A stretch of 64,000 nucleotides of DNA from Halichondria panicea. Lineage: Eukaryota > Porifera > Demospongiae > Suberitida > Halichondriidae. Shown one piece after another: positions 1 to 64,000 of this stretch; positions within the stretch are counted from its first letter, which is position 1, and each line of letters opens with the position of its first letter. The notes under the pieces are model-generated. The model worked only from the letters and a program-made list of their open reading frames with translations. It did no database searches and had not been told where the DNA came from. Where the stretch lies: contig NC_087387.1 in NCBI RefSeq assembly GCF_963675165.1, positions 5,358,990-5,422,989 on the forward strand. The letters run 5' to 3'. A program made the position numbers and the translations under genes.

Positions 1-516
1 CACATACATTGCGACCGAGCAATAAACTAGTGTTTCCTTTGCAGCTTCCACACAGAACACCAGTCCGATTTTTATCACAAATATCATCATTTGAAAAAGT
101 GAAGCTTCCCTCAGTAATACAGTATCTGTTAGGACAGCTTTCATACCAACTCATTGCTCCTTGATAATTAGGTTGATTTGCTGGTGCCCTCCAATAGCTT
201 TGAAATTCAATTTTCTTCTGATGTCATCCGTTATCTCACAGCTTTGTAGAAAGTTACTGATTTGCTTGTCACAGACACAGCTGGCATTATCTTGGTCTAG
301 TGGAAAGCCATTCGGGCATAACTCAAATAGTACATTTAGTTCCAGTACCTTCTCACCGTCTAGAAATGACTCGCCCACATTCAATATCAGAACTTCCATG
401 TTTGCCTTGGATTTCACAGTGAAGCTTACTTCATTACACTCTTTAGCGCTAACTCTTTGAAGCTTCCCGTCTGTAGTTAGAGAAGACGTCGTATTATCAT
501 CACTGTCAATCGATAA
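1..516 (-). pseudogene. Copy 0: truncated beta-helix/multi-TM receptor fragment
   Basis: The minus strand encodes the juxtamembrane part of the array protein family: the region starting SIDSDDNTTSS, the Cys-rich stretch with SCVCDKQISNFLQSCEITD, and the start of the GVLCGSCKGN module, which runs off the window edge. Its nearest relative is copy 6. Homology to full copies stops at about 516, where the coding sequence is fused to CATGCACACC minisatellite sequence normally found in the leader of copy 4, so roughly the first 700 codons are missing. A 4-bp deletion near 213 relative to copies 6 and 7 shifts the frame after CEITDD. This is a dead fragment left by a deletion, not a gene. Confidence 0.85.
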
Positions 517-660
517 CCATGCACACCACACCATGCACACAAACAACAACATTGTGTCTCTCTAAGCTAGGCTCACCTCACCTCCACTAAAGTGAATGGG
601 TCTGCTTCTTGCAGGATAGCTAAATCAACTCAACTAGCTGTATCTACTACTAGTTTTAGC

Positions 661-754
661 CATCATGTGACATAATTAGTAATTTCTAATGATATTTATA
701 TGGTGAGAAAAATGTCACTGCTAAGTTCATTCATTTTTGTTGGAGAAATGAATT
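661..754 (-). promoter_or_regulatory. Conserved array flank block (copy 0 flank)
   Basis: This is one of the copies of a block found about 300-1000 bp upstream of array genes. It contains CATGTGACATAATTAG, then TGATATTTATATGGTGAG, then TTCATTCATTTT. The CATGTG core is an E-box type site. Conservation of the block next to faster-changing spacer suggests promoter function, although shared descent through duplication is also possible. The rest of 517-981 is 3' flank of copy 1, with an AATAAA signal in reverse at 958-963, only about 20 bp past the copy 1 stop. Confidence 0.45.
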
Positions 755-981
755 GCGGGGCCAAATACTTACACAAGTTGAAGATGTAAATAATTAATCA
801 TGCTTCGTCTAAAACGATACAACACAGCTGACAATCTCTACAACAAACATAGCATCTACACAACATTAAAGACAGAGTCTCTATAGCACAACTATTAGAT
901 TTCAAAACAAAATGCTGGTACATCGTATTATAATTATAAGCAACAAAATCAACCGCTTTTATTTAGAGAGACAATCGAGTC

Positions 982-3900
982 TCAATGTATTTGGCTTTCC
1001 AGTAATGGCTCTCTCAGATCAACTTGATATGTAGTGGTCATCTCAGCCACACTATGAGTAACTTTGTTAGCCTCCAATTCAGCTGGCTCATTTATAATTA
1101 GTTTTTGTTTCTTAATTACTCCAATTTTCTTGGTTAAAGCTTCCATCCTTTCCTTTAACATAGGAAGCTTCTTGAGTCGCCAGTAAACGTGCACAATTAT
1201 AATCCCGATAAAAGTTAGTAGTGCTATCGTAATCGATATGTATGTGGCGATTTCTCTATGACCGTTGATTGAAGAATTCAGAGAATATGAGGTAGCTGCT
1301 GCAAGCACACCTAGGTTCACCAAGAAGGACATCTCTAAGTGTGTCAATCCAACTCTTGTCATATATTCCTCCAGTCACCCTGAACATAGATATAGCAACA
1401 ATACAAGTGGTAATAATAGCAAGAAGGTTTATATGCCGATTTTCTCCGAATGCAAATAAAATTAGTAGCACGGCTCTCATCATGATACTAAGTCCTGCCC
1501 AGTAGCGATGGTTGGGTTTGAAAGGGATCAGGTATGCGTGTATGAAAGGCTGAAGTCTCAATCGTCGAATAATTTTTGAAATGAAATCACTTTTTTGTAA
1601 AACCTGTGCAGAGAACAGTACAAACATGTAGGGTGTCAGTAGCAATAGGAGAAACACTGATGCGACTATGATAAGAGTCAAATGATGCCCAGAGGCATAA
1701 TCAACGTTTCCGTCATATCTCCAAACTGCTGTTCTCATGTTTCCAGGGTTATTGATAGTCGAATAGTAGAAAATACTGATGATATTTTGGGCTAGTGAGT
1801 TGAAAGACAACAAGATTATGGTAGCAAGAACAGCTACAGGGTCACTGGTACTGAAAAACTTCGATACCCGTACAGAGTATCGGCATAGAACAACAATCAG
1901 GCCTGCTAGTATCCAGATGTAGACTGGGAATACGAACTGTAGTCCACTGTATGCAATCTGAGTCATGCCGTCGTAGAAACATGTTTCGATTCCGAAATCG
2001 AGGTTCAGCCATGATATGAAGATGGTATAGCTACGGAAGAATCCCTTTGGGAAGAACACGGTCTGATTGCTGTTCAAAATGTTTGCGTAGAAGATGAGTC
2101 CATTTATAGTTCCTGAAGCCACTGTCATTTGCAATAGGAAGATTAAAGCAACCACTAATATTCCAGCCACTGCAAAAACAACCAATAGTGCCAAGTATGC
2201 ATTATCTGAACAGTCCCCACACACATCTCCACCAAGCATTAAACTAGTGTTCATTTTGCAGCTTCCACACAGTACACCAGACCGATTGTTGTCACAAATA
2301 CCATCATTTGAAAAAGTGAAGTTTCCCTCTGTAATACAGTATCTGTTAGGACAGTTTTCATACCAACTCATTGCTCCTTGATAATTAGATTGATTTGCTG
2401 GTGCCATCCAATAGCTTTGAAATTCGATTCTTTTCTGAAATATTTCGTCCGTTATCTCGCATCTTTGCAGATAATTACTAATTTTCTCATCGCAGACGCA
2501 GCTGTAATTCTGTATGTCACTTGGAAAACCGTCTGGGCACAACTCGTTGAAATGTACATTTACATAAAGTGTTTTGTCATCATCCAGAAATGACTCGCCC
2601 ACATTCAACACAAGGACTTCCATATCTACCTCGGATTTCACAGTAAAACTGACACTCATGCATTTTTCAGGATTGGCACTTTGAAGCTTCCCGTCTGTAG
2701 TTAAAGAAGACGTCGTATTGTCATCAGTGTCGATCGATAATAAAGCAGACTGCAAATTCCTTCGAACTGGTTCTGACATATTGTCCCCATAAAATGTTAG
2801 AGTTCTTACCATCACAGAAAATGGTTTTCCTTTACTTGCTGATACGTTCAATGGAGCATTTTTTTCACAACTTTTTCTTGTATCGTTTTCACAGAAACAA
2901 AACCAATAGCTATCCGATGCAAATGCAGGTACTGAATTTCCTGACTTTACATTGAGTGTTTTATTCAAGTCCTTCAAAGCTGGATACGTAATCTCTGAAT
3001 TATCTATGACATCAAAGTTGACATGTATGACACTGCCCCCAGGGTATGCTTTGTTGTGTTGAAATGTGAGAGAAGCGTTAAGATTTCCAGGGTTGATAGG
3101 ACCAAACAAACACGTGTTCTGATCATTAATACACTGAACCTGGTCGACAGATGTTCCAATAAAAATGGCCCCTCCTTTTATTGCGGAGTTGTACTCAAAA
3201 AGGAGATTAGTTTCCTTATCGAGTTCAAGTCGACACTTTTGGTCGATAAAAATTGCCCCTCCAATCTTTGCTGAGTTATTTTTAAATATTCCATTTCCGC
3301 TAAACTTCACAATAGAAGTGAGTGTTGCGTACACTGCACCACCATCTTCATTGTCATAGAGATTTTCAATGAACAAATAATCGCCACCTAATGTTAGTGT
3401 ACTGTTTTGTACAATGGCAAGAGCACCATCTCTGTAGCCATCATCAATATTGTTACGATAAAAAGTTGAGTTGCCGTTTATATACAAATCGGAGTTCACA
3501 CCGAACACAATTCCAGCATTATCTTGAAAGTAGATCTGACCGTACAAGTGAATAATAGCATTGTACCCAGATAAAGGGGATCTTGAATTGTTTTTAAACG
3601 TTATATGACCATTGACTAATACTTGAGAAGTGTCAACTAGAATAAGCCTTTCACGAAGTATTGTATTATTAGAAGCTTTTAGTGTTCCGTTGAGGATGAT
3701 CAGTTTTGATCCTTTCGCCAGTGACATTATTTGAAATCCATTGTGATTACCATTCAGAAGTAGAGATGCTCCCTCCATTAAAGATATATTGGAGCCCACA
3801 GATTGAATTGATGTGATGTAACCTTTGTTTGCAACAGACTCAATTGTCCCATTTATATTTACTTGACTGTTACTGATATATAGTCCAGCAGTGGTTTTGT

Positions 3901-4786
3901 ATTTGTCACCAATCTCTTTATTATCAATGGAGTATAAAGTCCCGTGAAATTCCATGTTCACCTCACTCAGGAATAATGAACCACCTAGACAGACACGATT
4001 TCGATTAAATGACCAGTCTCCATTCACAACTGCCTCAACATTACTCAAGGCCATTACACCAAACGGTCCAACATTATCAGTCACATAAACACTCTCAGCT
4101 GTTAGGAAACCACCATCGATTCGAAATACCACCTCTTCTGCATTAGGGAAGCTGCTGTAGACACACTCAGAATCATATTCTCCAATACCGTTGTTAAAGA
4201 TGCTGAGGTCATTTAATGAGGTATTTCCTAAGTTTTGTATGCTGACAATTGTAGCAAGTGAGTTTTTGTTATTGGTAATCGCAAGGTTAGTGAGCTCAAC
4301 ATTTGAGCTGTCTTTAATGTAGAGAGCACCAGAGGTGGTGTTAGCTACACTGATGTCCATCATCTTCACTGTGTTGATGTTGGTCAAGCTGATACCAGGC
4401 AAATCACCTTCACCGCACAAAACAAAGGCCACATTCTGAATAGTTACGCTTGTCAAATCATTGAACGATAAAGTGGCATTTTGTCGACAGTAGATGGTGG
4501 TATTTTCAGTTCCGTTTAGAGAGAAGCTCTCGGTACTGGTACCATTTAATAAAAAGTCTGAATCGAGATAATATTGACCAGGAGTTAGTATAAACTTGGA
4601 AGGGAGGTAACTACTTGTATTGAGGGCATACTCAGACAAAGTCTGACAGTCGGGGAACTGATAGGAACAGGAGCACTCTAGATCTTGTTGGCAGCTGTCG
4701 GGTTTAACGTGAATCAGTTGCTCTTGGGCATTGCAAATAATCAGAATTGTTAGGAGTAGAAGTACTTTCAATCTTGTTGAAGCCAT
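982..4786 (-). pseudogene. Copy 1: beta-helix/multi-TM receptor with one C-terminal frameshift
   Basis: The main frame runs from the ATG at 4786 (MASTRLKV) for about 1150 family-like codons. It encodes a signal peptide ending near NAQEQ, the Asn-rich beta-helix ectodomain, GGAIF repeats, the Cys-rich module and most membrane segments. After SWIDTL the frame is lost: at about 1336 this copy reads CTCTAAGTG where copy 5 reads CTCCAGTG, a 1-bp gain. The remaining last membrane segments and the tail ending EPLLESQIH are intact in the next frame down to 982. Apart from that base the copy is nearly identical to copy 5 from roughly 4.0 kb down. It is either a very young pseudogene, a functional allele with a base-calling error, or a protein lacking the last two membrane segments. 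Unlike copies 2-6 it lacks a good CAG acceptor just before the ATG. Confidence 0.8.
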
Positions 4787-5520
4787 GATCTTGATGCTTT
4801 AGCTATTAATTCAGTACACACTCAGACTGAAACAGAATTGAAAATACTGTATAAATTCAGATACACATGCAGTGTCACAAATTTAATGCACAGTGACACT
4901 GAAAGTCAAACCCAATGGCCTTTCGTTTTTATACTAACATGCATGTACTTCTAATGATATTTATATGGTGAGAAGAATGTCACTGCATGCTAAGTTCATT
5001 CATTTTAGTTGAATCCAAATGCTCACACAAGTTGAATGTAAACAATATTGATATTTCGTCTAAACAATAGTCTAAGAGCTTTCATCAAAGATAGCATCAA
5101 CTCAGTAAAACAGAATCTCTAGCACACATCAAAACAAAATGCATGTTGGTACACGGTAACTATTATAACAATGTTATGCAACAAAATGGACAGCAATTAC
5201 GATCGAGTCTCAATGTATTTGGCTTTCCAGACTGAAACCTAATAATTATTGAGAATACGTAACTATAGTCACACACAATTAATACACATGCAGTGTCATG
5301 AACAGTGACACTGAAAAGTCAAACCCAATGGCTTTTCGTTTTAATACTAACATGCACACCACATGCATTACACAAACAACACTGTTGAGTGCTATCTAAG
5401 CTATAATTATAGAAGCTCATCCTCACCTCTACTATGTGGCTTCTTCAAAAATGGGTGGGTCTGTTTCTGCAGGCTAATAGCTAGATCATGTAGCTAGTAA
5501 ATTACTCTAAACTCTACAAC
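4787..5520. other. Spacer upstream of copy 1
   Basis: No gene is seen. The spacer holds two successive partial copies of the array flank. A shortened version at about 4920-5220 includes TGATATTTATATGGTGAGAAG and the AATGTATTTGGCTTTCCAG tail of a gene 3' end. A second begins near 5270. This suggests that a gene copy between them was lost. Confidence 0.5.
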
Positions 5521-5638
5521 TAGCCTCGATCCCAGGCCGAGTTTTCGCTTTTATAACGGTTAGGCAAACAACTAGCCTCGATCCCAGGCCGAGTTTTCGC
5601 TTTTATAACGGTTAGGCGAACAACTAGGATCGAGGCTA
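5521..5638. mobile_element. Foldback-type repeat, two direct half-units plus a remnant
   Basis: Two direct copies of a half-unit beginning TAGCCTCGATCCCAGG and containing TTTTATAACGGTTAGG start at 5521 and 5573. They are followed by a short reverse-complement remnant (GGATCGAGGCTA) ending at 5638. The same half-unit forms the perfect hairpin element at 35,638-35,731. This looks like a rearranged, tandemly duplicated copy of that element. Confidence 0.7.
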
Positions 5639-5662
5639 TAATTATCTACAACTAGCTCTAGC

Positions 5663-5760
5663 CATCATGTGACATAATTAGTAATTTCTAATGATATTTA
5701 TATATATGGTGAGAAGAATGTCACTGCTAAGTTTATTCATTTTAGCTGGAGAAATGAATG
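5663..5760 (-). promoter_or_regulatory. Conserved array flank block (copy 1 distal flank)
   Basis: Same block as at 661-754: an ATCATGTGACATAATTAG core, a TATATGGTGAGAAGAATGTCAC segment and a GAAATGAATG end. It lies about 0.9 kb upstream of the copy 1 ATG because of the duplicated spacer and the repeat insertion at 5521-5638. A promoter role is inferred. Confidence 0.4.
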
Positions 5761-6012
5761 TCAAAAAATTAATAACATGCAGTTGAAGATGTAGAAACAA
5801 AATTGATGCTTCGTCTAAAATGATACAACAAAAGTCTAAACCTTACGATCGAGATACAGCTAGAATAGTATCTACTCAGTAAGACTGAATTACAAATTAC
5901 ATCAAAACAAAATGCATGTGGTACATGGTACAGTATCTATGATGGTACTAACAATGTTATATAAGGAACAAAATGGACATACAGCTTTATATTCTTATAG
6001 GGACAATCGAAT

Positions 6013-9000
6013 TCAATGTATTTGGCTTTCCAGCAATGGCTCCCTCAGATCAGTTACAGGTGTCAGCTCAGCCACGCTCTGTGTGACTTTGTTAGCCTCC
6101 AATTCAACCGGCTCATTTATAATTCGTTTTCGGCTCTTGATTAATTTTATTCCTCGTATTTTTTTAGCAAAAGCTTCCATCCTCTCCTTCACCATTGGTA
6201 GCTTCTTGAGTCGCCAGTAAACATGCACAACTATAATCCCGATAAAGGTTAGCAGTGCTATCGAAATCGATAAGTATGTGGCAATTGCTCTATGATCATT
6301 GATTGAAGAAATCAGAGAATATGAGGTAGCTGCTGCAAGCACACCTAGGTTCACCAAGAAGGACATCTCCAGTGTGTCAATCCAACTCTTGTCATATATT
6401 CCTCCAGTCACCTTAAACATAGTTATAGCAACAATACAGATGGAAATGATAGCAAGAAGATTTGTATGCGGATTATCTCCGGATCCGAATGCAAATATGG
6501 TTAGTAGCATGACTCTCATCAATAGACTAAGTCCTGCCCAGTAGCGATAGTTGGGTTTGAAAGGGATCAAGTATGCGTGTATGAAAGGCTGGAGTCTCAA
6601 TCGTTGAAGGATTTTCGAGATGAATTCACTTTTCTGCAAAAGTTGGGCCAAAAAAAGTACAAGTGTGTATGCCAGTAGCAATAGGAGAAACACTGATGCG
6701 ATTATGATAAGAGTCAAATGACGCCCAGAGGCAAAATCAACACTTCCGTCGAATCTCCAAACTACTGTTCTCGTGTTACCAGGGTGTTTGATGGGTGAAT
6801 AGTAGAAAAGGGTGAGGATATTTTGGGCTAGTGAGTTGAAAGACAACAAGATTATGGTAGCAAGAACAGCTACAGGGTCGCTGGCACTGAAAAACTTCGA
6901 TACCCGTGCCGAGTATCGGCATAGAACAACAATCAGGCCTGCTAGTATCCAGATATAGACTGGGAATACAAATAATAGTCCACTGTATGCAATCTGATTC
7001 ATGCCGTCGTAGAAACATGTTTCGATTCCGAAATCAAGGTTCAGCCATGATATGAAGATTGTATAGCCACGGAAGAATCCCACTGGGAAGAACACAGTTC
7101 GATTGCTGTTCAAAATGTTGGCATAGAATATGAGTCCATTTATAGTTCCTGAAGCCACTGTCATTTGCGATAGGAAGATTAAAGCAACCACTAGTATTCC
7201 AGCTAATACAAAAACAACCAATAGTGCCAAGTGTGCATTATCTGAACAGTCCCCACATACATCTCCACCAAGCATTAAACTAGTGTTCATTTTGCAGCTT
7301 CCACACAGTACACCAGACCTATTGTTAACACAAATATCATTGTCTGAAAAAGTGAAGCTTCCCTCTGTAATACAGTATCTGTTAGGGCAGCTATAATACC
7401 AACTCATTGCTCCTTGATATTTAGATTGATTTGCTGGTGCCATCCAATAGTTTTGAAATTCGATTTTCTTCTGAAAGTTGTCATCCGTTATCTCACAGCT
7501 TTGTAGAAAGTTACTGATTTGCTTGTCACAGACACAGCTGGCATTATTTACGCCAAGTGGAAAACCCTCTGGACACAACTCGTTGAAATGTACTTTTACA
7601 TAAAGTGTTTTGTCGTTGGACTCGCCCACATTCAATTTAAGGACTTTTGTGTCTGCCTTGGATTTCACAGTAAAACTGACAGTCATGCATTTTTCAGGAC
7701 TCACACTTTGAAGCTTCCCGTCAGTAGGTAGAAAAGACGTATTGTCATCAGCGTCAATCGATTCCAATGTAGACCGCAAATTCCTTAATCGAACTGGTTC
7801 TGACATATTGTCTCCATAAAATGTGAGCGTCCTCACCATCACAGAAAATGGCTTTCCCTTGCTTGCTGATACATGCATTAGATTTCTTGTACAACTTTTT
7901 CTTGAATCGTTTTCACAAAAACAGAACCAATAGTTATCAGATGCAAATGCAGGTACTGAATTTCCTGGCTGCACGTTGAGTGTTTCTTCCAAGTCCTCCA
8001 AAGCTGGATACGTAATCTCTGAGTTATCTATAATATCAAAGTTGACATGTATGACACTGCCCCCAAGGTATGCTGTGTTGTGTTGAAATGTGAGAGATAC
8101 GTTAAGACTTCCAGGGTTGATAGGACCAAACAAACACATGTTCGGATCAACACACTGAATCTGATTGACAGATGTTCCAATGAAAATGGCACCTCCGTTT
8201 ACGGCAGTGTTGCTTACAAAGTGTAGATTAGTTTCATTGTAGAGTTCAAGTCGAGATTGTTCCTCAAGGAAAATTGCACCTCCATTATTTGCTGAGTTAT
8301 TTTCAAATGTTCCGATTCCGCTAAGCTTAACAACAGATTGGGCTCTTGCATATATTGCACCACTGTCCACAACTTCATTTCTATTTTCAAGAAATGTATA
8401 ATTGCCACCCAGTTTTTCAAGCTGCTTTGATAAAATATAGCAAGAGCACCATCTTTGAAGCCATCATCAACATTGTTGCGATAAAAGGTTGAGTTACCGT
8501 CTATATCCAGATGAGAAGTCACAGCGAACACAACTCCAGCATTATCTTGAAAGTAGATCTGACCGTACAATTGAATAATAGCATTGTGCACAGAAAAAGG
8601 GGATTTTGAATTGTTGATAAATGTTGTATGACCATTGAATATCACTTGAGAATTGTTCACTAGAATAAGCCTTTGACGCATTGTGTTATTACAAGCCGTT
8701 AGCGTTCCGTTTTGAATTACCAGCTTTGTTCCTTCTGCCAGTGACATCGCTTGAAGTCCATTGTGATTACCATTCAGAAGTAGAGATGATCCCTCCATTA
8801 AAGATATATTAGAGCCCAGAGATTGAATTGATGTGATGTAACCTTCGTTTGCAATTGATTCAAGTGTCCCATTTATATTTACTTGACTGTTACTGAAATA
8901 TAATCCAGCATTGGAATTGTCTTTTTCGCTGATACCTTTGTTTTCATTTGATAATAAAGTCCCAGTTAATTCCATGATGACCTCACTCAGGAATAATGAA

Positions 9001-9797
9001 CCTAGACAAGCACGATTTAGTTTAAATGACCAGTCTCCATTCACAACTGCCTCAACATTACTCAAGGCCATTACACCAAACAGTCCAACATTATCAGTCA
9101 CATCAACACTCTCAGCTGTTAAGAAACCACCATCGATTCGAAACACCACCTCTTCTACATTAGGGAAGCTGCTGTAGACACACTCAGAATCATATACTCC
9201 AATACTGTTTCTAAAGATGTTGAGATTATTTAAACTCGTAACAATTGAGTTTTGTATGCTGACAATCGTAGCAAGTGAGTTTTTGTTATTGGTAATCGCA
9301 AGGTTAGTGACCTCAACATTTGAGCTGTCTTTAATGTAGAGAGCACCAGAGGTGGTGTTAGCTACACTGATGTCCATCATCTTCACTGTGTTGATGTTGG
9401 TCAAGCTGATACCAGGCAAATCACCTTCACCGCACGAAACAAAGGCCACATTTTGAATAGTTACGCTTGTCAAACCATTGAATGATAAAGTGGCATTTTG
9501 TCGACAGTAGATGGTGGTATTTTCAGTTCCATTTAGAGAGAAGCTCTCAAAACTGGTACCATTTATCGAAAAGTGTGAATCGAGATAATATAGACCAGGA
9601 GTTAGTATAAACTTGGAAGGGAGGTAACTACTTGTATTGAGTGCGTACTCAGACAAAGTCTGACAGTCGGGGAACTGGTAGGAACAGAAGCACTCTTGTG
9701 GGCAGCTGTCAGGTTTGACGTGAATCAGTTGCTCTTGGGCATCGCAAATAATCAGAATTTTTAAGAGAAGAAGTACTTTTAATCTTGTTGAAGCCAT
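6013..9797 (-). pseudogene. Copy 2: beta-helix/multi-TM receptor with a mid-gene frameshift
   Basis: The 5' half starts at the ATG at 9797 (MASTRLKVLLLLKI, with a hydrophobic signal peptide) and keeps the family frame to DGALAIFYQSSLK. At 8413-8417 an A run (T5 on the plus strand) has a length that does not fit the sister reading SLKLGGNYTF, and translation goes out of frame. The 3' half resumes in the other frame as GAIYARAQSVVKLSG and runs through the GGAIF repeats, Cys-rich module, membrane segments and the EPLLESQIH tail, ending at 6013. No other lesion is seen. The homopolymer position makes a sequencing or assembly slip a real alternative to a true pseudogene. Without the shift the protein would be about 1250 residues. 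Confidence 0.8.
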
Positions 9798-9800
9798 GAT

Positions 9801-9995
9801 CTGGATAAAATTGCTATTAATTTAGTACCCGCTCAGACTGAAATGTTAATTATTGGAATACTGTTACACACAATTAATACACATGCAGAGTCACACAAGC
9901 ACAGTGACACACTGAAAAGTCAAACCCACAATGGCCTTTTGTTTACTAACATGCACACACAGACAACATTGTTTATAGTCGAGTCTAGACCTCAC
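9801..9995 (-). other. Predicted 5' UTR intron of copy 2
   Basis: Reading the minus strand, the flank has a donor-like TTGAG/GTGAGGTC at 9995. A pyrimidine-rich ATTTTATCCAG acceptor ends at 9801, three bases before the ATG. The same arrangement occurs in copies 3-5, which supports a leader intron (195 bp here). This is sequence inference only. Confidence 0.5.
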
Positions 9996-10107
9996 CTCAA
10001 CTGTGTGGCTTCTCCAAAAGGGGGTGGGTCTACAGGCTATAGTAGATCAGAGGATTATTGTGACAAAGAACAGCTAACTACTTGTATTTCTACAACTAGA
10101 TCTAGCT

Positions 10108-10209
10108 ATCATGTGACATAATCTAGTCACTTCTAATGATATTTATATGGTGAGAAGAATGCATATGTCACTGCTAAGTTCATTCATTTTAGCTGGAGAA
10201 AAGAATGCC
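10108..10209 (-). promoter_or_regulatory. Conserved array flank block (copy 2 upstream)
   Basis: It has the ATCATGTGACATAAT core followed by TGATATTTATATGGTGAGAAG and GCATATGTCACTGCTAAG. It lies about 310 bp upstream of the copy 2 ATG and just upstream of the predicted first, noncoding exon. A promoter role is inferred. Confidence 0.45.
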
Positions 10210-10427
10210 AAAATTAATATCTACTTACACATGCAGTTGAAAAATTGATGCTTGTAAAACGATACAACAAAAGTCTAAAGCTTACAATCTCTACAGCCAA
10301 GAGAACATCTAAATCTAGCTACTCAGAAAGACAAAACAAAATGCATGTTGGTAGATCTACATGGTACTAACAATGTTATAAAAAACAACAAAATGAACAG
10401 TTTTTATATTATAGGGACAATCGAGTC

Positions 10428-13400
10428 TCAATGAATTTGGCTTTCTAGTAATGGCTCCCTCAGATCAACGTGATAAATTGCAGGGGTCAGCTCAGCCACG
10501 CTCTTAGTGACTTTGTTAGTCTCCAATTCAGGCGGCTCATTTATAACTCGTTTTTGTCTCTTGGCTAATTTAATTCCTCGCATTTTTTTGGCAAAAGCTT
10601 TCATCTTCTCCTTCAACATTGGCAGCTTCTTGAGTCGCCAGTAAATGTGCACAATTATAATCCCGATAAAAGTTAGTAGTGCTATCGTAATCGATAAATA
10701 TGTGGCAATTTCTCTATGACCGTTGATTGAAGAATTCAGAGAATATGAGGTAGCTGCTGCAAGCACACCTAGGTTCACCAAGAAGGACATCTCCAATGTG
10801 TCAATCCAACTCTTGTCATATATTCCTCCAGTCAACTTGAACATAGTTATAGCAACAATACAGGCTGTAATGATAGCAAGAAGGTTTATATGCCGACTTT
10901 CTCCAAGTGCAAATATGGTTAGTAGCATGACTCTCATCAGGAGACTAAGTCCTGCCCAGTAGCGATGGTTGGGTTTGAAAGGGATCAAGTATGCGTGTAT
11001 GAAAGGCTGAAGTCTCAACTGTCGAAGGACTTTCGAGATGAATTCGTTTTTTTGCAAAACCTGTGCAGAGAACAGTACAAGCGTGTATGGTGTCAGTAGC
11101 AATAGGAGAAACACTGATGCGACTATGATAAGAGTCAAATGATGCTCAGAGGCATAATCAACACTACCGTCATATCTCCAAACTGGTGTTCTCATGTTCC
11201 CAGGGTTATTGATAGTCGAATAGTAGAAGATACTGATGATATTCTGAGCTAGCGAGTTGAAAGACAACAAGATTATGGTAGCAAGAACAGCTACAGGGTC
11301 GCTGGTACTGAAAAACTTCGATACCCGTACAGAGTATCGGCATAAAACAACAATCAGGCCTGCTAGTATCCAGATGTAGACTGGGAATACAAATAGTAGT
11401 CCACTGTATGCAATCTGATTCATGCCGTCGTAGAAACATGTTTCGATTCCGAAATCAAGGTTCAGCCATGATATGAAGATGGTATAGCTACGGAAGAATC
11501 CCACTGGGAAGAACACAGTTTGATTGCTATTCAAAATGTTGGCGTAGAAGATAAGTCCATTTATAGTTCCTGAAGACACTGTGATTTGCATTAGAAAGAT
11601 TAAAGCAACCACTAGTATTCCAGCCACTGCAAAAACAACCAATAGCGCCAAGTGTGCATTATCTGAACAGTCCCCACATACATCTCCACCGAGCATTAAA
11701 CTAGTGTTCATTTTGCAGCTTCCACACAGTACACCAGACCTATTGTTAACACAAATATCATCATTTGAAAAAGTGAAGCTTTCCTCAGCGATACAGTACC
11801 TGTTAGGGCAGTTTTCATACCAACTCATTGCTCCTTGATATTTAGTTTGATTTGCTGGTGCCATCCAATAGCTTTGAAATTCGATTCTCTTCTGAAAGTT
11901 TTCGTCTGTTATTTCACAGCTTTGTAAAAAATTATTGATTTTCTCATCACAGACACAGCTGTAATTTTGTTCGTCACTTGGAAAACCATCTGGACACAAC
12001 TCATTGAAATGTACATTTACATAAAGTGCCTTCTCGCCATCAAGAAATGACTCGCCCACATTCAATATAAGAATTTCCATGTCTGCCTTGGATTTCACAG
12101 TGAAGTTTATTTCAGTACACTCTTTAGCGCTAACTCTTTGAAGCTTCCCATCTGTAGTTAGAGAAGACGTCGTATTGTCATCACTGTCAATCGATAATAA
12201 TGCAGACTGCAAATTCCTTCGAACTGGTTCTGACATATTAATATTCCCATAAAATTTGAGTGCTCTTACCATTACAGAAAATGGTTTTCCCTTGATTGCT
12301 GATACGTTCATTGGGGCATCATTTCTTGCACACCCTTTTCGTGAATCGTTTTCACAGAAACAAAACCAATAGCTATCAGATGCAAGAGTAGGTACTGAAT
12401 TTCCTGAAGCTATTTTAAATGTTTCTCCCAAGTCCTCCAAAGCTGGATACGTGATCTCTGAATCATTGATGATATCAAAGTTGACGTGCATGACACTGCC
12501 CCCAGGGTATGCTTTGTTGTGTTGAAATGTGAGAGAAGCGTTAAGATTTCCAGGGTTGATAGGATGAAACAAACACTTGTTCGGATAAGTAACACACTGA
12601 GCGTGGTCGACAGAAGTTCCAATAAAAATGGCACCTCCTTTTACTGCGGAGTTGTACTCAAAGAGGAGATTTGTTTCCTTGTCTATTTCAAGCCGAGACT
12701 CTTGATTAAGGAATATTGCCCCTCCATTCTTTGCCGAGTTATTTCGAAATATTCCATTTCCGCTAAACTTCACGGTAGATGTGACTGTTGCGTACACTGC
12801 ACCACCATCTTCATTGTCATAGAGATGTTCAATGAACAAATAATCGCCACCTAATGTTAGTGTACTGTTTTGTTGAATAGCAAGAGCACCATCACTGTAG
12901 CCATCATTAACATTGTTACGATAAAAAATTGAGTTGCCATTAATATTCAAATCCGACTTCACAGCAAACACTATTCCAGCATTATCTTGAAAGTATATCT
13001 GACCGTACAAGTGAATAATAGCATTGTACCCAGATATAGGGGATCTTGAATTGTTTTTAAACGTTATATGACCATTGACTAATACTTGAGAAGTGTCAAC
13101 TAGAATAAGCCTTTGACGTACAATTGTATTATTACAAGCTTTTAGTGTTCCATTGAAGACGATCAGTTTTGATCGTTCTGTTAGTGACATCACTTGAAAT
13201 CCATTGTGATTACCATTCAGAAGTAGAGATGCTCCCTCCATTAAAGATATATTAGAGCCCAGAGATTGAATTGATGTGATGTAACCTTTGTTTGCAACAG
13301 ACTCAATCGTCCCATTTATATTAACTTGACTGTTACTGATATATAGTCCAGCAGTGGTTTTGTATTTGTCACCAATCTCTTTATTATCAATGGAGTATAA

Positions 13401-14252
13401 AGTCCCGTGAAATTCCATGTTCACCTCACTCAGGAATAATGAACCACCTAGACAGACAAGGTTTCGTTCAAATGACCAGTCTCCATTCACAACTGCTTCA
13501 ACATTACTCAAGGCCATTACACCAAAGGGTCCAACATTATCAATAATATAAATACTCCCAGCTGTCATTATACCACCATCGATTCGAAACATCACCTCTT
13601 CTGCATTAGGAAAGCTGCTGTAGACACACTCAGAATTATATTCTCCAATACTGTTGTTTAAGATGCTGAGGTCATTTAACGTGGTAGTTCCTGAGTTTTG
13701 TATGCTGACGATGGTAGCAAGAGAGTTTTTGTTATTGATAATCACGAGGTTAGTGAGCTCAACATTTGGGCTGCTGTCTTTAATGTAGAGAGCACCAGAG
13801 GTGGTGTTAGCTACACTGATGTCCATCATCTTCACTGTGTTGATGTTGGTCAAGCTGATACCAGGAAAATTACCTTCACCGCATGAAACAAAGGCTACAT
13901 TCTGAATAGTTACGCTTGTCAAACCATTGAACGATAAAGTGGCATTTTGTCGACAGTAGATGGTGGTATTTTCAGTTCCGTTTAGAGAGAAGCTCTCGGT
14001 ACTGGTACGATTTATCGAAAAGTCTGAATCGAGATAATATTGACCAGGAGTTAGTATAAACTTGGAAGGGAGGTAACTACTTATATTGAGGGCATACTCA
14101 GACAAAGTCTGACAGTCGGGGAACTGGTAAGAACAGAAGCACTCTTGTGGGCAGCTGTCGGGTTTGACGTGAATCAGTTGCTCTTGGGCATTGCAAATAA
14201 TCAGAATTATTAAGAGAAAAAGTACTTTCACTCTTGTTGAAGCCATGATCAT
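10428..14252 (-). CDS. Copy 3: beta-helix/multi-TM surface receptor-like protein (intact)
   Basis: A single uninterrupted frame of 1274 residues. MIMASTRV has two possible starts (14,252 and 14,246); both precede the same signal peptide (LFLLIILIICNA). Residues about 25-600 are rich in Asn, Gly and NxS/T sites, with beta-helix-like LxIxNSxxN periodicity and GGAVY/GGAIF motifs as in polymorphic outer membrane protein repeats. A Cys-rich module (SCVCDEK, CPNRYC, GVLCGSCKMN, CGDCSDN) precedes the membrane region. That region starts near residue 867 and has about 8-10 hydrophobic segments, with the motif FGIETCFYDGMNQ between early segments. The C-terminal tail of about 63 residues is basic and ends REPLLESQIH. 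It is probably a plasma-membrane protein with a large glycosylated ectodomain. The ligand and signalling partner are unknown. One central segment matches copies 1 and 5 while its surroundings match copy 4. Confidence 0.9.
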   Translation of the reverse strand: MIMASTRVKVLFLLIILIICNAQEQLIHVKPDSCPQECFCSYQFPDCQTLSEYALNISSYLPSKFILTPGQYYLDSDFSINRTSTESFSLNGTENTTIYCRQNATLSFNGLTSVTIQNVAFVSCGEGNFPGISLTNINTVKMMDISVANTTSGALYIKDSSPNVELTNLVIINNKNSLATIVSIQNSGTTTLNDLSILNNSIGEYNSECVYSSFPNAEEVMFRIDGGIMTAGSIYIIDNVGPFGVMALSNVEAVVNGDWSFERNLVCLGGSLFLSEVNMEFHGTLYSIDNKEIGDKYKTTAGLYISNSQVNINGTIESVANKGYITSIQSLGSNISLMEGASLLLNGNHNGFQVMSLTERSKLIVFNGTLKACNNTIVRQRLILVDTSQVLVNGHITFKNNSRSPISGYNAIIHLYGQIYFQDNAGIVFAVKSDLNINGNSIFYRNNVNDGYSDGALAIQQNSTLTLGGDYLFIEHLYDNEDGGAVYATVTSTVKFSGNGIFRNNSAKNGGAIFLNQESRLEIDKETNLLFEYNSAVKGGAIFIGTSVDHAQCVTYPNKCLFHPINPGNLNASLTFQHNKAYPGGSVMHVNFDIINDSEITYPALEDLGETFKIASGNSVPTLASDSYWFCFCENDSRKGCARNDAPMNVSAIKGKPFSVMVRALKFYGNINMSEPVRRNLQSALLSIDSDDNTTSSLTTDGKLQRVSAKECTEINFTVKSKADMEILILNVGESFLDGEKALYVNVHFNELCPDGFPSDEQNYSCVCDEKINNFLQSCEITDENFQKRIEFQSYWMAPANQTKYQGAMSWYENCPNRYCIAEESFTFSNDDICVNNRSGVLCGSCKMNTSLMLGGDVCGDCSDNAHLALLVVFAVAGILVVALIFLMQITVSSGTINGLIFYANILNSNQTVFFPVGFFRSYTIFISWLNLDFGIETCFYDGMNQIAYSGLLFVFPVYIWILAGLIVVLCRYSVRVSKFFSTSDPVAVLATIILLSFNSLAQNIISIFYYSTINNPGNMRTPVWRYDGSVDYASEHHLTLIIVASVFLLLLLTPYTLVLFSAQVLQKNEFISKVLRQLRLQPFIHAYLIPFKPNHRYWAGLSLLMRVMLLTIFALGESRHINLLAIITACIVAITMFKLTGGIYDKSWIDTLEMSFLVNLGVLAAATSYSLNSSINGHREIATYLSITIALLTFIGIIIVHIYWRLKKLPMLKEKMKAFAKKMRGIKLAKRQKRVINEPPELETNKVTKSVAELTPAIYHVDLREPLLESQIH

Positions 14253-14255
14253 AAT

Positions 14256-14386
14256 CTGGATAAAATTAATGTTTTAGTTATTGATTTACATGTAGTACCG
14301 GCTCAGACTGAAACCTAATAGAGCTAATTATCGAGAATATATTTACACAAACAACACTGTTGAGTGCTATAATTATAGAAGCTCAC
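14256..14386 (-). other. Predicted 5' UTR intron of copy 3
   Basis: A donor-like TAGAG/GTGAGC at 14,386 and an acceptor ATTTTATCCAG ending at 14,256 (minus strand), just before ATTATGATCATGG. The predicted intron is 131 bp, the shortest of the set. Inference from conservation with copies 2, 4 and 5. Confidence 0.45.
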
Positions 14387-14517
14387 CTCTACTATGTGGC
14401 TTCTTCAAAAGTGGGTGGGTCTGTTTCTGCAGGCTAATATAATAGCTACATGTAGATCATGTAGCTAGTAAATTACTCTCAACTACATGTATCTCCTATC
14501 ATAATACTAGTTTTAGC

Positions 14518-14609
14518 TATCATGTGACATAATTAATGATATTTATATGGTGAGAAGAATGCATATGTCACTGCTAAGTTTATTCATTTTAGTTGGTGAA
14601 ATGAATGCC
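14518..14609 (-). promoter_or_regulatory. Conserved array flank block (copy 3 upstream)
   Basis: It has an ATCATGTGACATAAT core, TGATATTTATATGGTGAGAAG and TTCATTTTAGTTGG. It lies about 270 bp upstream of the copy 3 start. A promoter role is inferred from position and conservation. Confidence 0.45.
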
Positions 14610-14728
14610 AAAATTAATATCTACTTACACATGCAGTTGAAGGTGTAAACAAAATTGATGCTTCGTCTAAACCGATACAAAAAAGTCTAAAGCTTACAAT
14701 AGAGCAGAGATGCAGCTAAGATAACATC

Positions 14729-14785
14729 GTAATGAGAATCTGTCTTACTGAGTAGATTCTACTCAGTAAGACAGATTCTCATTAC
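14729..14785. repeat. Perfect 28-bp palindrome, 1-nt centre
   Basis: The arms 14,729-14,756 and 14,758-14,785 (GTAATGAGAATCTGTC... and its exact complement) are separated by one T. The segment lies in the 3' flank of copy 4, about 70 bp past its stop. Other copies hold only one arm here (for example CTACTCAGTAAGAC near 5873), so the hairpin arose locally by an inverted duplication. Confidence 0.95.
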
Positions 14786-14855
14786 ATCAAAACAAAATGC
14801 ATGTTGGTACATGGTACTAACAATGTTATAAGATTTTTATAGGGACAATAGAGTC

Positions 14856-17800
14856 TCAATGTATTTGGCTTTCTAGCAATGGCTCTCTCAGATCAACTTG
14901 ATAAGTTGCAGAGGTCAGTTCAGCCACGCTCTTAGTGACTTTGTTAGCCTCCAATTCAGACGGCTCATTTATAATTAGTTTTTGTCTCTTGTGTAATTTT
15001 ATTCCTCGCATTTTTTTGGCAAAAGCTTCCATCTTTTCCTTCATCATAGGCAGCTTCTTGAGTCGCCAGTAAACATGCAGAATTATAATCCCGATAAAAG
15101 TTAGTAGTGCTATCGAAATCGATATATATGTGGCAATTTCTCTCTGCCTGTGGATTGAAGAATTCAGAGAATATGAGGTAGCTGCTGCAAGCACACCTAG
15201 GTTCACCAAGAAAGACATCTCCAGTGTGTCAATCCAACTCTTGTCATATATTCCTCCAGTCACCTTGAAGATAGTTATAGCAACAATACAAGTGGTAATA
15301 ATAGCGAGAAGGTTTATGAGCTGATTTTCTCCGGATCCGAATGCAAATATAATTAGTAGTATGACTCTCATTAGGAGACTAAGTCCTGCCCAGTAGCGAT
15401 GGTTGGGTTTGAAAGGGATCAAGTATGTGTGTATGAAAGGCTGAATTCTCAATCGTTGAAGGATTTTCGAGATGTAATCGCTTTTCTGCAAAACCTGTGC
15501 AGAGAACAGTACAAGCGTGTATGGTGTCAGTAGCAATAGGAGAAACACTGATGCGATTATGATAAGAGTTAAATGATGCTCTGAAGCATACTCAACGTTT
15601 CCGTCGTATCTCCAAACTGCTGTTCTCATGTTACCAGGGTTTTTGATAGCCGAATAGTAGAAAATGATGATGATGTTCTGAGCTAGTGAGGTGAAAGACA
15701 ACAAGATTATGGTAGCAAGAACAGCTACAGGGTCGCTGGCACTGAAAAACTTCGATACCCGTACAGAGTATCGGCATAGAACAACAATCAGGCCTGCTAG
15801 TATCCAGATGTAGACTGGGAATACGAACTGTAGTCCACTGTATGCAATCTGATTCATGCCGTCGTAGAAACATGTTTCGATTCCGAAATTTAGGTTCAGC
15901 CATGATATGAAGATGGTATAGCCAGGGAAGAATCCCTCTGGGAAGAACACGGTCTGATTACTATTCAAAATGTTGACGTAGAAGATGAGTCCATTGATAG
16001 TTCCTGAAGCCACTGTCATTTGCGATAGGAAGATTAGAGCAACCACTAGTATTCCAGCCACTGCAAAAACAACCAATAGCGCCAAGTGTGCATTATCTGA
16101 ACAGTCCCCACAAACATCTCCACCAAGCAATAAACTAGTGTTTCCTTTGCAGCTTCCACACAGTACACCAGACCTATTGTTGTCACAAATATCATCATTT
16201 GAAAAAGTGAAGTTTCCGTCTGTAATACAGTATCTGTTAGGACAGTTTTCATACCAACTCATTGCTCCTTGATATTTAGATTGATTTGCTGGTGCCATCC
16301 AATAGCTTTGAAATTCAATTCTCTTCTGAAATATTTCGTCTGTTATTTCACAGCTTTGTAGAAAATTCCTGATTTTTTCGTCACAGACACAGCTGTAATT
16401 TTGTTCGTCACTTGGAAAACCATCTGGACACAACTTGTTGAAATGTACATTTACATAAAGTGCTTTGTTGCCATCCAGAAATGACTCGCCCACATTCAAT
16501 ACAAGGACTTCCATATCTGCCTCAGATTTCACAGTAAAACTGACTTCCATGCATTTTTCAGGACTAGCACTTTGAAGTCTCCCGTCTGTAGTTAGAGAAG
16601 ATATCGTATTGTCATCAGTGTTAATCGATAATAGTGCAGACAGTAAATTCCTTCGAACTGGTTCTGACATATTAATATTCCCATAAAACTTGAGTGCCCT
16701 CATCATCACAGAAAATGGTTTTCCTTTGATTGCTGATATGTTCATTGGAGGATCATTTCTTGCACAACCTTTCCGTGAATCGTTTTCACAGAAACAAAAC
16801 CAATAGCTATCAGATGCAAGAGTAGGTACTGAATTTCCTGAAGCTATTTTAAATGTTTCTCCCAAGTCCTTCAAAGCTGGATACGTGATCTCTGAATCAT
16901 TGATGATATCAAAGTTGACGTGTATAACACTGCCCCCAGGGTATGCTGTGTTGTTTTCAAATGTGAGAGAAGTGTTAAGATTTCCAGAGTTGATAGGATG
17001 AAACAAACACGTGTTCGGATCATTAATACATTGAACATGGTCGACAGATGTTCCAATGAAAATGGCCCCTCCATTTTCTGCAGAGTTTCCATTAAACAGG
17101 AGTTTAGTTTCTTTGTCGAGTTCGAGTCGAGACTTTTGATCAATGAAAATTGCCCCTCCATTTTTTGCTGAGTTATTTAGAAATGTTCCATTTCCGCTAA
17201 ATGTAACAGTAGATGTAATTGTTGCGTATATTGCACCACCGTCTTCATTGTCATAGAGATTTTCAAGAAACGTGTAATTACCACCCAGTTTTAAAGTGCT
17301 TTGTACAATGGTAAGAGCACCATCTTTGTAACCATCATCAACATTGTTGCGATAAAAGGTTGAGTTGCCATTTATATCCAAATCGGATTTCACTGCATAC
17401 ACTATTCCAGCATTATCTTGAAAGTGGATCTGACCGTACAAGTGAATAATAGCATTGTACCCAGTTAAGGGGGCTAGTGGAGTGTTGATGAACGTTATAC
17501 GACCATTGACCATCAACTGAGATGTGTCAACTAGAATAAGCCTTTGACGTATTGTGTTATTACAAGCTGTTAGTGTTCCGTTGATGATGATCAGTTTTGA
17601 TCTTTCGGCCAGTGACATCACATCAAATCCATTGACATTACCATTCAGCAGCAGAGCTGATTCCTCCTTTAAAAATATACTAGAGCCCACAGATTTAATT
17701 GATGTGATGTAACCTTCGTTTGCAATTGATTCAAGCGTCCCATTTATGTTTACCTGACTGATATTGAAATATAGTCCAGCAGTGGATTTATATTTTTCAT

Positions 17801-18671
17801 TAATCTCTTTGTTTTCAATGGAGAATAAATTCCCAGAAAATTCAATGTTCACCTCACTCAAGAATAATGAACCACCTAGACAGACAAGGTTTCGTTTAAA
17901 TGACCAGTCTCCATTCACAACTGCCTCAACATTACTCAAGGCCATTACACCAAACGGTCCAACATTATCAGTCACATAAATACTCTCAGCTGTTAGGAAA
18001 CCACCATCTATTCTAAACACCACCTCTTCTGCATTAGGGAAGCTGCTGTAGACACACTCAGAATCATATTCTCCAATACTGTTGTTAAAGATGCTGAGAT
18101 CATTTAATGTGGTATTTCCTGAGTTTTGTATGCTGACAATCGTAGCAAGTGAGTTTTTGTTATTGGTAATCACGAGGTTAGTGAGCTCAACATTTAAGCT
18201 GTCTTTAATGTAGAGAGCACCAGAGGTGGTGTTAGCTACACTGATGTCCATCATCTTCACTGTGTTGATGTTGGTCAAGCTGATACCAGGCAAATCACCT
18301 TCACCGCATGAAACAAAGGCCACATTCTGAATAGTTACGCTTGTCAAACCATTGAATGATAAAGTGGCTTTTTGTCGACAGTAGATGGTGGTATTTTCAG
18401 TTCCGTTTAGAGAGAAGCTCTCAGTACTGGTACCATTTAATAAAAAGTCTGAATCGAGATAATATTGACCAGGAATTAGTATAAACTTGGAAGGGAGGTA
18501 ACTACTTGTATTGAGTGCGTACTCAGACAAAGTCTGACAGTCGGGGAACTGGTAGGAACAGGAGCACTCTTGTGGGCAGCTGTCGGGTTTGACGTGAATC
18601 AGTTGCTCTTGGGCATTGCAAATAATCAGAATTATTAGGAGAAATAGTACTTTCACTCTTGTTGAAGCCAT
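14856..18671 (-). CDS. Copy 4: beta-helix/multi-TM surface receptor-like protein (intact)
   Basis: An uninterrupted frame of 1271 residues from MASTRVKV. The frame is open nine codons further upstream without an ATG, and the family start is used here. The layout matches copy 3: signal peptide (LFLLIILIICNA), beta-helix ectodomain with GGAIYAT and NGGAIFID motifs, Cys-rich module with GVLCGSCKGN, membrane segments and an EPLLESQIH tail. Differences include a shifted glycosylation pattern, FINTPLAPLTGY in the mid ectodomain and LNFGIETC in place of LDFGIETC. Its leader contains the CA-rich minisatellite at 18.8-19.0 kb. Function as in copy 3; no partner is identifiable. Confidence 0.9.
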   Translation of the reverse strand: MASTRVKVLFLLIILIICNAQEQLIHVKPDSCPQECSCSYQFPDCQTLSEYALNTSSYLPSKFILIPGQYYLDSDFLLNGTSTESFSLNGTENTTIYCRQKATLSFNGLTSVTIQNVAFVSCGEGDLPGISLTNINTVKMMDISVANTTSGALYIKDSLNVELTNLVITNNKNSLATIVSIQNSGNTTLNDLSIFNNSIGEYDSECVYSSFPNAEEVVFRIDGGFLTAESIYVTDNVGPFGVMALSNVEAVVNGDWSFKRNLVCLGGSLFLSEVNIEFSGNLFSIENKEINEKYKSTAGLYFNISQVNINGTLESIANEGYITSIKSVGSSIFLKEESALLLNGNVNGFDVMSLAERSKLIIINGTLTACNNTIRQRLILVDTSQLMVNGRITFINTPLAPLTGYNAIIHLYGQIHFQDNAGIVYAVKSDLDINGNSTFYRNNVDDGYKDGALTIVQSTLKLGGNYTFLENLYDNEDGGAIYATITSTVTFSGNGTFLNNSAKNGGAIFIDQKSRLELDKETKLLFNGNSAENGGAIFIGTSVDHVQCINDPNTCLFHPINSGNLNTSLTFENNTAYPGGSVIHVNFDIINDSEITYPALKDLGETFKIASGNSVPTLASDSYWFCFCENDSRKGCARNDPPMNISAIKGKPFSVMMRALKFYGNINMSEPVRRNLLSALLSINTDDNTISSLTTDGRLQSASPEKCMEVSFTVKSEADMEVLVLNVGESFLDGNKALYVNVHFNKLCPDGFPSDEQNYSCVCDEKIRNFLQSCEITDEIFQKRIEFQSYWMAPANQSKYQGAMSWYENCPNRYCITDGNFTFSNDDICDNNRSGVLCGSCKGNTSLLLGGDVCGDCSDNAHLALLVVFAVAGILVVALIFLSQMTVASGTINGLIFYVNILNSNQTVFFPEGFFPGYTIFISWLNLNFGIETCFYDGMNQIAYSGLQFVFPVYIWILAGLIVVLCRYSVRVSKFFSASDPVAVLATIILLSFTSLAQNIIIIFYYSAIKNPGNMRTAVWRYDGNVEYASEHHLTLIIIASVFLLLLLTPYTLVLFSAQVLQKSDYISKILQRLRIQPFIHTYLIPFKPNHRYWAGLSLLMRVILLIIFAFGSGENQLINLLAIITTCIVAITIFKVTGGIYDKSWIDTLEMSFLVNLGVLAAATSYSLNSSIHRQREIATYISISIALLTFIGIIILHVYWRLKKLPMMKEKMEAFAKKMRGIKLHKRQKLIINEPSELEANKVTKSVAELTSATYQVDLREPLLESQIH

Positions 18672-18674
18672 GAT

Positions 18675-19065
18675 CTGGAAAAAATTAGTTAGTACCACAT
18701 GCAGACTGAAACCCTAAGAATACTGTTAGATCTACATGTATAGTCACACACAGTTATTACACAGTGACACTGAAAAGTCAAACCCACAATGGCCTTTCGT
18801 TTTTACTAACATGCACACCACATCATGCACACACACACCATGCACACACACACCAAGCACACACACACCAAGCACACCACACCATGCACACACACACCAT
18901 GCACACACACACCATGCACACACACACCAAGCACACACACACCATGCACACACACACCAAGCACACACACACCAAGCACACACACCAAGCACACACACAC
19001 CATGCACACACACACCATGCACACAAACAACATCATTGTGTCTATCTAAGCTAGACTCACCTCAC
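18675..19065 (-). other. Predicted 5' UTR intron of copy 4, containing a minisatellite
   Basis: The acceptor TTTTTTCCAG ends at 18,675 (minus strand), three bases before the ATG. Two overlapping donors GGAG/GTGAGG and GAG/GTGAGT lie at about 19,060-19,065. The predicted intron (about 390 bp) is twice as long as in copies 2 and 5 because of the minisatellite. Inference. Confidence 0.45.
18811..19029. repeat. CA-rich minisatellite
   Basis: About 220 bp of 12-16 bp units of the form CACACACACCATG or CACACACACCAAG with small variations. Open frames across it on both strands are repeat artefacts. A short piece of the same repeat marks the break in copy 0 at 516-545. Confidence 0.95.
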
Positions 19066-19163
19066 CTCCACTATGTGGCTTCTCGAAAAGTGGGTGGGTC
19101 TGCTTCTTGCAGGATAGCTAAATCAACTCAAATAGCTATATCTACTACTAGTTCTAGCTAGCT

Positions 19164-19255
19164 ATCATGTGACATAATTAGTAATTTCTAATGATATTTA
19201 TATGGTGAGAAGAATGTCACTGCTAAGTTCATTCATTTTTGTTGGAGAAATGAAT
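19164..19255 (-). promoter_or_regulatory. Conserved array flank block (copy 4 upstream)
   Basis: It has an ATCATGTGACATAATTAG core, TATATGGTGAGAAGAATG and TTCATTCATTTTTGTTGG, about 500 bp upstream of the copy 4 ATG. It is nearly identical to the block at 661-754 because both belong to a duplicated segment. Confidence 0.45.
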
Positions 19256-19476
19256 TGCCGGGCCAAATACTTACACAAGTTGAAGATGTAAACAATTAAT
19301 CATGCTTCGTCTAAAACGATACAACACAGCTACAACAAAGATAGCATCTACACACAGTATTAAAGACAGAGTCTCTAGCACAACTATTAGATTTCAAAAC
19401 AAAATGCATGCTGGTACATCGTATTATAATTATAAGTACAAAATCGATCGCTTTTATTTATAGAGACAATCGAGTC

Positions 19477-22400
19477 TCAATGTATTTGGCTTTCCAGTAA
19501 TGGCTCCCTCAGATCAACTTGATATGTAGTGGTCATCTCAGCCACACTATGAGTAACTTTGTTAGCCTCCAATTCAGCTGGCTCATTTATAATTAGTTTT
19601 TGTTTCTTAATTACTCCAATTTTCTTGGTTAAAGCTTCCATCCTTTCCTTCAACATAGGAAGCTTCTTGAGTCGCCAGTAAACGTGCAGAATTATAATCC
19701 CGATAAAAGTTAGTAGTGCTATCGTAATCGATATGTATGTGGCGATTTCTCTATGACCGTTGATTGAAGAATTCAGAGAATATGAGGTAGCTGCTGCAAG
19801 CACACCTAGGTTCACCAAGAAGGACATCTCCAGTGTGTCAATCCAACTCTTGTCATATATTCCTCCAGTCACCCTGAACATAGATATAGCAACAATACAA
19901 GTGGTAATAATAGCAAGAAGGTTTATATGCCGATTTTCTCCGAATGCAAATAAAATTAGTAGCACGGCTCTCATCATGATACTAAGTCCTGCCCAGTAGC
20001 GATGGTTGGGTTTGAAAGGGATCAGGTATGCGTGTATGAAAGGCTGAAGTCTCAACCGTCGAATAATTTTTGAAATGAAATCACTTTTTTGTAAAACCTG
20101 TGCAGAGAACAGTACAAGCGTGTAGGGTGTCAGTAGCAATAGGAGAAACACTGATGCGACTATGATAAGAGTCAAATGATGCCCTGAGGCATAATCAACG
20201 TTTCCGTCATATCTCCAAACTGCTGTTCTCATGTTTCCAGGGTTATTGATAGTCGAATAGTAGAAAATACTGATGATATTTTGGGCTAGTGAGTTGAAAG
20301 ACAACAAGATTATGGTAGCAAGAACAGCTACAGGGTCACTGGTACTGAAAAACTTCGATACCCGTACAGAGTATCGGCATAGAACAACAATCAGGCCTGC
20401 TAGTATCCAGATGTAGACTGGGAATACGAACTGTAGTCCACTGTATGCAATCTGATTCATGCCGTCGTAGAAGCATGTTTCGATTCCAAAATCGAGGTTC
20501 AGCCATGATATGAAGATGGTATAGCTACGGAAGAATCCCTTTGGGAAGAACACGGCCTGATTGCTGTTCAAAATGTTTGCGTAGAAGATGAGTCCATTTA
20601 TAGTTCCTGAAGCCACTGTCATTTGCAATAGGAAGATTAAAGCAACCACTAATATTCCAGCCACTGCAAAAACAACCAATAGTGCCAAGTATGCATTATC
20701 TGAACAGTCCCCACACACATCTCCACCAAGCATTAAACTAGTGTTCATTTTGCAGCTTCCACACAGTACACCAGACCGATTGTTGTCACAAATACCATCA
20801 TTTGAAAAAGTGAAGTTTCCCTCTGTAATACAGTATCTGTTAGGACAGTTTTCATACCAACTCATTGCTCCTTGATAATTAGATTGATTTGCTGGTGCCA
20901 TCCAATAGCTTTGAAATTCGATTCTTTTCTGAAATATTTCGTCCGTTATCTCGCATCTTTGCAGATAACTACTAATTTTCTCATCGCAGACGCAGCTGTA
21001 ATTCTGTATGTCACTTGGAAAACCGTCTGGGCACAACTCGTTGAAATGTACATTTACATAAAGTGTTTTGTCGTCATCCAGAAAGGACTCGCCCACATTC
21101 AACACAAGGACTTCCATATCTGCCTCGGATTTCACAGTAAAACTGACACTCATGCATTTTTCAGGATTGGCACTTTGAAGCTTCCCGTCTGTAGTTAAAG
21201 AAGACGTCGTATTGTCATCAGTGTCGATTGATAATAAAGCAGACTGCAAATTCCTTCGAACTGGTTCTGACATATTGTCCCCATAAAATGTTAGAGTTCT
21301 TACCATCACAGAAAATGGTTTTCCTTTACTTGCTGATACGTTCAATGGAGCATTTTTTTCACAACTTTTTCTTGTATCGTTTTCACAGAAACAAAACCAA
21401 TAGCTATCCGATGCAAATGTAGGTACTGAATTTCCTGATTTTACATTGAGTGTTTTATTCAAGTCCTTCAAAGCTGGATACGTAATCTCTGAATTATCTA
21501 TGACATCAAAGTTGACATGTATGACACTGCCCCCAGGGTATGCTTTGTTGTGTTGAAATGTGAGAGAAGCGTTAAGATTTCCAGGGTTGATAGGACCAAA
21601 CAAACACGTGTTCTGATCATTAATACACTGAACCTGGTCGACAGATGTTCCAATAAAAATGGCCCCTCCTTTTACTGCCGAGTTGTACTCAAAAAGGAGA
21701 TTAGTTTCCTTATCGAGTTCAAGTCGAGATTTTTGGTCGATGAAAATTGCCCCTCCACTCTTTGCTGAGTTATTTTTAAATATTCCATTTCCGCTAAACT
21801 TCACGGTAGAAGTGAGTGTTGCGTACACTGCACCACCATCTTCATTGTCATAGAGATTTTCAATGAACAAATAATCGCCACCTAATGTTAGTGTACTGTT
21901 TTGTACAATGGCAAGAGCACCATCTCTGTAGCCATCATCAATATTGTTACGATAAAAAGTTGAGTTGCCGTTTATATACAAATCGGAGTTCACACCGAAC
22001 ACAATTCCAGCATTATCTTGAAAGTAGATCTGACCGTACAAGTGAATAATAGCATTGTACCCAGATAAAGGGGATCTTGAATTGTTTTTAAACGTTATAT
22101 GACCATTGACTAATACTTGAGAAGTGTCAACTAGAATAAGCCTTTCACGAAGTATTGTATTATTAGAAGCTTTTAGTGTTCCGTTGAGGATGATCAGTTT
22201 TGATCCTTTCGCCAGTGACATTATTTGAAATCCATTGTGATTACCATTCAGAAGTAGAGATGCTCCCTCCATTAAAGATATATTGGAGCCCACAGATTGA
22301 ATTGATGTGATGTAACCTTTGTTTGCAACAGACTCAATCGTCCCATTTATATTAACTTGACTGTTACTGATATATAGTCCAGCAGTGGTTTTGTATTTGT

Positions 22401-23274
22401 CACCAATCTCTTTATTATCAATGGAGTATAAAGTCCCATGAAATTCAATGTTCACCTCACTCAGGAATAATGAACCACCTAGACAGACAAGGTTTCGTTC
22501 AAATGACCAGTCTCCATTCACAACTGCCTCAACATTACTCAAGGCCATTACACCAAACGGTCCAACATTATCAGTCACATAAACACTCTCAGCTGTTAGG
22601 ACACCACCATCTATTCTAAACACTACCTCTTCTGCATTAGGGAAGCTGCTGTAGACACACTCAGAATTATATTCTCCAATACTGTTGTTAAAGATGCTGA
22701 GGTCATTTAATGTGGTATTTCCTGAGTTTTGTATGCTGACAATTGTAGCAAGTGAGTTTTTGTTATTGGTAATCACAAGGTTAGTGAGCTCAACATTTGA
22801 GCTGTCTTTAATGTAGAGAGCACCAGAGGTGGTGTTAGCTACACTGATGTCCATCATCTTCACTGTGTTGATCTTGGTCAAGCTGATACCAGGCAAATCA
22901 CCTTCACCGCACGAAACAAAGGCCACATTCTGAATAGTTACGCTTGTCAAACCATTGAACGATAAAGTGGCATTTTGTCGACAGTAGATGGTGGTATTTT
23001 CAGTTCCGTTTAGAGAGAAGCTCTCGGTACTGGTACCATTTAATAAAAAGTTTGAATCGAGATAATATTGACCAGGAGTTAGTACAAACTTGTAAGGGAG
23101 GTCACTACTTGTATTGAGTGCGTACTCAGACAAAGTCTGACAGTCGGGGAACTGGTAGGAACAGGAGCACTTTTGTGGGCAGCTGTCAGATTTAACGTGA
23201 ATCAGTTGCTCCTGGGCATCGCAAATAATCAGAATTTTTAGGAGAAGAATTACTTTCAATCTTGTTGAAACCAT
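19477..23274 (-). CDS. Copy 5: beta-helix/multi-TM surface receptor-like protein (intact)
   Basis: An uninterrupted 1265-residue frame starting MVSTRLKV, the only full copy with Val at position 2. Its signal peptide is ILLLKILIICDA. The ectodomain carries the usual Asn/Gly-rich beta-helix periodicity, GGAVYAT and SGGAIFID motifs, and the Cys-rich module ending CGDCSDN. About 8-10 membrane segments follow, and the tail ends EPLLESQIH. From the mid ectodomain to the 3' flank it is nearly identical to copy 1, but the first 260 residues differ more. It is the intact reference for judging the copy 1 frameshift. An AATAAA signal (reverse, 19,453-19,458) sits about 20 bp after the stop, implying a very short 3' UTR. 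Confidence 0.9.
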   Translation of the reverse strand: MVSTRLKVILLLKILIICDAQEQLIHVKSDSCPQKCSCSYQFPDCQTLSEYALNTSSDLPYKFVLTPGQYYLDSNFLLNGTSTESFSLNGTENTTIYCRQNATLSFNGLTSVTIQNVAFVSCGEGDLPGISLTKINTVKMMDISVANTTSGALYIKDSSNVELTNLVITNNKNSLATIVSIQNSGNTTLNDLSIFNNSIGEYNSECVYSSFPNAEEVVFRIDGGVLTAESVYVTDNVGPFGVMALSNVEAVVNGDWSFERNLVCLGGSLFLSEVNIEFHGTLYSIDNKEIGDKYKTTAGLYISNSQVNINGTIESVANKGYITSIQSVGSNISLMEGASLLLNGNHNGFQIMSLAKGSKLIILNGTLKASNNTILRERLILVDTSQVLVNGHITFKNNSRSPLSGYNAIIHLYGQIYFQDNAGIVFGVNSDLYINGNSTFYRNNIDDGYRDGALAIVQNSTLTLGGDYLFIENLYDNEDGGAVYATLTSTVKFSGNGIFKNNSAKSGGAIFIDQKSRLELDKETNLLFEYNSAVKGGAIFIGTSVDQVQCINDQNTCLFGPINPGNLNASLTFQHNKAYPGGSVIHVNFDVIDNSEITYPALKDLNKTLNVKSGNSVPTFASDSYWFCFCENDTRKSCEKNAPLNVSASKGKPFSVMVRTLTFYGDNMSEPVRRNLQSALLSIDTDDNTTSSLTTDGKLQSANPEKCMSVSFTVKSEADMEVLVLNVGESFLDDDKTLYVNVHFNELCPDGFPSDIQNYSCVCDEKISSYLQRCEITDEIFQKRIEFQSYWMAPANQSNYQGAMSWYENCPNRYCITEGNFTFSNDGICDNNRSGVLCGSCKMNTSLMLGGDVCGDCSDNAYLALLVVFAVAGILVVALIFLLQMTVASGTINGLIFYANILNSNQAVFFPKGFFRSYTIFISWLNLDFGIETCFYDGMNQIAYSGLQFVFPVYIWILAGLIVVLCRYSVRVSKFFSTSDPVAVLATIILLSFNSLAQNIISIFYYSTINNPGNMRTAVWRYDGNVDYASGHHLTLIIVASVFLLLLLTPYTLVLFSAQVLQKSDFISKIIRRLRLQPFIHAYLIPFKPNHRYWAGLSIMMRAVLLILFAFGENRHINLLAIITTCIVAISMFRVTGGIYDKSWIDTLEMSFLVNLGVLAAATSYSLNSSINGHREIATYISITIALLTFIGIIILHVYWRLKKLPMLKERMEALTKKIGVIKKQKLIINEPAELEANKVTHSVAEMTTTYQVDLREPLLESQIH

Positions 23275-23277
23275 GAT

Positions 23278-23473
23278 CTGGATAAAATTAATGTTTTAGT
23301 TATTAATTTAGTATCCGCTCAGACTGAAACATTAATTATTGAGAATACTGTTACATGTAAAGCCACACACAATTAATACACATGCAGTGTCACACAAGCA
23401 CAGTGACACTGAAAAGTCAAACCCACAATGGCCTTTCATTTACTAACATGCACACAGAGACAACATCGCTCAC
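23278..23473 (-). other. Predicted 5' UTR intron of copy 5
   Basis: A donor-like GGTTGAG/GTGAGCG at 23,473 and an acceptor ATTTTATCCAG ending at 23,278, three bases before the ATG (minus strand). The predicted length of 196 bp is almost that of copy 2. Inference. Confidence 0.5.
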
Positions 23474-23603
23474 CTCAACCGTGTGGCTTCTCCAAAAGTG
23501 GGTGGGTCTGCTTCTGCAGGCTATAGCTAGATCAGAGTAGCTAGCTAGCTGTAGCTAGCTAAATTGCTCTTAACTACTTGTATATCTACAACTAGATCTA
23601 GCT

Positions 23604-23706
23604 ATCATGTGACATAATTGGTCACTTCTATAATGATATTTATATGGTGAGAAGAATGCATATGTCACTGCTAAGTTCATTCATTTTAGCTGGAGAAATG
23701 AATGCC
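23604..23706 (-). promoter_or_regulatory. Conserved array flank block (copy 5 upstream)
   Basis: It has an ATCATGTGACATAATTGG core, TATATGGTGAGAAG, GCATATGTCACTGC and GAGAAATGAATGCC. It lies about 330 bp upstream of the copy 5 ATG. A promoter role is inferred. Confidence 0.45.
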
Positions 23707-23759
23707 AAAATTAAATTACAATGCAGTTGAAAAAGTCTAAAGCTTACAATTTATTTAAT

Positions 23760-24254
23760 ACTCAGACTGATTGCTATAAGAATAACCAACTCTCACAATT
23801 TGAAACCATTATTATATATATATTCTTCTTTGTATTCTTCTTTGGAGCCTAATTAAATTTTCGTTTCTCCAGATTGAAAGTTATTGCTAAAGAAATACTA
23901 GCCACAAACAATTATTACACAGTGTCACGCAAGCACATGCAGTGACACTGAACACTCATGCAAACCTATTCGTTTACTAACGTGCACATCATGTACACAG
24001 CTAGTCATGCAGACAACACTGTTTATAAATTAGCTCACCTTAGTGTAGATCTATAATTAACAAAAATTATAAAATAATAATTATACTGGTTAAGTGGCTT
24101 CTTCAAATATGGGTGGGTCTGCGCTTCTGCAGGCACTATAAATTGTTCTCAACTATAATCTACTAGCTATCATGTGAGGTATACATGTATATTCATGTTG
24201 GTAAGAGGAGTGTCACTGCTAAGTTTATTCATTTTAGTTGCAGAAATGAATGCC
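23760..24254 (-). other. Orphan copy of the array upstream flank
   Basis: A second, more diverged version of the array flank follows the copy 5 promoter region directly. It includes CAGTGTCAC, GTGGCTTCTTC, GGGTGGGTCTG, ATCATGTGAGG and, at 24,210-24,254, the TGTCACTGCTAAG and GAAATGAATGCC ends of the conserved block. No coding part of an array gene accompanies it, so a copy between copies 5 and 6 has probably been deleted. Confidence 0.6.
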
Positions 24255-24345
24255 ATTACATAATTATAGATACTCCCTAATTCTTTATATGCACAGGTGT
24301 TTGAAGCAATACAACAATAGTCAACAATCAGTAGGAGAGATTTCC

Positions 24346-24606
24346 TAGCAAGAGTAAACTACCGAATTTTGTCAGACATCAATAATCGTTAGCTAAAAGT
24401 GCAAAAAGAGATTGATTCTAACTAACTGCACACACCAATAGGTGACTAGATCTATGCATGGGGCTACTAACCAGCGAAAATTTGGATGGGCCAACCAGCC
24501 GGAGCTGTGATCACTAGAAAAAATTGTCCAATAAATCGATTTTCGGTGAGTGTGATCTATTTCCGTTTTTGGCAGAACTACACAGCTAGAGCTAACTGAC
24601 ACATAC
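24346..24606 (-). repeat. Dispersed repeat, about 260 bp (inverted partner at 38,740-38,988)
   Basis: The reverse complement of this stretch aligns along its length with 38,740-38,988. Shared strings include TATGTGTCAGTTAGCTCTAG, CTAGTGATCACAGCTCC, ATTTTCGCTGGTTAGTAG and GCAGTTAGTTAGAATCAATC. No coding potential is seen. It is an unclassified interspersed repeat. Confidence 0.85.
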
Positions 24607-24756
24607 TGGGCTCAATCTAGATAGAGTACAGTCTAGTACATGAACTGGTGGAGCAATTTCAGAGTCAGTGAATCTTGAAAAGCTGAGCTAGAGAGTAGCT
24701 ATAGTTTGTGTCTGACAAATGTAAAAGTGTGTCCAGCACAAAAACTAGACTCTAGT

Positions 24757-25151
24757 TAGTCTCATGAATCAGCCGCAACTTGGAAAGTCCGTCTGAGCAC
24801 TTTAGTGTAGAGGTCATTCCACAATGGAATGTTAATTGTCATTACGTCAGTGTCAAAACCAGAAGAATTTAATTACTTCCAACTAGCCGCTATGAATTTT
24901 TGTTTGGCTTGCTCCAAGAACGTTGCTAAAAGAACAAGAAAAGATTGCACAGCAGTCAACTTGACTGGCTAACAGTAGCCTCAGCCAGGCTGATTAGCGG
25001 CTAGCTATAAATACGTCTTAACGTATAGAACGCATACACTTCTTGTCACTTTTATTTCCTTTTAATTTCGTCAATCCTCGATCTGATTGGTCAGGCCGGA
25101 ATTCCGACCTGGCCAAAAGGACTTTCCAAGTGCGGCTGATTCATGAGACTA
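24757..25151. mobile_element. 395-bp terminal-inverted-repeat element with 9-bp target duplication
   Basis: Terminal repeats of 33-34 bp (24,757-24,790 and 25,119-25,151) start TAGTCTCATGAATCAGCCGC and differ by one base indel. The element is bounded by the exact direct repeat GACTCTAGT at 24,748-24,756 and 25,152-25,160. The interior has no long reading frame, so it is non-autonomous. The 9-bp duplication would fit a Mutator-like element; no transposase source is present in the window. Confidence 0.9.
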
Positions 25152-25394
25152 GACTCTAGTAGACTCTATAGCTCAGTAAATTATTAGGAACATCGGCATG
25201 CACTGCTTGCACTCATGTATAGTGAGTATATAGGTAATAATGTTTCATCAAGATGTGCATGTTATTGGGGACTGATACCTGGTACACTAATAACACTCAA
25301 CTTCAGCAAAAACAGGCAGTATAATAACAGATGGCTTTCAAACAACAAACAGGCAGTATAATAACAAAATAGGAGTTTTAACGTATTAATTTGC

Positions 25395-28300
25395 TCAGCT
25401 TTCCAGTAATGACTCTCTTAGAGCAGGCTGGTACACTGCTCTCATTTTAATTACACTTTGAGTAACTTTCTTACTCTCCATTTTAGTCGGCTTGTTAATT
25501 GTTAGCTTTATATAGACTTTATCCTTCAATGCTGGCAGCTTCTTGAGTCGCCAGTAAATATGTACAATTATAATCCCAATAAAAGTTAGCAGTGCTATCG
25601 AAATCGATATAAAAGTAGCGATTTCTCTATGAGAGTTGATCGAAAAATTCAGAGAATATGAGGTAGCTGCTGCAAGCACACCTAGGTTCACCAAGAAGGA
25701 TATCTCTAGTGTGTCAATCCAACTCCTGTCATATATTCCTCCAGTCACCTTGAACATAGTTATAGCAACAATACAAGTGGTAATGATAGCAAGAAGGTTT
25801 ATATGCTGGTTTTCTCCAAATGCAAATATAGTTAGTAGCACGACTCTCATCATGATACTAAGTCCTACCCAGTAGCGATGGTTGGGTTTGAAAGGGATCA
25901 AGTATGCGTGTATGAAAGGCTGAACTCTCAATCGATGAAGGATTTTCGAGATGAATTCGCTTTTTTGTAAAATTTGGGCTGAAAAAAGTACTAATATGTA
26001 TGGTGTCAGTAGAAATAGGAGAAACACTGATGCGACTATGATAAGAGTCAAATGATCCTCAGAGGCATAATCAACATTTCCATCATATCTCCACACTCTT
26101 GATCTGTTGTTCCCTGGGTTATTGATGGATGAATTGTAGAAAATATTGATGATATTTTGGGCTAGTGAGTTGAAAGACAACAAGATTATGGTAGCAAGAA
26201 CAGCTACAGGGTCGCTGGTACTGAAAAACTTCGATACCCGTACAGAGTATCGGCATAGAACAACAATCAGGCCTGCTAGTATCCAGATGTAGACTGGGAA
26301 TACGAACTGTAGTCCACTGTATGCAATCTGATTCATGCCTTCATAGAAACATGTTTCGATTCCGAAATCGAGGTTCAGCCATGATATGAAGATGATATAG
26401 CCACGGAAGAATCCCACTGGGAAGAACACAGCCTGATTGCTGTTTAAAATGTTGGCGTAGAAGATGAGTCCATTTATAGTTCCTGTAGTCACTGTGATTT
26501 GCGTTAGAAAGACCAGGGCAACTACTAGTATTCCAGCCACTGCAAAAACAACCAATAGTGCCAAGTATGCATTATCTGAACAGTCCCTACAAACATCTCC
26601 ACCAAGCATTAAACTAGTGTTTCTTTTGCAGCTTCCACACAGTACACCAGACCTATTGTTTTCACAAATACCATCATTTGAAAAAGTGAAGTTTCCCTCT
26701 GTAATACAGTATCTGTAAGGGCAGCTTTCATACCAAGTCATTGCTCCTTGATATTTAGATTGATTTGCTGGTGCCATCCAATAGTTTTGAAATTCGATTT
26801 TCTTCTGAAAGTTGTCATCCGTTATCTCACAGCTTTGTAGAAAGTTACTGATTTGCTTGTCACAGACACAGCTGGCATTATCTTCGTCAAGTGGAAAACC
26901 ATTCGGGCATGACTCAAAGAGTACATTTAGTTCAAGTGCTTTCTCGCCATCCAGAAATGACTCGCCCACATTCAATATCAGAACTTCCATGTCTGCCTTG
27001 GATTTCACAGTGAAGCTTACTTCATTACACTCTTTAGCACTAACTCTTTGAAGCTTCCCGTCTGTAGTTAGAGAAGACGTCGTATTGTCATCAGTGTCAA
27101 TCGATAATAAAGCAGACCGCAAATTACTTCGAACTGGTTCTGACATATTAATATTCCCATAAAACTTGAGTGCTCTCACCATCACAGAAAACGGTTTTCC
27201 CTTGATTGCTGATATGTCTATTGGAGGATCGTTTCTTGCACAACTTTTCCGTGAATCGCTTTCACAGAAACAAAACCAATAGCTATCAGACGCAAGAGTA
27301 GGTACTGAATTTCCTGAAGCTATTTTGAGTGTTTCTTCCAAGTCCTCCAAAGCTGGATACGTGATCTCTGAATTATCTACGATATCAAAGTTGACATGTA
27401 TGACACTGCCCCCAGGGTATGCTTGGTTTTGTTGAAATGTGAGAGAAGCGTTAAGATTTCCAGGGTTGATAGGATGAAACAAACACTTGTTCGGATCATT
27501 AACACACTGAACATGGTCGACAGATGTCCCAATGAAAATGGCACCACCTCTTACTGCAGAATTGCTCACAAAATAGAGTTCAGTTTCTTTGTCAAGTTCA
27601 AGCCGAGACCTTTGATCAAGGAAAATTGCACCTCCACTCTTTGCTGAGTTGTTTTCAAATTTTCCGATTCCGCTAAACGTAACAACTGATTCGAGTATTG
27701 CAAATATTGCACCACCATCCGCATTTTCATACCTGTTTTCAAGAAATGTATAATTTCCACCCAATTTTAAGGTGCCAAGTTGAAGAGCAAGAGCACCATC
27801 TTTGAAGCCATCATCAACATTGTTACGATAAAAAGTTGAGTTGCCGTTTATATCCAGATCAGACCTTAGAGTATACAGAACTCCTGCATTCATGGAAAAC
27901 TCGATTTGACCATACAAATGAATTTTAGCAACGAAACCAATAATAGGAGATATTGAATTGTTGATAAACACGATATTACCATTGACTACCATTTCAGATG
28001 TATCCAGCATAATAACAGCTATACGAAGTTTGTTATCACAAACTTTTAGTGTTCCGTTTTGAATCACCAGCTTTGATGATCCTTCTGCCAGTGACATCGC
28101 TTGAAGTCCATTGTGATTACCATTCAGAAGTAGAGATGCTCCCTCCATTAAAAATATATTAGAGCTTACAAATTGAATAGATGTGATGTAACCTTCGTTT
28201 GTAACAGACTCAAGTGCCCCATTTATATTTACTTGACTGTTACTGAAATATAGTCCAGCAGTGGTTTTGTATTTGTCACTGATACCCTTGTTTTCACTTG

Positions 28301-29147
28301 ATAATAAAGTTCCAGTTAATCTCATGATGACCTCACTCAAGAATAATGAACCACCTAGACAAGCACAATTTTGTTCAAATGACCAGTCTCCATTCACAAC
28401 TGCCTCAACATTACTCAAGGCCATTACACCAAACGGTCCAACATTATCAATCACATAAATACTCCCAGCTGTCAATATACCACCATCGATTCGAAATACC
28501 ACCTCGTCTGCATTAGGGAAGCTGCTGTAGACACACTCAGAATCATATTCTCCAATACTGTTGTTTAAGATCTTGAGGTCATTTAATGAGGTATTTCCTG
28601 AGTTTCGTATGCTGACGATGGTAGCAAGTGAGTTTTTGTTATTGGTAATCGCAAGGTTAGTGAGCTCAACATTTGAGCTGTCTTTAATGTAGAGAGCACC
28701 AGAGGTGGTGTTAGCTACACTGATGTCCATCATCTTCACTGTGTTGATGTTGGTCAAGCTAATACCAGGCAAATCACCTTCACCGCACGAAACAAAGGCC
28801 ACATTCTGAATAGTTACGCTTGTCAAACTATCGACCGATAAAGTGGCATTTTGTCGACAGTAGATGGTGGTATTTTCAGTTCCGTTTAGAGAGAAGCTCT
28901 CAGTACTGGTGCCATTTCTTGAAAAGTTTGAATCGAGATAGTATTGACCAGGAGTTAGTATAAACTTGGAAGGGAGGTCACTACTTGTATTGAGTGCGTA
29001 CTCAGACAAAGTCTGACAGTCGGGGAACTGGTAGGAACAGGAGCACTTTTGTGGGCAGCTGTCGGGTTTGACGTGAATCAGTTGCTCTTGGGCATCGCAA
29101 CTAATCAGAATTGTTAGAAAAAGTACTTTCAATTTTGTTGAAGCCAT
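25395..29147 (-). CDS. Copy 6: beta-helix/multi-TM surface receptor-like protein (intact)
   Basis: An uninterrupted 1250-residue frame from MASTKLKV with a signal peptide FLTILISCDA. Domain order is as in copy 3. It belongs with copies 7 and 9 in a subgroup marked by RVSAKECNEVSFTVKSK, LDGEKALELNVLFE and a shorter tail that ends LRESLLES, without the final QIH and with a different linker (INKPTKMESKKV). The membrane region keeps FGIETCFYEGMNQ. Its 3' flank resembles that of copy 9, and its 5' flank (29.77-30.30 kb) matches the flanks of copies 7 and 8. An acceptor-like TTTTTTATCCAG also precedes the ATG here. Confidence 0.9.
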   Translation of the reverse strand: MASTKLKVLFLTILISCDAQEQLIHVKPDSCPQKCSCSYQFPDCQTLSEYALNTSSDLPSKFILTPGQYYLDSNFSRNGTSTESFSLNGTENTTIYCRQNATLSVDSLTSVTIQNVAFVSCGEGDLPGISLTNINTVKMMDISVANTTSGALYIKDSSNVELTNLAITNNKNSLATIVSIRNSGNTSLNDLKILNNSIGEYDSECVYSSFPNADEVVFRIDGGILTAGSIYVIDNVGPFGVMALSNVEAVVNGDWSFEQNCACLGGSLFLSEVIMRLTGTLLSSENKGISDKYKTTAGLYFSNSQVNINGALESVTNEGYITSIQFVSSNIFLMEGASLLLNGNHNGLQAMSLAEGSSKLVIQNGTLKVCDNKLRIAVIMLDTSEMVVNGNIVFINNSISPIIGFVAKIHLYGQIEFSMNAGVLYTLRSDLDINGNSTFYRNNVDDGFKDGALALQLGTLKLGGNYTFLENRYENADGGAIFAILESVVTFSGIGKFENNSAKSGGAIFLDQRSRLELDKETELYFVSNSAVRGGAIFIGTSVDHVQCVNDPNKCLFHPINPGNLNASLTFQQNQAYPGGSVIHVNFDIVDNSEITYPALEDLEETLKIASGNSVPTLASDSYWFCFCESDSRKSCARNDPPIDISAIKGKPFSVMVRALKFYGNINMSEPVRSNLRSALLSIDTDDNTTSSLTTDGKLQRVSAKECNEVSFTVKSKADMEVLILNVGESFLDGEKALELNVLFESCPNGFPLDEDNASCVCDKQISNFLQSCEITDDNFQKKIEFQNYWMAPANQSKYQGAMTWYESCPYRYCITEGNFTFSNDGICENNRSGVLCGSCKRNTSLMLGGDVCRDCSDNAYLALLVVFAVAGILVVALVFLTQITVTTGTINGLIFYANILNSNQAVFFPVGFFRGYIIFISWLNLDFGIETCFYEGMNQIAYSGLQFVFPVYIWILAGLIVVLCRYSVRVSKFFSTSDPVAVLATIILLSFNSLAQNIINIFYNSSINNPGNNRSRVWRYDGNVDYASEDHLTLIIVASVFLLFLLTPYILVLFSAQILQKSEFISKILHRLRVQPFIHAYLIPFKPNHRYWVGLSIMMRVVLLTIFAFGENQHINLLAIITTCIVAITMFKVTGGIYDRSWIDTLEISFLVNLGVLAAATSYSLNFSINSHREIATFISISIALLTFIGIIIVHIYWRLKKLPALKDKVYIKLTINKPTKMESKKVTQSVIKMRAVYQPALRESLLES

Positions 29148-29215
29148 GATCTGGATAAAAAAGAGTATCTTTTACTGATTTAATATGTCAAGTCAGACGA
29201 GCCTAGCTATATCTA

Positions 29216-29342
29216 TATACTGTATAGCGGGTAATTTCCGTTGGTGTACGAACAACCCATTTACTGTATTAAAATAATTTTCGTATGATGTTCTTCAATA
29301 TGAAAATTTCCAACATACGAAAATAACCCGCTATACTGTATA
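29216..29342. mobile_element. 127-bp MITE-like element
   Basis: Inverted ends TATACTGTATAGCGGGTAAT (left) and the matching ACCCGCTATACTGTATA (right) bound a short AT-rich interior with inner CGTATG/CATACG symmetry. The TATAGCGGGTAATTT core is shared with the element at 58,521-58,730, so the two belong to one family. Confidence 0.8.
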
Positions 29343-29769
29343 TGCAGCTAATAATAGCCACACAATATTACTCGGTGTCACTGCACATAGATGTAGTATC
29401 CAACCTGTAATAGTTATATTTCCTCATGCAGCTAGATCTAGAATTTTTTTGCTTCTCCAAAATTGCATGGGCTTTGACTTAATAGCTATCCCTACATAGC
29501 TACTAATACCTTAGTACTATAATTATAGCTTCATGTGACAATTATTAGAATGATATCAGTGGGAGAAATGTAGCTTGCAAGTTCAGTTTAGTGGAACAAT
29601 TGTTTAATGAGAGTCCTAGAGTACAGTATCAATCATCAAACGTCATCATAATTATGTTGGACACAGATATCTTCACTAGACAGATATGATATAAAAATCA
29701 TTTTTTAAAGCGAATTTGTTAACCTACCTCTTCTCTATAATTATTGTAGCTTTATACATTAAGAATTGT

Positions 29770-30298
29770 TTGTGTTACAGCTGAAAGTAGACACCGTACG
29801 CGATTGCAATCGTCGGATAAAATAAACGTATAAGTTCAAACATTCTCACCAGTATAGACTCATACAAAAATGTAAGAACAGATAACTAGAATTATAGTGG
29901 GACTCTTTAATACAGAGATCTATAATTTCAACTCACTTGCTGAATGAACGTTGCACTTCTTTTCACTAACTTTTTTATATAGCAAAGCACCAGTTTAATA
30001 AATATACTGCCAAGTTTGCATTGTATTGTGTATAATAATTGTGGCCCATGTGAGCTGGATGCTGCATTAGGTGGTAGCATTGTGTGTTGTGTGACATGTG
30101 AGAGGACTGTTTTAGTAGTGTCATATTGTGTTAGCTATCACCTGGCACACCAAACACAACAAACTACTTTATAGTATTGTTTCTGTGTCACCCCAGACAG
30201 TGCATGTGCCATGTTACACTACATAATAATTTTAAGGTAGTTGCATTGTGTGTGCTGTGTTCCAGGTGTATAATAGTTGAGGTCATGTGTCCCCCATC
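29770..30298. repeat. Duplicated array flank (partners at 36,358-36,841 and, inverted, about 39,556-40,100)
   Basis: Shared strings include TCATACAAAAATGTAAGAAC, TCAACTCACTTGCTGAATGA, GGCCCATGTGAGCTG, GACATGTGAGAGGACTG and CCCCAGACAGTGCATGTGCC. The match with 36,358-36,841 ends at TTGAGGTCATGTGTCCCCCA. These are the far upstream flanks of copies 6, 7 and 8, which shows they derive from one duplicated unit larger than the gene. Confidence 0.85.
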
Positions 30299-31145
30299 AA
30301 AAAGATTTTTTTATTGCAAATAAAAGTGGTTTAGTTTAGGCTTATGTCCATCTCGGCTGTGAGACCAGGTCAATAGAGGGCGGAGCTTTGGAAGTGTGAG
30401 CACCATGAATGCATTGAATGGCTGATCGGAGAAGAGAGAAGGTAAGGCAGCAGCGGAGCCAGGCCAGGGTGGTTGAGTATGATTGCTCCCATTTGTCAGC
30501 AAGACATACAGAATGAGATAACCTTTTGTAAAAAATAGTGGTTTCCGTGGCCGTAATTTTTTTAGCGTGTACTTAATTTCGCGTTAATTACAAATTCGCT
30601 AAAATTAGTATTCTTATCATATATAGTAACAGTAAGGTATTAGAAATCTGGAATTCATGTATAGACGCCCTCGACCGTTGTACGGAAGGAGGCAAGCTTT
30701 AAGGGTAGCTGTCAGAATACTATAAGATGGGCTACAGAAACCTTCAATCAAACCATCTATCTACTTCCTTCAATCCACTTCCGTTCGTTGTGACGTCATT
30801 GTTTTACTGACCATAAATGTTGTTATCTGGATCCGCCAGATACCGGCGGATGGTTAGCCTATGCGCAAGCAGTTGATACCAGTACGGCCTGGGATCGAGG
30901 CTATACAGCATGCATATCTACTTCATTTTTTTTACAATGTACACATGTCCCTATTCTCCACTACCAGGTGTTGTCTGAGATAAAAAAGAAAACCTCGCGC
31001 CCAAAATTCGCCCTGAAATTTAACTTACATATGAATGACGTTGTAACGGATTGGAGTTATGCATGTGCAAGCGAGGTATACGGTAGTGTGTTGCATAGAT
31101 AGAAGAGGAGACTGGCATGGATGTTACTTCTATCTATGGTTTATG

Positions 31146-31147
<2 letters not shown>
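30299..31147. other. Spacer between copies 6 and 7, proximal part
   Basis: No gene is recognised. A fragment GGCCTGGGATCGAGGCTATA at about 30,886 belongs to the foldback repeat family of 35,638. The remainder is unique-looking AT-rich sequence. Confidence 0.5.

Positions 31148-31235
<88 letters not shown>
31148..31235. repeat. (GT)n microsatellite
   Basis: About 88 bp of uninterrupted GT dinucleotides. Confidence 0.98.
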
Positions 31236-31236
<1 letters not shown>

Positions 31237-31299
31237 CTGTGTAGACTGCTACAGCTCAAGGATCAATGAAGTACATGCAAAGTAAGAGTTTCTATACAA

Positions 31300-31405
31300 G
31301 TAAAATGAAGTGTGCTGACACACTAAAATGGTCGCATAGTTATAGAACACTATTTTGAATAATTATGCGACAATAATTATTATGCATTTTAGTGTGCTCA
31401 CTGCA
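31300..31405. repeat. Imperfect inverted repeat (MITE-like)
   Basis: The left arm, with GTGCTGACACACTAAAATGGTC and GCATA, is mirrored by the right arm, with TATGCGAC and CATTTTAGTGTGCTCAC. The centre is AT-rich. A separate 14-bp perfect hairpin (ATAAATCAAGAGTT and its complement) lies at 31,461-31,499. Confidence 0.6.
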
Positions 31406-31858
31406 ATTCATTTTTGACAGAGTAGGATAAGACGAGCCTTCATGAGCTTTTATCATGTATATAAATCAAGAGTTCATTAATTTTAAACTCTTGATTTATG
31501 TTGCCCATGTGAGTTGCACGGATCAAAGCAATCCAGTGCTCTGTTTATGGCATGTTGCATCACTATATGCCATAGCAACCATAAAGCAACAATAAGACTG
31601 ATTTGCTTTTAGGTTCCCACCAAATAACTCAAACTGTCCCTTTTAAGGGTTCTTTTAGCAGTAGAATTAATCAGCAGTAGAATGAGCATAGACTGCATGG
31701 TACTCCTACTGAAAATTTGCAGATTTCCCTATTCCAAATTACAATAAAACAAAACGCATGTCACGGCATTACCCAAATGCATAGATCTACTAATATGCTA
31801 ATTTAAACTAAAGCAATAAATAAGCATGCAGCGTATATAATAGTTATAGGGATGAGTC

Positions 31859-34800
31859 TCAATGTATTTGGCTTTCTAGCAATGGCTCCCTCAGATCAAC
31901 TTGATATGTAGTGGTCATCTCAGCCACACTATGAGTAACGTTGTTAGCTTCCAATTCAGCCGGCTCATTTATAATTAGTTTTTGTTTCTTAATTCCGCCA
32001 ATTTTATTGGTTAAAGCTTCCATGCTGTCCTTCAACACTGGCAGCTTCTTGAGTCGCCAGTAAACATGCACAACTATATATAATCCCAATGAAAGTTAGT
32101 AGTGCTATTGAGATCGATATATATGTGGCAATTGCTCTATGATCGTTGATTGAAAAATTCAGAGAATATGAGGTAGCTGCTGCAAGCACACCTAGGTTCA
32201 CCAAGAAGGACATCTCCAGTGTGTCAATCCAACTCTTGTCATATATTCCTCCAGTCACCTTGAACATAGTTATAGCAACAATACAGGTGGTAATGATAGC
32301 AAGAAAATTTATATGCTGGTTTTCTCCAAATGCAAATATGGTTAGTAGCATGACTCTCATTAGGAGACTAAGTCCTGTCCAGTAGCGATGGTTGGGTTTG
32401 AAAGAGATCAAGTATGCGTGTATGAAAGGCTGAAGTCTCAATCGTTGAAGAATTGTCGAGATGAATTCGCTTTTTTGTAAAACTTGTGCAGAGAACAGTA
32501 CAAGTGTGTATGCCAGTAGCAATAGGAGACTAATGCAACTATGATAAGAACCGAATGATCCCCTGAGGCATAATCAACACTTCCGTCATATCTCCAAACT
32601 TTTATTCTATTGTTCCCTGGGTTATTGATAGTCGAATAGTAGAAAATACTGATGATATTTTGGGCTAGCGAGTTGAAAGACAACAAGATTATGGTAGCAA
32701 GAACAGCTACAGGGTCACTGGTACTGAAAAACTTCGATACCCGTACAGAGTATCGGCATAGAACAACAATCAGGCCTGCTAGTATCCAGATGTAAACTGG
32801 GAATACGAACTGTAGTCCACTGTATGCAATGTGATTCATGTCGTCGTAGAAGCATGTTTCGATTCCGAAATCGAGGTTCAGCCATGATATGAAGATGATA
32901 TAGCCACGGAAGAATCCCACTGGGAAGAACACGGTCTGATTGCTGTTTAAAATGTTGACGTAGAAGATGAGTCCATTTATAGTTCCTGAAGATACTGTGA
33001 TTTGCGATAGGAAGATTAGAGCAACCACTAGTATTCCAGCCACTGTACAAACTACTAATAGCGCCAAGTGTCCATTATCCGAACAGTCCCCACACATTTC
33101 TCCACCGAGCAATAAACTAGTGTTCCCTTTGCAGCTTCCACACAGTACACCAGACCTATTGTTGTCACAAATATCATCATTTGAAAAAGTGAAGTTTTCC
33201 TCTGTAATACAGTATCTATAAGGACAGCTTTCATACCAACTCATTGCTCCTTGATGTTTAGGTTGATTTGCTGGTGCCATCCAATAGATTTGAAATTCAC
33301 TTTTCTTCTGAAAGTTGTCATCCGTTATCTCACAGCTTTGCAGATAATTACTGATTTGCCTGTCACAGACGCAGCTGGCATTATCTTTGTCTAGTGGAAA
33401 ACCATCCGGGCATGACTCAAAGAGTACATTTAGTTCAAGTGCTTTCTCGCCATCCAGAAATGACTCGCCCACATTCAATATCAGAACTTCCATGTCCGCC
33501 TTGGATTTCACAGTGAAGCTTACTTCATTACACTCTTGAACGCTAACTCTTTGAAGCTTCCTGTCTGTAGTTAGAGAAGACGTTGTATTATCATCACTGT
33601 CTATCGATAATAATGCAGACCACAAATTTCTTCGAATAGGTTCTGACATGTTAATATTCCCATAAAATTTGAGTGCTCTTACCATTACAGAAAATAGTTT
33701 TCCCTTGATTGCTAATATGTCTAATGGAGGATCGTTTCTTGCACAACCTTTCCGTGAATCGTTTTCACAGAAACAAAACCAATAGCTATCAGACGCAAGA
33801 GTAGGTACTGATTTTCCTGAAGCTATTTTGAGTGTTTCTTCCAAGTCCTTCAAAGCTTGATACGTGATCTCTGAATCATTGATGATATCAAAGTTGACAT
33901 GCATGACACTTCCCCCAGGGTATGCTGTGTTTTGTTGAAATATGAGAGAAGCATTAAGATTTCCAGTGTTGATAGGACCAAACAAACACGTGTTCAGATC
34001 ATTAACACACTGAACGTGTTCGACAGATGTCCCAATAAAAATGGCACCTCCTTTTATTGCGGAGTTGTTCACAAAACGGAGTTCAGTTTCATTGTAGAGT
34101 TCAAGCCGAGACATTTGATCAAGGAAAATTGCACCTCCACTCTTTGCTGAGTTGTTTTCAAACTTTCCGATTCCACTAAACCTAACAACAGACGTGAGTA
34201 TTGCATATATTGCACCACCACCGTCCGCATTTTCATATCTATTTTCAAGAAACATGTAATAGCCACTCAAATTGAGGGTACTTTGTTGAATAGCAACAGC
34301 ACCCTCTTTGTAGCCATCAGCAACATTGTTACGATAAAAAGTTGAGTTACCGTTTATATCCAGATCAGACCTTAGAGCATACAAAACTCCTGCATTCATG
34401 GAAAACTCGACTTGACCATCCAAGTGAATTTTAGCAATGTAACCAATAAGAGGAGATTTTGAATTGTTGATAAACATGATATTACCATTGACCATCATTT
34501 CAGATGTATCTACTTTAATGACACGTTTACGAAGTGTATTATTACAAGCCATTAGGGTTCCGTTGAGGATGATCAGTTTTGATCCTTCTGCTAGTGACAT
34601 CACTCCAGCTCCGTGATTACCATTCAGAAGTAGAGATGCTCCCTCCATTAAAAATATATTAGAGCTCACAGATTGAATTGATGTAATGTAACCTTCGTTT
34701 GCAATTGATTCAATTGTCCCATTTATATTTAGCTGACTGTTTTTGAAATATAGTCCAGCAGTGGATTTTTCTTTTTCACTGATACCCTTATTTTCACTGG

Positions 34801-35583
34801 AGGATAGAGTCCCCTGAAATTCAATGTTCACCTCACTCAAGAATAATGAACCACCTAGACAGACAAGGTTTCGTTCAAATAATCAGTCTCCATTCACAAC
34901 TGCCTCAACGTTACTCAAGGCCATTACACCAAACGGTCCAACATTATCAGTCACATAAATACTTTCAGCTGTAAGGATACAACCATCGATTCGAAACACC
35001 ACCTCTTCTGCATTAGGAAAGCTGCTGTAGATATACTCAGAATCATATTCTCCAATACTGTTGTTAAAGATGTTGAGGTTATTTAATGAGGTATTTCCTG
35101 AGTTTTGTATGATGACGATCGTAGCAAGTGAGTTTTTGTTATTGATAATCACGAGGTTAGTGAGCTCAACATTTGAGCTGTCTTTAATGTAGAGAGCACC
35201 AGAGGTGGTGTTAGCTACACTGATGTCCATCATGAGAGTGTGCGTAACGTCACCACAGTCGGCAATAAAGAAACAATCTGCACTTTATTTAAGTTGGAAA
35301 ACTCTGACCAAACTGATATAGCAGATGGTGACGGGGTACCTCTTTGTACACACCACTATGGGATATCGTTGATGTTCGTCAAGCTTATACCAGGCAAATC
35401 ACCTTCACCACACGAAACAAAGGCCACATTCTGAATAGTTACGCTTGTAAAACCATTGAACAATAAAGTGGCATTTTGTCGACAGTAGATGGTGGTATTT
35501 TCAGTTCCGTTTAGAGAGAAGCTCTCAGTGATGGTACCGTTTAGTGAAAAGTCTGAATCGAGAAAATATTGACCAGGAGCCAT
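31859..35583 (-). pseudogene. Copy 7: decayed beta-helix/multi-TM receptor
   Basis: The family sequence can be followed along the whole interval but with at least five lesions. An ATG fused directly to PGQYFLD has lost about 70 codons, including the signal peptide (35,583). About 135 bp of foreign sequence replaces 10 bp at 35,234-35,368. A Trp codon has become TGA at 34,883-34,885. A short deletion near 32,529 and a TA-rich insertion near 32,078 shift the frame. The body resembles copy 9, while the last 60 codons resemble copies 1 and 5 (ending EPLLESQIH), so it is also mosaic. Expression as a receptor is not expected. Confidence 0.92.
35234..35368. other. Foreign insert inside copy 7
   Basis: Between CACTGATGTCCATCAT and TTGATGTTCGTCAAGC, about 135 bp replace the CTTCACTGTG seen in all other copies. 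The plus strand of the insert is open (VRNVTTVGNKET ... GVPLCTHHYG), but no homology was recognised. No target duplication or terminal repeat is evident, so its origin is unknown. Confidence 0.8.
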
Positions 35584-35628
35584 GTTCTAAGAGAATGGTA
35601 TATAATATTAACTTGGTACTACATGTAT

Positions 35629-35740
35629 ATCACAGTCTAGCCTCGATCCCAGGCCGAGTTTTCGCTTTTATAACGGTTAGGCGTTCGCCTAACCGTTATA
35701 AAAGCGAAAACTCGGCCTGGGATCGAGGCTAATCACAGTC
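35629..35740. mobile_element. 94-bp foldback element with 9-bp target duplication
   Basis: Two perfect 46-bp inverted arms (35,638-35,683 and 35,686-35,731, starting TAGCCTCGATCCCAGG) are separated by TT. The exact direct repeat ATCACAGTC flanks them (35,629-35,637 and 35,732-35,740). The homologous flank of copy 9 near 49,432-49,440 has a single ATCACAGTC and no insert, so the insertion and its empty site are both visible. Confidence 0.95.
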
Positions 35741-36149
35741 ATGCAATTGCACAATGCCACACACGCATGCAGTATAGGTGTTATTAATTTAGCTAGAGTT
35801 AATTAAAGTGAAGTAAAGTAAAGATTAAATACTCATGCACTGCATTAGGCTACACTGAATGCAAGTATAATATACACCTTATGCACACTGTCATGCACAC
35901 ACGTAGATCTACTGCTAGCTTGTCTAGTCTGAAGTAATAGCTCACATATTTAACTATTTAGATCTATATAGTAAGTCTAGCTATTGTAACTGCATGTATG
36001 TGTAACTTGTATGTTATTTCTATAATATTTATGCATTCAATGGTTATGTGGGAAATGGGAGGCTTCCTTCATAGTTGAACAATGACTACCATATTAGCCC
36101 TCTCTCACATACATCATGCAATATGAATGGAAGCTGCATCAACATGCAT

Positions 36150-36357
36150 CAATCATCACTAGATCACAAGAATTAATATTGCCGTGTTTTAGTGATGTAA
36201 TCAATTACAACAAACTCAGTGAGAGCGAGAATTTGCTAGCCTAATAATTATATAAGTTGACCCCAAAAGAAAAAAATAGCTATATTTTCGTCTATTATAA
36301 CATAGTCCCGAGCTCCTACAATCCCAACAGCAATGACACAGCTATTATGGGAGCGTA
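36150..36357 (-). pseudogene. Captured 3' end of the Bcl-2-like gene
   Basis: This stretch matches 49,854-50,043. It includes AATATTGCCGTGTTTTAGTG and the antisense of the last exon of the Bcl-2-like gene (GCTCCTACAATCCCAACAGC). It carries a decayed copy of the codons for the C-terminal membrane anchor and stops abruptly at 36,357, where sequence related to the copy 6 flank begins. It is a passenger fragment of the duplication that produced copy 7. Confidence 0.85.
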
Positions 36358-36841
36358 TAATTGCAATCGTTGGCCCGATAAAATAGACGTAAGTTCGAAC
36401 AGTTGCTGATATTCTCACCAGTAAGAACTCATACAAAAATGTAAGAACAGATAACTATAATTATATAGTGGGACTCTTTAAGTGTTAATAGATCTAATCT
36501 TCAACTCACTTGCTGAATGAATGAATGAATGTTGCACTCTTTTCTTTTTTTTCCTTAACCTTTTTGAAACATTGCCACATCATACTGCCATGCAGGTTTG
36601 CATTATAATAATTGCATGTGGCCCATGTGAGCTGAATGCTGCATTAGGTAGTAGCATTGTGTGTTGTGTGACATGTGAGAGGACTGTGTTAGGTAGTGGC
36701 ATTGTGTTAGCTATCACTTGGCACACCAAACACAACAAACTACTTTATAGTATTGTTTCTGTGTCACCCCAGACAGTGCATGTGCCATACTAGGTATGTG
36801 TGTTGCATGTGCCATGCAGGTGTTGAGGTCATGTGTCCCCC
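36358..36841. repeat. Duplicated array flank (partner of 29,770-30,298)
   Basis: It is collinear with 29,770-30,298, with shared GATAAAATA-ACGT-AAGTTC, CCCATGTGAGCTGAATGCTG and CACCAAACACAACAAAC strings. Its junction with the captured Bcl-2 exon at 36,357/36,358 marks a recombination point. Confidence 0.85.
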
Positions 36842-37534
36842 ACCGATACATTTTATTATAGGCCAGGGTATACTACTATAGTAAAACTATACATACAGAT
36901 ATGCATGTATTTCCCACACCTTGTATCGCTGCCACTTATGTGACTAAACTCAATTGGCTTGCCTGCAAAAACTGCAGCTCTATGCATGCATACAGGTATA
37001 TATCATTAATTTTTCACGCATTCCCTCCTTTTTCAATAGTTTTGTATCCACATTAGTTCAGTGTGTTGTGACTCTGTTCTAGTGCTCAGAGCATTATTGT
37101 AATTAATGTTGTCTACCTCACTGCACTGGTTTTATGTAAAAATGTTGATAGCAATGTGTACGTTGTTAGTGCTTTTGTTGCTGAAATTAATTGACAATGT
37201 TGTATACAGTAATTATATACGACTATACATGTATAGGTGGTGCATGTATGCCTCATCCTATCAGTGGAGTAGGAACAGTTAAAAGGTTAGGGGGGCCACT
37301 TGGGTGGTGCAAAGTAATGGGATTGCCCCTGGCGCAGAGCACCGGAAAATTTGAAACAGGAAGCCACACCTTCTCATAATGACGTCATAATTAGATGCGG
37401 CCTACAAGCTTATTAGCTCTGAACAAGAACTAAAGTCTATATAATAACTCTCAAAGTCCACACACACACACACACTGAAGTATACATTCAAGTTGTACAA
37501 TAATGCCATATACTACAGAATTGCTTTCAAAATA
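36842..37534. other. Spacer, no gene recognised
   Basis: AT-rich sequence with no supported coding region. About 36,953-37,010 (GCTTGCCTGCAAAAACTGC and ATGCATGCATACAGGTATAT) resembles about 45,150-45,200, a small dispersed repeat. A short (CA)n run lies near 37,460. Confidence 0.5.
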
Positions 37535-37835
37535 AGGCCATGCAAAGTCAATTTGTAGTTTCTCAGGCCCTCGCGCTTGGAAATTGACTGCTTTCCAAAT
37601 CATGTGACCTCAAATTAGAGGCACTAAAAGACGATAAATTTGTATGGGTTTTTGGTCATGAATATAATTATGACTAAAATTAAATTATGCACTTCCGCTT
37701 ATTGAGGAAGTTAGGGGTGTGTTCAATTAAAATTCTATGAATATCATTAGTATAATTTAATATTCAAATGCCTCAATCCGCTTGCTATTTTAGGAATAAT
37801 CGCCTGCGAAACTACAAATTGACTTTGCATGGCCT
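37535..37835. mobile_element. 301-bp MITE-like element
   Basis: Terminal inverted repeats of about 30 bp begin AGGCCATGCAAAGTCAATTT. The element is flanked by AAATA on both sides, a possible 5-bp target duplication. The interior is AT-rich and noncoding. Confidence 0.85.
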
Positions 37836-38657
37836 AAATACCCGGTATGAGTATTATCATTCGGAAATGTCCAAAAAAGCCAATCCTTTTTTCATTCTGC
37901 TTACAAATTCATGCTTTCTCCTTTTCAACTAGTGTTCAAGCTGGCGCTGTGCTAATGCCTCTCGCCATGTTTTTGCTTTCGCTTAAAAGTATTAGAGTGT
38001 TATATTAGTATTAAAGTTAGCTTATCTATATAAAGTCACTGAGAAGAAAAGACTTATTTTCATGCATCTATTGTTGTATTATGTGGCTTACCAGGATCTC
38101 AAGAAAGAAGAAAATTGATTCTTCCAGGATCTGTAGTTCAGTGTATATAATATCTAAGAAGAAAAGACCTGTGTACATGCATATTGTTATCTATATTGTT
38201 ATATGGTAGTGTTTTGTGGCTTATATACCAGGCCCTCAAGACAAAGATGATTCTGCCAGGAGGATCTTGGGATATTATTTTTGGGGAATGAGCGCGCATG
38301 CGCATTACATCCACAGGAATAATTAAAGGGTGTGTCCAAAGAGATCAATTTCACAAATGGCTACTGCTAGCGAGCTGTTTTAAAAGATATTTTCTGAGTA
38401 TTGTAGCTAACAAAAAGCTAGCGCTTTAGTGCAAGGCTAACTCATATGTTGAATAGAAAGTTTGTGCGGACAGATGATGCTATGAAAGATTCTGAAGAGA
38501 CTGCAACAGCCTTCAATGTGAGTCAAACTAGCCATAACTCGAGAAAGAAGCTTTAGTTTGCTAATCCACGAATCAAAATCCAAGAGAACGTGGCTAGAAG
38601 CCTATAGAAGCTGTTAGTTTTCGTTACATTGCAACCGTTGAGCAGTTATAGCTGGAA
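37836..38657. other. Spacer, no gene recognised
   Basis: No coding region is supported. Two loosely similar stretches, at about 38,035-38,150 and 38,155-38,275, share AAGAAAAGAC, TTGTGGCTTA and ACCAGG, suggesting a local tandem duplication. Confidence 0.4.
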
Positions 38658-38738
38658 TACACACACACACACACAGACAGACACACACACAGTCAGCTTT
38701 ACCGTATCCCTCGTGCGGCTACGCCTCGAGGCATAATT
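38658..38738 (+). repeat. Dispersed repeat with CA-rich lead (inverted partner at 56,633-56,700)
   Basis: CACACACAGACAGACACAC is followed by AGTCAGCTTTACCGTATCCC and CGTGCGGCTACGCCTCGAGG. The exact reverse complement of the core occurs at 56,633-56,700 in the intron of the TPX2-C-like gene. Confidence 0.9.
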
Positions 38739-38739
38739 A

Positions 38740-38988
38740 GTATGTGTCAGTTAGCTCTAGCTGTGTAGTTTTGTAAAAAACGGAGATAGGTTTCACTCTG
38801 GCGAAAATCGATATATTCGGCAGTTTTTTTCTAGTGATCACAGCTCCTACTGGAAGTAACTTGGCCCATCAAAATTTTCGCTGGTTAGTAGTCCCATAGC
38901 CATCTATTAGTGCATGTGTGCAGTTAGTTAGAATCAATCTCGTTTTTTACGTGCATTAGCTGACAAAATTTGGTCGTTTACTCTAGTA
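38740..38988 (+). repeat. Dispersed repeat (partner of 24,346-24,606)
   Basis: It aligns along its length, in opposite orientation, with 24,346-24,606. It directly abuts the repeat at 38,658-38,738, so the two may be parts of one larger element. Confidence 0.85.
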
Positions 38989-39557
38989 GAATTATTACCA
39001 AAAACTGGTCCTCAAGCTACCTAACTCTCTGTTCTACACTAAACCTCCTGACTACTATAGCTACCAGAAGAAGAATACAGAAATTATAGTAAACTCTGTT
39101 ACAAGATACTAAAGGGTAAATCCTGCGTTCCACACTGCACCACACCCATGCACTATATAGCCTCGATTCCAGGCCACAGCTACACACTCAGTCTCTCTTC
39201 ATGCTGAGGGTTGTATAGTACTGCATAGGGTATTAAGACAGAGACTCCAGAGGCCAGACAAGCTTCGGTAAAGTGACCAAACATTAATTAATTAATTCTT
39301 GCATTCATCAAGCTTAGTATGGAGTTGGATATCCTTTAAGGAGATGCCAGACAGTTTGGCGGCAGACTTTCAATCCACTGCTTTCAAGGTGTACCATGAG
39401 TGCATGTCACTGTGCATATAAGTGGCAGCGATAGAAGGGCATGGGAAATACATAACTGTGTGCATGTATAGTTTGACTTTACTAGTATATTCTGGCCCCA
39501 CCTATAATTATATCGATAGGGGACCGGACACGTACATCACCTCAACTATGCACATAT

Positions 39558-39750
39558 GCCATACACCTGGCACACAACACACACAATGCAATTACCTTAA
39601 CTGTGTTAGCTTTCACATGGCACACAAAACACATTGTTGCTGTGTGCCATGTTATACTACATATTTAAGGTAGTTGCATTGTGTGTGTTGTGTTCCAGGC
39701 GTATGGCACACAGCATAACAGTGTGTTTTGTGTGCCATGTGAAAGCCAAC
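39558..39750. repeat. Interleaved inverted duplication (A-B-A'-B')
   Basis: Segment A (39,558-39,600, GCCATACACCTGGCACACAA) recurs inverted at 39,665-39,706. Segment B (39,605-39,650, GCTTTCACATGGCACACAAA) recurs inverted at 39,703-39,750. A' resembles about 30,234-30,275 in the copy 6 flank. Confidence 0.8.
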
Positions 39751-40335
39751 GTGCACAATGTCACTACCTAAAGCAGTAGTCTCACAATGCTACCACATAG
39801 TGCAGCATACCGATTCAATTTCAGCTTACATGGGCCACAATTATTAGACACAATACGAATGCAAATTTGGCAGTATATTTATGGTTGAACTGGTGCCTTA
39901 CTAGAAGAACATTGACTAACAAAAGCTAGTGAAAAGAAGAAAAGAGTGCAACATTCATTCAGCCAAGTGAGTTGAAATTAGATCACTATAGATCTCTGTT
40001 CTTACAGTTTTGTATGAGTCCTTATGGCAAGAATATCAGCACTGCATGTCCGAACTTACGTTTATTTTGTCTGACGACGATTGAAACCACGTATGATGTC
40101 TTTCAGTTAATGTAAAGCTACAAAGATACGTTAAAAAATTAGCTTTAAAATTAAATCATGTCTGTATCTTTTATAGTTTGAAGATATCAGTGTCCGACAT
40201 AATTATGATAACGTCCGATGATTAATATACTTTAGTTTATTATCAACAATTTAGGTCTAAGTGACTCGTAGTAAAGAGAGATTCCATGCACTGAACTGAA
40301 CTTGGAAGCTACATTTCTCCCACTAATATCAATCA
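39751..40335 (+). repeat. Inverted copy of the array upstream flank (copy 8)
   Basis: The reverse complement matches the copy 6 flank (29.55-30.10 kb). Matching strings include CATTCAGCCAAGTGAGTTGA, TTTGTATGAGTC and CTACATTTCTCCCACT. This shows that copy 8 was inverted together with more than 1 kb of upstream sequence. Confidence 0.8.
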
Positions 40336-40809
40336 GTAACGTAACATGAAACTAGCGGTATATATTAGTAGCTATATAGCTAGTAGGTATATAGCTATTA
40401 AATCGGAGACCACTTTTGGAGAAGCCAAAACTACTAGATCTATAGCTTATAGATGAGCATACAGATGAGCTTATAGTGAGCTTCATTCAGTGCATTGATG
40501 TATATGTTAGAGGGTTGATGTTAGTTTCACTTTGCTGTGCAGTGTGACACAGTGTAATTATGTGTGGCTATTACCAGGAGCAGATGAGGGGATGGAGCGT
40601 CTTACTACGCGGTGGATTCCGTATAGTCTAACCTTGTACAAATTATGCATATATGTCAAACCATAGGCTAAGTGTTGCAAACATTATTCATTGTGATATT
40701 AGATCAAACGTGTTATAATTATCAGCCACAGATGTGCAGAGCATTACAAACAAGGAAATGTGGTTAAGACAATAGTGAATCCGCAATACTATGCATAGCT
40801 CCATCATTA

Positions 40810-41058
40810 TAGGCCCTAATAAATTATGCTCGGAATAATTTTAGGACATCAATGTCCATTTTTGGTAAAGATTTTTACATTAAGTTTTGCATAATGACCT
40901 TTTCGTGGCAAATTAATGCTGGATGTCTACGTCTTAATTTTGTCTACAGTCACATTCCTGATTTTTATGAGAAGAATCGTATTTTTTTATGAGAATAATA
41001 GGCAAATTTTTCAAGAATGAATAATGGGTGGAAAAAAAGCATAATTTATCAGGGCCTA
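40810..41058. mobile_element. 249-bp MITE-like element upstream of copy 8
   Basis: Inverted ends TAGGCCCTAATAAATTATGC (left) and the near-exact complement (GCATAATTTATCAGGGCCTA) bound a noncoding interior. It ends about 105 bp before the copy 8 ATG. No clear target duplication is seen. Confidence 0.8.
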
Positions 41059-41163
41059 ATATTTATCTGCTTCTGCTATTACTTTTAGCAATTAGCTAGA
41101 CATATAGCTAGGCTAGCTTGCCTGACTCTGGTATAGTAAAAGATACTCTTTTTTATCCAGATC

Positions 41164-44100
41164 ATGGCTTCGAATTCAACAAGATTGAAAGTCCTTTTTC
41201 TCCTAACAATTCTGATTATTTGCAATGCCAAAGAGCAACTGATTCACGTCAAACCCGACAGCTACCCACAAAAGTGCTCCTGTTCCTACCAGTTCCCCGA
41301 ATGTCAGACTTTGTCTGAGTACGCACTCAATACAAGAAGTGACCTCCCTTCCAAGTTTATACTATCTCCTGGTCTATATTATCTTGATTCACACTTTTCG
41401 ATAAATGGTACCAGTACCGAGAGCTTCTATCTAAATGGAACTGAAAATACCACCATCTACTGTCGACAAAAACCACTTTATCGTTCAATGGTTTGACAAG
41501 TGTAACTATTCAGAATGTGGCCTTTGTTTCGTGCGGTGAAGGTGATTTGCCTGGTATCAGCTTGACCAACATCAACACAGTGAAGATGATGTACATCAGT
41601 GTAGCTAACACCACCTCTGGTGCTCTCTACATTAAAGACAGCTCAAATGTTGAGCTCACTAACCTCGTGATTACCAATAACCAAAACTCATTTGCTACGA
41701 TTGTTAGCATACAAAACTCAGGAAATACCACATTAAATGACCTCAGCATCTTCAACAACAGTATTGGAGTATATATACGAATCTGAGTGTGTCTACAGCA
41801 GCTTTCCTAATGCAGAAGAGGTAGTGTTTAGAATTGATGGTGGTTTCCTAACAGCTGAGAGTGTTGATGTGACTGATAATGTTGGACCGTTTGGTGTAAT
41901 GGCCTTGAGTAACGTTGAGGCAGTTGTGAATGGAGACTGGTCATTTGAACGAAACCTTGTCTGTCTAGGTGGTACTTTGGCCCTCAATAAAACAGAATTG
42001 CAATGTAGGGGCAATCTGTATTTTTTTGAGAATAAAGGAATCAACGAAAACAATAAATCTACTGCTGGACTTCTCTTGAACAACAGTGCCACACTTAACT
42101 TAACAGGAAACATTAAGTCAAGTGGAAATGAAGGATATAATATTATGTCAGTTCAATCAATTTCCTCACACATATCCACGATAAGAGGAGTGCTTAATCT
42201 AACGAGCAATCCGGGTGATTGTAAAGGCATCTCATTAACGAGGGATTCGAAATTGACAATTAAGGATGGAGCCCTAGTAGTTCATAACAACGTGTTTCGC
42301 CGGCAAATAATTTTGGTTGATAACTCGGAACTTTCGGTCAGTGGAATTGTATCAGTTGTTAATAATCCATCGCAAATTGTTGTGTACAATGGAAAACTAA
42401 CTCTACGTGGCGACATCCAATTTCAAGGGAACGCTATTTCAAGGGTATGCTTCACGGTCAACGATTAATATAAGCGGTAATTCCACTTTCACAAGTAACA
42501 ACATAAAAGATAATTTTAAAGGTGGTACTCTTACTGTAATACAAAGCACTTTATTAGCATACCCTGGGGGCAGCGTTATACATGTGAACTTTTACCACAT
42601 AAAAACTCTTGACGTTGAGTAAACTGCTTTAATTGACTTGAATCGAACAATAACTTCACTCACCAATAATTCAGTCCCCATGTTTACATCCGACAGCTAC
42701 TGGTTTTGCTTTTGTGAAGATGATCGAGAAAAGTGCTCTGACAGATCTCAGAATATAACTGCATTCAAAGGAGAGAGATTCTCTGTAAAAGTCAGAGCTA
42801 TCAAATTCTACGGGAGCAATATGTCAGAACCGGTACGAAGCACTTTAGAGTCTTCCCGAGAGCAAGTGGATATTGGGGATCTATCAATTACTGCCTCTCT
42901 TATCGGGAACGATGGTAGGCTACTAAGTGTTAGCGCAACGGAGTGCACCAGCATTAACTTCACGGTTAAATCTTCGGCAGACAATGAAGTAATTATTATG
43001 AATGTTGGCGAATCATTTTTTGATATGGAGAAGTCGTTGAAAGTGAATGTTAATCTAAACCCCTTTTGTCCTGATGGATTTCCATTCAATGAGAAGCGGG
43101 ACTCTTGCGTCTGTGATGAAAGCATCAAGAAATTTCTACTCAGCTGTGACGTTAACGATAAATTTCAGAAGAGAATAGAGTATCCAGCATTTTGGATGGG
43201 GCCTGCAAATGACTCCACGTATCAAGGTGCCGTAAATTGGTATGACAAATGTCCTCATCGTTTCTGTATCACAAGTGGCACATTTACTTTTTTGGATGAT
43301 GGTATTTGTGACAACAATAGGTCTGGTGTACTGTGTGGAAGCTGCAAAGGAAACACTAGTTTATTGCTCGGTAGTGATGTATGTGTGGACTGTTCAGATA
43401 ATGCATGGTTGACACTATCGGTTGTTTTTGCAGTGGCTGGAGTACTAGTGGTTGCTTTAATCTTCCTATCTCAAATGACAGTGGCTTCAGGAACTATAAA
43501 TGGACTCATCTTCTACGTCAACATTTTGAACAGCAATCAAGCTGTGTTTTTCCCAGAGGGATTTTTCCGTGGCTATACCATCTTCATATCATGGCTGAAC
43601 CTCAATTTCGGAATCGAAACATGCTTCTATGAAGGCATGAATCAGATTGCATACAGTGGACTACTATTTGTATTCCCAGTCTACATCTGGATACTAGCAG
43701 GCCTGATTGTTGTTCTATGCCGATACTCTGTATGGGTATCGAAGTTTTTCAGTACCAGCGACCCTGTAGCTGTTCTTGCTACCATAATCTTGTTGTCTTT
43801 CAACTCACTAGCTCAGAACATCATCAATATTTCTTACTATTCATCAAAAACCCTGGTAGATCTAACATGAGAACGGTAGTTTGGAGATATGACGGAAACG
43901 TTGATTATGCCTCTGGGCATCATTTGACTCTTATCATAGTCGCATCAGTGTTTCTCCTATTGCTACTGGCATACACACTTGTACTGTTCTCTGCACAAGT
44001 TTTACAGAAAAATGATTTCATCTCAAAAATTCTTCGACGGTTGAGATTTCAACCTTTCATACACGCATACCTGATCCCTTTCAAACCCAACCATCGCTAC

Positions 44101-44616
44101 TGGGCAGGATTTAGTCTCCTGATGAGAGTCATGCTACTAATTATATCAATTGCATTTGGAAAAAATCAGCATATAATCTTCTTGCTATCATTACCACTTG
44201 TATTGTTGCTATAACTATGTTCAAGGTGACTGGAGGAATATATGACAAGAGTTGGATTGACACACTGGAGATGTCCTTCTTGGTGAACCTAGGTGTGCTT
44301 GCAGCAGCTACCTCATATTCTCTGAATTCTTCAATCAACGGTCATAGAGAAATTGCCACATATAATTATATCGATTTCGATAGCACTACTAACTTTTATC
44401 GGGATCATAATTCTGCACATTTATTGGCGACTCAAGAAGCTGCCAATGGTGAAGGAGAGAATGGAAGCTTTTGCCCAAAAAATGCGAGGAATTAAATTTG
44501 CCAAAAGACAAAAACAAAAGATAACGATAATCAATCCGACTAAATTGGACGGTAAGAAGGTTTCTCGAAGTGTAATTCGAATGAGTGTTCTAAGGGAGCC
44601 ATTACTAGAAATCTAA
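41164..44616 (+). pseudogene. Copy 8: inverted, decayed and divergent beta-helix/multi-TM receptor
   Basis: The only plus-strand member. It starts MASNSTRLKV with an intact signal peptide and keeps an acceptor-like TTTTTTATCCAG before the ATG. Frame breaks occur near 41,480 (lost base in CGACAAAAACC), 41,770, about 42,445, 43,855, 44,160 and 44,370, and there is an in-frame TAA at 42,620-42,622. About 42,540-42,560 joins the early beta-helix region straight to AYPGGSVIHVNF, deleting the GGAIF repeats. The middle (about 41,970-43,250) is much more diverged than the two ends, which match other copies closely. The tail ends REPLLEI. It is best read as an old lineage patched at both ends by gene conversion and no longer functional. 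Confidence 0.92.
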
Positions 44617-45630
44617 CTATACTGATAAAAATTATACGCTAAGAGTAAATTTATAGCTATGTGTTATTACGATTAGTACAGCCTGTTTTGTTAAATTTTA
44701 GCAAGTGCACATTTATCCAGTACACATGCACATAATTATTATATCATGCTTCATCATGCACGGCTATACACGAGCGCAAGCAGTGCGTGCGGTTCTTATA
44801 ATAAAGTTGACTTTATACATACGCTAGTGAAAGATTGCTATAGAAGTTAGATACACCAAGCTGCACCAATCAGATTCGCATTATTTGTGTCAAGTTTGTC
44901 TGTAGTTGATACACAAAATACGGCCTGGTATTCTATTGCATAAATGATAGTGCACATGCACAAACTGATTATAAATCTACTCTGTGCATAAGAATATGCT
45001 TGTAATAAATTGTTTTGTAGAACAGACTAATTAATGAATTCATTGTATTGCGGAAGGAGGATGTGAAGGATGTTCACACTGTCAATAATCCATATCAACA
45101 CACAACAGCTGGTCTCCCTATTTATTGCCTATAGCAATGACAGTTGTGGCTTGCCTGCAAAAACTACGACTAGTATGCATGCATGCAGGTATATATAACT
45201 TTGCTGTTTTTATTCAGTATAATTATCTGTTTCATTTCTGCTCGTATATAACTTTATGTTATGTTATCTTATGTAGCTTTGACACATCTACCGAGGCATC
45301 GCCACCCGTGCATGCAGTTCTTTCATTATGATATATTTTATGCAATGAGTGTATAGCTAGTATATAGACAGACAAGCTTAACACAAAGTAATTGCAGCTA
45401 GGTATATTTAGGCTATATAAACCTCAAATCTGGCATGCATATGATTATAGTAGCGAGATATTATAATTACCTAAGTAAATTTTTATGCTTGCACTCATGT
45501 ATATAGCAAAATGACTCAGAGTATAAGAATTATAGAAAACAATGTTTTACCTATGCTGGGAACGTGGTACACTAATAACTCTAACTAACAAGTATCTATT
45601 GACGAGTCTTGCATGCACGTATTAGTTTGC
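44617..45630. other. Tail-to-tail spacer between copies 8 and 9
   Basis: No gene is seen. The last 150 bp (TGCTTGCACTCATGTATA, GTGGTACACTAATAAC) resemble the 3' flank of copy 6 at 25.20-25.30 kb. About 45,150-45,200 is a small dispersed repeat also present near 36,953. Confidence 0.5.
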
Positions 45631-48600
45631 TCAGCTTTCCAGTAATGGCTCTCTTAGAACAGGCTGGTACACTGCTCTCATTTCAATTACACTTTGAGTA
45701 ACTTTCTTACTCTCAAATTTAGTCGGCTTGTTAATTGTTAGCTTTTGTTCTGGCACTTTATCCTTCAACACTGGCAGTTTCTTGAGTCGCCAGTAAATGT
45801 GCACAATTATAATCCCAATAAAAGTTAGCAGTGCTATCGAAATCGATATAAAAGTAGCGATTTCTCTATGAGAGTTGATTGAAAAATTCAGAGAATATGA
45901 GGTAGCTGCTGCAAGCACACCTAGGTTCACCAAGAAGGACATCTCCAGTGTGTCAATCCAACTCTTGTCATATATTCCTCCAGTCACCTTGAACATAGAT
46001 ATAGCAACAATACAGGCCGTAATGATAGCAAGAAGGTTTATATGCTGGTTTTCTCCAAATGCAAATATGGTTAGTAGCATGACTCTCATCAGGAGACTAA
46101 GTCCTGCCCAGTAACGATGGTTGGGTTTGAAAGGGATCAAGTATGCGTGTAGGAAGGGCTGAAGTCTCAATCGTTGAAACATTTTCGAGATAAAATTGCT
46201 TTTCTGCAAAATTTGAGCTGAAAAAAGTGCAAAGGTGTATGGTGCCAGTAGCAATAGGAGAAACACTGATGCGACTATGATAAGAGTCAAATGATCCTCT
46301 GAGGCATAATCAACACTTCCATCATATCTCCACACTCGTGTTCTATTGCTCCCTGGGTTTTTGATGGATGAATAGTAGAAAATATTGATGATATTTTGGG
46401 CTAGTGAGTTGAAAGACAACAAGATTATGGTAGCAAGAACAGCTACAGGGTCGCTGGTACTGAAAAACTTCGATACCCGTACAGAGTATCGGCATAGAAC
46501 AACAATTAGGCCTGCTAGTATCCAGATGTAGACTGGGAATACAAATAGTAGTCCAGTGTATGCAATCTGATTCATGCCGTCGTAGAAACATGTTTCAATT
46601 CCGAAATCGAGGTTCAGCCATGATATAAAGATGATATAGCCACGAAAGAATCCCTCTGGGAAAAACACAGTTTGATTGCTGTTCAAAATGTTTGCGTAGA
46701 AGATGAGTCCATTGATAGTTCCTGAAGCCACTGTGATTTGCGATAGGAAGACCAGAGCAACTACTAGTATTCCAGCCGCTGCAAAAACAACCAATAGTGC
46801 CAAGTATGCATTATCTGAACAGTCCCCACAAACATCTCCACCAAGCATTAAACTAGTGTTCATTTTGCAGCTTCCACACAGTACACCAGACCGATTGTTA
46901 ACACAAATATCATCGTTTGAAAAAGTAAAGTTTTTCTCTGTAACACAGTATCTGTTAGGACAGCTTTCATACCAACTCATTGCTCCTTGATAATTAGGTT
47001 GATTTGCTGGTGCCATCCAATAGCTTTGATATTCGATTTTCTTCAGAAAGACGTCGTCCGTTATCTCACAGCTTTGCAAATACTTACTGATTTCATTGTC
47101 GCAGACACAGCTGGCATTATCTTCGTCAAGTGGAAAACCATTTGGGCATGGCTCAAATATTACATTTAGTTCGAGTGCTTTCTCACCATCCAGAAATGAC
47201 TCGCCCACATTCAATATCAGAACTTCCATATCTGCCTTGGATTTCACAGTGAAGCTTACTTCATTACACTCTTTAGCGCTAACTCTTTGAAGCTTCCCAT
47301 CTGTAGTTAGAGAAGATGTTGTATTGTCATCAGTGTCAATCGATAATAAAGCAGACCGCAAATTCCTTCGAACTGGTTCTGACATATTAATATTCCCATA
47401 AAACTTGAGTGCTCTCACCATCACAGAAAACGGTTTTCCCTTGATTGCAAAGATGTCTATAGGAGGATCATTTCTTGCACAACCTTCTCGTGAATCGTTT
47501 TCACAGAAACAAAACCAATAGCTATCAGATGCAAGAGCAGGTACTGAATTTCCTGAAGCTATTTTAAATGTTTCTTCCAAGTCCTTCAAAGCCGGATACG
47601 TTACCTCCAAATTATCTACGATATCAAAGTTGACATGTACGACACTGCCCCCAGGGTATGCTTTGTTGTGTTGAAATGTGAGAGAAGCGTTAAGATTTCC
47701 AGGGTTGATAGGACCAAACAAACACGTGTTCAGATCATTAATACACTGAACCTGGTCGACAGATGTCCCAATAAAAATGGCACCTCCTTTTACTGCAGAA
47801 TTATTCACAAAACGGAGTTCAGTTTCATTGTAGAGTTCAAGCCGAGACATTTGATCGAGGAAAATTGCACCTCCATTTTTTGCTGAGTTGTTTTCAAATT
47901 TTCCAATTCCGCTAAACCTAACAACAGACGTGAGTATTGCAAATATTGCACCACCGTTTGCATTTTCATATCTATTTTCAAGAAACGTATAATTTCCATT
48001 CAAATTGAGGGTACTTTGTTGAATAGCAACAGCACCCTCTTTGTAGCCATCAGCAACATTGTTATGATAAAAAGTTGAGTTGCCGTTTATATCCAGATCA
48101 GACCTTAGAGTATACAGAACTCCTGCATTCATGGAAAACTCGATTTGACCATTCAAGAGAATTTTAGCAATGTAACCAATAAGAGGAGATTTTGAATTGT
48201 TGATAAACACGATATTACCATTGACTATCATTTCAGATGTATCAACTTTAATGACACGTTTACGAAGAGTGTTATTACAAGCCATTAGGGTTCCGTTGAG
48301 GATGATCAGTTTTGATCCTTCTGCTAGTGACATCACTCCAGCTCCGTGATTACCATTCAGAAGTAGAGTTGATCCCTCCATTAAAGATATATTAGAGCTC
48401 ACAGAATGAATTGATGTAATATAACCTTCGTTTGAGATTGATTCAATTGTCCCATTTATATTTACCTGACTGTTTTTGAAATATAGTCCAGCAGTGAATT
48501 TTTCATTTTCACTGATCTCCTTATTTTCAATGGAGGATAGAGTCCCCTGAAATTCAATGTTCACCTCACTCAGGAATAATGAACCACCTAGACAGACAAG

Positions 48601-49383
48601 GTTTCGTTCAAATGACCAGTCTCCATTCACAACTGCCTCAACGTTACTCAAGGCCATTACACCAAACGGTCCAACATTATCAGTCACATAAATACTCTCA
48701 GCTGTTAGGACACCACCATCGATTCTAAACACCACCTCTTCTGCATTAGGAAAGCTGCTGTAGATACACTCAGAATCATATTCTCCAATACTGTTTTTAA
48801 AGATGCTGAGGTTATTTAAACTTGTAACAGTTGAGTTTTGTATGATGACGATCGTAGCAAGTGAGTTTTTGTTAATGGTAATCGCAAGGTTAGTGAGCTC
48901 AACATTTGAGCTGTCTTTAATGTAGAGAGCACCAGAGGTGGTGTTAGCTACACTGATGTCCATCATCTTCACTGTGTTGATGTTGGTCAATCTGATACCA
49001 GGAAAATCACCTTCACCGCACGAAACAAAAACCACATTCTGAATAGTTACGCTTGTCAAACCATTGAACGATAAAGTGGCATTTTGTCGACAGTAGATGG
49101 TGGTATTTTCAGTTCCGTTTAGAGAGAAGCTCTCAGTGATGGTACCATTTAGTGAAAAGTCTGAATCGAGATAATATTTACCAGGAGTTAGTATAAAATT
49201 GGAAGGGAGGTCACTACTTGTACTGAGTGCGTACTCAGACAAAGTCTGACAGTCGGGGAACTGGTAGGAACAGGAGCACTCTTGTGGGCAGCTGTCGGGT
49301 TTGACGTGAATCAGTTGCTCTTGGGCATCGCAAATAATCAGAATTGTTAGGAGAAAAAAGACTTTCAATCTTGTTGAAGCCAT
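45631..49383 (-). CDS. Copy 9: beta-helix/multi-TM surface receptor-like protein (intact)
   Basis: An uninterrupted 1250-residue frame from MASTRLKV with a signal peptide FFLLTILIICDA. It is closest to copies 6 and 7: RVSAKECNEVSFTVKSK, ALELNVIFE, and a tail INKPTKFESKKV ending LREPLLES without QIH. The ectodomain has GGAIFAI, NGGAIFLDQ and KGGAIFIG repeats. The Cys-rich module and the FGIETCFYDGMNQ membrane motif are intact. Its upstream flank (49,384-50,043) was duplicated to copy 7 and reaches into the last exon of the neighbouring Bcl-2-like gene. CTCTTAG/AA just before the ATG is again acceptor-like. It is the array member closest to single-copy genes and may mark the old array edge. Confidence 0.9.
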   Translation of the reverse strand: MASTRLKVFFLLTILIICDAQEQLIHVKPDSCPQECSCSYQFPDCQTLSEYALSTSSDLPSNFILTPGKYYLDSDFSLNGTITESFSLNGTENTTIYCRQNATLSFNGLTSVTIQNVVFVSCGEGDFPGIRLTNINTVKMMDISVANTTSGALYIKDSSNVELTNLAITINKNSLATIVIIQNSTVTSLNNLSIFKNSIGEYDSECIYSSFPNAEEVVFRIDGGVLTAESIYVTDNVGPFGVMALSNVEAVVNGDWSFERNLVCLGGSLFLSEVNIEFQGTLSSIENKEISENEKFTAGLYFKNSQVNINGTIESISNEGYITSIHSVSSNISLMEGSTLLLNGNHGAGVMSLAEGSKLIILNGTLMACNNTLRKRVIKVDTSEMIVNGNIVFINNSKSPLIGYIAKILLNGQIEFSMNAGVLYTLRSDLDINGNSTFYHNNVADGYKEGAVAIQQSTLNLNGNYTFLENRYENANGGAIFAILTSVVRFSGIGKFENNSAKNGGAIFLDQMSRLELYNETELRFVNNSAVKGGAIFIGTSVDQVQCINDLNTCLFGPINPGNLNASLTFQHNKAYPGGSVVHVNFDIVDNLEVTYPALKDLEETFKIASGNSVPALASDSYWFCFCENDSREGCARNDPPIDIFAIKGKPFSVMVRALKFYGNINMSEPVRRNLRSALLSIDTDDNTTSSLTTDGKLQRVSAKECNEVSFTVKSKADMEVLILNVGESFLDGEKALELNVIFEPCPNGFPLDEDNASCVCDNEISKYLQSCEITDDVFLKKIEYQSYWMAPANQPNYQGAMSWYESCPNRYCVTEKNFTFSNDDICVNNRSGVLCGSCKMNTSLMLGGDVCGDCSDNAYLALLVVFAAAGILVVALVFLSQITVASGTINGLIFYANILNSNQTVFFPEGFFRGYIIFISWLNLDFGIETCFYDGMNQIAYTGLLFVFPVYIWILAGLIVVLCRYSVRVSKFFSTSDPVAVLATIILLSFNSLAQNIINIFYYSSIKNPGSNRTRVWRYDGSVDYASEDHLTLIIVASVFLLLLLAPYTFALFSAQILQKSNFISKMFQRLRLQPFLHAYLIPFKPNHRYWAGLSLLMRVMLLTIFAFGENQHINLLAIITACIVAISMFKVTGGIYDKSWIDTLEMSFLVNLGVLAAATSYSLNFSINSHREIATFISISIALLTFIGIIIVHIYWRLKKLPVLKDKVPEQKLTINKPTKFESKKVTQSVIEMRAVYQPVLREPLLES

Positions 49384-49964
49384 GTTCTAAGAGAATGGTA
49401 GAATATAAACTTGGTACTATACATGCATGTATATCACAGTCATGCAATTGCACAATGCCACACATGCATGCAGTATAGGTGTTACAATTAATTTGATATA
49501 GATCTAGCTCGATTTAATTAATAAAAAAGTTTAGATTAAATCTCATGCACTGCATTATAGGCTACAGTATGCATGAGTATATAATATACACCTTATGCAC
49601 ACGTACTGCTAGCTTGTCTGGTCTGAAGTAATAGCAGCTCACCTATATTGTAGATTTAACTATTTAGCCTGCATGATCTAGTAAGTCTAGCTATTGTAAC
49701 TGCTGATGTATAGCTTATTACACTATTTATGGGTTATGTGGGAGGCTTCCTTCATAGTTGAACAATGAATACCATTAGACCTATACCCTCTCCCACACAC
49801 ATCATGCAGAATGGAAGCTGCATCAACAACATGCATCAATCATCACTAGATCACAAGAATTAATATTGCCGTGTTTTAGTGATGTAATCAATTACAACAA
49901 ACTCAGTGAGAGCGAGAATTTGCTAGCCTAATAATAAGTTGACCCCAAAAAACCAAAAAAATTG
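49384..49964. other. Spacer between copy 9 and the Bcl-2-like gene
   Basis: It holds the upstream flank of copy 9 and the 3' flank of the Bcl-2-like gene. A donor-like ATATAG/GTGAGC (minus strand, about 49,640) could pair with the acceptor before the copy 9 ATG. The empty site ATCACAGTC for the foldback element is at about 49,432-49,440. No separate gene is seen. Confidence 0.5.
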
Positions 49965-51407
49965 CTATTTTCGTCTATAATAATAGAGTCCCAGAGCTCC
50001 TACAATCCCAACAGCAATGACACCAGCTATTATTGGAGCAGCTAGAGAGTGTGTTTGTGAGACAGTCTGAACACTAGGTTGGTCCTCACTGGGGGGTCCA
50101 TTGAGGGTACCTCTTCTAGAGTGAGCTGGTGTGTCGAAGTGGAGGTCCAGGTACTGGCCATTGGGTACATCTGTGAAGAGGAAAACAGTTCAACTGACAG
50201 TGTTCAGGACATGGCCATGCTATACTAACTAATAATACAGCATAATTATTAAGTCACTGTTCACCTGAAAGCCACCTCAACATGTTAAGGTACTGTACAC
50301 CCTGATGAATTTACTTAAGGAAACTATTAATTTTAGAGGAAGGGATAAGCTAAATTAAGTCACTCGACATGTTAGGTACATCCAAGTAAACAGATGAATT
50401 AACTTAAAGGGGAACTTGAGAGGGCCTAACAGTTACATATAAGTGGTCGCATTATTTTGGGGATGCTATCAAACTGCTGTCTAAAGAGGTACACTAAAAC
50501 TCACTGGGATGCAATCCAGGCCGACCGTTGCCAGGCAACACCACCCCACCCCCCGTGAGGTCGACGCCCACCAGCCGAATTGTTGATGCATTAGAGCACA
50601 CAGACGCAACCGAACCTCTCCTACTGTATCGGAGGCTGCGCTCCTCGAAATTTATTTCTTCTTGACGAAACTGTTCTGACACCAACTTTGTTGGACTTGG
50701 ACTTAGAACATTGGAATTGAGTATTCGGTGCTGGCATTGAATTGAGCTCACTTCAATGGATCCTGCTGATAGACTTCTAGTTAGCGAGCGTTTTCGGTCA
50801 CGGGGGTTGTCATGGAGACTGTTCTGGGCGTGCTCAGTAGAGTCGGCTTCTGTGAACAACACTTCGACGCTGATTACACGCCGTAAGCGGTTTAGAGTTG
50901 GTCGTGGTTGAAAAGACTGCTGATCATGTAAACACGTTTGTGGAGGGGTTATTTGGATGATGTTGGGATGGTTCGGTAAAGGGTCATCAAAGGAATTGGC
51001 TTGATGTGTAGAAGACGGGGTTGGATCATCATACATGTTCTGTGTGTGTTGTGTGTAGCATGTAAAACTTACATAAGGCATAATGTTGTTACAAGTACGC
51101 TATTAGATCGGAGATTGATAATTCTAAAACAGTTATGATAATCGGTATAATTATATCCACAGTTACAGCATCATTATTAGTGACTATCGAAGAGCTACAT
51201 GCAAAACGGCTAAGTACGGGCACTTAAAGTTACCTCCCAAAACTGGCCATTGAATACTCAGAGTTAGCAGTTGGCGTAGCTGGTAAAAACCGTATACACA
51301 CACAACAAGTGCACTCACCAGACCAATGCTGAAGCCAGTGTCCGGATAATCCTCGTAGTCCATATGTGGTGTGGTCTCAACCTGTTCATAGCACTCCACC
51401 AACCGAC

Positions 51408-51441
<34 letters not shown>

Positions 51442-54400
51442 TGGGGGGGGGGTACAATCGGATTTAAACAGCATACCAGTATGTGTACTAACTACGTACT
51501 GCATACAAACTGTTCGTAGGCTTTCAATGCCAAACATGTAAATTTAGATACAGCCTACATACATGTAAATAGTTACAACTGTAACACACACTGTTGCCGG
51601 GCTCAGAAAAATCTCGCTAAAAATCGGTTTGTTGACTGTAAAAAAATTACTATTGTATACATCACACACTCACACCCACGCATACATTCACACACCCATA
51701 CACATACTCACCCACCCACCCACGCACACACCCACTCACCCATCCTCCAATGCCGAGCAGGTAGTCAGAGGCGTATGCATCCACCACTAAATGTGTGAAG
51801 TCATTCACTCTATCACCGAGATTAGGCAGCATCTCCGCAAGTCTGCGACCGAAACAAGTTATCAAAAATATGCTATCTTGTATTTTCTGTCCTTCGACTA
51901 AGAGATGTTTCGAAGCATTGCTGAAACTTTCGTACGATACAGCGTTGCTCAAACTCTGCAAAGCTGCCGGAGTTTTGATCGTCTCCCAAAACATATCATC
52001 CATAGCTCTGTTTAGTTGATTATCGTACTGTTGGTCGATTCGGTCACCGATTGTTCGTAATTTGTAGCTGATATAATCACTCTTGGTTGGTTCGTTATCG
52101 AGCTTCTTAATAAATTGCAAAAACAACGGATCTCTAAATGCGTGAGCTGGTATGCCATTTCTGGGTTCCATATCTGGTGCCGGTATGCAGTGTCCCAGTT
52201 CCATACTTAGAGAGGGTTCCAATACTTGATTCACACGTCTACTACACGAATGTCTTGTTGTGATTTGAGTTTGAGTTTCAACTACTTCCAATCTGCCACT
52301 TTCAGAAGGCACAAAATCAACAAAATCAGTTGATATTTGCCGCGTGTACGTGCTCACTAGTGTGGAGTTTGAGGTAACCTCTTCAACTTCTTGTTTATTT
52401 AGTGATAAATTCTGGTGAGTTGCACGTTCAAAATCCACAGAGAAAGGGTTAACCTCGACGGTGGCGGGTGTGTAGTAGCCACGCGGTGTAGGTCGATCAC
52501 AGAGTGGAGCTTGAGAGTTAAATATTTGCGGAGTAGAAAAATATCGTTTCCGTGGTAGTGCTGTTGGTGAGGTCTTATCGACAGTAGTTCGATTATTGTC
52601 GTGACTATAACTCTTTTTCTGAGATCTAGGAGCTGGTAGATCAGCTACGCGATCATTGCCTTCGTTGTGTTGCGATTCAACCGAATGTGGCGATTCCAAA
52701 TCATCATCATCTTTATTATCCAAAGCATCGCCATCTTCACATACTCTGAAACAGTTACTTTGTTTGTCTGTAGACTTCTCACTTCTCACGTTGTCATCTC
52801 CGTCACTAAAAGTACCCGATTCTGATTCTGACATGTATCCATCTTCATCATTTTGTTCAATCTCTTTGAGCGTAGTTACTGGGGGTGGCAAATAGGTCAT
52901 GTGATCGTCATGTGATGAGAATCCATTGCCTATGTAACTGCCTTCGCTTTGTACTTCTTCGTTGGCCATTAGTAATAGTTCAGTTTTATCGTCAATTGAT
53001 TCTGTCTGGGAAGATGATTGCTGTCTCAGCGTTGGTAATGGTGGTCCGCTAGCTACCTCCAGATCATGTGAGGCGTCCTGAAGATCATGTGATTTCACAG
53101 GCATGTCATGTGACCCGCTGGATGGTAGAGGGGGCCAGTTTGCACTCACACCAGGTGGTGACGTCAACTGTTGTGTTTGTTGTTTGGGAGGGTTTCTTGG
53201 TATATGAAGTCTCCTCTTTGTATGACTGACGTCGTTTAGTACTTGCTCTTCAAGAGCTTTTGTGCTGAGTTTATGAGTGGAATAGAGTTTTCTTCTCTCG
53301 GCCGATTTCTTTCTCGGTTTAACGTGAACATCATCCATAAGATCATCGAGGCTAGAGCTGGCATGTCGTGTCATGCGTGACTTTCGCTTGCCAGTTTTAG
53401 TAATACCACCTTTGAGTTTCCGGCCAAGACTTGACAGCTTGCTGGTGGAGGGTGGATGGTCGTCTTCACTCCGCTTCTTGCTTCGTAAAGAGGCGGTCAA
53501 CTTATTCTTCAACACTGAAGCTTTGGAGAGCATTTTCACTTTGATGGAGTGTTTTTTTGGCATGGTATCACTACTGGATCTGTGAGGCATATCTCGGTCT
53601 ACTGGAGGAGCATACGGAAAGTTCTTCACATTTGCTTTTTTGATCTCAATAGCTTGTATACTTTGTATCTGTGTTGAATTTAGTCTCTGCAAAACACGGC
53701 GATTTTTGGACGGATCTCTGAGGAAATTATTGATATACATTTGACTCTCTTGTCGTACGAACTCTGCACTCCGCACGTCATCTTCTCCCTCGCCCGTTAT
53801 CAGTATACTACTGCTTCCAGCTCTCTGTTTTGAAGTTGGATTGACGTAGAGACGATGGTTAAACATCCGATGTCCGCTGGATTTCATTCGACGATCGGCA
53901 AGTTTCTTTTGAACGATACGACGTCTTCGTAAAGTGTCCAGTTCTTCGTTTTGCGATTCTTTCATAGCTTTTAATCGATCCAATTTCTGCTGATCCGATC
54001 TCTGTTGATAACGTAGCTCTTCACTTGGACGACGTTTCTTCGTCTCTTGATTTTCGTCTTCTTGTAAAGTGGGTGTGTCTTTATGTCCCAGAGACAGGGG
54101 CTTATCACCGAGTGGTCCCGTGACAATCTTTGAGAGGAGGTTTCGTGCTAGCTTGGTTCCAATAGGGTTATAAATCACTTCTCTAACCTGTGGTAGTATA
54201 AACGCAAAGTATATAATTTGATCTCACATGTAAATGGACTTTAATAGTTATCATCAGTTGAAATTATACGTGGTATAGCCTTACATGTACGTGTACACGG
54301 CAACCAAGGAGTCAACTACACCAGTGGTCACATGGAATTGTGGCACAACATACATGTACCGTGACCGTGACAGTTACAATGAGGTGAATGAACATGTGAC

Positions 54401-54470
54401 TACTTACACCGTGACATTTATAAAGATATTGTTGTTCTATAGCCTTTGATATGTATTGAGGATAATCCAT
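49965..54470 (-). CDS. Bcl-2 family protein with very long N-terminal extension (5 exons)
   Basis: Predicted exons (minus strand) are 54,470-54,408, 54,187-51,740, 51,408-51,319, 51,039-50,505 and 50,170-49,965. All introns are GT-AG with GTAAGT or GTGAGT donors and phases fit, giving 1113 residues from MDYPQYISKAIEQQ. Residues about 705-850 look like a Bcl-2 core: BH3-like LRTIGDRID (about 731-739), a BH1-like stretch with ITCFGRRLAEM, and BH2-like GGWGRLVECYE (about 835-845), comparable to GGWDAFVELYG of Bcl-2. An intron falls directly after the GGW codon, where Bcl-2 genes are known to be split. The C-terminus (IAGVIAVGIVGALGLYYYRRK*) is a tail anchor. About 700 basic and Ser-rich, probably disordered residues precede the core, with a coiled-coil-like segment near 75-125. 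A linker of about 240 residues separates BH2 from the anchor. It probably acts at mitochondrial or ER membranes; pro- or anti-death activity cannot be told. Confidence 0.8.
51411..51439. repeat. (GT)n microsatellite in a Bcl-2-like gene intron
   Basis: A GT run directly next to the acceptor of exon 3, followed by a G run. On the gene strand it makes a CA-rich tract ending in CAG. Confidence 0.95.
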
Positions 54471-55272
54471 CAAAGAGTTCAAAGAGATAATTTCCCAAAG
54501 GTAGACAAAACGAAAACTAAAAAGCCCAAACAAACCCATAGCTACAGCTACGTAGAGCTACAGTATTCCCAAGTAACAGTGTACTGTGACGTCATGATAG
54601 GCTAACTGTACTGGCTAGCTAAAACAGATTAATCATCACTCAGTGTTATTATTATTATAAACAATACGCCAGTAAACTACATTATGGTGGCTAGAGCTAG
54701 GGGTGTAGCAACGTGCCTTGTTCATCCGTCCCACACAATCCAACTCTTGTCTACACTGCATATCCAGTCTCTCGTCCATCATAGTCTCCATAGCGTCCAC
54801 CCCATCACTACCAACTCCATGCACCTCCACTGACATAGCAGCTTCACTGCTTTGGAAGTCGGTATTTTCAGTTGGAGTTCTTTCTTGAGATTCAGCGGTA
54901 GTCCAGACCTTGTAGCTTGTGTAGACCACAGCGATGCTTTGACATAAAAGCACTTACGGTGGTAGCTTGTTTATTATTGTAAAAGTACAAGAGATAAACA
55001 AACCTTGCTCTGTAAAAGGGGAAAATCCCCAGTTTATGCCGTCATATTTGTGCACTGAAAGAGGGTGGGGCTGTTTTTTTTTTTTTGCAACTGTTACAGT
55101 GACGTCATCAACGTCGCCATTTATACATTGATCTCGGGGTCAAGCCGCGGATTGCAAGCAGGTGCATTCACAGTATAGTAGTAGATCTACAGCTACACAG
55201 TACAGTACAGGTTCGTATTTAATTTCTTTATCATAGTTTCTCTGAGCATAGCTACCCTACTAATACACAGTC
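54471..55272. other. Divergent intergenic region between the Bcl-2-like and TPX2-C-like genes
   Basis: The two genes are transcribed away from each other, so this interval should hold both promoters. A minus-strand open frame at 54,636-54,953 (with MSVEVHGVGSDGVDAMETMM and a GTG rather than ATG at its head) may be an exon or chance; no homology was recognised. A T run lies near 55,073-55,086. Confidence 0.45.
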
Positions 55273-57951
55273 ATGAGTTCTATGGAGAGGAAAGGATCTA
55301 TATCCTCCACTTGCTCTGACTCGAGTGCGGAGGAGACAAGAGACGGCGTTGGAAAGAAGATAAAGGCAAGTTACAGCATGTATCCACATGCTACAAGATC
55401 GTGCTGCATGTAACGTAGACCTTCTGTGACAGGTAGCCAGCTGATGTAAGTTAGTTCTATTTCATAGACTATGCTCTCAAAGACTCATTAGCTGGCTTTA
55501 TGCTATCATATCTTATCATATCATGTACGTCTAGTCTAGCTAGCTATGGTCTTTGATTGGAATCATTGAGCACGACCAGCTGATTATTCACAGCACGGAG
55601 CACATGCATTCACTCACCCACACCACCCACACACACACAGATCCCAGTCACAGTACCCAAGCCCTTCAGTTTCACACTCTACTCGCGACTACAACAACGT
55701 CGAGATTTTGACGATGATCTAAGAAAAAGACAGCATGCTGCCGAGGAGAGAGACAGAATATCCCGAGAACGACAAGAGAGGGAAGAAGAACTAGAGCTCA
55801 AGAAATACAGGAAATCCCTCAACTTTAAAGTATGTCCAGTGGAGGCTAGCATCGTTAACAGCTTCATTGTTTTATAACTCTAGCTTCAAGTGTTAATTGA
55901 CTTCCACTGAGTGCACTTGTATTCTCACATGGATGCTCATTTTGTGTATAGGCCTTTTTACTTTACCGGCAGGTGCTTTAATATCCTGTGGCATTTCCTG
56001 TTAACGTCAACAGTTAGTGTACACCAGATAGTCGTGATAGACCAAGCACTAATCTCTTATGCTGTGGCCTACTAGGTTAAACATAGCACATGTGTACGTT
56101 GATTACCACAAAGTTATTCTCTGAATAAACATACTAAGTATCGATGTGTGGTTTTACTTGCAACGCTGTGTTTCTTGGCCATACATAAATATTAAAGCTT
56201 GATGGTGTGTGAGTGTACGTGTGTGCGTGTGCGTGCGGTTTACTTTATATTGTGTACTTAAGTTCTTTATTGAGTTAATTGTGTCTCTTGATAAACTATC
56301 AATGTTATTTGTTTGCACTTGCACAGCATTCGGCCCCCACTGTCTAAACATGTAACCTACACATGTGGCTAAAAATAATAGTGCCCATAGAAGCAATGTC
56401 TCTGTTCTCCAACTCATGTACTAATTTTTAGAATATAAATATGCATACTTATAAAAGCTTGGTTGGAAATTGCAAATTTATGAGGTTTGGCTGAAGTTCA
56501 GAGGGACTGATTTGCTTTAATTAAGTACCCTCTTGAGATAAGTATGTGTGGCTTCACAAGTGGTTGGATGTTTGGCCTTGGAATAATTGATAGGTACCTG
56601 CTTTGTGTACGCATAATTAGAATGATCACATCATTATGCCTCGAGGCGTAGCCGCACGAGGGATACGGTAAAGCTGACTGTGTGTGTGTCTGTGTGTCTG
56701 TGATCACATCATTTTAGATTATCAATCAGTTGAAGTGTGAGATTGTTTATGAGGTTAAGTACAGTATACCTCATAGTAGTGTGAGATTGTTATGATGTGT
56801 TAGGTTAAGTACAGTATACTTCATAGTGTACCTGTTTTTTTGTGATTCTTTCCTTTCCTGTATATAGTCTAACTTCATTCAGTGCCCCAGCCATCATTGC
56901 ATTCAACAAGCCAACACTTGTCCTGAGGTTGTGTCTATAATTCATTAGCAAACCTCTACACATGTTTTTTCATTACAATTGTGGTCCAAGAACATTGTTT
57001 AAAATGTAAAATGTATGTTTAGCTAGTCACATGTGTGGTAGTAAAGTACACCTTTCAACTGTACACACCCTAATAGCCACTCATACGTATTATTTTTTAG
57101 AGGTTATAATTATATCATGTAATTATGTGGTATAGGTGTACCAGTATTCACTAAGAGCCCATACATTTTCCAATTTCAAAATGAAAGGAGGATTCATTTT
57201 GTAGCTCTTATGGAGGCCATCACATGGTGTGTTTACCTAGTAATGATTTTGAGTGTACAGTATTGAAACAACTATTAATAGCTCTGGTAGTTAGACGGCC
57301 AAGCCCTATACGGTGTCAACTAGCACCATCTCCATTGCTAAGTACATTAATAGAAACTTGTCCCCTTGCGTTGCCAGATGTCACTATCTCCTAATTACTG
57401 CAACAAAAACTGTACCCATACAAGTGATATCTGTGACTGTGTGTCTCTATAGAAGTTCCCCTTAACAGTTCCTTCAATGGTGGTCACTAATGAACATGTA
57501 GTGTCATTGTCCAGTGCTGTAACATAATTACAGTACATGAAGTACTGTGCATATGTTCTCTAGCATTATCAAAATTTGGGCTAAACAGTAATTAGTTGGT
57601 TGTAGTCGTGTGTATAAGGTCTGTTGTGTTTACTTGCACTTCACTGGCTTCTGTTTACCAATCGTTAATTTGCAAAATCAATTATTGATACTCTGTCATT
57701 TTACACTATTCAACTATGCCCCTCCCCTCCCCTCCCCTCCCCTGTAGGCCAACCCGATTCGGAGTTACTCTGGCATCTACCCGAATCCGAGTGAAAAGGA
57801 ATTGACGATACCACAAGGACCTCGACTACTGACTGAGAATCGATTACGCACAAATCCCGAGGATAACCCCCGGGCCGATTCTCGAGGGAGCAGCGATCAC
57901 AGTGACATTGTGTATTCAACTTATTCGTATAATGGACCCACTGTACTTTGA
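55273..57951 (+). CDS. TPX2 C-terminal/FAM161-like small protein (3 exons)
   Basis: Predicted exons 55,273-55,365, 55,641-55,829 and 57,748-57,951, all phase 0, give 161 residues. Exon 1 (MSSMERKGSISS) ends AAG/GCAAGT, a GC-AG type donor with otherwise perfect consensus; in-frame read-through meets a stop. Exon 2 encodes IPVTVPKPFSFTLYSRLQ followed by a highly charged helix with RKRQHAAEERDR and LKKYRKSLNFK, and exon 3 opens ANPIRSYSGIYP. The order KPFxF, charged helix, FKANPI resembles the TPX2 C-terminal microtubule-binding module; FAM161-type proteins have a similar motif. A spindle, cilium or microtubule role is inference. Intron 2 has a (CCCCT)n tract before its acceptor and hosts a dispersed repeat. 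An AATAAA lies at 58,313-58,318. Confidence 0.72.
56633..56700 (-). repeat. Dispersed repeat (inverted partner of 38,658-38,738)
   Basis: TTATGCCTCGAGGCGTAGCC, CGCACGAGGGATACGG and AAAGCTGACTGTGTG match the reverse complement of 38,658-38,738. It lies inside intron 2 of the TPX2-C-like gene. Confidence 0.9.
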
Positions 57952-58163
57952 CCTTGCTTAGTGCAGCTCGTTCTCGTTCAGTTATATACATGCTCAGGTA
58001 CAAATTCAGAAATTAACCAACAATGTATGTATTGTCATTAATTATTTAATTGTTCTGCTTCTGTGTAACGGCTTTGAAAGCTGCTTCTTTGTTGGTGTTC
58101 AATTGTTCCAATGTGTTGTACATGTTTGGTTGGCACCACCACTGTGTGTGTGTGTGTGTGGGT

Positions 58164-58202
<39 letters not shown>

Positions 58203-58520
58203 CTATTGTGTGCACTACGTATTATTATTGCGATATACATTGTTTATTCGGATATTAAAAATTGAAAAATGATAACCTTGCATCTTATCATGTGATACTA
58301 ACAATAATTCATAATAAAATTAATATGCATGTGTAATATACGTCCACAAGCACAATCATGCATGCAGTAACATGCATGTTCTCAATTGCAAGTACAAACA
58401 GTGTTTCGCTCAATTGCAAGTACCTATAATGGGAGGGGGGGTGGATCGACTATCTCACAAGGATTGCCAGGGTAACCATGCAAATGTGACCCCCGCCCCC
58501 TCCCTCCCTACAGTTCTCAA
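57952..58520. other. 3' flank of the TPX2-C-like gene with (TG)n tract
   Basis: No gene is seen. A TG-rich microsatellite spans 58,142-58,200, interrupted by GGGTGGG. The candidate polyadenylation signal AATAAA at 58,313 belongs to the upstream gene. Confidence 0.6.
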
Positions 58521-58730
58521 TACCGTATAGCGGGTAATTTTCGGGGGACAAAATATTCGTGGTTCAGCAATATTGAGACATTTCGTGGATAATATTTTCG
58601 TGGTTGCTGCTTGGATTGTAGGTAAAGGTAGGCAAGGTCGCTTCATTCGTGGGTAAAATATTCGTGGTCAGACCTCCAACCACGAAAACCACGAATATTT
58701 TGCCCCACGAAAATTACCAGCTATACGGTA
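58521..58730. mobile_element. 210-bp MITE-like element
   Basis: Inverted ends of about 40 bp start TACCGTATAGCGGGTAATTT and continue to AAAATATTCGTGG on both sides. The interior repeats TTCGTGG. It is the same family as the element at 29,216-29,342 by its TATAGCGGGTAATTT core. Confidence 0.88.
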
Positions 58731-58864
58731 TATATAGCAATCAGGGTCGATCCATAATAACGGAATGTACGAAACTTCCCATGTATTTATACTTAACGAG
58801 CTAGTGATAGCCACTGATAATTATACTCTCATCTGCATGTAGTACCTCCTTGCATCTTGTGAAT

Positions 58865-58932
58865 TAATGTGATGGCAGTAGGAACAAATGGTCGTGACTA
58901 TAGCTTGCATGTGTGGTAGCAATGCGTTTCCA
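58865..58932 (-). pseudogene. Remnant of the Kelch exon 5' end
   Basis: Strings ATGGCAGTAGGAACA and TGTGTGGTAGCAATGCGTTTCC match 59,890-59,952, the start of the Kelch exon of the neighbouring gene, in the same orientation. It lies just past that gene's stop, so it is a leftover of a tandem partial duplication. Confidence 0.75.
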
Positions 58933-59018
58933 TGCAGTGCATGCTATATAATTATAGAGATTCTATATAAGTGAACATAATCATTATACAATAATTATAC
59001 ATGTACATCGCTGAATTA

Positions 59019-61854
59019 CTAGTGTGTAATAGACGGGATTGATGTGTACACAGTTCTGACACCATAGCTACCTCTTACACCACCAAGTATATACAGTTTT
59101 CCAGATAGTTCAATGCAAGAACAACAATACAATTTCCTGGGAAGGTCACCACATTGTGTCCACTGGTCTTTGGTGGGATCGTACAGATGGATGCTTGAGA
59201 TACCGTTACCCCCTCGCACATTATCACTCCCCCCCACAGTCAGGAGGGTGTTGCCGATGGCGATGGGAGATGACCGATAGAATGGCACGTTTGCGACAGA
59301 TTTCCACACACCAAAACTAGCTCCTGATATCAGGGAGGGTACATGAGCTCGAAACACTTCTTTAGTGAGTTGACGTACGAGATACAGTGTGTCTCCAATT
59401 AGGCAAGTTCTGTGGTGATTATTAGTGTTGGGAAGTGGCTCAGCTGTGATCCATTTGTTACTAGTGGTGTCCAGAATGTTCACTTCAGCTATCTTACGGT
59501 CATTTGTGCCATATCCACCGATAACGATAAGATTGTTTTGATATGCAACAACTTCCGGCAAAGATAATGCTATTGGCATGGGGGGAAGTAACTTGACCCA
59601 TTGTCGAGACCTCTCATGGAATGTTAGGATGGTATTCTCTTTCTCTTTAGTAGACTTTTCCTGACCTCCGACCACTAGCAGTTGACCTCTCAGTGTTGCT
59701 ACGGTGAACCATATCACAGACAGTGGAGGACATCGCAGCTCATTCCAGCTCTCCTGATCTGGTGTGTACATTAGCAAAATGTCAGTCCAGTTATTCATGC
59801 CTCTCATGTACGCCTTCCCGTTGATAGCCACAGGATGATCGAGCACATTTATCCCCTCTGGTATGTCCTTGCATGTTTTCCAGTTGAAGGTAATGGCAGT
59901 AGGAACAGTTGGTTGTGGTGTGGTCGATTTGTGTGGTAGCAATGCGTTTCCAGCGCTCAAATGAACAATCTTGATTCCTTTTGTGCTTTTGTTTGTGGTT
60001 GTCTGTAAATAAAGTGAACATTATAATTATGTCATGGATCAAGTTTGTCAGAGTGGTGGTATATTGTGCATTTGTTGTTGCCATCTCAACCCATACCCCA
60101 CTACATGACACCACCACCCTTTTTGTGGGCATATATTTCTTATCAAGCTTATATAGGCAACGTCATGATATTAAGACATTTTGAGGCACAACTATAATTA
60201 TTATGCCGGCAATATCCCCTCACACAGTCACCCACCTCTCTCTGTCCTGAGCGCTGAGGTGTGTCCTGCCGAGGCTGTATCTGTAGAGACCCCACTGAAC
60301 TGGAGAGACGATAAATTTCTCTACGTTGAGCATCTAACTGCTCTTGTTGGAGAGTGGTCAGTTCTTCCAGTCCACGCACTTGCTCTCGTTTCTCAGCTTG
60401 AAGACGATCGATAGTTGCTTGTAATCGAGTGTCTTTCACAGAGATTTGATGTAAAATATGATTTACTTGACCTGACATTTCAAAATTTTCTCTCTGAAGT
60501 TGATTGATTACAACATCTCTTTGTTCGATTTCTTCCAAATGTAGTACTTTGATCGCATCAATTTGAGCTTGTTTCTCATCGGCAACTCTTTCAGCAACTT
60601 GCTGTATCTTTTCTTCCTTCACAGCCACCTGTTGAATCAGTTCCAGCTTGGTCTGGGTGCAGTTCTGAGGGAGTGTTGTTCCAACCTCCTCCAATCCTCT
60701 CAACACCACCACAGCAGATGGTCGATCTTCTTGATCAAACTCTAGGCAATTGAGGGTCAACTGGACTAGGGGGTGGGTCTCACCAAGAGCTGCTTTCGCT
60801 GGTTGGATATAATGTTCACGGCGCTCGATTTCTGACCGAGCAACCAGCCTTCGAGTAGCAGGATCTCGATATGTTGCAGGTTTGAGATCTTTGGGGAAGG
60901 TTTGTGTCAGTGTGAACAGAGATACTACACCAAAGGAGAAAATGTCTATGGCAGTGTTGTATCGTGTGACCCCTTCCTCTTGAGCTGCCTCTGGTGGCAT
61001 GTACACACCAGTGCCTGGCATTTGAGTCATCGAGGCAGCTAGCCGACCAGGCTGAATGTTCACAATCCTAGAAACACCCAAGTCTGCTATCTTGGCATTG
61101 AGACCATTATCAACTAGAACGTTCTTGGCAGACAGATCACGATGGGCAATGGGTGGAGTGCGGCTGTGCAGATAGACCACCCCTCGGCCAGTCCCCGTCA
61201 GAAGGTGCACTTTGAGGTCAATAGGAATGTTGGGGCTGGTTTCCAGAAGATTGTCGAGGCTGGTTTGTAGCTTCTCCATCAGTAGGACAGAGAGTTGGGC
61301 TCCAGGGAGATAGCACACCCCCAGGAACTGTACTATGTGAGGGTGACGGAGTTGGCTCATCAGCTTACACTCCTCCACGAAATCAGTCACCCATTTCTCA
61401 ACCTATATGGGTTATAGGCCCATACTATAATTATCAATATAATTATCAGTTGATTGCACTGATGGGGCCATGAGACAGTGGGTGGGTCTACAGTCAGTGA
61501 AGGCATGCAGACTAGCTAGATCTAGCTATAGATAGATGAGGATTGCCACAATGATGGGATGGGATGGGGGACAATATGCAACCAGGGATGGACAGACAGT
61601 AAGTATAGGGAAGTTCGATCAGTAAATTCATTCCTTAGTCTAAAGTGACTAGAAAAACAACAGTGTTGTGCTACCTGCTGTGGAGAGCCCAGGTTGACAA
61701 GCTGTTGGTGCAATTTCTTGGCAGCTACCGTTGCTCCAGGTATCTCTACCTCCTCCACACTGCCATAAGCGCCTGCTCCTAGTACGCGTCCAGTCAACTC
61801 AACTGTAGCAACTGTGAACTGCTCCAACTCCAAAGAAGTAATTCTTGTAGCCAT
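59019..61854 (-). CDS. Protein kinase-coiled coil-Kelch repeat protein (3 exons)
   Basis: Predicted exons (minus strand) are 61,854-61,675, 61,402-60,236 and 60,002-59,019, all GT-AG and phase 0, giving 776 residues from MATRITSLELEQF. The kinase domain (about 18-260) has the glycine loop GAGAYGSV, AAKK for the ATP lysine, HRDLSAKN (147-154), DLG in place of DFG (167-169) and PPEA in place of APE (about 196-199). HRDLSAKN suggests a tyrosine-kinase-like group rather than classical Ser/Thr kinases. Residues about 290-430 are a Gln/Glu-rich coiled coil. Exon 3 supplies a Kelch propeller with VVGGQ, VIGGYG, TVGGSD and LGGVRG blades. No signal peptide or membrane segment is seen, so it is a cytoplasmic kinase with a probable protein-binding propeller. 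Substrates are unknown. Decayed Kelch fragments lie on both sides, suggesting a former tandem family. Confidence 0.87.
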
Positions 61855-62269
61855 TTTGCAAAAGTACACTCTAATGCAAACAAAGTAGAGGTGCATGTGT
61901 CTTGTAGTACATGGGTGGATATATGCTGATTGTGGTGTCTTGTAGTACATGGGTGGGTATCAACAACACTTACATATAGTCTAATTAATTAACTCGATCA
62001 TCTAGGTCGGAAATACCCGCCATGCAACCCGCAACAAAATAAACCCTGTAGTGCATGGCTGTACATGGATTTCTACTTCAATGGGGGACATGACAAAATG
62101 TAATATTCAGATCAAAAGTGAACCATGTCATACAATACATAAAGGAACTATATAATGAGAACGCGTATTAAAGTACATCCAAAAACTGTGTGTAATTGAT
62201 TAATAATTATGCACACAAAGTTGATGCGACTATAACCTTCTCCAATAAAAAGTGCATACAGTTTACCAA
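61855..62269. other. 5' flank of the kinase-Kelch gene
   Basis: No gene is seen. A short direct repeat (TGTCTTGTAGTACATGGGTGG) occurs twice at about 61,897-61,958. Confidence 0.5.
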
Positions 62270-62372
62270 TGCAAGAGTACATTTTTGCGTGGGAAGATCA
62301 CCACATGCCTAGTGTAGTATCCACTGGTCTTGGGTGAGATCATACACATGGATGGATGCTTGAGGTAGCCTA
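62270..62372 (-). pseudogene. Remnant of the Kelch exon 3' end
   Basis: Strings GGGAAGATCACCACAT, TATCCACTGGTCTTGGGTG and GGATGGATGCTTGAGGTA match about 59,130-59,205, near the end of the Kelch exon, in the same orientation. Indels remove the frame. It is followed by an (AT)n run at about 62,376-62,400. It is evidence for a lost second Kelch gene between the kinase-Kelch gene and the sulfatase. Confidence 0.75.
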
Positions 62373-62619
62373 TTATGTATATATATATATATATATATAT
62401 TCATATTCATCACCATGAGTATAGCAGCTTATACTTATTTTTAAATCCCCCCTTTGGTACATTGAACAATATTTACAAATTCTTCAATACTTAATTTGCA
62501 CAAAGGAATAATCATCCTATTATAATAGTCCCTATAAATTATACAAACTGAAATGATAAACTACAACAGGTCATTTGGGTAACCAGTACAAATTAAAGTA
62601 ACTCTAACTCATAGCCATG

Positions 62620-63210
62620 CTAAAGACTGATGTCTTGCAACAAGTTGCTACGGCAACAGTATGGGAATGGCTCGCAGCCGGGTACTGCACATGGTTGGGC
62701 GGAGTCATCTTGTCCCATCAACACTTCAGATTGTTCCCATTCTAAGTCATACAGCAACTGTTGTCGAATCTACGGTGGCAGATGCACATTAGTACAAATT
62801 ACAATCATGTACAATTACATGTGCACGACAGTATATAGAACCCCTGGCCTCTGAATGCAGACTCCCTGAAATAAGATACCATGTTCCAAGAATTAGTGCA
62901 GTGTACCGTGAGTGTTTATTGTTTACATGATTGATTATGTGAGGTATGTTACTCATTCTCAATGTTGTACGTATGACAAAATAGGTCTGCATGGTGATCA
63001 TTACCATCCGTAACACAGTACTTTAAATACAGTACTTCTTAATTACCATTTCTATCTTCTCTAGCACTCTTATATATTTGGTGGCGTCCAGTGGGCGGAG
63101 CTCCCCGGGGTCAGCGTTGAGGTTGAACAGTAGTGGGGGGTCGTGAGCAACTAGGGGGGTATTGGAACGACACACCTCATCCGGATAATCGTTAGGACAG
63201 AGACCACTGG

Positions 63211-63286
<76 letters not shown>

Positions 63287-64000
63287 AGGGGGGGGGGGTT
63301 GGTCATAGGGCAGATAAAAAATACATTGAGCACATAATTATGGAATCTATAATTGTATACTCTCACTCACCCTTGAGTATAGTAGTGAGCCTTGTACGAC
63401 TTCCACCTCAGTGCATACGGTCCTTGAGTCTCGTTGGCAAACTCGGGGAAATAAGCAAACCAGTCGCGATTACTCTGAATGAAAAAATAAATGTATACAT
63501 AATACATAATTATAGACAGACACATGCAGACACACACACATGCACATAATATCAATAATTACAGACTTTTATTTGTTCTGTTTCAGATTAAACTGCACGT
63601 AATTAAGAGCAAAGTTGTGCTTAAACTTGATATATACCAGTTCACTGCATGGGTTAGACTACACGTATACTATACACACTTTTCCATTCTTGTTGTACAA
63701 CAGAGAGGACAAGTCGGTTCCATCGATCTTTGTGTCTTTAGGGAGCTCTGCCCCCGCCATACTGAATATGGTAGGGAGAAGGTCAAGTGTTGATGCCAGC
63801 TGGTGTGTGCGTCCATGGCCACCAGGCGATGCCGGGCACCCTCATTTCTCCCTCCCAAGTTGAGGCTTTGCCACACCGCAGTGGACCAGCACTCCCTCTG
63901 TTATCTCCTTGACTCAAGTCAGGTCTATCATATAGAGGAGATACAAGATTAGATAACATGGTGTTATAGGTGCATAGCAAAATTATGAATTTGTGAAAAT
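62620..64000 (-). CDS. Arylsulfatase A-like gene, 3' part, one apparent frameshift
   Basis: Predicted exons (minus strand) are one from about 63,930 down to 63,680 (upstream edge uncertain), then 63,474-63,371, 63,206-63,047 and 62,769-62,620. Phases fit from 63,680 on. [17 protein letters not shown] matches the conserved sulfatase segment holding the active-site lysine. [19 protein letters not shown] and [15 protein letters not shown] follow as in arylsulfatase A/G and GALNS. The C-terminus [14 protein letters not shown] resembles the Cys-rich end of arylsulfatase A. Such enzymes hydrolyse sulfate esters in lysosomes or outside the cell. The catalytic CxPSR cysteine would lie upstream, outside the window. 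Between GIAWWP and [15 protein letters not shown], at about 63,813-63,828, the frame changes, fitting a loss of a few bases. This is either a pseudogene lesion, an allele or a sequence error. Confidence 0.8.
63212..63284. repeat. (GT)n microsatellite in a sulfatase intron
   Basis: 73 bp of GT followed by a G run, lying next to the acceptor of the exon at 63,206-63,047. Confidence 0.97.

Follow-up and report, generated by a model that had tools for sequence, protein, structure and literature searches.

Bcl-2 proteins usually comprise about 200 residues, which raises the question of whether a locus in a 64,000-nucleotide stretch of Halichondria panicea DNA (the window) encodes a member of this family within a far longer protein, as the original prediction had proposed. 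Rebuilt from the sequence, the gene (54470-49965, minus strand) consists of five exons with a predicted product of 1113 aa, several times the usual Bcl-2 size (Table 1). All four introns have GT-AG junctions with consistent phases, and we recovered the same exon coordinates as in the prediction, so both the five-exon structure and the protein length of the predicted gene were reproduced. The model is least secure at exon 1, whose frame stays open upstream to a further ATG at 54539, so that the N-terminus could gain 23 residues.

The open frame of exon 2 runs to 853 codons, compared with at most 225 codons when the window was shuffled 50 times and a single strand was read. Using a codon score trained on two other long frames within the window, we found that the true frame was the best of three in all 16 segments analyzed (2400 of 2448 bases). 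Moreover, the part of the exon that encodes the N-terminal extension contains no in-frame stops in 680 codons, while 500 shuffles averaged 38.6 and never had fewer than 23. The uninterrupted frame, the codon usage, and the absence of stops together indicate that the extension is coding sequence continuous with the core, within one exon, which upholds the proposal of a long N-terminal extension. A protein search of the 131-Mb genome (E-value up to 1) returned, apart from the gene's own exons, a single match. Exon model, coding continuity, and this search argue for a real, single-copy animal gene.

Table 1. Predicted features of the locus; positions are numbered from the first nucleotide of the window
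Feature	Position	Strand	Residues	Remarks
Exon 1	54408..54470	minus	1-21	Begins with the start codon and ends at a GTAAGT donor; N-terminal end tentative
Exon 2	51740..54187	minus	22-837	2448 bases, single open frame; N-terminal extension and putative Bcl-2 core through GGW
Exon 3	51319..51408	minus	838-867	BH2 second half GRLVECYE, followed by an acidic stretch
Exon 4	50505..51039	minus		Ser/Pro-rich linker, from core to anchor
Exon 5	49965..50170	minus		End of linker, tail anchor, and stop codon
N-terminal extension, exon-2 part	52133..54187	minus	22-706	Mostly predicted disordered between 47 and 614
BH3-like motif LRTIGDRID	52034..52060	minus	731-739	Aligned to family BH3
Degenerate BH1 region	51833..51904	minus	783-806	LLVEGQKIQDSIFLITCFGRRLAE; NWGR lost
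GGW codons of BH2	51740..51748	minus		Phase-0 intron directly after W; family-conserved position
C-terminal hydrophobic anchor	49983..50045	minus	1088-1108	LAAPIIAGVIAVGIVGALGLY, then YYRRK

Does the core belong to the Bcl-2 family? Compared with the Pfam Bcl-2 profile (PF00452), the 161-residue core matched all positions (1-100 of 100) with an E-value of 0.041, and trimming it to 141 residues gave an E-value of 0.028. The profile search suggested alongside the original prediction thus yielded a full-length match, with no second Pfam family reported for this region, but the scores (14.9 and 15.4 bits) fell below the curated cut-off of 31.4. PF00452 was not reported for the whole 1113-aa protein at E-values up to 1, and the gene is missing among the 17 PF00452 matches found in the genome at E-values up to 0.001. 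Comparing the core with nine Bcl-2 proteins in hhalign, we obtained a probability of 90 and a P-value of 1.6e-6 over 100 columns, whereas a control taken from one stretch of the extension reached a probability of 0.1. Similarly, an HMM built from ten other Bcl-2 proteins scored the core at 21.3 bits (at most 7.8 in 5000 shuffles), and an HMM built without BCL2L13 scored it at 12.8 bits (at most 5.8 in 3000 shuffles); human sequences were among those used in these homology tests. A profile made from three same-genome relatives only did not recognize the core, which scored 5.3 bits against 8.1 for the best shuffle. A sequence search of the PDB with the core (E-value up to 10) returned 20 distinct sequences, the best at 0.038, and no native Bcl-2 protein among them. 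Several of these matches are named protein A or affibody, the other longer ones look like chains with a protein A or affibody tag, and one is an Sc-apCC-2-MCL-1-3 chain (E-value, 0.73). In bacterial and archaeal contigs, we checked 62 pattern stretches for relatives of the exon-2 core and confirmed none. The evidence for homology is weak but consistent and points to a divergent Bcl-2 homologue.

The individual motifs bear on the same question. A BH3 pattern of our own design matched the protein twice, compared with 0.06 matches expected per shuffled protein; the BH3-like motif named in the prediction aligned to the family BH3 as proposed, and the other match, the BH3-like LPNLGDRVN, occupies residues 808-816. 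The proposed BH1-like stretch held up in part, since the region aligns with the family in hhalign, but a normal BH1 is absent because NWGR has been replaced. According to PMC8998228, NWGR in BH1 is usual but not universal, as a Trichoplax member lacks the Gly. The same source describes an exon boundary at the GGW Trp as a Bcl-2 family feature, Amphimedon included, and gives no phase (PMC8998228). Here, the intron follows the Trp of GGW exactly, in phase 0, as had been predicted. Among eight Bcl-2 loci fetched from the 17 matched in the genome, GT directly followed the same Trp in all eight (with KGW in place of GGW in L007), which amounts to about three independent cases because contig C3 carries six of them as near-identical copies. 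Exon 3 opens with GRLVECYE, which we take to fit the second half of BH2, so that the splice at GGW is supported from both sides. We consider the intron directly after the GGW Trp the strongest independent sign of the putative Bcl-2 membership. Together with the profile match, BH3, BH2, and the terminal anchor described below, it supports the proposal of a Bcl-2 core.

Outside the core, the protein is dominated by its extension. A FoldIndex-type charge/hydropathy score called most of residues 47-614 disordered and residues 1-46 and ~646-714 folded-leaning; it also called much of 715-758, within the core, disordered, and the linker came out borderline (0.011). The extension carries a net charge of +29 between residues 181 and 360 and of −29 between residues 361 and 540. 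Residues 1-222 matched nothing in Pfam better than an E-value of 0.19 and nothing in the PDB at E-values up to 1; residues 221-704 matched no Pfam family at E-values up to 10 and gave one weak PDB match only, a glycosidase chain (E-value, 0.48). In the protein search of the 131-Mb genome (E-value up to 1), the extension had no relative.

The linker between BH2 and the anchor spans 221 residues (868-1088), is rich in Ser, Pro, and Leu, and has a net charge of −2. Scanning the protein for LC3-interacting regions (LIRs), we found no match to a strict pattern, compared with an average of 1.06 in shuffles, and seven loose LIR cores, compared with an average of 11.8; one of the seven (YLDL, 1052) falls in the linker. 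With strict matches missing and loose cores fewer than in the shuffles, a role in mitophagy has no positive sequence support. The tail anchor, in turn, turned out as predicted: the mean hydropathy of 2.3 over residues 1089-1107 is the highest in the protein, the most hydrophobic 19-residue windows (tied, starting at 1088 and 1089) end six or seven residues before the C-terminus, and the C-terminus itself reads YYYRRK. A Pfam match of the whole protein to Ldr_toxin (residues 1086-1103; E-value of 0.0019, below the cut-off of that family) was taken as chance, because a hydrophobic anchor fits a short hydrophobic model.

This arrangement of parts can be compared with BCL2L13, whose human form has a BH1 without NWGR and contains GGWG. 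The sponge protein shares both of these properties as well as a divergent core, a long linker, and a C-terminal anchor followed by a short tail; unlike BCL2L13, it has ~700 extra N-terminal residues. BCL2L13 (Bcl-rambo) is described as 485 aa long in human and 434 aa in mouse, with a linker domain that lacks BH motifs and separates the core from a short-tailed C-terminal anchor in the outer membrane (PMC9800997). The linker is described there as rich in Glu and Ser (PMC9800997), whereas that of the sponge protein is rich in Ser, Pro, and Leu, has little net charge, and contains no strict LIR. The same source reports that BCL2L13 bound none of seven anti-apoptotic and six pro-apoptotic family proteins in immunoprecipitation (PMC9800997). 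Searching the PDB with residues 1-285 of human BCL2L13, we obtained only Bcl-xL entries, six at E-values up to 0.01, and hence found no solved BCL2L13 core. With the ordinary sponge Bcl-2/BAK-like proteins (BHP2 and LB-Bak-2, the Amphimedon set, and loci L001-L008 of this genome), the protein has in common the BH3 region, GGW, and the exon end at the Trp. The sponge members described in the sources cited here are ordinary multi-motif proteins. Among the matches listed in a search of titles and abstract openings in open-licence PMC, none concerned a giant Bcl-2 protein or a sponge BCL2L13.

We therefore asked what such a protein might do. The reading that we favor, and hold to be probable, is that of a tail-anchored Bcl-2-family protein of ~1,100 residues with a divergent core, a ~220-residue linker, and a ~700-residue disordered arm, serving as a scaffold or receptor. 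The anchor would place it in the outer mitochondrial membrane, with the arm extending into the cytosol and the core sitting above the membrane on the linker. The long parts outside the core could then bring partner proteins to the surface of mitochondria for fission, mitophagy, or tethering, as with BCL2L13, while the core might act as a regulatory or membrane-active module. Since NWGR has been lost from BH1, the protein is probably not an ordinary BH3-groove survival protein, and we infer a scaffold or receptor role over BH3-groove control. A bolder version, which we regard as speculative and on balance unlikely, would make it the representative of a distinct early-animal Bcl-2 class that combines a BCL2L13-like, groove-degenerate core and a long linker with an arm of successive basic and acidic blocks, acting as a long-reach mitochondrial tether or recruitment platform and not as a death switch.

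Other explanations retain part of this picture. The protein could be a genuine BCL2L13 orthologue in sponges whose N-terminal extension is specific to its lineage and which acts as a receptor in mitophagy and fission, although we doubt it. The long linker before the anchor makes the likeness to BCL2L13 noted in the prediction a sound one as far as the layout goes, and two trees placed the gene with BCL2L13 (support of 78/85 and 66/79), but the trees are weak, with long branches and 11 rows each. Residues 1-231 of human BCL2L13 gave nine weak matches in the genome at E-values up to 10, none of which was this gene and eight of which were ordinary Bcl-2 loci. The failed reciprocal search and the weak second tree reduce orthology from a leading idea to a resemblance in layout. 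Rather unlikely, in our estimate, is a canonical Bcl-2 or BAK-type regulator with an added long disordered N-terminus, whose groove still binds BH3 ligands. MCL1 shows the same order of parts on a smaller scale, with a disordered N-terminal extension, a Bcl-2 core, and a terminal anchor; however, MCL1 differs in its much shorter extension, its intact BH1, and the lack of a long linker between core and anchor, a segment that is atypical of a canonical regulator. The loss of NWGR also speaks against this explanation, because sponge BHP2 engages its BH3 ligand through a conserved ionic interaction of the BH1 Arg (PMC5386376), and ordinary groove binding would accordingly be unlikely here.

The remaining two explanations deny either the single protein or the family membership. 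If there were two transcription units, a long disordered protein would be separate from a Bcl-2 protein of ~420-430 residues starting inside exon 2. Met codons are indeed present at 683 and 694, and the shorter product would come close to the human BCL2L13 length, but arm and core lie in a single exon that reads through without a stop or a shift of frame, and a product consisting of the arm only would require its own internal splice or end; we consider this arrangement improbable. Even less probable is that a helical, tail-anchored protein resembles the family by chance. The sub-threshold Pfam score, the missing NWGR, the failure of the profile from the three same-genome relatives, and the PDB search without a native Bcl-2 protein speak for a chance resemblance. 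Against it stand the hhalign P-value, the lack of any shuffle near the HMM score, and an intron at the exact codon that is typical of the family, a sign largely independent of the profile score.

Returning to the favored scaffold or receptor reading, a degenerate-BH1 core that combines a rambo-like linker with an arm of 700 residues would illustrate the reach of the family architecture in early animals, and the antiquity of the non-apoptotic, receptor-like role of BCL2L13 would become testable. If the tether or platform version were true, the use of the Bcl-2 fold as a non-apoptotic scaffold would date back to near the base of the animal tree.

The single other match in the genome-wide protein search was a 42-residue linker fragment on contig C16. 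As a candidate for a working paralogue it was ruled out, because it belongs to a decayed copy of the 3′ end of the gene. The segmental duplicate (G000:C16:1064200-1069300) corresponds to about 45600-50940 of the window, and its similarity to the gene begins inside exon 4, at about 50938. Its copy of exons 4-5 contains stops and is 74-80% identical in five DNA pieces, and next to it on C16 is a long open copy of the neighbouring gene, which ends earlier than its counterpart in the window. That counterpart, directly downstream of the gene (45631-49386, minus strand), is an uninterrupted 1251-residue frame with a match to a Chlam_PMP-type repeat (E-value, 3.6e-7) and hydrophobic segments near the C-terminus, apparently a large membrane protein.

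Elsewhere in the genome, a Bcl-2 gene array on contig C3 (861789-1145388 and 1576619-1623158) accounts for 11 of the 17 PF00452 matches, two of them partial. TAA occurs in three of the matched stretches and TGA in one, and the six loci fetched from the array are near-identical in the matched part. Four more Bcl-2 matches, all partial, lie within about 42 kb on the contig of the window itself (C11:804397-846253). Within the window, a TPX2 domain match (55665-55841, plus strand; E-value, 1.3e-9) lies on the opposite strand just upstream of the gene, and a Kelch-repeat open frame occupies 59019-60020 on the minus strand (Kelch_1; E-value, 7.3e-21).
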